A stretch of 39,492 nt of DNA, from NCBI GenBank assembly GCA_017462645.1, contig JAFTQR010000008.1:1-39492 (forward strand), in the 5' to 3' direction. Shown piece after piece: positions 1 through 39,492 of the stretch. The notes beneath the pieces are model-generated. The model saw only the letters and a list, made by a program, of their open reading frames with translations, made no database searches and was not told where the DNA came from. The number at the start of each line of letters is the position of its first letter. Position 1 is the first letter of the stretch. The translations under genes and the position numbers were made by a program. The stretch comes from Acholeplasmatales bacterium. Lineage in GTDB: Bacteria; Bacillota_I; Bacilli_A; Acholeplasmatales; Anaeroplasmataceae.

Positions 1-66
1 AATAAATGCAAATCGCTTAAACATTAAAAAACGATGGCACTTTCATAATTTTCATACCCAAAAATG

Positions 67-104
67 CAAAAGTGCCACTGTACATATATACAGTGGCACT
101 TTTG
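67..104. terminator. Strong 16-bp hairpin, possible bidirectional terminator
   Basis: Perfect inverted repeat: arms 67-82 and 89-104 around a 6-nt loop. T-rich sequence follows on the plus side (101-119) and a shorter T-run on the minus side. It lies in the gene-free 1-231 stretch downstream of the pectate lyase gene. A second, outer inverted repeat (CACTTTCATAA, 38-48 with 122-132) encloses it. The gene it serves may lie left of the window. Confidence 0.55.
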
Positions 105-190
105 TCTTTTTCGTGTTATTTTTATGAAAGTGTCTTTTTTTTAAAATCTTTAAGAAAATGTTATTATATTAACATTTTTAGAAATAATTA

Positions 191-225
191 AAAAAAGACA
201 CTATCTCATGATTGAGATAATGTCT
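191..225 (-). terminator. Rho-independent terminator of the pectate lyase gene
   Basis: On the minus strand a 12-bp stem (arms 214-225 and 196-207, with one G-U type mismatch) starts just after the lyase stop codon and is followed by a T-run (plus-strand A-run 191-196). Confidence 0.8.
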
Positions 226-231
226 CATTAT

Positions 232-3200
232 TTATTCTACTATAAATGCATATACATTCATTGAGTCATCCTTAGAAATTGTATATGTTCCTGAAGACAA
301 TGTAATCTTTAATACACCATCAGCATCCATAGTATATGATGTATCATTAATTTTAATATCCTTACCTGCTGAATCTGAAATAATTGTTAAAACAACCTCT
401 TTTTCAGCAGTAAAGCTAATAGATGTTTTACTACTACTTTCAATCTTCATTGCGGTAGTATAAGTTACACCATTATATGTTTTAGAAGCAATTCCTGATT
501 TTAAATTACCTTTTATTGTGAAATAGCCTGTAGAATCAGTTATACCATCATCAAATGTTTTAATATGTGTTTGAGCTAATGCTTCATCATATGCTGCTCT
601 TGCTGCTAATAAATCAGCATAATTAGTAATTAATGCTTGATTTGATGCATCTAAACTAGCATATAAAGCCTCTGCTTCTGTTATTATTGCTCCAGAAGAG
701 CTTGTAACTGTACCAATAGAATCAATTAATGCAATTAAATAATTAACCTTAATATTAGTAATTGATGCTTCGTTTACTAATGATGCCTTTTCATCACTAG
801 TTAAAGAATTATATGTATCTAATACATTCTTCATAGATTCAATACTAGATAAATCAACATTTATAATTAGCTTATCAGCATTATCAATTCTAACAAGGCT
901 TTCATATTTAGCGTTTGATGCTTCTAATATTGAATAATTAGTAACTAATTTCTTTTGTTCTTCACTAAGAGAATTATATTCATTATAAGCAATTTCAATT
1001 GCCTCCTTAGAAGCTAATGTAACTGTACCTATCGCATCAATCTTATTTACACAAGATGTTACTGCATATCCTTCAAATTCAGCTTCTGCAGATACTAAAT
1101 CATTATAATTCGCTACTACTGCAGTTGGATAAACAGATAATAGCTTATCGTATTCTGTTCTTGCGTTAGTTATAGCAGTACCACTTTCAACAGTAACTGT
1201 ACCAATAGAATCAATTAGGCCAGTAACATAAGCTATTCCTAATTGTCCATATTGATTATATGCAGATAATACAGGGCTATAATCAACTAAAGCTTGAATT
1301 TCACTTCCTAGATTTTTATAGCAATCCATTGCTTCCTTAATTAATCCATAGCATTTATCTGTATATTCAATGCTTGAAGGAATATTATTAACCTTATCAT
1401 TAAATTCAGCAATTCTTTCTTCTTTAAATTCCTCTGAATCATATTTAGTAAATATTAGGCTAGATACTGTTGTTTCCTTATCAAATCTACATGAAACAAT
1501 ATAATATAAGCCTGGCTTTAATATAGCTTGACCGGAGTCAGTTAATAAAACCTCACCATTTTCGCTTACTAACGCTCCATTATGCATTGCATCTGATGAA
1601 TTACCTAGCATACTAATATCTACTATTGCATAATCATTTAATCTAAATGTAATACCTTGTCCTTTAAATTTATCTGATTTTACATTTGTATATAAAATAC
1701 CAGTATCACTTGTTAATGTAGCTGTATATGAGCCACTTGATAAATTAATGCCTTCCTCTACATTATATAAATTAGAATTTATTTTTGGAGGCATATATGT
1801 ATTGTTAAGCTCTGTTCTATAATATGAGCCTGAATACTTTAAGCATTCTAATCTTGCAGTTTGTGCATCAGTTAAATAGCAATCTGATACCTGCTTAGAA
1901 TCATCATAATAAAATAGTTTACTATTAGTATCAAAATTAGCATAGCTTGTACCATTATAAGCACAATTACTTGTAAATTCTTGAGTACGGCTTGTTGCTA
2001 ATTGAGATGCAACACCCTCTGAGCTAAAGCATGCTAAATAAGTATTACCATACATTTTAGCACCAGATGCTTCATCTACTACCTGCTTACATCCCTCATA
2101 ATAATTATTTTCTGAATACATAAAGCAATTTGCACGTAGTGATGAAATGTAGCTTAAGCCAACCTTTACAGTTTCACCATCTGGATTCACATAGCTTTGA
2201 TTTACTATATCACAATAAACATAGTTATTGTAGAAATGTAAATTAGCTTGTCTTAATAATGGTATACGTGAGCCACAATTATACCAAATATTATGATGGA
2301 ATGAAATATTATATTGTAATGATGAATCACTAGATCCTACTAAATTCGTTTTATGACAATTTTCATAATAACAATAACTCATTGTATAATATTGACCACG
2401 CTTAAAGTCACAAGAGCCATCACCTTCAGCCTTATCTGATTCCGCAGGGTTAGCACAATAGCCTGGTAAGAATGTAATATGATGGATCCAGCAGCGTTCT
2501 ACTGATGCAGTAATAATTGAACCCTCTTGTACACCCTCCATACCTAAGGCATCCTCTGTATATTGATCAAATGTTAAATTTCTAGCTTCAAAGCTTTTGC
2601 CTCTATTTCCAGTAGTGTCTGAGCATATAAAGTGAATACCCCAGCCTTCAATTTCAGCATCAAAGCCTACACCTTCAATTGTAACATTTTTTAAATTTTT
2701 CATCCTAGCCATGTTACCATTGTCACCAACAGTACCACCTTGGTTAGTTGAACTATAGGCTGTTAATCCTTCAGGTGTTGTAACCTTACCAACGATACGT
2801 ATTACAATTGGATGCTCATCATTTAAAGAATCAAATCCTAATGTATTACCTGTTGAAGAATAGGTATTAGAGCCTTGCTTAGAGTATTGGGCATTATTAA
2901 TCCACCAGCCAATACCTAAAGCCTGTTTATTTAAGCCTGGAACTGTAAACATTGCAGATTGAACCTCTTCTACAGTTGCCATAACATTATCTTTATTTTC
3001 CTCTGTCACATAAATAACAATAGCGTTATCCTTTAATGTACCATCATCATTATATGCACCCACACCATCATTATAATTAAAATGTGCATATCCTGATCTA
3101 TCATAGGCTACAATTCCTAAGCGACAAACAGATGATAATCCATCCTTTTCAGCACCATCAACTACAGGCACTATTTTAATATCATAGGTACCCTTACTAA

Positions 3201-3723
3201 AGCCTAATAAATCTGCTCGCATTTTTCCATTAGCTAGCTCTTGAATATGTAAATTTTTATAATCTAGCTTTATATAATCAGCATTAGATTTAGCATAAAC
3301 AACATAATCTGATGCTGAATTTATTTTTTCAAATTCCACATAGCCTGCCTCATTTAATCCTGAACAGCTAGTTATTTGAACCTCTCCATTCACAATAACC
3401 TCACCATTACCTGAATCAATAGCGCCCGTGCCAGTATTAACATTTGAGTTTTCACTATCACTATTATCATCACTTGTTGTTGGAGTTGGTGTTATATCCG
3501 GAGTTACAGTTGGTGTAACTGTTGGAGTTGATGTTTCCGGCTCTGTTGGAGTAGGAGTCGGAGTTGGTGTATTTTGTGTTGGTGTTACTGAAGGTGTAGG
3601 TACTACACTTGGATAAACAGTAGGTGTAGCACTTGGCTTACTACTTTTATCATTACCACCACATGATGCTAATGTAAAGGCTAAAAGGGTAGCTAATATA
3701 CCCACTATACTTTTTCTTTTCAT
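232..3723 (-). CDS. Pectate lyase (PL1-like) lipoprotein with repeat modules
   Basis: Predicted surface pectin lyase of 1163 residues. A lipoprotein signal peptide ends in LASC with the lipidated Cys at 21. Residues 30-85 are a Pro/Thr linker. A right-handed beta-helix of PL1 type follows: GDGSCD (434-439), HKTNLVGSSD (457-466), FHHNIW (475-480) and R486-IPLLR, where PL1 enzymes keep the catalytic arginine. A region at about 640-760 looks like a carbohydrate-binding beta domain. Residues 828-1050 hold three clear copies and one decayed copy of a helical repeat with the core IDSIGTVT. Residues 1051-1163 resemble the C-terminal domain found on other gut Firmicute pectate lyases. It has its own promoter and terminator. 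PL1 assignment and secretion are well supported; the linkage it cleaves is inferred. Confidence 0.9.
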   Translation of the reverse strand: MKRKSIVGILATLLAFTLASCGGNDKSSKPSATPTVYPSVVPTPSVTPTQNTPTPTPTPTEPETSTPTVTPTVTPDITPTPTTSDDNSDSENSNVNTGTGAIDSGNGEVIVNGEVQITSCSGLNEAGYVEFEKINSASDYVVYAKSNADYIKLDYKNLHIQELANGKMRADLLGFSKGTYDIKIVPVVDGAEKDGLSSVCRLGIVAYDRSGYAHFNYNDGVGAYNDDGTLKDNAIVIYVTEENKDNVMATVEEVQSAMFTVPGLNKQALGIGWWINNAQYSKQGSNTYSSTGNTLGFDSLNDEHPIVIRIVGKVTTPEGLTAYSSTNQGGTVGDNGNMARMKNLKNVTIEGVGFDAEIEGWGIHFICSDTTGNRGKSFEARNLTFDQYTEDALGMEGVQEGSIITASVERCWIHHITFLPGYCANPAESDKAEGDGSCDFKRGQYYTMSYCYYENCHKTNLVGSSDSSLQYNISFHHNIWYNCGSRIPLLRQANLHFYNNYVYCDIVNQSYVNPDGETVKVGLSYISSLRANCFMYSENNYYEGCKQVVDEASGAKMYGNTYLACFSSEGVASQLATSRTQEFTSNCAYNGTSYANFDTNSKLFYYDDSKQVSDCYLTDAQTARLECLKYSGSYYRTELNNTYMPPKINSNLYNVEEGINLSSGSYTATLTSDTGILYTNVKSDKFKGQGITFRLNDYAIVDISMLGNSSDAMHNGALVSENGEVLLTDSGQAILKPGLYYIVSCRFDKETTVSSLIFTKYDSEEFKEERIAEFNDKVNNIPSSIEYTDKCYGLIKEAMDCYKNLGSEIQALVDYSPVLSAYNQYGQLGIAYVTGLIDSIGTVTVESGTAITNARTEYDKLLSVYPTAVVANYNDLVSAEAEFEGYAVTSCVNKIDAIGTVTLASKEAIEIAYNEYNSLSEEQKKLVTNYSILEASNAKYESLVRIDNADKLIINVDLSSIESMKNVLDTYNSLTSDEKASLVNEASITNIKVNYLIALIDSIGTVTSSSGAIITEAEALYASLDASNQALITNYADLLAARAAYDEALAQTHIKTFDDGITDSTGYFTIKGNLKSGIASKTYNGVTYTTAMKIESSSKTSISFTAEKEVVLTIISDSAGKDIKINDTSYTMDADGVLKITLSSGTYTISKDDSMNVYAFIVE
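704..1217 (-). repeat. Repeated helical-module DNA inside the pectate lyase gene
   Basis: A near-identical 25-base stretch coding LIDSIGTVT occurs at 704-728 and 1193-1217, with a diverged copy at 1019-1043. Each begins a module of about 55-60 residues with the pattern A..Y..L....Q.L..NY..L..A...Y. This resembles FIVAR-like surface spacers. These are protein-coding tandem domains, not a CRISPR or mobile repeat. Confidence 0.7.
3472..3620 (-). repeat. Low-complexity Pro/Thr linker coding region
   Basis: Alternating Pro and Thr codons (TPTPTPT, TVTPTVTP) form a repetitive 150-base tract just after the lipobox of the lyase. It probably carries the catalytic part across the cell wall and may vary in length between strains. 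Confidence 0.7.
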
Positions 3724-3751
3724 AATTTTACCTCTAATAAAAATATATATG

Positions 3752-3781
3752 ATTATATCATATATTGATAGATTTCGTAAA
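3752..3781 (-). promoter_or_regulatory. Promoter of the pectate lyase gene
   Basis: Minus-strand -10 TATAAT (3752-3757) with -35 TTTACG (3776-3781) at 18 nt. The -35 is overlapped by a cre-like element. Confidence 0.65.
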
Positions 3782-3815
3782 GCGTTTTCGATGATTTCGA
3801 CAGAAAACGTTTTCT
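3778..3815. promoter_or_regulatory. Two LacI/CcpA-type operators
   Basis: AGAAAACGTTTTCT (3802-3815) is a perfect palindrome with a central CG, the form used by LacI-family regulators and close to the cre consensus. A second imperfect copy, GTAAAGCGTTTTC (from 3778), overlaps the -35. The two centres are 25 bp apart. Repression of the lyase by a LacI-family protein or CcpA is inferred. Confidence 0.6.
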
Positions 3816-3830
3816 ATTGAATCAATAAAA

Positions 3831-3853
3831 AATACTGACTAAAAGTCAGTATT
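3831..3853 (-). terminator. Terminator of the symporter gene
   Basis: Stem AATACTGACT/AGTCAGTATT with a 3-nt loop and T-runs on both sides. It starts 5 nt past the symporter stop codon. Confidence 0.85.
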
Positions 3854-3858
3854 TTTTA

Positions 3859-5466
3859 TTATTCATTTGTTGTTTCCTGTACAGATTCATTTACCGGTTC
3901 AGTTAATGCCTCTTTTGCAGGAACTGTTACAGTATCATTATAACAGCTGAATAAATCCTCTACCAAGTCTTGATTTGGAGCTTTCGTAAATAAAGATACA
4001 ATTGGAACAATTAATAAGCTTGCTATCATCGCAACTACACCCATGTAGATTGAATCAGATAGGAATACACCAATAAATGTACCATTCTCACCTAATCCAG
4101 CATATTTAAATACTAAGCTTAGGCAAGCAATTGTAACACCACTTATAAATGATGCCCAAACTGAAGCCTTTGTAGTCTTTTTCCAATATAAGCCAAATAG
4201 GAATGGACCAATAAACGCACCAGATATAGCACCCCAAGATATACCCATTAATGATGCTATATCACTTGTAAGCTCCTTAGGACCGTATATTTGGAATATC
4301 GCAAGTAATGCTGATATTACTATAAAGAATAAAATAGAAACTCTTAATAACCACATTTTCTTCTTTTCAGCAAGTGGCTTTACAGTATCAACTAAATCAA
4401 TTGTTAAAGTTGATGCCGAAACCATTACTAATGATGATAATGTAGACATTGATGCAGCTAATACTAGTATAATTACTAATCCTACTAATAATGCATTAAG
4501 AACATTATTATTTATTAAATTTGTAACCATTGTAGGAACAATATTTGAAGAACCACCAGCAGGTGCACCATTTACCATATCAACAAATAATCTACCAAAA
4601 CCACCTAGGAAATAGCATCCTCCAGCTACAATTAAAGCGAAAATTGTAGATATTATAGTACCCTTTCTAATTTGGTTTTCATTACTAATAGAATAGAATT
4701 TGCTTACCATTTGAGGTAATCCCCATGTACCAAGTGATGTTAATATAACAACAAATATTAAATGGACTGGATCACTACCAAATAATGATGTATATTGCCA
4801 TCCGTGTGTTGATAGCTTAGACATTGAATCCATTAAGCCACCATTCTTTTCTAATACGAAATATACTACTAAAACAATACCAACTAGCATAATAACACCT
4901 TGGATAAATGAATTTACCGCAGTAGACATTAAGCCACCAATTATTACATATATACCTGTTACAATAGATATAATTAAAATCCATACCCAATACTCATCAA
5001 AGCCAAAGGCTGTTGCAAACAAGCTTGATAAGCCATTATATAAGGCTGCAGTATATGGTATTAAGAACACAAATACTACTACTGACGCAAAAAGCTTTAA
5101 AGGCTTAGAATTAAATCTTTTTCCAAAGAAATCAGGCATTGTAGAAGATTTCATCTTTTGAGTAATAAGTCTTGTTCTTCTACCAAGCAATGCCCAGGCC
5201 ATGTAAGAGCCTATTACTCCATTACCAATACCAATCCATAATGCAGCAATACCAAATTCCCAACCAAAGCTTCCGGCATAGCCTATAAAGATTACGGCCG
5301 AGAAATAACTAGTTCCGTAGGCAAAGGCTGATAGCCATGGACCTACGTTTCTACCACCAAGTAGGAAATCGTTTGAATTTGTAGCTTTTTTTCTACAATA
5401 GAAACCTACATAAAGAGTGGCAACAAAGAAAATAACAATCATTATAATTTTAATAGCTAAACTCAT
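3859..5466 (-). CDS. Sodium:solute symporter (SSS family)
   Basis: Integral membrane Na+-coupled transporter of 535 residues with about 13 hydrophobic helices, the usual size for the PutP/PanF/SGLT superfamily. The N-terminal half carries SAFAYGTSYFSAVIFIGYAG, matching the substrate- and Na+-binding helix 1-2 region; GGLMSTAVNSFIQG follows in the middle. The C-terminal tail is acidic and soluble. It lies 15 nt downstream of an acyl-CoA ligase and shares that gene's T-box leader. The substrate cannot be read from sequence. Its pairing with a CoA ligase under a Tyr-type T-box suggests a carboxylate, possibly an aromatic acid (inference). The start ATG has an AGGGAG site. Confidence 0.88.
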   Translation of the reverse strand: MSLAIKIIMIVIFFVATLYVGFYCRKKATNSNDFLLGGRNVGPWLSAFAYGTSYFSAVIFIGYAGSFGWEFGIAALWIGIGNGVIGSYMAWALLGRRTRLITQKMKSSTMPDFFGKRFNSKPLKLFASVVVFVFLIPYTAALYNGLSSLFATAFGFDEYWVWILIISIVTGIYVIIGGLMSTAVNSFIQGVIMLVGIVLVVYFVLEKNGGLMDSMSKLSTHGWQYTSLFGSDPVHLIFVVILTSLGTWGLPQMVSKFYSISNENQIRKGTIISTIFALIVAGGCYFLGGFGRLFVDMVNGAPAGGSSNIVPTMVTNLINNNVLNALLVGLVIILVLAASMSTLSSLVMVSASTLTIDLVDTVKPLAEKKKMWLLRVSILFFIVISALLAIFQIYGPKELTSDIASLMGISWGAISGAFIGPFLFGLYWKKTTKASVWASFISGVTIACLSLVFKYAGLGENGTFIGVFLSDSIYMGVVAMIASLLIVPIVSLFTKAPNQDLVEDLFSCYNDTVTVPAKEALTEPVNESVQETTNE

Positions 5467-5481
5467 AATTTAATCTCCCTC

Positions 5482-7116
5482 TTATTCAGTTGTTTGAAGC
5501 TCTACTAAGCTTACCTTACAATATTTTTCTCTAATTTTTGGTTTTTCTATTTTACCTGTTGGATTTCTAGGAACATCCTCAAAGATAACAACCCTAGGAC
5601 GCTTGTATCTAGGAAGCTCAAAACAGAACTTTTCAACCTCCTCTTGTGTCATAGTCATTCCTTCCTTAACCTCAATAATAGCGGCTGTAATTTCGCCTAA
5701 GCGCTTATCAGGTAAGCCTATAACAGCTACATCCTTAATCTTATCATGCTTTCTTAGATAATCCTCAATTTGAACAGGATAAATATTTTCACCACCTGTG
5801 ATAATTACATCCTTCTTTCTATCAACAAGATAAATGAAGCCGTCCTTATCCTTCTTAGCCATATCTCCTGTATATAGCCATCCATCCTTTAAAACCTCAG
5901 CTGAAGCTTCAGGATTCTTATAATAGCATTGCATAACACCAGGACCATTAACGATTAATTCGCCAACCTCCTCAGTTTTACACTCCTCACCATTTTCTTT
6001 AACTATCTTAACATCCCATAAATAGCCTGGTACACCAATAGCGCCTACCTTATGAATATTTTCAACACCTAAATGTACACAGCCAGGTCCAATAGATTCA
6101 CTTAATCCATAATTAGTATCATAATCATGTGTAGGGAATACCTTCTTCCATCTAGCAATTAATGATGGAGGTACAGGCTGAGCACCAACATGCATTAGCC
6201 TCCATTGATCTAGATTATACTCATCAAGCTTTAAATCTCCTCTATCAATACTATCTAATATGTCCTGAGCCCAAGGCACTAACAGCCATACAATTGTACA
6301 TTTTTCCTCTGAAATAGTATTGAATATCCATTCTGGTGAAATACCTCTTAATAAAACAGCCTTACTACCAGATAATAAGCTACCAAACCAATGCATTTTC
6401 GCACCCGTATGATATAAAGGTGGCATACATAAGAATACATCATCATGTGTCTGTGAATGATGCTTTTGTTCTGTTAAGCATGATGATACTAAAGCCTTAT
6501 GAATATGTAAAATAGCTTTAGGGAATCCTGTTGTACCACTTGAAAAGTAAATAGCAGCATTATCATTTTCTGTTAATTCAATATTTGGTTTATCAAAAAT
6601 AAAATAATTGATTATTTCATAATAATTATCAGCAAAAGGAACATCTCCAGTACCAACGTAAATTAATGTTTGAACTAAAGGTGTATGGTCTGCGATAGGC
6701 TCAACACGACCAATAAACTCTGGTCCAAAGATTAAGCAGCAGCAATCTGCCAAATCAAGACAATACTTAATTTCATCTGATGTATATCGATAATTCATAG
6801 GTACAGCTAAAGCACCTGTTTTTAAAACACCAAAATAGATTGGTAGCCATTCTAATGAATTCATTAAAAGAATCGCAACCTTATCCCCCTTTTTAATACC
6901 TTTGCTTAATAGTAAATTGGCAAATCTATTTGCCATTTTATCGAATTCAGCCCAAGTAATGCTTCTTCTATATTCCTTAGAAGCAATTGGTTCAATCAAG
7001 CTAAATTCACGCCATGTACGATAACGCTCTGGCTTTTTTTGTGGATTAATCTCCACTAAGCATTCCATATCCGGAAATTCTTTAGCGTTACGTTCTAAAA
7101 AATCTGTTAATACCAT
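5482..7116 (-). CDS. AMP-dependent acyl/aryl-CoA ligase
   Basis: Adenylate-forming (ANL superfamily) enzyme of 544 residues that would join a carboxylic acid to CoA through an acyl-AMP. Visible motifs are the P-loop SSGTTGFPKA (about 190-200), YGLSES, the hinge GWLYTGDMAKKDKDGFIYLVDR, GGENIYP and the C-terminal catalytic-lysine region PTGKIEKPKIR. It is a full-length class I ligase. It is the first gene behind the T-box, and the symporter follows in the same transcript. The site AGGGGGGG stands 5 nt from the ATG. Close relatives act on fatty, benzoic or cinnamic-type acids, so the substrate is uncertain; an aryl acid fits the neighbourhood. Confidence 0.88.
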   Translation of the reverse strand: MVLTDFLERNAKEFPDMECLVEINPQKKPERYRTWREFSLIEPIASKEYRRSITWAEFDKMANRFANLLLSKGIKKGDKVAILLMNSLEWLPIYFGVLKTGALAVPMNYRYTSDEIKYCLDLADCCCLIFGPEFIGRVEPIADHTPLVQTLIYVGTGDVPFADNYYEIINYFIFDKPNIELTENDNAAIYFSSGTTGFPKAILHIHKALVSSCLTEQKHHSQTHDDVFLCMPPLYHTGAKMHWFGSLLSGSKAVLLRGISPEWIFNTISEEKCTIVWLLVPWAQDILDSIDRGDLKLDEYNLDQWRLMHVGAQPVPPSLIARWKKVFPTHDYDTNYGLSESIGPGCVHLGVENIHKVGAIGVPGYLWDVKIVKENGEECKTEEVGELIVNGPGVMQCYYKNPEASAEVLKDGWLYTGDMAKKDKDGFIYLVDRKKDVIITGGENIYPVQIEDYLRKHDKIKDVAVIGLPDKRLGEITAAIIEVKEGMTMTQEEVEKFCFELPRYKRPRVVIFEDVPRNPTGKIEKPKIREKYCKVSLVELQTTE

Positions 7117-7130
7117 ATAATCCCCCCCTA

Positions 7131-7374
7131 AAAAAAAACGCCCTTTCTATTACAGAAAGGACGATTATAACCGTGGTACCACCTTAATTCACTATATATA
7201 ATATAGCCTCAAAACGATATAACGGTCGAACCCGTCTTACCTACTTAATTTCAATAAGAAGTTCCCAGAATGTATTCATATAAAATGCTTTACTATCTCT
7301 CACCAACCGATAGCTCTCTTAAAAAGCTTAAATCATACTACTTGTTTCTGATCATCACAATTTAAAATAAAATT
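7131..7374 (-). promoter_or_regulatory. T-box riboswitch with UAC (Tyr) specifier
   Basis: This element fills the 302-base gap between the ligase and the ACT gene. Minus-strand order: stem I base CAGAA (7350-7346) pairs with UUCUG (7270-7266). The internal loop has AGUA on its 5' side (7342-7339) and GAAUACA on its 3' side, putting UAC at 7274-7272 in the specifier position. An apical region with CUAUC/GAUAG and GGUUGGUG follows. The T-box core AAGGTGGTACCACGG lies at 7185-7171. Its UGGU bulge would pair with ACCA, fitting a tRNA with discriminator A such as tRNA-Tyr. The terminator stem is CCTTTCT/AGAAAGG (7160-7142) followed by eight T. Uncharged tRNA-Tyr should favour antitermination into the ligase and symporter genes. 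Confidence 0.9.
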
Positions 7375-7380
7375 CAACTT

Positions 7381-7409
7381 ATTTTACCATTTTACGAAAT
7401 ATTTGTCAA
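7381..7409 (-). promoter_or_regulatory. Near-consensus promoter of the T-box transcript
   Basis: Minus-strand TTGACA (7409-7404), 17-nt spacer, TAAAAT (7386-7381). It begins only 9 nt after the ACT gene stop, and no terminator lies between. Confidence 0.88.
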
Positions 7410-7418
7410 CAAAAACGA

Positions 7419-7850
7419 CTAATCTTTGTATAATTCGTTATTATTTATAACTTTTACGCTATTTTCTAATAAAATTCTTCTAGTTTCTTCAAGGTTAGCA
7501 GCTTGAATGATTGTAATAGCTTGATCCTTATAATGACCAATAAAAGAATAAATATATGTAATACTTATTTCATTTTTACTTAAAATAGCTAATACATCAC
7601 CAAGTCCATTAGGCTTATCAGGAATTACAATACCTAATACATCAGTAATTCTAATTGTATAATTATTTTCCTTTAAAATATTATAAGCCTTTGAATAATC
7701 ATCTACAATAAGTCTTAAAATACCATAATCTGTAGAATCAGCAATTGATAAAGCTCTAATATTAATATTGTTTTTTCCTAAAATAGAAACAACCTTAGAA
7801 ATACTTCCTTCTTTATTTTCAACAAATACAGATACCTGCTTAACAAACAT
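7419..7850 (-). CDS. ACT-domain protein linked to aryl-CoA ligase
   Basis: Small cytosolic protein of 143 residues made of two ACT domains in tandem. The first begins VKQVSVFVENKEGSISKVVSILGKN; the second spans about 70-140 with NGLGDVLAILSKNEISITYIY. Two-ACT proteins of this length are commonly encoded beside phenylacetate-CoA ligase and indolepyruvate oxidoreductase and probably sense an amino acid. Here it follows paaK by 11 nt with an AGGAGG site, so it is the last gene of the iorAB-paaK transcript. The ligand is unknown; an aromatic amino acid is the natural guess. It has no DNA-binding domain, so any regulation would be by protein contact. Confidence 0.82.
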   Translation of the reverse strand: MFVKQVSVFVENKEGSISKVVSILGKNNINIRALSIADSTDYGILRLIVDDYSKAYNILKENNYTIRITDVLGIVIPDKPNGLGDVLAILSKNEISITYIYSFIGHYKDQAITIIQAANLEETRRILLENSVKVINNNELYKD

Positions 7851-7861
7851 ATATTATCCTC

Positions 7862-9163
7862 CTATACTAATTTTCTATTATCAATAACACGCTTTGCCTT
7901 GCCTTCACTTCTAGCAATTGAATTAGGGCTTACAAGCTTAACCTTAGCACCGATACCTAATATGCTTCTAATATTATTTTCAATCTTCTTTTGAATTGCT
8001 TCAATAGACTTAATATCATCAGCAAATAGGTTTTCAGCCATTTCAACTAATACATCAAATGTATCAGTATTATTTTCTCTACCAACAATAATTTGATAGT
8101 TTGGAGTGATTTCATTACCAGCCTTTAATAGAATTTCTTCTATTTGAGATGGGAATACATTTACACCTCTAATGATTAGCATATCATCACTTCTACCTTG
8201 AGGCTTCTTCATTCTTACATGAGTTCTACCACATTTACAAGGCTCAACTGTAAGCTGACAAAGGTCTCTTGTACGATATCTAATAATTGGAGCACCCTCC
8301 TTAGTAATTGTAGTAAATACTAATTCACCAATAGACCCATATGGAAGTGGTTCTAATGTTTCAGGGTCAATAATTTCAGGAATAAAATGATCCTCATTAA
8401 TATGCATACCAGCCTGATATTCACATTCTCTAGAAACACCAGGTCCTAATATTTCTGTTAAACCATATACATCATATGCTTTAATTTTAAATGTTTGTTC
8501 AATTTTTTGGCGCATTTCCTCTGTCCAAGGCTCAGCACCAAAGATACCAATTCTAAGCTTTAATTGATCAACAACACCCATTTTTTCAGCAGTTTCTGCT
8601 AAATACATAGCGTATGATGGAGTACAATATAAAACTGTTACTCCAAAATCAATCATAGTTTCAATTTGTCTAGCTGTATTACCTGATGAAATAGGAACAA
8701 CCAAGCAGCCAATTTTCTCAGCACCAGCATGTGCTCCAAAGCCACCAGTAAATAAACCATAACCAAAGGCAACCTGAACAATATCATCCTTAGTAACACC
8801 TAGGGCAACTAATTGTCTAGCCATCATATCTTCCCATATTTCTAAATCATTTCTAGTGTATCCAACAACAATTCTTTTACCTGTTGTACCACTAGATGCA
8901 TGAACTCTTACAATATCACTTAATGGAGAAGCAAATAAGCCATATGGATAATAATCTCTTAAATCGGTTTTATATGAGAATGGAAGCTTAGATAAATCCT
9001 CTACACCATGAATATCTGAAGGCTTTAATCCCTTTTCATCCATTCTATTTCTAAAGCATTCTACATTTTCATACATTCTTTTAACCTGAGCTACGAGCCT
9101 TTCGCTTTGAAGCTTTACAAGCTCTTCTCTTGGCATGCATTCATATTCTTTTTGATAATACAT
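7862..9163 (-). CDS. paaK: Phenylacetate-CoA ligase family protein
   Basis: AMP-forming aryl-acid CoA ligase of 433 residues, the usual PaaK length. Motifs in order: [15 protein letters not shown] (P-loop, about 90-104), [12 protein letters not shown] (about 233-244), [20 protein letters not shown] and [21 protein letters not shown] (hinge and C-terminal subdomain). In anaerobes such enzymes convert phenylacetate, indoleacetate or 4-hydroxyphenylacetate to the CoA ester, the product or substrate of indolepyruvate:ferredoxin oxidoreductase, which is encoded immediately upstream (16-nt gap). The cluster can run as aromatic amino acid degradation yielding ATP, or in reverse for their synthesis. 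Exact acid preference is not visible. Confidence 0.9.
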
Positions 9164-9179
9164 ATTAATAATCTCCTTA

Positions 9180-9743
9180 TTACTTATAATTATAGCCTAA
9201 ATCAAATGCCTTTAAATTTACATCTAATAGCTTAGCTGGTACAGTATTTTTAATAATCTCTACCCATTTCTCATATGAAATATTAGTTTTCTTAGCCATT
9301 ACACCAATTAAAACTACATTTACAGCTTTAATATTTCCTGCCTCTTTAGCAAGCTTAGCAGCATCTAAGCATTCTAAATTTACTAAATTTGAAATTTTCT
9401 TTTCAATGTCCTTAGGATATTCCATTGCCCCAATAATAACAGGCATTGGATTAATCATCTGATTATTAGCGATAATAACGCCATCCTTTTTTAAATAAGG
9501 TAGTGCTCTATAAGCCTCTAGCATTTCAAATGCTAGAATAATATCAGCCTCACCCTTATCAATAATTGGAGAGTAAACCTTATCACCAAATTTTACGTAT
9601 GTAACAACACTACCACCACGTTGAGACATACCATGAACCTCAGAAACCTTAACATCATATCCTTCTGCGATAACTGCGTTACCTAAAATTCTAGACGCTA
9701 AAAGTGTACCTTGTCCACCTACACCAACAATCATAATATTCAT
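9180..9743 (-). CDS. iorB: Indolepyruvate:ferredoxin oxidoreductase, beta subunit
   Basis: Gamma-type subunit of the 2-oxoacid:ferredoxin oxidoreductase family, 187 residues. [20 protein letters not shown] at the N-terminus and [19 protein letters not shown] are family signatures. It pairs with IorA to interconvert aryl-pyruvates and aryl-acetyl-CoA with ferredoxin. I place the start at 9743 because the protein family begins there and it lies 1 nt after the iorA stop. The frame is open to 9806, but that part overlaps iorA and has no family similarity. The gene is the second of the iorA-iorB-paaK-ACT operon. Confidence 0.92.
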
Positions 9744-9744
9744 T

Positions 9745-11481
9745 TTACTCACCAACCTTCTCAATAGCATTAAATGGACATACATTAATACATAATCCAC
9801 AGCCATTACATTGATTTGTATCTATAACAATATTTCCATCACATAACGAAATTGCAGGACAGCCTAGTTTTAAGCATTGCTTACACTTCTTACAATTATC
9901 ATTAACCTTACAATTACCTACATACTTAACTGACTTTAATAATGCACATGGTCTTTGAGCAATAATAACTGATGGCTCTAAAGCATTAACCTCAGTCTTA
10001 ACCACTGCCTCAAAACTCTTAACGTCAAATGGATCAGCAACAACAATTCTCTTAACGCCTACTGCCTCAGCTAGCTTAATTAAATTAACCTGAGATGTTT
10101 CCTCTAATCTAATAGTCTTACCAGTAGTTGGATTTTGTTGATGACCTGTCATACCTGTAATTGAGTTATCTAAAATAATAACAGTATTAGCACCCTTATT
10201 ATATACAATATCAATAAGTCCTGTTATACCAGAATGAATAAATGTCGAATCGCCAATAACTGAAACAAGCTTTTTATTAAACTCAGCACCTCTAGCCTTA
10301 GCCATACCAAAGCCTGCAGATACAGATGCACCCATACAAATAGTTGTATCAACTGATTGAAGTGGGGCAACAGCTCCTAATGTATAGCATCCAATATCAC
10401 CAGATACTGTTAAACCAAGCTTCTTTAATACATAGAATGTACCTCTATGTGGACAGCCTGCACACATTACTGGTGGACGTGCTGGAATTTGTTCCTCTAC
10501 CTCAAAATAATTATTCTCTTCTAAACCTAAAACAACCTTTTTAATCATTTTAGGAGTATATTCACCTAATAAAGTAAACTTATCCTTACCAACACAATTA
10601 ATACCTAATGCCTTAACATGATTTTCAATAAATGGATCCAATTCCTCAATAATATATATAGCATCATGCTTCTTAGCAAATTCCTTAATTAAATCTGTAG
10701 GTAATGGATAAACCATACCTAGCTTTAGATAATCAACCTTATCTCCTAAAGCCTCTTTAGAATATACATAAGAAATACCAGATGTAATAACACCAATCTT
10801 AGAATTATTATCCTCTATCTTATTTAAATCTGTATTATTAGCAAAAGCTATTTCCTTTAACGCCCTATCCTCTACAACAACATGTCTTTTAATAGCATTT
10901 CCAGGCATCATAACATACTTGCCAATATTTTTATTATAATCCTTTAGCTTATAATCTTCCTTATCACATAGCTCTACTAAGCCTTGTGAATGTGATACTC
11001 TAGTAGATAATCTTATGATTACAGGTGTATCAAACTCCTCACTTAACTTAAACGCAAGCTTAGTATATTCCTTACATTCACTTGAATCAGAAGGCTCAAG
11101 CATCATAACCTTTGAGGCCTCTGCATAATGACGTGAATCCTGCTCATTTTGACTTGAATGCATACCTGGATCATCAGCAACACAGAATACCAATCCACCA
11201 TTTACACCTGTATAGCTAACTGTAAATAATGGGTCAGCCATAACATTCATACCAACATGCTTCATACAAGACATAGCTCTGGCACCTGCAATTGAAGCTC
11301 CAATTGTAACCTCTGCAGCAACCTTTTCATTAGATGCCCATTCTACATTTATATTTCCATACTCTACAATACATTCTGTAATTTCTGTACTTGGAGTTCC
11401 TGGATAAGATGAAACTACTGTAACACCAGCCTCATATGCTCCTCTTGCAACAGCAGCATTTCCAATTAATAATTTCTTCAT
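9745..11481 (-). CDS. iorA: Indolepyruvate:ferredoxin oxidoreductase, alpha subunit
   Basis: ThDP- and Fe-S-dependent catalytic subunit, 578 residues, slightly shorter than many IorA proteins (about 600). The N-terminal pyrimidine-binding domain carries SSYPGTPSTEI (24-34) and NEKVAAEVTIGASIAGARAM (51-70). The C-terminal ThDP domain has CAGCPHRG, GDIGCYTLG and GDSTFIHSG followed by DNSITGMTG. The tail holds two ferredoxin-type cysteine sets, CKKCKQCLKLGC and CNGCGLCINVCPF. It oxidises aryl-pyruvates to aryl-acetyl-CoA with ferredoxin, or runs the reverse carboxylation with reduced ferredoxin. It is first in its operon, with an AGTTATGGAGAG-like purine-rich site (GGAGAG) before the ATG and a promoter at 11533-11562. 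Confidence 0.93.
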   Translation of the reverse strand: MKKLLIGNAAVARGAYEAGVTVVSSYPGTPSTEITECIVEYGNINVEWASNEKVAAEVTIGASIAGARAMSCMKHVGMNVMADPLFTVSYTGVNGGLVFCVADDPGMHSSQNEQDSRHYAEASKVMMLEPSDSSECKEYTKLAFKLSEEFDTPVIIRLSTRVSHSQGLVELCDKEDYKLKDYNKNIGKYVMMPGNAIKRHVVVEDRALKEIAFANNTDLNKIEDNNSKIGVITSGISYVYSKEALGDKVDYLKLGMVYPLPTDLIKEFAKKHDAIYIIEELDPFIENHVKALGINCVGKDKFTLLGEYTPKMIKKVVLGLEENNYFEVEEQIPARPPVMCAGCPHRGTFYVLKKLGLTVSGDIGCYTLGAVAPLQSVDTTICMGASVSAGFGMAKARGAEFNKKLVSVIGDSTFIHSGITGLIDIVYNKGANTVIILDNSITGMTGHQQNPTTGKTIRLEETSQVNLIKLAEAVGVKRIVVADPFDVKSFEAVVKTEVNALEPSVIIAQRPCALLKSVKYVGNCKVNDNCKKCKQCLKLGCPAISLCDGNIVIDTNQCNGCGLCINVCPFNAIEKVGE

Positions 11482-11532
11482 AAATACTCTCCATTTATAT
11501 TTTTTAATTATGCAAACGCATACATATGAAAT

Positions 11533-11562
11533 ATTATATCATATTTTATATTAATTTGTAAA
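11533..11562 (-). promoter_or_regulatory. Promoter of the iorAB-paaK operon
   Basis: Minus-strand TTTACA (11562-11557), 18-nt spacer, TATAAT (11538-11533), with GGAGAG just before the iorA ATG. Confidence 0.7.
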
Positions 11563-11594
11563 TTTTAAGTTAATTATTTTAAAAAAATTAAAAT

Positions 11595-11624
11595 TTGACA
11601 AAATATACATTATTTTTTTAATAA
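11595..11624 (+). promoter_or_regulatory. Promoter of the chromate-type transporter genes
   Basis: TTGACA at 11595-11600 is a consensus -35. The -10 is poorer (TAATAA at about 11619-11624, 18 nt). It lies back to back with the iorA promoter. Confidence 0.55.
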
Positions 11625-11644
11625 AATTACCACGAGGGGATATT

Positions 11645-12193
11645 ATGTTTAACTTATTTTGGATATTTTTCAAACTCGGTTTATTTACATTTGGTGGTGG
11701 ATATGCAATGATACCACAAATTAAGGAAATCATAGTAGAAAAAAACAAATGGATGACAAATGACGAAATGCTCGAAATAATAGCAATATCAGAATCGACA
11801 CCAGGGCCTATAGCTATTAATATGGCTACCTATATTGGCTTTAAACAAAAAAAGCTTCTAGGAAGCATAGCTGCTACCTTAGGTGTCGTCCTACCATCAT
11901 TAATAATTATATTTATTATATCCTTATTTTTAGAACAATTTATGACTAACATATATGTAGGATATGCCTTTATAGGAATAAAATGTGCCGTTGCCTTTTT
12001 AATATTAAAGGCAGGCATAAATATGCTAGCAAAGATGAAAAAGAATATGTTTAATCTTATTCTATTGACATTAATATTCATATTAATGATATCCTTAGAA
12101 TTACTATCAAAGTCATTCTCATCAATATACCTAATATTATTAGGTGGAATATCAGGAATAATTTATAATTCTATTAGGAGGACAAAAATATGA
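11645..12193 (+). CDS. Chromate transporter family protein, first half
   Basis: Short-chain CHR-family membrane protein of 182 residues with about five hydrophobic helices. The signatures FKLGLFTFGGGYAMIPQI (10-27) and ESTPGPIAINMATYIG are those of ChrA N-terminal halves. In Firmicutes two short CHR proteins encoded in tandem substitute for one long antiporter. Here the second gene overlaps by 4 nt (ATGA). Known members export chromate by exchange with sulfate, but many relatives in anaerobes have unproven substrates. The stop is TGA; a TAA lies three codons further in frame. The ribosome site GAGGGG precedes the ATG. Confidence 0.88.
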   Translation: MFNLFWIFFKLGLFTFGGGYAMIPQIKEIIVEKNKWMTNDEMLEIIAISESTPGPIAINMATYIGFKQKKLLGSIAATLGVVLPSLIIIFIISLFLEQFMTNIYVGYAFIGIKCAVAFLILKAGINMLAKMKKNMFNLILLTLIFILMISLELLSKSFSSIYLILLGGISGIIYNSIRRTKI

Positions 12194-12756
12194 TTCATTT
12201 AAGACTTTTTCTTGAATTTTTTAAAATAGGTCTTTTCACATTTGGTGGTGGATACGCAATGATACCACTTATTGAAGAAACAGTTATAAAGTATAATTGG
12301 ATGGATAAAAGCCTATTCTATGATTTTATAGGTGTTTGCGAATCAACACCAGGACCTATAGCTGTTAATATGGCTACCTATATCGGTTCTACTCAAGCTG
12401 GCTTATTAGGCAGTATTATCGCAACCCTAGGTATCGTCCTACCATCATTTATTATAATAGTATTAATAGCATCTATCATGAAAAGGCTAATCATAAATAA
12501 ATATTTTCAATATTTTTTGGATGGGATAAAGCCTGTAATCATTGGCTTAATATTATCAACTGGCTTATTACTAATTCTTAATACCTTAACCTATAATAAT
12601 ATCGTAAAATTTAATATAGATATAAAATCATCATTTATTTTTATAATCATTTCTTCTATCTATTTTATTTCTAAATACTTATTTAAAAGAAAGCTAAATA
12701 CTGTTCTTTTAATTGTTATTAGCGCTATTATAGGTATATCCTTTTATATTATTTAA
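12190..12756 (+). CDS. Chromate transporter family protein, second half
   Basis: Partner short-chain CHR protein of 188 residues, clearly a duplicate of its neighbour: FKIGLFTFGGGYAMIPLIEE at 10-29 and ESTPGPIAVNMATYIGSTQAG. About five or six membrane segments follow. The start overlaps the upstream stop (ATGA) and has GGAGG 7-8 nt upstream within that gene, so translation is probably coupled and the proteins form a heterodimer. It ends at a convergent terminator shared with the GerW-like gene. Substrate is not readable from sequence. Confidence 0.88.
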   Translation: MIHLRLFLEFFKIGLFTFGGGYAMIPLIEETVIKYNWMDKSLFYDFIGVCESTPGPIAVNMATYIGSTQAGLLGSIIATLGIVLPSFIIIVLIASIMKRLIINKYFQYFLDGIKPVIIGLILSTGLLLILNTLTYNNIVKFNIDIKSSFIFIIISSIYFISKYLFKRKLNTVLLIVISAIIGISFYII

Positions 12757-12760
12757 AAAA

Positions 12761-12778
12761 ATAGGGTAAAAACCCTAT
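12761..12778. terminator. Bidirectional terminator between convergent genes
   Basis: Stem ATAGGGT/ACCCTAT (12761-12767, 12772-12778) with A/T runs on both sides. It serves the plus-strand transporter pair and the minus-strand GerW-like gene, whose stop codon lies inside the stem. Confidence 0.75.
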
Positions 12779-13107
12779 ATTTTCAAATTCTTCAATATAT
12801 TATTAACATCAATATTATTTAGCATATTAGGTATTACATCCATAATACCTTCTTTTTTATCTAATTCCTCAAGATTAATAATTTCTATATTACTATTTAA
12901 TACCTTCAATATACAAATAGGTGTTACGTTAAGATTTCCACTTAAGCCATCACCATTATTACTTTTAATATCTGTTTTAACAGTTAAAAAGGAAACCTTA
13001 GCCTTATATACAGGTATAATATATAAGCCATCATTAATTAGCATTTTCTCACCTAAGACTATTCTTCCATCTAATAGCTTAGAAATAAAGTCAAAATTTT
13101 CAATTAT
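12775..13107 (-). CDS. GerW/YtfJ-family protein with non-canonical start
   Basis: Small protein related to GerW/YtfJ of spore formers. From 13089 down the frame reads SKLLDG, then IVLGEK, then NDGLYIIPV, which aligns with the family pattern of a helix, D....IIGDP, then PDG..IIPVSKVSFGF. A weakened Gly-rich segment (NNGDGLSGNLNVTPICIL) follows. The first ATG in frame is at 13044, after this conserved part, and there is no ATG, GTG or TTG between it and an in-frame TGA at 13113. AAGGA (13119-13115) lies 7 nt before ATA (13107) and 10 nt before ATT (13104). I therefore extend the gene to the ATA, which overlaps the asnB stop as AUAA. The ATG at 13044 with AGGTGAG is the alternative, giving 89 residues. 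Its function here is unknown. Confidence 0.6.
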   Translation of the reverse strand: MIENFDFISKLLDGRIVLGEKMLINDGLYIIPVYKAKVSFLTVKTDIKSNNGDGLSGNLNVTPICILKVLNSNIEIINLEELDKKEGIMDVIPNMLNNIDVNNILKNLKI

Positions 13108-14903
13108 TCTTCAATCCTTATATTATATTTTTTAAACCAGTAATCTATTTGATATAAATAGGCAAATAGAGCGGTCTTTCTCATAAGCTGACCATACCAT
13201 GGTGCTTCTAGCTCATCATCTGAGCTAATTAAATTATTTAAATAGTCTATATCTAAAAGCTCATATAAAATACTATTCTTATCATTTAAACATTCTATTA
13301 AAAGCTCCTTAACCCTTCTATTATATTCACTTGAATTACTTTTAGGATAAGGGCTCTTTTTTCTTTTAATAACAGACTTATCTACAATATCCTTATAAGC
13401 ATCTCTTAAAAGCTTTTTTTCAGTTTTATATCTATATTTATATTTATATGGCATATTATATAAAAGCTCTACAACTTCTTTATCACAAAAAGGAACTCTA
13501 ACCTCTAATGAGGCACCCATAGTCATACGATCCTTTCTATCTAATAAATTAGTCATAAAATATTTAATATTAAGATATGTCATTATTCGATGCTTTTTAT
13601 CTGTTTCTGATTCATCTAATAAAATAGGCGCCTCAGCTAAAGCCATATCATATTCATTCTTTATATATTCCTCAAGATTAAGTTTTTCTCTCCATTTATT
13701 GTTTAATAGCTTATTCTTTAATTCTATATTTCTAATCCAAGGAAATATTTTCATTTCCTTATTCTTTTTATAAAACCATGAATATCCACCAAATAGCTCA
13801 TCAGCACATTCACCAGACATACTAACCTTATGCTTTTTAGCTATATTCTTAGCTAAATAATATAATGAGCTATCAATATCAGTCATACCTGGTGTATCTC
13901 TTAAATCAACAGCTGTTTTTAAATTTTCAACTAATGATTTATTATCTACAATTACACAATGTAAATTTGAATCAATATCATCGCTAATAATTTTAGCAAA
14001 ATCTAAATCCTTAGATATTTCAAAATCATTAGGCTTAAATTCATTACTATCCTGATAATCGATATTATAAGTATCTAAATTATTACTATTTCTTGCGACA
14101 ACTGTAGAAATAATAGATGAGTCTAATCCACCTGATAAGAATGAGGAAACACCTACATCTGATACCATTTGTCTTTTTATAGCTTTAGATAAAACCTCTT
14201 CTGTTTTAGCTACAGCCTCTTTATAGCTCATATTATTTTTATACACTGGTATTTCATAATATTTATGAATTTTTAAACCATTTTCCTTATCAAATATCAG
14301 CATATGTCCAGGCTTTAACTCATATATATTCTTAAATACTGTTTTACCCTGACTATGAGATGGCCCCATTCCAAATAGCTCACATAATCCCTCTTTATTA
14401 ATAACAGCCTCATTTGTATATTCTAATATAGCCTTTATCTCACTTGCAATAAATAAATCATTATCTATTATCGTATAATATAATGGCTTTACCCCGAACA
14501 TATCTCTTGCCGCAATTACCTTGTTATCAGCCTCATATACAAATGAAAATATTCCATTAAGCTTTTTTAAGGAATTTGCTCCATAGCTCATTAAAAGCTT
14601 TAATAATAATAAGGTATCGCTATGATTTTCCAATCTAATATTATTTTTATTTAATAATTCTATTAGCTCATCCTGATTATATAGTTCACCATTATAAATT
14701 AAATGATGATTTAATATACTCATAGGCTGATTACCATTTTCTATATCAATAATTGATAATCTTTTATGACCAAAGCTATGATTCTTAGTAAATAAATAAC
14801 CAAAGGAATCAGGTCCTCTATGATTTAGCTTATCACATGCTAAAATAAATTTATTGTAATCAGTAGGGCTATAGAAATTACTTTTATATACAATACCACA
14901 CAA
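13104..14903 (-). CDS. asnB: Asparagine synthase (glutamine-hydrolysing)
   Basis: Makes asparagine from aspartate, glutamine and ATP in the cytosol. The N-terminal Ntn glutaminase domain needs Cys as residue 2, and CGIVYKS follows directly after a TTG at 14903. That TTG has AGGAG 9 nt upstream, so I choose it over the TTG at 14912, which would leave MISL before the Cys. NHRGPDSFGY and RLSII are glutaminase motifs. The synthetase domain shows the PP-loop FLSGGLDSSIIS (about 255-266) and SGECADELFGGY. The length of 599 matches AsnB of Firmicutes. A terminator isolates it from the upstream DUF1653 gene; the GerW-like gene follows with overlap. Confidence 0.92.
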   Translation of the reverse strand: MCGIVYKSNFYSPTDYNKFILACDKLNHRGPDSFGYLFTKNHSFGHKRLSIIDIENGNQPMSILNHHLIYNGELYNQDELIELLNKNNIRLENHSDTLLLLKLLMSYGANSLKKLNGIFSFVYEADNKVIAARDMFGVKPLYYTIIDNDLFIASEIKAILEYTNEAVINKEGLCELFGMGPSHSQGKTVFKNIYELKPGHMLIFDKENGLKIHKYYEIPVYKNNMSYKEAVAKTEEVLSKAIKRQMVSDVGVSSFLSGGLDSSIISTVVARNSNNLDTYNIDYQDSNEFKPNDFEISKDLDFAKIISDDIDSNLHCVIVDNKSLVENLKTAVDLRDTPGMTDIDSSLYYLAKNIAKKHKVSMSGECADELFGGYSWFYKKNKEMKIFPWIRNIELKNKLLNNKWREKLNLEEYIKNEYDMALAEAPILLDESETDKKHRIMTYLNIKYFMTNLLDRKDRMTMGASLEVRVPFCDKEVVELLYNMPYKYKYRYKTEKKLLRDAYKDIVDKSVIKRKKSPYPKSNSSEYNRRVKELLIECLNDKNSILYELLDIDYLNNLISSDDELEAPWYGQLMRKTALFAYLYQIDYWFKKYNIRIEE

Positions 14904-14955
14904 ACTAATCAACTCCTATATTAGCATATGAAATTAGTCTATTTATGCAACAAAA

Positions 14956-14977
14956 AAATGCTGATTATTCAGCATTT
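14956..14977 (-). terminator. Terminator of the comEA-comEC-DUF1653 operon
   Basis: Stem AAATGCTGA/TCAGCATTT with a 4-nt loop. The stop codon of the DUF1653 gene forms the loop and a T-run follows on the minus strand. Confidence 0.85.
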
Positions 14978-15186
14978 TTATCACCTATATATTGAAATCT
15001 TTTAACAATACTTCCATCAGATAATTTAACATCCTCATCCCACATATAGATAGGTCTTACCCAAATATCTTGATTTTTAACTGATCTATATACGACCATT
15101 TTTTCTAATGTTTCACTATGAGAAGCTATTCCAATAGCCTCATAAATATTTCCCTTATAATGCTTATAAATACCTAATTTAATCAT
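14965..15186 (-). CDS. DUF1653 protein
   Basis: 73-residue protein matching the DUF1653 pattern: LGIYKHYKGNIYEAIGIASHSETLE, then MVVYRS, WVRPIYMW and VKRFQYIG. Family members are small cytosolic beta-rich proteins of unknown role, often encoded near metabolic or DNA-related genes. It follows comEC by 25 nt with a GAGGTG site and is the last gene before a terminator. There is no evidence that it acts in competence. Confidence 0.85.
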   Translation of the reverse strand: MIKLGIYKHYKGNIYEAIGIASHSETLEKMVVYRSVKNQDIWVRPIYMWDEDVKLSDGSIVKRFQYIGDKNAE

Positions 15187-15211
15187 ATTAACACCTCAGT
15201 TTAATTATAAA

Positions 15212-17317
15212 CTATTTATAAGCTCTTGCCCATAATTTTTCATTAAAAATATAAAATTCAATATTACCATTATATCTAGTTTGATAAATATATTCATATT
15301 TAGATAATCTATTCATTACCTCTATGTCAGGCAACCCGTAATAATTATTTAATCCTACACTTACTATAGAATATTTAGGAGTAACATATTCTAAAAACTC
15401 TTCTGATGATGATGTTTTAGAGCCATGATGACCAACCTTTAAAACATCACTATCTAAATAGGTGCTATATTGATTAATTAAATCATTTTCCTCTTCTATA
15501 GTCATATCGCCACAAAATAAAAATTTATATCCTTCTATATTAACCTTAATAACAATAGAATTAGAATTTGTATCACTATATCTATTAATAGGTCCAATAA
15601 TATCAAAATAGACATCATCCATGTAAAAGCCATAATTATAATCAACAGCCTTATAGCTATATTCTTCTAGCATTTCAAAGCCATTATCATATTTAGGAAT
15701 TAGTATATTCTTTATATTATAATTATCTAATATTATTTCTAAATCACCTATATGATCATTATCAGAATGAGTTAATATTAAATAATCAATAGTAGATAAT
15801 CCTGTAGACATAAGATAATCATTACAATTATATGCATCAATTAAAACAATACCCTTATTATTTTTTAATTCTATAATAGCACTATCACCTTGACCTACAT
15901 CAATAAATGTTATTTTATGGAATGGATTAAAAAGCCTATAATTAGCAATTATAAAGATAAAAAAGCTAAAGTAAATAATTGAAATAAGCCTTCTTCTTTC
16001 TTTTATTATAGAAACTATAATGAAAGAATAAATTAAATAATATAGGGCTTTAATATAGATATTAAGGGTAGGAATATTTATAGCAAATGATGATTTATTT
16101 AATCCTATAATATAGCTATTAAATAATGAAAATATTGGATTAATTAATATATCCAAAATAGGAAATATAGCTAATATAAAGGATAATGGCATTACTATTA
16201 TAGTTGTTATAGTAGTTAATATTGGAGCTAATAATAATGATGTAATTGATATTTTATTAGAAATAGATGCCACAAATGGCAAGGTTAAAAAATAAATTAA
16301 TAAATGGAGCTTATAGCTTCCTATTAATCCATTATTCTTTTTTATTATTTCATTTGAAAAGATAAGGATAAAGCTGACTAAATATGATAAGATAAAGCCT
16401 GTTTGATATATTTGATATGGATTCATCAAAATCATTATTAACATTGATATTGATAAAATATCAAGCTTTGTATATTTTATTTTTGCCTTATTATTTAACG
16501 CTCCAATAATTAAAAATAATAAAGCTCTTAGACATGATGGAGGATACCCAATTATTATTACATATATTGTTATTATTGTGATAGGTATTAAACTATATCT
16601 ATATTTAAATAATTTTAATAATAAAAAAGAAATAATCTTATATAGCATCAATATATGAAGACCACTTATAGCTAATATATGTGATAGACCCAATATTTGA
16701 TAACCCTCATTTAGCTCATCATCAATATTATTATTACCAAAAACCAAGGCTTCTACATATTGATATGAGGCGTTTGATAAATGTTTTTCTAAATAATTCA
16801 AATAGTTATATTTAATATTATTAATTGAAAATCCACTTTTAATAAATTTTGATTCTAATACCTTAGCACTAAAGCTAATACCTTTTGATAATAGGTATTC
16901 ATTATAATCAAAATCATTTGAAGAGGATTTTTCAGATTTATCATACAATTTAAGCTTACATTTGATTTTATCTCCAGGGCTATATGAATGATTTTTTTCA
17001 TATGCTAGAATTTTAATATTATCAATTTTTATAATATATGATTCATTATCTATAACATTAATTATATCAGCATAATAATACTCCTTATCTTCTAGTTTTT
17101 TATTATTTTGTATAGTATGTATTAAAAATATTAAGCTAATTATTATTAAAATCGGTAATAAATATTTGGTATTTTTATATATAAATACTAAATATATAGC
17201 TAATAATATAAAAAATAAGGGATATTTAATAGCTATAAGAAATATAATAACCGCTATCAATAAAAAATGAAAATCATTACAAAACGGCTTGTTCCTTAAT
17301 AACCTTAATAATTTCAT
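15212..17317 (-). CDS. comEC: DNA internalisation competence protein ComEC/Rec2
   Basis: Membrane channel for single-stranded DNA uptake, 701 residues. The N-terminal part has membrane helices and an OB-like segment (YYADIINVIDNESYIIKI). The competence domain carries LGLSHILAISGLHILML (about 207-223) and several helices. The C-terminal metallo-beta-lactamase-like domain has FIDVGQGDSAII (about 470), LTHSDNDHIGD and GHHGSKTSS. All standard parts are present. The start at 17317 has AGAGG 6 nt upstream, and the gene overlaps the end of comEA by 41 nt, indicating coupled expression. No pilus or comF/comG genes are in the window, so full competence cannot be judged. Confidence 0.92.
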   Translation of the reverse strand: MKLLRLLRNKPFCNDFHFLLIAVIIFLIAIKYPLFFILLAIYLVFIYKNTKYLLPILIIISLIFLIHTIQNNKKLEDKEYYYADIINVIDNESYIIKIDNIKILAYEKNHSYSPGDKIKCKLKLYDKSEKSSSNDFDYNEYLLSKGISFSAKVLESKFIKSGFSINNIKYNYLNYLEKHLSNASYQYVEALVFGNNNIDDELNEGYQILGLSHILAISGLHILMLYKIISFLLLKLFKYRYSLIPITIITIYVIIIGYPPSCLRALLFLIIGALNNKAKIKYTKLDILSISMLIMILMNPYQIYQTGFILSYLVSFILIFSNEIIKKNNGLIGSYKLHLLIYFLTLPFVASISNKISITSLLLAPILTTITTIIVMPLSFILAIFPILDILINPIFSLFNSYIIGLNKSSFAINIPTLNIYIKALYYLIYSFIIVSIIKERRRLISIIYFSFFIFIIANYRLFNPFHKITFIDVGQGDSAIIELKNNKGIVLIDAYNCNDYLMSTGLSTIDYLILTHSDNDHIGDLEIILDNYNIKNILIPKYDNGFEMLEEYSYKAVDYNYGFYMDDVYFDIIGPINRYSDTNSNSIVIKVNIEGYKFLFCGDMTIEEENDLINQYSTYLDSDVLKVGHHGSKTSSSEEFLEYVTPKYSIVSVGLNNYYGLPDIEVMNRLSKYEYIYQTRYNGNIEFYIFNEKLWARAYK

Positions 17318-17843
17318 CTGATACCTCTATTATTTCCTTTAGCTCCTCAAAGCTTTCTATTCTCTTAGTATTTCTATATACAATTATTCTATCTGCCCTT
17401 TTATCTCCAATTCCATATAAGCTTACCAGTTCATCCTTTGAGGCTGTATTAATATTAATTACACCAGCTGGAGTATCATTATTATCATAATCTGTTGTTC
17501 CTATATATATTATAGTATCCTCATAATATTTATCCTTAAGCTTATTATTATCAATAACACTATAATCATTTAATATAAGTCTAATTTTACTAATTACATA
17601 GCCATAGGTATATCCATATGGAATTTGGATTGTCCACTCACTTTCCTTTATCTCGCCCTTAATTGTTATATTTAATAATTTATTTTGTGTTGGAGTCTCC
17701 TCATTTGTTATAGTTAATGATGGTTCATTTTTTATAATTTTCTCATCCTTATTAAAAAATTCTATTAGCTTTGGAGTAAATGCTAAAAAAATAGTAACAA
17801 TAATTATTAATGCCATAATTATCTTTTCCTTTATTCTATACAT
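17277..17843 (-). CDS. comEA: Competence DNA receptor ComEA
   Basis: Membrane-anchored DNA-binding protein that hands DNA to ComEC. It is 188 residues from ATG 17843, chosen because GAGGTG stands at proper distance; a GTG at 17852 lies inside that site. An N-terminal membrane helix (about 5-25) is followed by an SLBB-like part (LNITIKGEI to IIYIGTTD). At the C-terminus are tandem helix-hairpin-helix motifs: GVININTASKDELVSLYGIGDKRADRIIVYR and FEELKEIIEVSDEIIKVI. It is first in the comEA-comEC-DUF1653 unit, whose upstream neighbour ends in a terminator. Confidence 0.88.
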   Translation of the reverse strand: MYRIKEKIIMALIIIVTIFLAFTPKLIEFFNKDEKIIKNEPSLTITNEETPTQNKLLNITIKGEIKESEWTIQIPYGYTYGYVISKIRLILNDYSVIDNNKLKDKYYEDTIIYIGTTDYDNNDTPAGVININTASKDELVSLYGIGDKRADRIIVYRNTKRIESFEELKEIIEVSDEIIKVIKEQAVL

Positions 17844-17880
17844 ATTTTTCACCTCATATAAATATTAGACAAAAAATAAA

Positions 17881-17909
17881 AAAAAGTATGAATTTTTTTC
17901 ATACTTTTT
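17881..17909 (-). terminator. Terminator of the phosphodiesterase gene
   Basis: Stem AAAAAGTATGAA/TTCATACTTTTT with a 5-nt loop. It overlaps the stop codon region and is followed by a T-run on the minus strand. Confidence 0.75.
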
Positions 17910-18435
17910 AATAATTATATTCAAATACAATATTATCATCGATATCATAACCCATAATTTTTGTATCACCCCATATAGCATAGCCTCTTTTAGAACCGTT
18001 TTTAGGAATTGTTATGCTTCCAGGATTAATGTACATTTTGTCATTATCTAAATGACAATCAGGAATATGTGTATGTCCATATAAAACAATTTTAGCATTT
18101 CCTTTATATAAATCTAAATGATGACCATGCTCAAGATGAGCATCAATACCATTAATATTAGAATCATAAGAATCTAATATATTAAATTTTAACACCATTT
18201 GATCTACCTCAGCCTCACAGTTTCCTTTAACACATATAATTTTATCTGATAAAGGATTTAAAGCATTAATTACCTCCTTAGGTGAATAATACTCTGGTAA
18301 ATCATTTCTAGGACCATGATATAAAACATCACCTAAGCATAGAATCATATCACAATTATGCTTAATATATTTATCAATTAAAAAATTAACTGAATCTATT
18401 GAACCATGTATGTCAGAGCATATTAAATATTTCAT
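17908..18435 (-). CDS. YfcE/MJ0936-type phosphodiesterase
   Basis: Calcineurin-like metallophosphoesterase of 175 residues. Metal-binding motifs in order: SDIHG (8-12), GDVLYHG (about 36-42), GNCE, EHGHH and GHTH, followed by NPGS. Family members hydrolyse phosphodiesters with Mn2+ or similar; the natural substrate is uncertain. The LEHGHHLDLY segment fits the YfcE branch. It is co-transcribed with a MarR regulator whose TGA stop overlaps this ATG (ATGA). Confidence 0.87.
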   Translation of the reverse strand: MKYLICSDIHGSIDSVNFLIDKYIKHNCDMILCLGDVLYHGPRNDLPEYYSPKEVINALNPLSDKIICVKGNCEAEVDQMVLKFNILDSYDSNINGIDAHLEHGHHLDLYKGNAKIVLYGHTHIPDCHLDNDKMYINPGSITIPKNGSKRGYAIWGDTKIMGYDIDDNIVFEYNY

Positions 18436-18884
18436 TCTGAAGTCACCTTAATTAGCTTCTCTAAAGCATTGTACATAACACTAAATTCATCATCAAGTAA
18501 TGTTTCAAACATAGGCCAAGCAAAATCTGAAACATCTAGTTGAATTTTTTCTGTAATATGTTTTGATTTTTCTGAAAGCTCGATATATGTAACTCTACCA
18601 TCAGCCTTATCTCTAACCTTTTTTAAAAAATCCTTCTCAACTAATCTATTAATTAATGGTGAAATAGTATTTGTTGATTTATTTAATCTTTTACAAATAT
18701 CAGTAACCTTACATTCATTTGGATTATGATAAACATCTAATACAATTACTGCTTGAATCGATGACAAACCATATGGAGCACATAATGCTTCTCTTACATT
18801 ATTAATATATAATGATACTGTTTTTAGCATTTCTATAAATTCTCTTCGATTTTCTTTATTATTTTCAACATACCTCATCATATT
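18432..18884 (-). CDS. MarR-family transcriptional regulator
   Basis: Winged-helix dimer of 150 residues. The recognition region reads VTDICKRLNKSTNTISPLINRLVEKDFLKKVRDKADGRV, with the MarR wing motif D..DGR and ELSEKS. I place the start at ATG 18884; the frame is open to a TTG at 18893, but AGAGGTG sits at the right distance for the ATG. It is first in a two-gene unit with the phosphodiesterase. An inverted repeat TATCAC...GTGATA spans its promoter, suggesting autoregulation. The ligand is unknown. Confidence 0.88.
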   Translation of the reverse strand, partial: NMMRYVENNKENRREFIEMLKTVSLYINNVREALCAPYGLSSIQAVIVLDVYHNPNECKVTDICKRLNKSTNTISPLINRLVEKDFLKKVRDKADGRVTYIELSEKSKHITEKIQLDVSDFAWPMFETLLDDEFSVMYNALEKLIKVTSE

Positions 18885-18906
18885 CTCCAACACCTCTCTA
18901 TATTAA

Positions 18907-18941
18907 ATTATATCACTTTACGACACTTTTTCAATGTGATA
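18907..18941 (-). promoter_or_regulatory. marR promoter with inverted repeat
   Basis: Minus-strand TTGAAA (18934-18929), 16-nt spacer, TATAAT (18912-18907). TATCAC (18910-18915) and GTGATA (18936-18941) form an inverted repeat reaching from the -10 to beyond the -35, a plausible MarR operator. Confidence 0.65.
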
Positions 18942-18961
18942 ATGTAAAAAGAATGTAAAAA

Positions 18962-18987
18962 AACAGGCAAGATTTTTCTTACCTGTT
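18962..18987 (-). terminator. Terminator of the pyruvate:ferredoxin oxidoreductase gene
   Basis: Minus-strand stem AACAGGTAAGA/TCTTGCCTGTT (one mismatch) followed by seven T. It starts 10 nt past the TAA at 18998, not the TGA at 19112, so it marks the original gene end. Confidence 0.85.
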
Positions 18988-18997
18988 AATTATTATA

Positions 18998-19111
18998 TTA
19001 CTTATTTGGATATTCAATTTCAGCTAAACGCTTATAGTTAGCGTAACGCTTCTTAGCATCCTTAATATTAGTTTCGAATAATTCCTCTGCTTGAACAGGG
19101 TTTACCTTAAC
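18998..19111 (-). pseudogene. C-terminal tail of PFOR beyond the in-frame TGA
   Basis: The PFOR frame continues past TGA 19114-19112 for 37 sense codons to TAA 19000-18998. The translation starts VKVNPVQAEELF, continues DAKKRYANYKRLAE and ends YPNK. This matches the usual PFOR C-terminus (RY..L....P..A..LF......DA..RY..Y..LA). The tail is therefore genuine coding sequence. Either the TGA is read through, or this is a recent nonsense mutation or a sequence error. Confidence 0.8.
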
Positions 19112-22100
19112 TCATTGAGCATAACGACCTTCATTTAATAAGAAGTCATTGTACTTAGACCAATCAGGTTCCTTAGAATCTAATTGCATTGGGTTCTTGC
19201 CTTCCTTAGCTAAATCAGGGTTGAATCTGAATGTTGGCCAATAACCACATTCTGTAGCCTTCTTAGCCTCCATTTGAGACATAAATAGACCCTTCTTAAT
19301 GTTATGAGCAATACATGGAGCATAGCAGATTACGATAGATGGACCATTGTAAGCCTCTGCTTCCTTTAATGCCTTAATAACTTGGTTTTGGTTATAACCA
19401 TGAGAAACTGTAGCAACATATACATGTCCATAAGACATTGCGATTGAAGCTAAGTCCTTCTTGAATGTTGGCTTACCTGCAGCAGCAAACTTAGCGATAG
19501 CACCTGTACGGCTTGACTTAGAAGCTTGACCACCTGTATTAGAGTAAACCTCTGTATCTACTACTAGAATATTAACATCTTGGTTGTTAGCGATAACATG
19601 GTCTAAACCACCATAACCGATATCGTAAGCCCAACCATCACCACCGATGATCCATTGAGAAACCTTAACTAAATAATCCTTTAATGATAAGATTTCCTTA
19701 GCATATGGAGCGTCAATTGCTTCCATAGCAGCAACGATTTGTGGAGCTAATTCCTTAGTTACAGAACCACTATTGCGGTTTTCAATCCACTTATTACATA
19801 ATTCAGCTACCTCAGCAGACATCTTATTTACATTTAATGCCATTACTGTTTGTAATCTGTCTCTTAATGTTTCAACAGCCATTCTCATACCGAAACCGAA
19901 TTCAGCATTGTCTTCGAATAATGAGTTAGCCCAAGCTGGTCCACGACCCTCAGCATTTGTAGTATATGGACTTGATGGATAAGAACCAGAATAAATTGAT
20001 GTACAACCTGTTGCGTTAGCAACCATCATACGATCACCAAATAATTGTGATACAGCCTTAACATATGGAGTTTCACCACATCCACCACAAGCTCCTGAGA
20101 ATTCGAATAATGGTTGAGCGAATTGAACATTCTTAGCATTGTTAGTGCCAGTAATATCACTCTTATATGTTACATTATCTAAGAAGTATTGAGCAATAAC
20201 CTCTTCCTTAGCTTCACGAGAAGCAACCATTGTATGGCTAGTTAAAGCAGGAGCCTTAGTAACTGTACCATCTTCTGCCTTCTTAGGCTTACCAGGACAT
20301 ACTGTTAAACATACACCACAACCTGTACAATCTAATGTAGAGATTGATAAGTGATACTTATAACCCTTGAATCCTGTTGCATCTAAGAATTGTGCACCCT
20401 CTGGAGCATTAGCAACTTCTTCTTCAGTACATAAGAATGGACGGATACATGCATGAGGACATACAAATGCACATTGGTTACATTGGATACAGTTAGAAGA
20501 TGTCCATAGAGGTACATCTGAAGCTACACCACGCTTTTCATATGCAGCAGTACCTTGAGGCATATGGCAGTCTTCACCAAACTTAGCGAATACTGATAAT
20601 GGTAATGAATCACCCTTAATTGAGTTGATAACATCAGCAATTTCTCTTACGAATGCAGGACGGTTTGTATCTACAGCCTTAACCTCGTCATCAGCTAAGT
20701 TAGCCCATTCAGGCTTAACCTCAACCTCAACTAATCTAGAGCCACCCATATCGATAGCCTTATGGTTTTGATCAACTAATTCTTGACCCTTTCTTAAGTA
20801 AGTCTTAGTTGCGAATTCCTTCATATGTTGCTTAGCTTCTTCATAATCCATGATTTGCTCATTTAACTTGAAGAATGCTGATTGCATAATAGTATTAACA
20901 CCTAAGCCTGGACGGAAGCCACATTCTCTTGCAGCAGCATTTGCAGCAATAATGTAGAACTTAGCATTCTTTTGTGCTAATAATCTCTTATACTTGTTAG
21001 GTAATCTATATTCGATGTGGTCCTTATCAACAACTGTATTTAATAAGAATGTACCACCATCACGTAAACCATCAATCATATCAAACTTATCTAGATATGC
21101 ATCTAATGAGCATGATACGAAGTGTGGCTTATTAACTAAGTAAGTTGAACGGATTGGGTTCTTAGAGAAACGTAAATGTAATCTTGTAGAACCACCAGAC
21201 TTCTTTGAATCGTATGCAGCATAGCTTTGTGAATAATACTCAGTATAGTCACCAACGATCTTAGAAATGTTCTTACATGCACCTACAGTACCATCTGAAC
21301 CTAAACCGAAGAATAATAATTCAGTTGTAGTTGGATCAGCAACATCAATTGAAGATGTAACAGGTAATGAAGTATGCTTAATATCATCATTAATACCTAA
21401 AGTGAAATGATCCTTTGGTTTTTGCTTCTTTAAGTTTTCATAAACTGCATTAATTAAATCTGGAGTAGTATCCTTTGAAGATAAACCATATCTACCACCA
21501 ACGATGATTGGCTTATCCTTCTTGCCATTATATGCAGCTTGTACATCTAAGCATAATGGCTCATATAAAGCACCTTGCTCAATTGTACGGTCTAATACAG
21601 CAATCTTCTTTACTGTTTTAGGCATAGCTTCTAAGAATTTCTTGTTAACGAATGGACGATATAAATGTACCTCTAATAAACCAACTCTTTGGCCAGTCTT
21701 TAATAAGTAATCTACAACTTCCTCAGCACATTGACATGCTGAACCCATAGCTACGATAACACGTGTAGCATTTGGATGTCCATAATATTGATATGGCTTA
21801 TAAGTACGGCCAGTTGCCTTACTAATAGCATCCATATATTTTTCAACTACTGGATATACACCAGTGTACTTATGATTTTGTAACTCTCTAGTTTGGAAGT
21901 AAACATCATCATTTTGTGCAGTACCACGAGTCTTAGGATGTGCAGGATTTAAAGCCTCAGCTCTAAACTTAGCAACAGCCTTCTTATCTAATAATCTGTT
22001 GAATACCTTATAATCAATTGGTTCAACAGTATTAACTTCATGTGAAGTTCTAAAACCATCAAAGAAGTGTAGGAATGGAATTCCAGTCTTAATAGCTGTT

Positions 22101-22579
22101 AAGTGTGCAACACCAGCTAAATCCATAACTTCTTGAACTGAGTTAGAGCATAATAATGCAAAACCAGTTTGACGACAAGCCATTACGTCTTGATGATCAC
22201 CGAAGATTGATAAAGATTGTGCAGCGATTGTACGTGCAGAAACATGGATAACACCTGGTAAACATTCACCAGCGATCTTATACATGTTTGGAATCTTTAA
22301 TAATAAACCTTGTGATGCTGTATAAGTAGTTGTTAAAGCACCAGCTTGTAACGAACCATGTACTGTACCAGCAGCACCAGCCTCAGATTGCATTTCAACA
22401 ATCTTAACAGGCATACCAAATAAGTTTTTCTTGCCTTGAGATGCCCATTCATCTGTATACTCTGCCATTGGTGATGACGGAGTGATTGGGTAGATACCAG
22501 CTACTTCTGTAAATGCATATGATGAATATGCTGCAGCATAGTTACCATCTATGGCCATTCTTTTAATTTCTTTGCTCAT
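19112..22579 (-). CDS. nifJ: Pyruvate:ferredoxin (flavodoxin) oxidoreductase
   Basis: Single-chain PFOR: pyruvate + CoA + oxidised ferredoxin to acetyl-CoA + CO2 + reduced ferredoxin. It is 1155 residues to the TGA, or 1193 with the tail; family members are about 1170-1200. Motifs: GNYAAAYSSYAF and YPITPSSPMAEYTDEWA (N-terminal ThDP-pyrimidine domain), two 4Fe-4S sets CIQCNQCAFVCP (about 695) and CTGCGVCLTVCPG (about 755), CGGCGE (about 833) for the ThDP-proximal cluster, and GDGWAYDIGYGG (about 978) with NTGGQASKSS. Trp elsewhere in the gene is TGG. The gene has its own promoter and AGGAGG site. The loss, if real, removes the domain reported to protect some PFORs from oxygen, leaving catalytic residues intact. 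Confidence 0.95.
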   Translation of the reverse strand: MSKEIKRMAIDGNYAAAYSSYAFTEVAGIYPITPSSPMAEYTDEWASQGKKNLFGMPVKIVEMQSEAGAAGTVHGSLQAGALTTTYTASQGLLLKIPNMYKIAGECLPGVIHVSARTIAAQSLSIFGDHQDVMACRQTGFALLCSNSVQEVMDLAGVAHLTAIKTGIPFLHFFDGFRTSHEVNTVEPIDYKVFNRLLDKKAVAKFRAEALNPAHPKTRGTAQNDDVYFQTRELQNHKYTGVYPVVEKYMDAISKATGRTYKPYQYYGHPNATRVIVAMGSACQCAEEVVDYLLKTGQRVGLLEVHLYRPFVNKKFLEAMPKTVKKIAVLDRTIEQGALYEPLCLDVQAAYNGKKDKPIIVGGRYGLSSKDTTPDLINAVYENLKKQKPKDHFTLGINDDIKHTSLPVTSSIDVADPTTTELLFFGLGSDGTVGACKNISKIVGDYTEYYSQSYAAYDSKKSGGSTRLHLRFSKNPIRSTYLVNKPHFVSCSLDAYLDKFDMIDGLRDGGTFLLNTVVDKDHIEYRLPNKYKRLLAQKNAKFYIIAANAAARECGFRPGLGVNTIMQSAFFKLNEQIMDYEEAKQHMKEFATKTYLRKGQELVDQNHKAIDMGGSRLVEVEVKPEWANLADDEVKAVDTNRPAFVREIADVINSIKGDSLPLSVFAKFGEDCHMPQGTAAYEKRGVASDVPLWTSSNCIQCNQCAFVCPHACIRPFLCTEEEVANAPEGAQFLDATGFKGYKYHLSISTLDCTGCGVCLTVCPGKPKKAEDGTVTKAPALTSHTMVASREAKEEVIAQYFLDNVTYKSDITGTNNAKNVQFAQPLFEFSGACGGCGETPYVKAVSQLFGDRMMVANATGCTSIYSGSYPSSPYTTNAEGRGPAWANSLFEDNAEFGFGMRMAVETLRDRLQTVMALNVNKMSAEVAELCNKWIENRNSGSVTKELAPQIVAAMEAIDAPYAKEILSLKDYLVKVSQWIIGGDGWAYDIGYGGLDHVIANNQDVNILVVDTEVYSNTGGQASKSSRTGAIAKFAAAGKPTFKKDLASIAMSYGHVYVATVSHGYNQNQVIKALKEAEAYNGPSIVICYAPCIAHNIKKGLFMSQMEAKKATECGYWPTFRFNPDLAKEGKNPMQLDSKEPDWSKYNDFLLNEGRYAQ

Positions 22580-22621
22580 TTTATTCCTCCTAATGAGTAT
22601 GATTTTTTTTAGTCCATAACT

Positions 22622-22650
22622 ATTATAAAACTTTTGTAGAAAATAATCAA
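22622..22650 (-). promoter_or_regulatory. Promoter of the PFOR gene
   Basis: Minus-strand TTGATT (22650-22645), 17-nt spacer, TATAAT (22627-22622), with AGGAGG ahead of the ATG. Confidence 0.75.
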
Positions 22651-22677
22651 TAATTCAAATGACAAAGAAGCATAAAA

Positions 22678-22705
22678 ATTGCTCGATTTTTGTTATCCAG
22701 CAATT
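22678..22705 (-). terminator. Terminator of dapA
   Basis: Stem AATTGCT/AGCAATT with a mainly unpaired 14-nt interior, followed by a short T-run on the minus strand. It lies between the dapA stop and the PFOR promoter. Confidence 0.6.
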
Positions 22706-22736
22706 AATTTATAATAATTTTATTATTATTTTAATA

Positions 22737-23603
22737 TTATTCTATTATTTCTAATAGCTTTTCCTCAATTAATCTCTTTAAATTTCTAGATGGATAATCA
22801 AGTGGTATTCTATAGGATAAATAAATACTACCTTGTAAGCTCATTATATATTTAATACCTATCGGCGAAACCTCATTATACATTACCTCTATTAAATCAT
22901 ATAGCTTATTATAGGTGAAATTGGCTATTTCAGAATTCTTATTAAATGATTTACATATAAGCTTTATCTCATTAGGAAATGCATTTCCTATAACCGAAAT
23001 CACTCCACTTGCGCCTAAAGCTATTGATGGTATTAATAAATTATCATCTCCACAATAATACATGAAGCCATTGCCAAGCCTACCTATTTTATATTGTAAG
23101 CTTAAATCGCCAGAGGCATCCTTAATCCCAATAATATTATTATGATGTGATAATGCTTTTACAACCTCAAACGGTATAGACATGCCTGTTCTTTTAGGAA
23201 CATTATATAAAATAATAGGCTTTGATACATTATCAGCAATATAAGTAAAATGCTTTAATAATCCAGATTCATTTGATTTATTATAATATGGATTGATAAC
23301 CAAAAAGGAATCAATATCATAATTTTCAAACAGCTTTGACATTTCAACAACATGCTCTGTTATATTCGAAATAATGCCAACCATTATTTTAATTTTAGGG
23401 TATACAGTCTTATATATTAAGTCTACTATCTTTACCTTTTCATCGTTAGTTAGGGCCTCAGCCTCTGCTGTTGTTCCTAATAGTAATAATCCATCAGTAT
23501 TATTTTCTAGATGAAATTGGCATAATTTCTCTATCGTCTTGTAATCTACCTCATTATCCTCATTAAATGGCGTAACTAACGCAACAATACTACCCTTCAT
23601 CAT
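22737..23603 (-). CDS. dapA: 4-Hydroxy-tetrahydrodipicolinate synthase family protein
   Basis: Class I aldolase of 288 residues that condenses pyruvate with aspartate semialdehyde on the lysine/peptidoglycan route. GTTAEAEAL (43-51) stands where DapA has GTTGE, ILYNVPKRTG gives Tyr133, and IGIKDASGD gives the Schiff-base Lys161. GDDNLL and the C-terminal region (YNEVSPIGIKYIM) are also typical. It is monocistronic, with no other lysine genes in view, so a related aldolase such as N-acetylneuraminate lyase is possible. The Gly-to-Ala change in GTTGE is unusual but the catalytic triad appears kept. Start ATG 23603 with GGAG upstream. Confidence 0.85.
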   Translation of the reverse strand: MMKGSIVALVTPFNEDNEVDYKTIEKLCQFHLENNTDGLLLLGTTAEAEALTNDEKVKIVDLIYKTVYPKIKIMVGIISNITEHVVEMSKLFENYDIDSFLVINPYYNKSNESGLLKHFTYIADNVSKPIILYNVPKRTGMSIPFEVVKALSHHNNIIGIKDASGDLSLQYKIGRLGNGFMYYCGDDNLLIPSIALGASGVISVIGNAFPNEIKLICKSFNKNSEIANFTYNKLYDLIEVMYNEVSPIGIKYIMSLQGSIYLSYRIPLDYPSRNLKRLIEEKLLEIIE

Positions 23604-23658
23604 AAAATCAACTCCGATATAGTATATGCTATAACAATTAAAAAAATCACAAGAAAAA

Positions 23659-23679
23659 AAGGTCGATATAATCGACCTT
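23659..23679 (-). terminator. Terminator of the cold-shock gene
   Basis: Perfect stem AAGGTCGAT/ATCGACCTT with a 3-nt loop, followed by seven T on the minus strand. Confidence 0.9.
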
Positions 23680-23686
23680 GTATAAC

Positions 23687-23884
23687 TTAGGCTTTAACTA
23701 CGTTCTTTGCTAATTGGCCTCTATCGCCAGTTTCAACATCAAAAGTAACCTCTTGTCCCTCGTCTAATGTCTTGTATCCATCAGATACAATTGCGCTAAA
23801 GTGAACAAAAACATCATTACCCTCTTCAGATACAATGAAGCCAAATCCCTTTTCGGCATTAAACCATTTTACTTTCCCTTTCAT
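23687..23884 (-). CDS. Cold-shock protein (CspA family)
   Basis: Single-stranded nucleic acid chaperone of 65 residues, a lone cold-shock domain. RNP1 reads KGFGFIV and RNP2 reads DVFVHFSAI, with KWFNAEKG at the start. The sequence is full length. It has its own promoter, an AAAGGAG site and a strong terminator. The roughly 47-nt leader contains a small inverted repeat (AATAG...CTATT), which could form a short hairpin. Confidence 0.95.
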
Positions 23885-23938
23885 GTAATAAATACTCCTT
23901 TCAAACCTTACCTAATAGAAAAAAATCCTATTGAACTA

Positions 23939-23967
23939 ATTATACAATATTTTTCAAAAAATAACAA
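23939..23967 (-). promoter_or_regulatory. Promoter of the cold-shock gene
   Basis: Minus-strand TTGTTA (23967-23962), 17-nt spacer, TATAAT (23944-23939). Confidence 0.7.
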
Positions 23968-24032
23968 CAATTATTTTATTTTTTGAAGAAAATGCCTAAT
24001 TATTGACGTTTTTCGGATGAAAATGATAAAAA

Positions 24033-24065
24033 AATGGCAAAACAATATAAATTATTTTGGCCATT
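24033..24065 (-). terminator. Terminator of the LeuRS-like gene
   Basis: Minus-strand AATGGC/GCCATT with an inner AAAATAA/TTGTTTT pairing and a T-run of seven. The last codons and the stop of the gene lie inside the hairpin. Confidence 0.65.
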
Positions 24066-26049
24066 CCTCATTTATTATAGAATATCTTCCATTAAAAATA
24101 TTTTTATATATTTCCTCTGACACAAAAGGCATTAATGGATACAAAACCTTTATAAAGGCTAATGCTTGTTTTTTATTAAGAGACTTTCTTAATATTGTTT
24201 TATTTATAAATTGATAAATACACTTTGCATATTCATATAAATCATAATCCTCTAATGCTTTATTACATGCTGTTATAAAATTATCAAAATCATAATCATA
24301 ATTGATAACATCATTACAGCTTTCTAATGCATTCTCTATGTATCTAATTGTCTTATCTAATTCCTTTATTATATTAGCATCAAAGCCTAATGCATAATTT
24401 AAAGGAGTTGCCATACAATATAATCTAACAGTATCTGGATAATACATATCTAATATATTAGTCATATCAATTAGATTATTACTAGATCTTTTTATAATGT
24501 TTCTACTGCTATCTAATGTTTTTGGAGATACTAAAACTCTATTAAATATATTAGGCAAATCATAGCCTGATTCCTTTTTAATAATGTTATAGAAAATAAT
24601 AGGCATTAAAATACTAGAGTATATAGATTCCTCATCTACTATAGCATAATCAATTGGTAACCAATCAGCTAAATCATCCTTTGAAACTCTAGAGAAAATA
24701 GATTCAATCGCACCTATATCATCATGTATAACAGATAATATAGGAGCTAAGCCTTCAGTAAATAAATTATTAATTGTACCATTCATTGTTGTGCCTAAAA
24801 TATCTACATCATCACTTAATATCGGTCTAAGCTTCGAAGAAAATGCATATGGTAAATATCCCTTTAATGAGGCTATTTTACCTGTTTGCTTATCCTCTAA
24901 GAAAGGAAATAATGGTCCAAAATTATCTAGCGATGATAAATTAACACTATGATTTTCATATGTTGTTTCTAATTTAGCTATTTCTGCATCTAAGAATAAA
25001 TCTATAATTTTATTTTTAGCTTGAGCTATATTTAGTCCATCTAGCATATCAGAATTCATTAATAGCTCATTATCTAAAATATTAATAATTTCAATTCCTG
25101 ACTCTAATGCTATTCTATTATCATTTGAATCAACATTAGGAATTCCTAAATATGCATCCTTATTATATATAGTAGATATATAAATAGGTATAGCATTACC
25201 CGTTAATGGATTTTGAGCTGTTAAGCCTGTATATACACAGGTATCTAATCCATTTTCCAAATAATTCATAACATTACGATATTCATTAATGTGAACATAA
25301 TGAGTAATATCAATGAATTCAGGATTTAAAAAAATATAGCTTACTCCACCTAAAAATTGAGGCTCCTTAATTTCAACAGGTAATAAATTACCATTTGAAA
25401 CAGCTAATTCAAGCTTTAATACGGTTTTTGGCCTTAAGCCATTAATAAGTTTTTTCTTAAGCTTATCACTACATTGAATTCTATTAATATCCTTTAAAAT
25501 TTCAGGTATCAAGCTTTCGAATTCTAATACAAAGCATTTATGATTCATAATAGGAAGCTCGTGTTTTTCATTTAAATAATCATAAATCTTATTAAGCTTT
25601 TCATCAAAATAAACCTTAGAATACTTATATTCAATATACTTCTTCTCATAAAGCTCTATAAATGCATACTGCAAATTACCTAAAAATTCCTTATGCCTCA
25701 TATCTATATCCTTAGATTCATTAATTCCTATACCTAAGGCTAGCATTTGGCTTTTAAAAATATTAGAAATATCATCATTTAAAATATTACTATATTTTTT
25801 ATTTTCAACAAACGAAGAGTTACATAATGAATGATAGCCAGTTGGAAATAAAACATTTTTATCCTGCATACGCTGATATCTTGCAATAATATCTGAGGCT
25901 ATAAGTCTTCTTACATCTCCATCCTGAAAACCAAAAATATTAGTTTTAGGAAAAGGCGTATAAATATATGATTTTTTCTTTAATCTATCATTTTCAATAA
26001 CAAAGCATTTATCATTTTGCCATCTTTTATACCAATAGGTTTTATCCAT
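24052..26049 (-). CDS. Degenerate leucyl-tRNA synthetase paralogue
   Basis: 665 residues that follow LeuRS architecture but lack its catalytic signatures. N-terminal YTPFPK and ASDIIARYQRMQDKNVLFPTGYHSL align with LeuRS PYPSG...TDI.ARY.RM.G.NVL.P.GWD. The HIGH position reads QDGD (42-45), so both histidines are gone. An editing-domain-like region follows (YTGLTAQNPLTGNAIPIYIS), with its HDERD-type aspartate motif changed to VDSNDN. The KMSKS position reads KRSSN (about 520), followed by PDTVRLYCMATPL. The anticodon-binding helices end at EEWPK, and the LeuRS C-terminal domain is absent. Tyr, Leu or tRNA charging is unlikely. It follows acpP across a weak terminator with an AGGAGGTG site. A binding or regulatory role is inferred. 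Confidence 0.8.
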   Translation of the reverse strand: MDKTYWYKRWQNDKCFVIENDRLKKKSYIYTPFPKTNIFGFQDGDVRRLIASDIIARYQRMQDKNVLFPTGYHSLCNSSFVENKKYSNILNDDISNIFKSQMLALGIGINESKDIDMRHKEFLGNLQYAFIELYEKKYIEYKYSKVYFDEKLNKIYDYLNEKHELPIMNHKCFVLEFESLIPEILKDINRIQCSDKLKKKLINGLRPKTVLKLELAVSNGNLLPVEIKEPQFLGGVSYIFLNPEFIDITHYVHINEYRNVMNYLENGLDTCVYTGLTAQNPLTGNAIPIYISTIYNKDAYLGIPNVDSNDNRIALESGIEIINILDNELLMNSDMLDGLNIAQAKNKIIDLFLDAEIAKLETTYENHSVNLSSLDNFGPLFPFLEDKQTGKIASLKGYLPYAFSSKLRPILSDDVDILGTTMNGTINNLFTEGLAPILSVIHDDIGAIESIFSRVSKDDLADWLPIDYAIVDEESIYSSILMPIIFYNIIKKESGYDLPNIFNRVLVSPKTLDSSRNIIKRSSNNLIDMTNILDMYYPDTVRLYCMATPLNYALGFDANIIKELDKTIRYIENALESCNDVINYDYDFDNFITACNKALEDYDLYEYAKCIYQFINKTILRKSLNKKQALAFIKVLYPLMPFVSEEIYKNIFNGRYSIINEEWPK

Positions 26050-26073
26050 TATTTCACCTCCTCTTTAAAACTA

Positions 26074-26098
26074 AAATGGTTGCATATCGCAACCATTT
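26074..26098 (-). terminator. Hairpin between acpP and the LeuRS-like gene
   Basis: Stem AAATGGTTGC/GCAACCATTT with a 5-nt loop. The T-run is interrupted (TTTTAGTTTT), so read-through into the LeuRS-like gene 25 nt downstream is likely. Confidence 0.7.
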
Positions 26099-26103
26099 CA
26101 TTC

Positions 26104-26337
26104 TTACTTAATTAAGCTTTCAATATAATCTACGATATTGCGTACTGTAGAAATTGCTTCTGCATTATCAGTATCGATTTCGATGTTAAATGCATCCTCT
26201 AAATCCATAATGATTTGAACTGCGTCAATTGAATCAGCTCCTAAATCTTCCTTTAAATTTGCATCTAAAGTTACCTTTTCAGCATCAACATTTAATTCAT
26301 CAATAATAATTTCCTTAACCTTATCAAAAACTGCCAT
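26104..26337 (-). CDS. acpP: Acyl carrier protein
   Basis: Acidic helical carrier of 77 residues. The phosphopantetheine site is Ser36 in ADSIDAVQI, the standard DSLD-type motif with Ile for Leu. Full length matches AcpP. No other fatty-acid gene is adjacent, and it has its own promoter, so it may be either the housekeeping ACP or a dedicated carrier. The gene downstream is the synthetase-like protein, reached by read-through past a hairpin. Strong AGGAGG site. Confidence 0.93.
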   Translation of the reverse strand: MAVFDKVKEIIIDELNVDAEKVTLDANLKEDLGADSIDAVQIIMDLEDAFNIEIDTDNAEAISTVRNIVDYIESLIK

Positions 26338-26367
26338 TTTTAAAATCCTCCTAAATTAGACAAATAA

Positions 26368-26396
26368 ATTATATCAAAATATTACATAATTGTAAA
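26368..26396 (-). promoter_or_regulatory. Promoter of acpP
   Basis: Minus-strand TTTACA (26396-26391), 17-nt spacer, TATAAT (26373-26368). The -35 lies 3 nt from the hom stop codon, so acpP is transcribed separately from the threonine operon. Confidence 0.85.
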
Positions 26397-26398
26397 TA

Positions 26399-27535
26399 TT
26401 AATCGATAATTCTAGCATAGAATTCAATTGATTCTAGCTTATTTAATTCTTCTCCACTAATGTTCTTTGTAATAATAACATTACCTAAATTCTTCTCTAT
26501 TATTTCATCAGGTAGTTCTTCAGCTGATTTAATTAAATATTTAGCATTAACATATTTATTGCCATTACATTGATAAGAATTAGCAGGCATAAACTTTTGT
26601 CTGTAATCAGATAAAACTAAGCCTAAATCAAAAACAATTGAATTTGCTGTTACAGGTCCTGCACCCTTACCATACATCATTTGAGTTGCACAGCCCTCAC
26701 CATAATATCTAACTAAATTATATTCATAATCAACATTAGCTAATAGCTCAGTATTTTTAATAACAATAGGCTCTACAGTTATATTAACACCATTTTCATC
26801 AATGCTTGATGAGGCAATAAACTTAAGCTTATAATCAAGCAAATCAATAACCTCAACAATATTTTTATCGACATTTTTTATACCATAATGATAAATATCA
26901 TCTAGATTGATTGTGCTATTATAGCAAATCATAGATAATATAGCTATTTTTCTAACCATGTCTAGGCCCTCTAAATCGGCTGTCGGATCAGCCTCTGCAA
27001 AGCCCTTGATTTGAGCAAGCCTTAAAGCCTCTTCAAATTCTATTTTTTCCTTATGCATAGATGTTAATATAAAATTAGTAGTACCATTTAAAATACCTTC
27101 AATTTTTGTGATTTTATTAAATGGCGCACTATTTAGCATAGTATGCACAATTGGAATTCCACCACCAACAGAAGCTTCAAATAATAATTTTACCTTTTTA
27201 GCCATTGCGATAGCCTGAAGCTCTGGATAATGGCTAGCAATTACCTCCTTATTAGCGGTAATGACATGCTTGCCAGCCTGTAAGGCACGCTTCATATATT
27301 CATAGCTTACCTTAGCACCCATCATTTCAATAACAACATCAATATCGACATCATCTACGATTTGATTAAAATCTGTTGTTAATAATGATTTATCAATATT
27401 TTTATTTTCTACATTTCTAACTAAAACATATTTAACATTTATTTCATGATTTTTAAATATGTCCGCCTCTTTTTTTGCCAATATATCAAAAACTGCTTTT
27501 CCTACGTTTCCAAGTCCTAATAATGCTACATTCAT
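26399..27535 (-). CDS. hom: Homoserine dehydrogenase
   Basis: Reduces aspartate semialdehyde to homoserine with NAD(P)H. 378 residues: Rossmann motif GLGNVG (7-12), TANKEVIASH, EASVGGGIPIV, ILNGTTNFILT and FAEADPTADLEGLD with the catalytic region. It is about 50 residues shorter than Firmicute enzymes that end in an ACT domain, and none is seen here. An ACT protein is encoded 4 nt upstream instead. It is last in the thrC-thrB-UPF0735-hom operon. Confidence 0.93.
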   Translation of the reverse strand: MNVALLGLGNVGKAVFDILAKKEADIFKNHEINVKYVLVRNVENKNIDKSLLTTDFNQIVDDVDIDVVIEMMGAKVSYEYMKRALQAGKHVITANKEVIASHYPELQAIAMAKKVKLLFEASVGGGIPIVHTMLNSAPFNKITKIEGILNGTTNFILTSMHKEKIEFEEALRLAQIKGFAEADPTADLEGLDMVRKIAILSMICYNSTINLDDIYHYGIKNVDKNIVEVIDLLDYKLKFIASSSIDENGVNITVEPIVIKNTELLANVDYEYNLVRYYGEGCATQMMYGKGAGPVTANSIVFDLGLVLSDYRQKFMPANSYQCNGNKYVNAKYLIKSAEELPDEIIEKNLGNVIITKNISGEELNKLESIEFYARIID

Positions 27536-27539
27536 TTTC

Positions 27540-27968
27540 TTACTCTACTGCTAATAATAATACGTCAATAACATTTTTTCCATTACGTAGTTCAGAAACA
27601 AAGCTTTGAATTGATATATCAAAATTCATAATAGCTATTGTTATAGTAACAAAGGCTATATTATGAATAGGAACCTCTTGATTAATAGCTAAAATATTGG
27701 CATTTTTAGCTGCAATTTCATTTAAAATATTAGATAATGCACCTGGCTCATCTACAAGCTTCATTGATAAAATAATTCTTTTACCAACCTTCATAGATGG
27801 TCTGTTTACATAATCCTTATACTTATAATATGTAGATCTAGATAATCCAACCTTTTTACAAGCATCAGATACATTAGCACCACAATTAATAGTTTCTTTT
27901 ATTTGGATTACCTTTTCAAAATAATCAGGTAATACCTTTTTATGTATTACATAATAATCATCGTTCAT
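27540..27968 (-). CDS. UPF0735/PheB-type ACT protein with HTH-like N-terminus
   Basis: 142 residues from ATG 27968, which has GGGAGG 6 nt upstream; the frame is open to 28001, but that part overlaps thrB. Residues 1-55 (YYVIHKKVLPDYFEKVIQIK, then VSDACKKVGLSRSTYYKYKDYV) look like a small helix-turn-helix. Residues about 60-142 are an ACT domain (VDEPGALSNILNEIAAKNANILAINQ). This is the UPF0735/YszB/PheB family, usually found beside hom, thrB or pheA in Firmicutes. It probably senses threonine or another aspartate-family product and controls neighbouring enzymes or genes (inference). Confidence 0.85.
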   Translation of the reverse strand: MNDDYYVIHKKVLPDYFEKVIQIKETINCGANVSDACKKVGLSRSTYYKYKDYVNRPSMKVGKRIILSMKLVDEPGALSNILNEIAAKNANILAINQEVPIHNIAFVTITIAIMNFDISIQSFVSELRNGKNVIDVLLLAVE

Positions 27969-27969
27969 A

Positions 27970-28824
27970 CTAAACCTCCCAAATTTGTAAGCCATTACCA
28001 ACCTTTAATGACTTAACCTCATAGCCTATATGCTTAATCTTATTAATAATATCCTCATTATATGAAACAATTAGCATTGTAGATCCACTACCACTTATAG
28101 CAAATGCACAATTATTATCATTACATATACTTTTAAGCTGATCATATCCCTTTATAAGCTTAGCACGATAAGGCTCATGTAGCTTATCATCAAATAAATC
28201 GATTAATAATTCTAAATTACCTTCCTCTAATGCTTTAGGTAAATTTACGATTCTAGACATATTATGAACAATATCACTATATGATAGCTCACTAGGTAAA
28301 ACACTTCTTGCATGATGAGTTGATAGCTCAAATGGTGGAATTACTACAATGAATTTTAACTTATCACTAACCTTATACAAATTAGGATAATTTTTATTAT
28401 TCTTTTTATAGCTAGCAACTAATCCACCATAAATAGCTGGAGCTACATTATCAGGATGTCCCTCTAGCTCAACACAAATATCAAATAGCTCATCTTTAGT
28501 TAAAGGATTATTCATCATATGGTTTGCGGCAAAGATTCCGGCAATAATAAGTGATGAGCTACTACCTAATCCTCTTGATACAGGTATTTCACCACTGAAG
28601 CCTATTTCTACAGGAATAACAGGCTTGTTAAGCTTATCAAATAGATATTTATATGAAGAATAAACTAAATTATTTTCATTACAATATTCCTCTTCAAAGC
28701 CCTTGAATGAAAGCTTATCCTTCTTTTCAAACGTAAATGTATTTTCTAATCCTAAGGCTAAGCCTAAAACATCAAATCCTACACATACATTTGCTGATGT
28801 TGCTTCTACTTTGATGAAAAGCAT
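27970..28824 (-). CDS. thrB: Homoserine kinase
   Basis: GHMP kinase of 284 residues that phosphorylates homoserine. The N-terminus reads IKVEATSANVCVGFDVLGLAL, the ATP-binding motif PVSRGLGSSSSLIIAG lies at about 83-98, and the C-terminal FAISGSGSTMLIV completes the fold. The start overlaps thrC by 19 nt with GAGGAAGTG inside thrC, so translation is coupled. It lies between thrC and the ACT gene in the threonine operon. Confidence 0.93.
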   Translation of the reverse strand: MLFIKVEATSANVCVGFDVLGLALGLENTFTFEKKDKLSFKGFEEEYCNENNLVYSSYKYLFDKLNKPVIPVEIGFSGEIPVSRGLGSSSSLIIAGIFAANHMMNNPLTKDELFDICVELEGHPDNVAPAIYGGLVASYKKNNKNYPNLYKVSDKLKFIVVIPPFELSTHHARSVLPSELSYSDIVHNMSRIVNLPKALEEGNLELLIDLFDDKLHEPYRAKLIKGYDQLKSICNDNNCAFAISGSGSTMLIVSYNEDIINKIKHIGYEVKSLKVGNGLQIWEV

Positions 28825-30230
28825 TTTATCACTTCCTCAACATATTCCTTTGCATCCTTAATATCTACAATTGTTCTATCAACTGCTGGATAATTTAACA
28901 CCTTAGGAATTTCAATATTAAATGTTTCAGATAATACATTAATAGCCTTTAATGCATCAGGCTCATTAATATTAAATGCTTCTAATACAGCCTGAGGGAA
29001 CTTATAAGGAGATGCAGTTGACACAACTACTGTCTTACTATTATCATTTGTTTCCTTTACATATTCCTTATATGCACTATATGCAACAGCTGTATGCGGA
29101 TCAATTAAATAATTATAATTATCATAAACCTCTTTAATAACCTTTAATGTATTCTCCTCATCACAGCTATAAGCATAGAAGAAATCAAATGGATTATTAA
29201 AGTCATATTCACCATTATTTTTTAAGCTTTCCATTAATTCCTTAGTTTTAGCCTCATCCTCATTTGTACCATAATATACATATCTTTCTAGATTAGATGA
29301 AATTAATATATCCATTGATGGAGAGTTAGTTTTAAAGAAAGGTCTCTTCTTATCATATTTACCATTTAAGAAGAAATCTGTTAATACATTATTCTTATTA
29401 GATGCACAAATTAAGTTTTGAATTGGTAATCCCATATTTTTAGCATAGAAGCCTGCAAAAATATTACCAAAGTTACCTGTTGGAACATCAAAATTAATTT
29501 TTTCGCCATCCTTGATTTTATTATTCTTTAATAAATTAAGATAGCTATAGAAATAATAAACAACCTGTGGTGCTAATCTAGCAATATTAATAGAATTAGC
29601 ACTAGATAGGCTTAAATCCTTATGCTCATTAAAGAAGTCCTTAACGAAGCTTTGGCAATCATCAAAATTACCTAAAATAGCTAATACCTTAGCATTATCT
29701 CCCTTGAAGCTGCACATTTGCGCCTCTTGTACTGGTGATACACCACCATGAGGGTATAATACCACAATTGAAACACCATCAATACTCTTAAAGCCATTTA
29801 AAGCAGCACCACCTGTATCACCAGATGTTGCAGTTAAAATAGTAATATTCTTTTCATAGCCTAGCTTTTGCTTAGAAAGCTTCATTAATCTTGGTAATAC
29901 TACTAATGCTAAATCCTTAAATGCTAAAGTAGGACCATGAAATAATTCTAGGAAATATGAATTATCACATTCCTTTAATTCTACTACTTCCTTTATATCA
30001 AAGCTTGAATAAGCCTCATCAATTTCTCTTTTTATCTCTTCAAATGTAAACTCATTAAAAAATGAATTTAAAATTTTAGCTGCCATTGTTTGATAATCAT
30101 CATTTAATAAATCATGATAGTCAAGCTTAGGTAGCTTATCAATCACATATAAACCACCATCATCTGCTAAGCCATTTAATATAGCCTGTGGTGATGATAC
30201 TAATTTTTTACCTCTTGTGCTGTGAAACAT
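28806..30230 (-). CDS. thrC: Threonine synthase
   Basis: PLP enzyme of 474 residues that converts phosphohomoserine to threonine. FHSTRGKKLVSSPQAILNGL opens the protein; FHGPTLAFKDLAL contains the PLP lysine (about 109), and TATSGDTGGAALNGF binds phosphate. The length matches the class that includes E. coli and fungal ThrC. I start at ATG 30230 with AGAGGG 7 nt upstream; the frame is open to 30314, but that extension covers the promoter. First gene of the operon. Confidence 0.93.
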   Translation of the reverse strand: MFHSTRGKKLVSSPQAILNGLADDGGLYVIDKLPKLDYHDLLNDDYQTMAAKILNSFFNEFTFEEIKREIDEAYSSFDIKEVVELKECDNSYFLELFHGPTLAFKDLALVVLPRLMKLSKQKLGYEKNITILTATSGDTGGAALNGFKSIDGVSIVVLYPHGGVSPVQEAQMCSFKGDNAKVLAILGNFDDCQSFVKDFFNEHKDLSLSSANSINIARLAPQVVYYFYSYLNLLKNNKIKDGEKINFDVPTGNFGNIFAGFYAKNMGLPIQNLICASNKNNVLTDFFLNGKYDKKRPFFKTNSPSMDILISSNLERYVYYGTNEDEAKTKELMESLKNNGEYDFNNPFDFFYAYSCDEENTLKVIKEVYDNYNYLIDPHTAVAYSAYKEYVKETNDNSKTVVVSTASPYKFPQAVLEAFNINEPDALKAINVLSETFNIEIPKVLNYPAVDRTIVDIKDAKEYVEEVIKCFSSK

Positions 30231-30264
30231 AATAATCCCTCTTCCAAAAAACAAATTTTCTCTT

Positions 30265-30293
30265 ATTATATAATGTTTTCTATTTTTATACAA
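30265..30293 (-). promoter_or_regulatory. Promoter of the threonine operon
   Basis: Minus-strand TTGTAT (30293-30288), 17-nt spacer, TATAAT (30270-30265). I see no T-box or leader peptide in the roughly 30-nt leader. Confidence 0.6.
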
Positions 30294-30356
30294 GTGTTTT
30301 TTCAAGAAAAACATAAAAATCGAAATTGGTAGAAATTTATTATACCTATTAATTAA

Positions 30357-31268
30357 TTATTTAATTAATAAGAAGCTTTCATACTCAGACATCATATTAT
30401 TCTTTAAAAATTCAGATAAGGGTATCTCTTCACCATAAAATTCTAATAAATCATTTTCAAAAACATTATTATCAACCAATACAAATGTATGATTCATACA
30501 TACAAGACCAACTGTTTTATATTTCCTTCCATTTAACGCAACATATCCCTTAAAGCCTCTTCTAATGCCATTACAATATCCAACATCTAACACTGCAATT
30601 CTAGCATCATTTTTAACCTTAAATTTACCTTCATAGCCTACCTCTTCATTTTTATACACATTTTTGATTAAAACAACCCTGCCATAAAATCTTGTTGCAG
30701 CTCTATATGCCATTGCGCCTATTCTAAGCCTTTTATCAGTATCACCAAATATTAAACTACCACCATATGAAACAGGCTTATTATATTTAGCACATTCCGT
30801 ATTTATTATTTCTATAATATTCAAATTATTAGCTGTTTTTTTATAAAAATGAGCTATAACACTATCTATATAATTATTATCTAATATCGTATAATCTATA
30901 TTTTTAAAGCCAAATCTATTCATACCTGTATCTATTTCAACTACAAATGGTATTTTATTTTTAGTATAAATATCCATTTCATACTTACTACTAGCTACTG
31001 GTAATACATTATATTTTTTTATATCAGATATATTTCTAACATTTGAACCAAATAATATTATTTTATTTAAATATTTTAATTTTCTACATTCTATTGCCTC
31101 ATTAATATCATTAACTGCAATTTGATTTATGCTTAGCTTATTAATAATATTTATAATATTTTCCAATCCAAACCCATAAGCATCATTTTTCACAACAAGG
31201 CATATTTCATTAGTAGATAATATATTTTTTATATTCTTTTCTATAATTGTATAGTCAATTATTTTCAA
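30357..31268 (-). CDS. alr: Short alanine racemase-like PLP enzyme
   Basis: Fold III PLP enzyme of about 303 residues, against about 370 for Alr. CLVVKNDAYGFG holds the PLP lysine. DTGMNRFGF, AHF, RIGAMAY, LDVGYCNGIRRG (catalytic Tyr in GYADG position) and GLVCMNHTFV (Asp to Asn in CMD) are recognisable. The protein stops just before the RVPR.Y segment that ends most racemases. No ATG start fits: TTG 31268 has GGTGAG 5 nt upstream, while GTG 31277 lies within that site; I take the TTG. It may still be the D-Ala source for peptidoglycan, but the changes make another amino acid or PLP-binding role possible. Confidence 0.72.
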   Translation of the reverse strand: MKIIDYTIIEKNIKNILSTNEICLVVKNDAYGFGLENIINIINKLSINQIAVNDINEAIECRKLKYLNKIILFGSNVRNISDIKKYNVLPVASSKYEMDIYTKNKIPFVVEIDTGMNRFGFKNIDYTILDNNYIDSVIAHFYKKTANNLNIIEIINTECAKYNKPVSYGGSLIFGDTDKRLRIGAMAYRAATRFYGRVVLIKNVYKNEEVGYEGKFKVKNDARIAVLDVGYCNGIRRGFKGYVALNGRKYKTVGLVCMNHTFVLVDNNVFENDLLEFYGEEIPLSEFLKNNMMSEYESFLLIK

Positions 31269-31339
31269 ATTACTCACCGATTAATATTATGTAAATAAAA
31301 ATATAATTATACTTTTAATTTATTCTGCATATACTAATA

Positions 31340-31438
31340 GTGGTGATAGCTTTGGATGATTTATTAATTTTTATTTTAGTACTTTTTATTTTACTATATG
31401 CAATTTATAAACTTCCTAGCAAAAAAATGGTAGCTTAG
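31340..31438 (+). CDS. Possible small membrane peptide
   Basis: A plus-strand frame of 32 codons from GTG 31340 encodes ALDDLLIFILVLFILLYAIY followed by KLPSKK, a single membrane helix with a basic end. GGTGA precedes an internal TTG at 31352. It overlaps the terminator of the phosphoesterase gene and has no visible promoter. AT-rich sequence often yields such frames, so support is weak. Confidence 0.2.
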   Translation: MVIALDDLLIFILVLFILLYAIYKLPSKKMVA

Positions 31439-31447
31439 CTACCATTT
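31425..31447 (-). terminator. Terminator of the metallophosphoesterase gene
   Basis: Perfect 11-bp inverted repeat around one base (31436). On the minus strand the stop TAA sits at the tip, and a run of seven T follows. Confidence 0.88.
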
Positions 31448-32232
31448 ATTTTCTTATACGCTTCTATAAAATATTTTTCTTCTAACTTATTATTTTGAAC
31501 AAGGCTTAATCCTTTATTAATAACCTCTGAGGCATTACAATATCCTTTTTTTAGCATATCCATTATACATTTAGTATAGGTTAAGCCATAATCAGATAGG
31601 CCTGATTCTATAAAATCATTATATGTCTGATTAATATCATATGATATATATCGATGTTCATATTTATATGTTTCTGTATCTACTATTAGATATACACCAC
31701 TAAAGCTATTATCAAAATGTCCTAATGGCCCAGTATTTATGAATATTTTGTCATTATGCTTTAGTGAAAAAGCTTTATGAGAATGACCACATATTATCAT
31801 TTTATAATTCATTCTATCAATATATTCCTTAGTATTAGGTGAATCCTCAAAAAATAGCTCTCTTGTTGATATATCACTTGAATGAGCTATAAATATATCA
31901 TTAATAGAATGGGAATATGGAAGGCTACTTAATAATTCCTTATATTCATCACTTAGATTATTATAGGTATATATTAAGGATGCGTTTAATGAGGATATAT
32001 TATTAAAATTTATATTTTCTAAATATTCCTCTCTATTGCCCTTTAATAAAATTAAATTGTAATCATTATTTAGCTTTAATATTTCATCTATTGTTTTATT
32101 TGGATATGGGAAATCAGTTACTAAATCACCATTAATGATAATAGTATCTATATTTTGTTTTTTTATATCAGTAATAGCTGCCTTTAAGGCATAATAATTT
32201 GAATGTATATCTGAAATAATCGCAACTCTCAT
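31435..32232 (-). CDS. Calcineurin-like metallophosphoesterase
   Basis: 265-residue cytosolic phosphoesterase. Metal ligands lie in SDIHSN (7-12), NGDLVTD (about 37-43), KGNREEYL, AHSSD and CGHSHKAF, then NTGPLG. A C-terminal helical part (GLSDYGLTYTKCIMDMLKKG) extends beyond the catalytic fold. It belongs to the YfcE/diadenosine-tetraphosphatase-like group; substrate unknown. Its ATG follows a terminator closely, with no clear ribosome site and no promoter, so expression probably depends on read-through from the lipoprotein gene. Confidence 0.85.
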   Translation of the reverse strand: MRVAIISDIHSNYYALKAAITDIKKQNIDTIIINGDLVTDFPYPNKTIDEILKLNNDYNLILLKGNREEYLENINFNNISSLNASLIYTYNNLSDEYKELLSSLPYSHSINDIFIAHSSDISTRELFFEDSPNTKEYIDRMNYKMIICGHSHKAFSLKHNDKIFINTGPLGHFDNSFSGVYLIVDTETYKYEHRYISYDINQTYNDFIESGLSDYGLTYTKCIMDMLKKGYCNASEVINKGLSLVQNNKLEEKYFIEAYKKINGS

Positions 32233-32240
32233 ATAAAGTA

Positions 32241-32264
32241 AAAAGAGTCAAAATTGACTCTTTT
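32241..32264 (-). terminator. Terminator of the thioredoxin-like lipoprotein gene
   Basis: Stem AAAAGAGTCAA/TTGACTCTTTT with a 2-nt loop overlapping the stop codon; a T-run follows on the minus strand. Confidence 0.8.
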
Positions 32265-32847
32265 ATAATACTCCTAATTCCTTTAAATCTACAAATAGGT
32301 ATTGAGCTAAAGCTTCAAAAACAATATAGCCTTCGTTATTTTCACGTCCAAATAACTCTAGCTCATCATCTAAAGAGCCATCATATGTACCAAATTCTAG
32401 ATTACCATCTACATACAAGCAACAAACAAGAGTAATAGAGTTAACATCATTTAAAGTATCCATGTCAGGAATATTTAATTTCTCTCTTACCTCTTCTCTA
32501 CCACTCATACTATTATAATCTGTTATATTAATATAGTATACTGTTCCATCAAAGCCTAAATATTCAGCTTGATCCTGCATCTTTTGAATACCATCTGCAG
32601 CCATACCAGCATATTGGCTATCACTTGTTCCATAGAATAAGATGAATGTTTCACCATTATTAATCTTTTCATTAGCCTTATCTAATGAAATTACCTCGAA
32701 AATATGATCATCAGGTAATTCAACATTATGATTTGCCCAATCCTCTTCAAAATTATATCCTTCATCATCACCGCCACAGCTAACTAATGTAAGCATAGAT
32801 ACTAATACTATGGCTAATGCTGATACTATTTTACCAAATTTAGACAT
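32263..32847 (-). CDS. Lipoprotein with cysteine-less thioredoxin-like domain
   Basis: 194 residues from ATG 32847 (GGAGG 8 nt upstream; the open frame to 32862 covers that site). The signal peptide ends at the lipobox LVSC, followed by an acidic stretch. The segment ETFILFYGTSDSQYAGMAADG has the spacing of a thioredoxin beta strand, active-site loop and helix, but SDSQ stands where CxxC would be. GTVYYINITDY and SITLVCCLYVDG would be later strands. A redox role is therefore unlikely; a surface binding role is inferred. It has its own promoter. Confidence 0.65.
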   Translation of the reverse strand: MSKFGKIVSALAIVLVSMLTLVSCGGDDEGYNFEEDWANHNVELPDDHIFEVISLDKANEKINNGETFILFYGTSDSQYAGMAADGIQKMQDQAEYLGFDGTVYYINITDYNSMSGREEVREKLNIPDMDTLNDVNSITLVCCLYVDGNLEFGTYDGSLDDELELFGRENNEGYIVFEALAQYLFVDLKELGVL

Positions 32848-32878
32848 TAGAAAAACCTCCAAATAAAAAATACAATTA

Positions 32879-32907
32879 ATTATATAACAAAGTATCTATT
32901 TTTTCAA
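32879..32907 (-). promoter_or_regulatory. Promoter of the thioredoxin-like lipoprotein gene
   Basis: Minus-strand TTGAAA (32907-32902), 17-nt spacer, TATAAT (32884-32879), right after the stop of the propeller gene. Confidence 0.8.
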
Positions 32908-32910
32908 GCA

Positions 32911-34869
32911 TTATTCTTCTTTAGGAAGTAAATATTCTCCTCTATAATTAGAAAAGCCCTCATTAGGATATTTATCATATTCAATTGGCTTTGAATATTC
33001 ATTTGCCTTGTATATCCACATATTATTTAAATCCCAGCAAATGATTTCATCAATTCCATCATTATCTATATCAAATGCCTCACAGCATAATGTAGGATGA
33101 CCATCATTTGGAAATAAAACAACCTTATCAAGCTCATAATCAATTAAGCCACCATCCAAGCCACTATGTAGCAATGCAAGAATATGCTTTCCATCATAAT
33201 TTACAGGAGTAATTATATTGCCATTAGAACGCTGTTCCATCTCATGTAATAAATTACCATCATAATCATACATACAAATAATACCATCACTACCCCAGAA
33301 GGCAGTTGCGCAAATTTGTAGTCCCTCAATATTATTATCATATTTAGCAACGCTTATTCTTTGAGCATGACCTATTTCATTATGCTTATATATTGTTCCA
33401 TCTAAATTAACAATATTCATACCCTCATTTCCAGAGGCTAAGATTAATCTTTTAGGATGATCCTTATGCAGTCTTGCATAAATTATTTCATCTGTATGAT
33501 CTGAATTCATTGGTAAAGAAAAGATCATTTTACCATCATGATCAATTAAATCATAACCAACAAGCATTTCATCCTTGCCATCTCCATCAAAGTCAAAAAT
33601 ATATGGAAAATGGCCTGTGTTTTTATGATTATATCGCCACATTAGCTCCATATTTTCATCATAAGCCCATACGTTACGATATCTATCCTTAATTATAAAA
33701 TTACCCTTATAGCCTAAGCCCTTAAAATCAGCAACCCTTATCGCATCAACATTTAATCTATAAAATGGATGATATGCCATCAATGGGTCATCCTTTACAA
33801 CAGGTGTAGGCATTTTTTTAATTATACTTCCAGTTAATAAATCAGCTATAACAACCTCAAAATCCATTGAGTATATTACCTCTAATTTACCATCATTATT
33901 AACATCAGCGATTTGAAATGGTAAGTCACATGATATTAATGTATTATCAATAGAATTATTTGCTTCTCCTAAACACCATAAAACATTACCATCAATGTCA
34001 AAGGCTGTTAAGCACGATAGTCTTGCGAAGGAATCTCTAATCATTCTCTTTTGATGCTGTGCTAATAGAAAAATTGTTTTTCCTTCTACATTAGCAATTC
34101 TTAATTGTCTACCACTACCAAAGCTCTTTAAATCAATTTTTTTAATACATTCTAGCTTTGGATATTTAGCTCTTTTAGACTCTAATAATTCATTATTAGC
34201 TTTAATTCTATCATTATGCTTTTCATATTCTGATTCATCCATATAAAGCTTAATATCACTATAGCGGCATGCGCTTTTAGATACTAAAGCTACTCTACTT
34301 CCATATTTAAAATCAAGATTTCCATTTAATACATTTTTATCATCTAATAAAACATTTACTATATTATCATGTAATATAATTTTAATATTGTAGGTTTTTA
34401 AATCATCTAAAGCAAAATCATATGAGTCAACAATATCAAAATTCTCCTCATGTCTTTTATATAGACTAATATTATTTTCACGTAAGCCTACAGCATAATA
34501 ATTCCTAGATGTAATATATGAAAAGGCCATACCACAAAAGTGATTTAATTCAAATAATCTTATATTAAACTCTAAAGTAAAATCAGCATATATTTTCTGA
34601 TTATGAACTAAACAGCAATATACATTCTCAAATGCACCTTTAGTATTATCACCACGGTTTTGTTCCATATATCTTTTATTACCATCAGATGTTACAAGCC
34701 AGCTTCCATCTAAGCTTCTCCATTGATGAAGGGGAATTGGATCATACCAATTACCATAATTTCCATTTTGTATAATATGATGGTATTCACCTAATGCAGA
34801 GTGTGCCTTATCATATGGAAATTCATTTAAATCAAGATCCTTAAAATCCTCATTAATTATTAATTTCAT
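32911..34869 (-). CDS. Beta-propeller (FG-GAP-like) protein with LamG-like N-terminus
   Basis: 652-residue protein with no signal peptide or membrane helix. Residues 1-215 look like a concanavalin-type beta sandwich (YADFTLEFNIRLFELNHFCG, DLKTYNIKIILHDNIVNVLLDDK). Residues about 240-640 carry Ca-loop-like repeats typical of FG-GAP/VCBS blades: DVNNDGKLEVIY, DFDGDGKDEMLVGY, DIDNDGIDEIICW. HTDEIIYARL and IGHAQRISVAKY recall polysaccharide-lyase propellers, so a cytosolic role on pectin or rhamnogalacturonan fragments is possible but unproven. The ATG at 34869 overlaps the TGA stop of the HAD gene (TGATG). Confidence 0.7.
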   Translation of the reverse strand: MKLIINEDFKDLDLNEFPYDKAHSALGEYHHIIQNGNYGNWYDPIPLHQWRSLDGSWLVTSDGNKRYMEQNRGDNTKGAFENVYCCLVHNQKIYADFTLEFNIRLFELNHFCGMAFSYITSRNYYAVGLRENNISLYKRHEENFDIVDSYDFALDDLKTYNIKIILHDNIVNVLLDDKNVLNGNLDFKYGSRVALVSKSACRYSDIKLYMDESEYEKHNDRIKANNELLESKRAKYPKLECIKKIDLKSFGSGRQLRIANVEGKTIFLLAQHQKRMIRDSFARLSCLTAFDIDGNVLWCLGEANNSIDNTLISCDLPFQIADVNNDGKLEVIYSMDFEVVIADLLTGSIIKKMPTPVVKDDPLMAYHPFYRLNVDAIRVADFKGLGYKGNFIIKDRYRNVWAYDENMELMWRYNHKNTGHFPYIFDFDGDGKDEMLVGYDLIDHDGKMIFSLPMNSDHTDEIIYARLHKDHPKRLILASGNEGMNIVNLDGTIYKHNEIGHAQRISVAKYDNNIEGLQICATAFWGSDGIICMYDYDGNLLHEMEQRSNGNIITPVNYDGKHILALLHSGLDGGLIDYELDKVVLFPNDGHPTLCCEAFDIDNDGIDEIICWDLNNMWIYKANEYSKPIEYDKYPNEGFSNYRGEYLLPKEE

Positions 34870-35501
34870 CAAAACACCTCCATTAAATCTACAATACTAT
34901 CATATATTAAAACATTTGCCTTGGTTAATACCTCTACAGATTGATGTCCACATTTAACTAAAGCACAATTAACACCCATAGCCTCTGCAACCTCATAATC
35001 ATGTAATGTATCACCTATGAATAATATCTCATCCTTTGAAATATTATTTCTTTTAATAAAATCTATTCCTATATCAAGCTTGCTAGCAGCATTAATATCA
35101 GTAATACCTAATATCTCATCAAAATATTTATCAATACCATATGATTTACATTGCTGTAACAAATTATTTTTCTCACTAGCTGATAAAATATAAAGCTTTA
35201 TATTTTTATTTTTCAAATATTGTAACGCTTCATAAACCCCATCATACAAACCACATTCTAAGCTTTGTGGTTGATATTTTTCAATAAACTTAATAGCTAA
35301 TGATTCATATGATTCTATATTAAAATCTATTCCAGCGGCAATATAATAATCTCTTATTGGAAATGTAAAAATATTACGATATTTATTTAAGTCAACAGTA
35401 GCCTTACCTTGGCTTTTTAATAAATCATTTAATAAATTTAAACATAAATCAACATCATTAATTAATGTTCCATTAAAATCAAATATAATATGCTTTATCA
35501 T
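34869..35501 (-). CDS. HAD-superfamily phosphatase with DFNGT motif
   Basis: 210-residue HAD hydrolase of the phosphoglycolate-phosphatase/PpaX type with an alpha-helical cap. Motif I is FDFNGTL (8-14): the usual second Asp, the acid-base residue, is Asn. Motif II is LSAS (Ser in place), motif III Lys is in ASKLDIG, and motif IV is FIGDTLHDYEVA. It precedes the propeller gene with a TGATG overlap, so the two are likely co-translated. A sugar-phosphate substrate is plausible. TGA is followed in frame by TGA, one codon, then TAA. Confidence 0.85.
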   Translation of the reverse strand: MIKHIIFDFNGTLINDVDLCLNLLNDLLKSQGKATVDLNKYRNIFTFPIRDYYIAAGIDFNIESYESLAIKFIEKYQPQSLECGLYDGVYEALQYLKNKNIKLYILSASEKNNLLQQCKSYGIDKYFDEILGITDINAASKLDIGIDFIKRNNISKDEILFIGDTLHDYEVAEAMGVNCALVKCGHQSVEVLTKANVLIYDSIVDLMEVF

Positions 35502-35520
35502 ATTATCACCTCAAAAAAAA

Positions 35521-35546
35521 GCTTATGAATAGAGTCATTCATAAGC
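35521..35546 (-). terminator. Terminator of the hemolysin III gene
   Basis: Stem GCTTATGAAT/ATTCATAAGC with a 6-nt loop, followed by eight T on the minus strand, just upstream of the HAD gene. Confidence 0.9.
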
Positions 35547-35560
35547 ATTATACATTAAAT

Positions 35561-36211
35561 TTAAACAAATAGATAGGCAAAAATTGCAATATAGTGCAAT
35601 ATTGAACCACCTAGCACGAAAAAATGCCATACAAAATGTGCATATTTAAATCTAGCACCATAAAATACTATACCCAAAGAATAGGTTAAGCCTCCTGCTA
35701 AAATTAACCAGAAAAATCCTATCGAGAATCTATACATATCAGGAATAAACATAATACCACACCAGCCTAATATTAGACATAAAATAACCTGTGGAATAGT
35801 ATTCTTTTGTTTAGATAAAACCCTCAGCAATATAGCACTTACAACAACTACCCATTGAATTATCAAGAAAATAATTCCTTTACTTCCACCAATAAGCATT
35901 ATCAATATTGGAGCATAAGTACCTGCAATTTGTACAAAGATAGCACTATGGTCAAATATTCTAAATAATCTTTTAACCTTAGTATCTCTTTTAAAAGCAT
36001 GATATAAGCAGCTAGATGTATAAACAAACAACATACTTATACTGTAAATCAGACCTGCAATAACCTCAAGTGCACCTTCTGCAAATATAGATAATAAAAC
36101 AATAGCTACTATCGCAAAAATAGCACCACAACCATGAGTAACAGCGTTACCTATTTCCTCACCTAATGATTGATACCTCTTCTTTTTTACCGCAATACTT
36201 TTCTCTTCCAT
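35561..36211 (-). CDS. Hemolysin III family (PAQR-like) membrane protein
   Basis: 216-residue membrane protein with seven helices, the standard size of the YqfA/hemolysin III family. SLGEEIGNAVTHGCGAIFAI, SSCLYHAF, FDHSAIFVQIAGTYAP and the C-terminal WHFFVLGGSILHY carry the conserved His, Asp and Ser residues of the putative metal site. The name reflects an old assay; the likely role is in membrane lipid or stress physiology. I use ATG 36211 with GGTGAT upstream; an ATG at 36223 is in frame but overlaps that site. Confidence 0.9.
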   Translation of the reverse strand: MEEKSIAVKKKRYQSLGEEIGNAVTHGCGAIFAIVAIVLLSIFAEGALEVIAGLIYSISMLFVYTSSCLYHAFKRDTKVKRLFRIFDHSAIFVQIAGTYAPILIMLIGGSKGIIFLIIQWVVVVSAILLRVLSKQKNTIPQVILCLILGWCGIMFIPDMYRFSIGFFWLILAGGLTYSLGIVFYGARFKYAHFVWHFFVLGGSILHYIAIFAYLFV

Positions 36212-36227
36212 AAATATCACCATTTAA

Positions 36228-36256
36228 AGTATAACACTTTTAAATGTGTTTTTCAA
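36228..36256 (-). promoter_or_regulatory. Promoter of the hemolysin III gene
   Basis: Minus-strand TTGAAA (36256-36251), 17-nt spacer, TATACT (36233-36228). The spacer contains an inverted repeat AACAC/GTGTT. Confidence 0.78.
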
Positions 36257-36280
36257 TACTAGATGACATTCTTTTTGTAA

Positions 36281-37222
36281 TTATTCGTAAAGATTTAGCG
36301 TGCTCCATAACTCATTTTTTATATCCTCAATTAGCCAGTCTGGAGATATAACCTTACATTTAGAGCCGAATGATAAAATAAAGGACATAATCATATTCTT
36401 ATTTTGCATTTCACATTCAAAGCGAATATGATTATCATCAATAATATCTATTTTTTGGTTTTTACCATAAACTCTTTCCTTCATTACTGTATTTAAGCCC
36501 TCTAGCTCTAACACTACTTTATAATAATCACCATTTTGCTTCATTCCGAATGAATCTAGGTAGTCTGATTCATTATATGTTTTTAAAATAGAAAAATGAT
36601 ATTTTGTCTTTAAAATACTATCAATTCTATTTAATTTAAAATAACCAAACTCATTTACTGTTTCATTCCATGCTAAAACAAACCATGACCCATTATATAC
36701 AAAAAGCTTATAAGGATGAATTGTATGAATTCTAAGTGTATTATTAGAAGATTCATAGTGAATTTCACACTTAATTTGTGATGAAATAGCTTCACTTAAT
36801 ATTAAATATCTTTCCTGAAGCTTATTTTTATCCATTGCTAGCGGGAATCTTTCAAGCATAGCAAGTGGAGTTATATCATTGCTTGATTGAATAGAAGCCA
36901 TTAGCTTTCCAACACTTTCCTCAAATAGCTTAGCATCTAAAAAATCCGGAGATTGATTTAAAAAATTCACACCATTATAAATAACATTTTTTTCTACATC
37001 ATTTAATTTTACAGATGGTAATATATCTCTTTTATCTAGCTTATAGCCTCCATATACACCCTTTGTAGAAATAATAGTATATCCAGCTGTTTCTATTTCC
37101 TTAATATATTCTCTTACATTTCTTTTATTAATCTCTAAAATATCTGCAAGCTCAGCACTTGAAACTACATCTCTACAGCTTAATATTTGAATAATTTTTA
37201 TACACGCAGCCGCTCTATTCAT
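36281..37222 (-). CDS. WYL-domain transcriptional regulator
   Basis: 313-residue DeoR/YafY-like regulator. The N-terminal HTH reads SSAELADILEINKRNVREYIKEIETAGYTII, followed by the wing STKGVYGGYKL. The middle WYL region has IHPYKLFVYNGSWFVLAWNE and FKLNRID. The C-terminal extension ends VISPDWLIEDIKNEL, the usual WCX part. WYL domains bind nucleotides or nucleic acid signals; the target is unknown. The palindrome-rich promoter suggests autoregulation. Monocistronic. Confidence 0.9.
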   Translation of the reverse strand: MNRAAACIKIIQILSCRDVVSSAELADILEINKRNVREYIKEIETAGYTIISTKGVYGGYKLDKRDILPSVKLNDVEKNVIYNGVNFLNQSPDFLDAKLFEESVGKLMASIQSSNDITPLAMLERFPLAMDKNKLQERYLILSEAISSQIKCEIHYESSNNTLRIHTIHPYKLFVYNGSWFVLAWNETVNEFGYFKLNRIDSILKTKYHFSILKTYNESDYLDSFGMKQNGDYYKVVLELEGLNTVMKERVYGKNQKIDIIDDNHIRFECEMQNKNMIMSFILSFGSKCKVISPDWLIEDIKNELWSTLNLYE

Positions 37223-37255
37223 AACAACACCCCAACAATCGAAAAATACGTTTTA

Positions 37256-37307
37256 ATTATAACATTATAATTAAATTATTTCAATTGAAATTGACATAAT
37301 TAATGTC
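37256..37307 (-). promoter_or_regulatory. WYL-regulator promoter with stacked palindromes
   Basis: Minus-strand TTGAAA (37284-37279), 17-nt spacer, TATAAT (37261-37256). Inverted repeats overlap it: AATTATAA/TTATAATT across the -10 (37255-37272), ATTTCAATTGAAAT across the -35 (37278-37291) and GACAT/ATGTC upstream (37293-37307). Confidence 0.7.
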
Positions 37308-37339
37308 TAATTGTAACTATAAATAAAGCAAGAAAAAAA

Positions 37340-37353
37340 GAGCCTTAAGGCTC
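37340..37353 (-). terminator. Terminator of galU
   Basis: Stem GAGCC/GGCTC with a TTAA loop, followed by seven T on the minus strand. Confidence 0.88.
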
Positions 37354-37360
37354 CTTCTTC

Positions 37361-38242
37361 TTATAATTCTTTATATTTATTTTTAATTATTTCAACCATT
37401 GCGTCATGAAGATCATCTCTTGATAAGGCAAAATCTACTGTTGCCTCTAAAAAACCCTTCTTAGAACCAATATCATATCTTCTTCCATCAATAGCTAATG
37501 AATAAACATCCTGTTCAGACATTAATCTTAAGATTGAATCTGTAAGTTGAATTTCTCCACCAGCACCTCTTGTTTGAGTTTCTAAATAATTAAATATTTC
37601 ATTTGTTAATATATATCTACCACCAATTGCTAAATTAGATGGAGCATCCTCAATTTTTGGTTTTTCAACAACACTTTTAAGTTTTATTAACGAAGCCTTA
37701 TCAGTACTATCTAAAGGCTCACAAATACCATATTTACAAACATCTGTCATAGGAACCTCTAGTGTGCCTAAAATTGAGCATCCAGTTTGTTCGTACGCCT
37801 CAATTATTTGTAATGTCGCAGGCTTTTCTCTACCAACATATACATCATCACCTAATAATAAGGCGAATGGCTCACCTGATGCAAACTCTTTAGCACAAAG
37901 AACTGCATGACCAAGGCCTAATTGCTTGTGCTGATAAGTAAATTCTACCTTAATTTTATTTGGTAATTCTCTTATAATCTCAAGCTCAAGCTGCTTATTC
38001 TTTTCCTCTAAAAATCTTTCTAATGCAATGCTATTTCCGAAATGTGTTTTAACACATTCCTTACCCTCATTTATAATTATAAGGAATTCATCAATACCAC
38101 TTTCCATAGCCTCTCTAACAATATATTCTATTGTTGGAATATCTACTATAGGTAGCATTTCCTTTGGCATTGCCTTAGTAAATGGTAAGAATCTCGTACC
38201 AAATCCAGCAGCTGGAATAACTGCCTTTTTAATTTTCTTCAT
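37361..38242 (-). CDS. galU: UTP-glucose-1-phosphate uridylyltransferase
   Basis: Makes UDP-glucose from UTP and glucose 1-phosphate for glycolipid and envelope polymers. 293 residues, full length. The nucleotide-binding motif AVIPAAGFGTRFLPFTKAMPKEMLP lies at 8-32 with the PPi-interacting Arg and Lys. LGLGHAVLCAKE, LLGDDVYVG, VVEKPK and GGRYILTNEIF complete the sugar-nucleotide transferase signatures. It follows an envelope-type membrane protein by 16 nt with GAGGTG, so the two are co-transcribed. A terminator follows. Confidence 0.95.
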   Translation of the reverse strand: MKKIKKAVIPAAGFGTRFLPFTKAMPKEMLPIVDIPTIEYIVREAMESGIDEFLIIINEGKECVKTHFGNSIALERFLEEKNKQLELEIIRELPNKIKVEFTYQHKQLGLGHAVLCAKEFASGEPFALLLGDDVYVGREKPATLQIIEAYEQTGCSILGTLEVPMTDVCKYGICEPLDSTDKASLIKLKSVVEKPKIEDAPSNLAIGGRYILTNEIFNYLETQTRGAGGEIQLTDSILRLMSEQDVYSLAIDGRRYDIGSKKGFLEATVDFALSRDDLHDAMVEIIKNKYKEL

Positions 38243-38258
38243 AAAATCACCTCTTCGG

Positions 38259-39492
38259 TTAGTTATTATTTCCCTCTACGAATTCTGCATCAATAACATT
38301 TTCACTAGCTTTATTAGCCTCTAATACCTCTTTTGCAGTAACAGGCTTATCAGAAATTTGATTTGCAGTTTCCTTTTTAGTTAATGGATTACTAGAGACC
38401 ATTTTTACATTAGAAGTCTTTGCCTTAGTTCTAGTTTCAACAGCTTCTTTATTAACAGTATATTTATTATTACCCTTTTTACCTTCTCTAAGAACAAGTC
38501 TTTTAATAAATTTAAAATGGAAAATTAAGAAATATAAAATACCAGCTGCTAACACGAATAACGCAACAATACCTGCAGCATCCCAAATTAAGTCAGATGG
38601 TTGTAATTTATCATTTGAATATCTAAATGTAAAATTAGTTTTATCATTTCCATATAGGAATGATTCTTCAAAACCAGCAACTCTTAATTTATATGTATTA
38701 TTTTCATTTGTAATCTCATATAAAACATTATCACATAAAGCCTTAACGCTGCTTTCAGCTTCTGAAACAATTAAAGCCTCAGAGCCATTAATTGTTAATG
38801 AATCACCTGAAAAATCAATTGTATAAGTACTATATATTTCAGTTTGAGTAGTATTATTCGCAACATATTCAAAACTATGCTCACCATATAATGTATTATT
38901 TGAATTTGTTAATTCAACATCAAAGCCATTATAGTAAACTTCTAATGCCTTTTCTAATTTAGTTTTTTCAGCACCTGTTGAAGCATATATAGTATTATAT
39001 ATATCTAATAAAGGTTGAGCTCTCTCATAAAGCTCTTGATTATTAAAACTTAAATCTACATCATATGATGCTACAATATTATTATCTCCATCATTACCAA
39101 TTACACTAATTTTAGAAATTGGCTCATTATTTAGCTCAGTAGCTATACAGTCATAGATAGTTTCAGTTAAGGTAACTCCTATAAAGCCCCATGCATCATA
39201 TCTTTCAAAAGCATTTCTTTCAGAATTAATAACAGCTTCCTTTAATGATATAGGATTCTTAACATAACTATTACTATTTGTATTACTATCTATTACAAAT
39301 AGATAATCAAAATACTTACCACTGCTTGTTTCAAATCTTAATGCTGATTTATTAACCTCAACATAATTCTTTTCGCTTATTGCTTCATTTGTTATTTTGT
39401 TTATATAATTATATGCGTTAGTATTATAACCAGCAAGATAAACTAAAAATGCCAATATAATCGCGAAACTTACATATAAAACCTTAAGTATA
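38259..39492 (-). CDS. Membrane-anchored protein of unknown function, 5' end outside window
   Basis: The frame stays open to the window edge. From 39491 it reads ILKVLYVSFAIILAFLVYLAG, an N-terminal membrane helix, so the start lies outside the window; the TTG at 39455 falls within that helix. A large extracytoplasmic part follows (about 270 residues, Asn/Thr/Ser-rich, e.g. YIDFSGDSL-like strands). A second helix, AAGIVALFVLAAGILYFLIF, precedes a basic stretch and a polar cytosolic tail with many Lys, Thr and Asn. I do not recognise the family. The layout of two helices with an outer domain suggests a sensor or envelope protein. It is upstream of galU in the same unit. Confidence 0.75.
   Translation of the reverse strand, partial: ILKVLYVSFAIILAFLVYLAGYNTNAYNYINKITNEAISEKNYVEVNKSALRFETSSGKYFDYLFVIDSNTNSNSYVKNPISLKEAVINSERNAFERYDAWGFIGVTLTETIYDCIATELNNEPISKISVIGNDGDNNIVASYDVDLSFNNQELYERAQPLLDIYNTIYASTGAEKTKLEKALEVYYNGFDVELTNSNNTLYGEHSFEYVANNTTQTEIYSTYTIDFSGDSLTINGSEALIVSEAESSVKALCDNVLYEITNENNTYKLRVAGFEESFLYGNDKTNFTFRYSNDKLQPSDLIWDAAGIVALFVLAAGILYFLIFHFKFIKRLVLREGKKGNNKYTVNKEAVETRTKAKTSNVKMVSSNPLTKKETANQISDKPVTAKEVLEANKASENVIDAEFVEGNNN

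Follow-up and report, generated by a model that had tools for sequence, protein, structure and literature searches.

On balance, and with some reserve, we favor the reading that the start of a GerW/YtfJ-like gene has moved 20 codons downstream in the genome represented by this window (the whole 39,492-nucleotide stretch analyzed), to an ATG at 13044 on the minus strand, giving a protein of 89 residues that keeps its Pfam domain. An ATT occupies the position homologous to the start codons of relatives, a new ATG, preceded by a Shine-Dalgarno site of its own, lies downstream, and both are rare. As to the codon used by ribosomes and the order of events, we infer that the ancestral start, coupled to the stop of the upstream gene asnB, would have decayed to the ATT at 13104 and that main translation would now run from ATG 13044 via its own AGGTGA site. 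Ribosomes would reach this ATG either through direct binding of the 30S subunit or by reinitiating after termination on asnB, 60 nt upstream. The resulting 89-residue protein would have the predicted beta core and the whole Pfam domain but no N-terminal helix, while AUU 13104 may persist as a weak remnant at most, yielding a little full-length protein. The loss of the start would be recent, since the abandoned N-terminal codons still look conserved.

Layout of the asnB–GerW-like gene junction

The upstream partner, asnB (13104-14903, minus strand), encodes a glutamine-hydrolysing asparagine synthase. Its frame (14903-13107) scored 422 bits against TIGR01536 (cut-off 267.1) and ends at the stop TAA 13106-13104. 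The likely asnB start is the TTG at 14903, immediately 5' of a Cys codon and preceded by a GGAG site; it lies three codons inside the mechanically called TTG at 14912. Further upstream of asnB, ComEC-like (PF03772) and ComEA-like (HHH_3) DNA-uptake genes occupy 15212-17852 (minus strand), in a lineage whose relatives bear Mollicutes and Anaeroplasma names.

A frame matching PF09579 (Spore_YtfJ/GerW-like) adjoins the asnB stop on the minus strand and runs open, without stops, to its natural end at 12775; after its stop, a hairpin followed by a T run at 12754-12777 resembles an intrinsic terminator by eye. The earliest ATG of this frame is at 13044-13042, preceded by about 20 family-like codons, and between the in-frame TGA at 13113-13111 and this ATG the codons ATG, GTG and TTG are all absent. 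A TTG at 13103 was rejected as a start, being in a different frame from the gene. The TAA of asnB overlaps an ATA at 13107-13105 as A-TAA and the ATT at 13104-13102 as TAATT, and an AAGGA at 13119-13115 lies 7 nt from the former and 10 nt from the latter. The original prediction had described family-like residues ahead of the first ATG with no ordinary start, the A-TAA overlap with asnB and the minus-strand AAGGA 7 nt from the ATA, and we confirmed all of these, coordinates included. Taken as TAAGGA (13115-13120, minus strand), the old Shine-Dalgarno site scored 8, with an aligned spacing of 9 to ATT 13104.

Read from the ATT, the gene has its ancestral length of 109 residues (12775-13104, minus strand); read from ATG 13044 (12775-13044, minus strand), it has the 89 residues of the form that we favor for the present day. 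Against PF09579, the 89-residue form scored 33.4 bits and the long form (110 aa) 32.5, both above the gathering cut-off of 25. Against TIGR02874, the long form scored 31.3 bits and the short form 23.8, far below the equivalog cut-off of 116.3, for which reason we regard the protein as a member of a divergent short branch and not as a GerW equivalog. GerW has a role in germination. An ordinary GerW-type protein is encoded in the same genome as well (L029, on G000:C22); its gene starts with ATG and its N-terminus is normal. Because of this paralog, partial redundancy of the two proteins is possible.

Elsewhere in the window, 24052-26049 (minus strand) encodes a 665-residue leucyl-tRNA-synthetase-like protein that scored 130.6 bits against TIGR00396 (equivalog cut-off 548.4). 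The gene lies 350 bp from a homoserine-dehydrogenase-like ORF, with threonine-pathway-like ORFs nearby (named by eye). The motifs that we take to be its usual signatures look degenerate by eye, and from its sequence the protein may be a non-catalytic paralog.

The start position in relatives

We searched for the GerW-like protein in 55 genomes of the family, of which 27 belong to the genus, and in a wider set of 100 genomes that includes these. Orthologs of the asnB-linked type were found in 14 other genomes (L002-L015; 49-64% identity), a count that leaves aside the remoter matches, namely L016-L018 and proteins of the ordinary GerW type. A single-protein scan of named genomes gave no match for the GerW-like protein, and an alignment-based scan of named genomes returned 14 loci that are L002-L015 again and are counted once. 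An asparagine synthase frame lies directly upstream in 13 of the 14 ortholog loci, the frame in L006 not being resolved. The orthologs start with TTG (10), GTG (2) or ATG (2), and all 14 starts align with the ATT at 13104-13102 of the window; ATT, ATA or ATC at the start position was found in none of them.

This alignment bears directly on the original prediction, which had proposed initiation at AUA or AUU, or else an ATGA overlap with asnB obscured by a base error at 13105. For the ATA (13105-13107, minus strand) speak the AAGGA 7 nt upstream and two ATGA overlaps elsewhere in the window (12190, plus strand; 18435, minus strand); where the original prediction counted three gene pairs with ATGA, we found these two and one with TTGA (34872, minus strand). 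The ATA is not the start position of the family, however. No ortholog starts there, the aligned Shine-Dalgarno spacing to it would be 6 and not 9, and relatives with ATGA at this junction were looked for and found in 0 of 14. Initiation at AUA 13107 is unsupported because all 14 orthologs start at the ATT position and because of this difference in spacing, and the relatives point elsewhere than to an error at 13105, so that we consider either version barely credible. The other codon named, AUU 13104, keeps some plausibility.

The junctions most similar to that of the window (ATAATTGAA) are those of L005 (ATAGTGGAA) and L007 (TTAATGGAA). All three have equal spacing to the upstream AAGGA or TAGGA, and in the two relatives, the nearest-looking in the set, the start coupled to the asnB stop takes the form TAGTG or TAATG. 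TAAGGA itself also occurs in L002/L036 and L005/L040. Since the junctions of L005 and L007 have the same length, the TAATT of the window is best explained by a substitution rather than an indel. A one-base deletion in TTGGAA giving TAATTGAA was considered and is disfavored, the interval from AAGGATTGA to GAAA being equal to that in L005 and L007. In a tree built from asnB and the GerW-like protein, the window stands alone on a long branch, which makes the start change undatable; the ATT junction is carried by one genome, whose close relatives are absent from the comparison.

A single substitution separates TAATT from the TAATG of L007, with equal junction length, and a sequencing error could in part mimic a start shift. 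The draft metagenome assembly might then carry a miscalled base or a minority variant at the ATT, the real start being an ordinary codon that overlaps the asnB stop as in relatives. The genome is a draft, 64.56% complete and in 47 contigs, and the genomes searched included no second one from the same species. Of 182 genes examined, at least one more is broken: at L092:5252-6661 (G000:C5), neighboring ORFs correspond to the successive halves of a single protein in a relative, which from the sequence is a gene split by either a mutation or an assembly error. Against an error stands a check of 313 kb (31%) of the genome, in which 177 ORFs had both a homolog and a complete 5' side. Among these, the GerW-like gene was the sole credible case of a missing start, its first canonical start codon coming after about 20 conserved codons. 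Base errors therefore appear uncommon. The further candidates were set aside, L091 as a 45%-identical fragment and the remaining listed cases as alignments running into ribosome-binding sites; infC escapes this check, since a GTG in frame lies within its Shine-Dalgarno site. A base error would also leave codon 21, with its new ATG and Shine-Dalgarno site, unexplained, and we rate such an error as somewhat unlikely.

The new ATG and the codons before it

Several findings point to the ATG at 13044 as a lineage-specific start. First, all 14 orthologs encode Glu (GAA or GAG) at codon 21, where the window alone has ATG, a difference that takes at least two base changes at an otherwise invariant site. 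Second, the ATG is preceded at 4 nt by an AGGTGA (13049-13054, minus strand) that scored 9, with an aligned spacing of 8, the commonest among the genes of this genome. Third, the combination is rare. None of the 123 own genes and 2 of the 499 relatives' ORFs carry an ATG in frame within codons 11-36 whose site scores at least 9 at a spacing of 7-10, compared to 49 of 123 and 191 of 499 for any ATG at codons 11-36. The score threshold equals the observed value and the relatives' ORF set partly overlaps between loci, so this rarity is an indication and gives no clean p-value; it is independent of the missing start that first drew attention to the gene. Lastly, no internal ATG, GTG or TTG at codons 6-40 scored above 7.0 in any of the 14 orthologs. 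A pattern for the 16S 3' end gave no match in the 27 genomes in which it was sought, and the anti-Shine-Dalgarno sequence behind these scores is therefore the general consensus.

Of the three explanations that the original prediction had offered, a start loss with rescue by reinitiation is the best supported, because ATG 13044 is an innovation of this lineage and its Shine-Dalgarno site is both strong and correctly spaced; direct 30S binding is an alternative to the reinitiation step. Against a relocated start stand the conservation of codons 2-20, the drop in TIGR02874 score from the long to the short form, a predicted strand at residues 15-17 and a weak hairpin at AGGTGA. In this local hairpin, the unpaired probability ranged from 0.09 to 0.66 over the six bases and the ATT region was more open; accessibility discriminates little, since the same measure gives a low value for the asnB start too.

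Ancestral codons 2-20 (13045-13101, minus strand) comprise, by identity and predicted structure, a conserved N-terminal helix and a short strand. They are 63-79% identical to the 14 orthologs, compared to 46-62% for codons 21-109, and beat the rest of the gene in all 14 pairs. Where the other 14 do not vary, the window differs at 0 of 4 sites in codons 2-20 and at 3 of 16 sites downstream. The codons left behind thus show no relaxation of constraint, and because they stay conserved, either the move was recent or they are still read from AUU.

The predicted model, of middling confidence (mean pLDDT 64; 82, 89 and 77 on average for residues 11-20, 21-30 and 31-40), has a helix at 2-11, strands at 15-17 and 21-24, and main strands at 27-40, 55-69 and 72-77. 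In this model, a start at ATG 13044 would remove the helix and strand 15-17 and begin at the first residue of strand 21-24. A fold search of the PDB with the model gave no match at E<=0.001 and a profile search gave weak hits only (best E 0.069), and we therefore claim no fold.

The lost start codon could also mark an early pseudogene without a proper start. The frame is intact to its natural end, however, and codons 21-109 differ from the orthologs at many synonymous positions while remaining at the identity given above, and we consider decay of the whole gene very improbable.

Near-cognate initiation and comparison with known systems

Start relocation, base error and AUU initiation are all known kinds of event, and for the last the genus offers an example of its own. 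infC was found in 24 of its 27 genomes, and among 22 copies the putative starts are ATT (20), ATA (1) and ATC (1), the copy of this genome (L063) having ATT; we infer these codons to be infC starts from a conserved reading frame and Shine-Dalgarno spacing. The count excludes second motif hits in L049 and L067, dropped as spurious, and L071 and L072, which gave no motif hit. Across these loci (L049-L072), the Shine-Dalgarno site often holds an in-frame GTG that a mechanical caller may mistake for the start. Since infC there starts with AUU, AUA or AUC, near-cognate starts should be readable in the genus, and by analogy AUU can in principle initiate in it. All 22 infC sites are extended, with scores of 11.5-15.5, and 12 of the 22 have a spacing of 9.

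AUU 13104 may accordingly be considered as the working start, reached by reinitiation at the asnB stop in TAATT and giving 109 residues at a low, IF3-modulable level, with ATG 13044 incidental. In its favor, the ATT is exactly at the family position with the same aligned spacing of 9 as those 12 infC starts, all 22 infC copies begin with a codon of this kind, codons 2-20 remain conserved, and weak codons are already usual here, with TTG in 10 of 14 orthologs. Precedents outside infC are also described: one report names AUU/AUA starts in S. aureus cvfC1 and ccpN, where such starts are reported to pair with extended Shine-Dalgarno motifs and give about 10% of the AUG yield (PMC13009471), and another lists pcnB, beside infC, as an AUU-started gene of E. 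coli (PMC9410913). Against it, the TAAGGA before ATT 13104 scores just 8, below all 22 infC sites and lacking the extension reported for the S. aureus sites (PMC13009471); 51 of 123 own genes likewise score 8 or less. An AUU start would also make the ATG and its site coincidental, a combination that 2 of the 622 genes and ORFs show. AUU as the working start is, we believe, clearly unlikely. A gene with two starts, in which AUU reinitiation would give an IF3-dependent full-length protein, AUG 13044 a short form without the helix, and initiation stringency the ratio of the two, appears decidedly improbable.

Compared with infC, pcnB, cvfC1 and ccpN, the GerW-like gene is alike in having no canonical start at or before its conserved N-terminus, ATT at the start position of its relatives (14 orthologs) and a normal Shine-Dalgarno distance. 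It differs in lacking an extended Shine-Dalgarno site (8 against 11.5-15.5 in the 22 infC sites), in that the near-cognate start is not conserved in relatives (0 of 14) and in having a strong AUG start 20 codons downstream. If AUU were proven to work here, the gene would add one more to the short list of AUU-started genes beyond infC. Compared with the GerW/YtfJ family, it shares a PF09579 match above cut-off, a beta-rich core and, with 13 of 14 relatives, asnB upstream, while the displaced start is found in this genome only.

Relocation to ATG 13044, the reading that we favor, would make this a bacterial gene start apparently caught mid-move, with a near-cognate remnant, a legible old N-terminus and a new start with its Shine-Dalgarno site; automatic gene callers would report the 89-residue form unremarked. 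Divergence of gene starts among orthologs was the subject of a Burkholderia survey (PMC3049151), and the present case is similar in being a lineage-specific start move in a conserved gene. It differs in that the old start and the N-terminal codons are still recognizable, so that the move looks recent.
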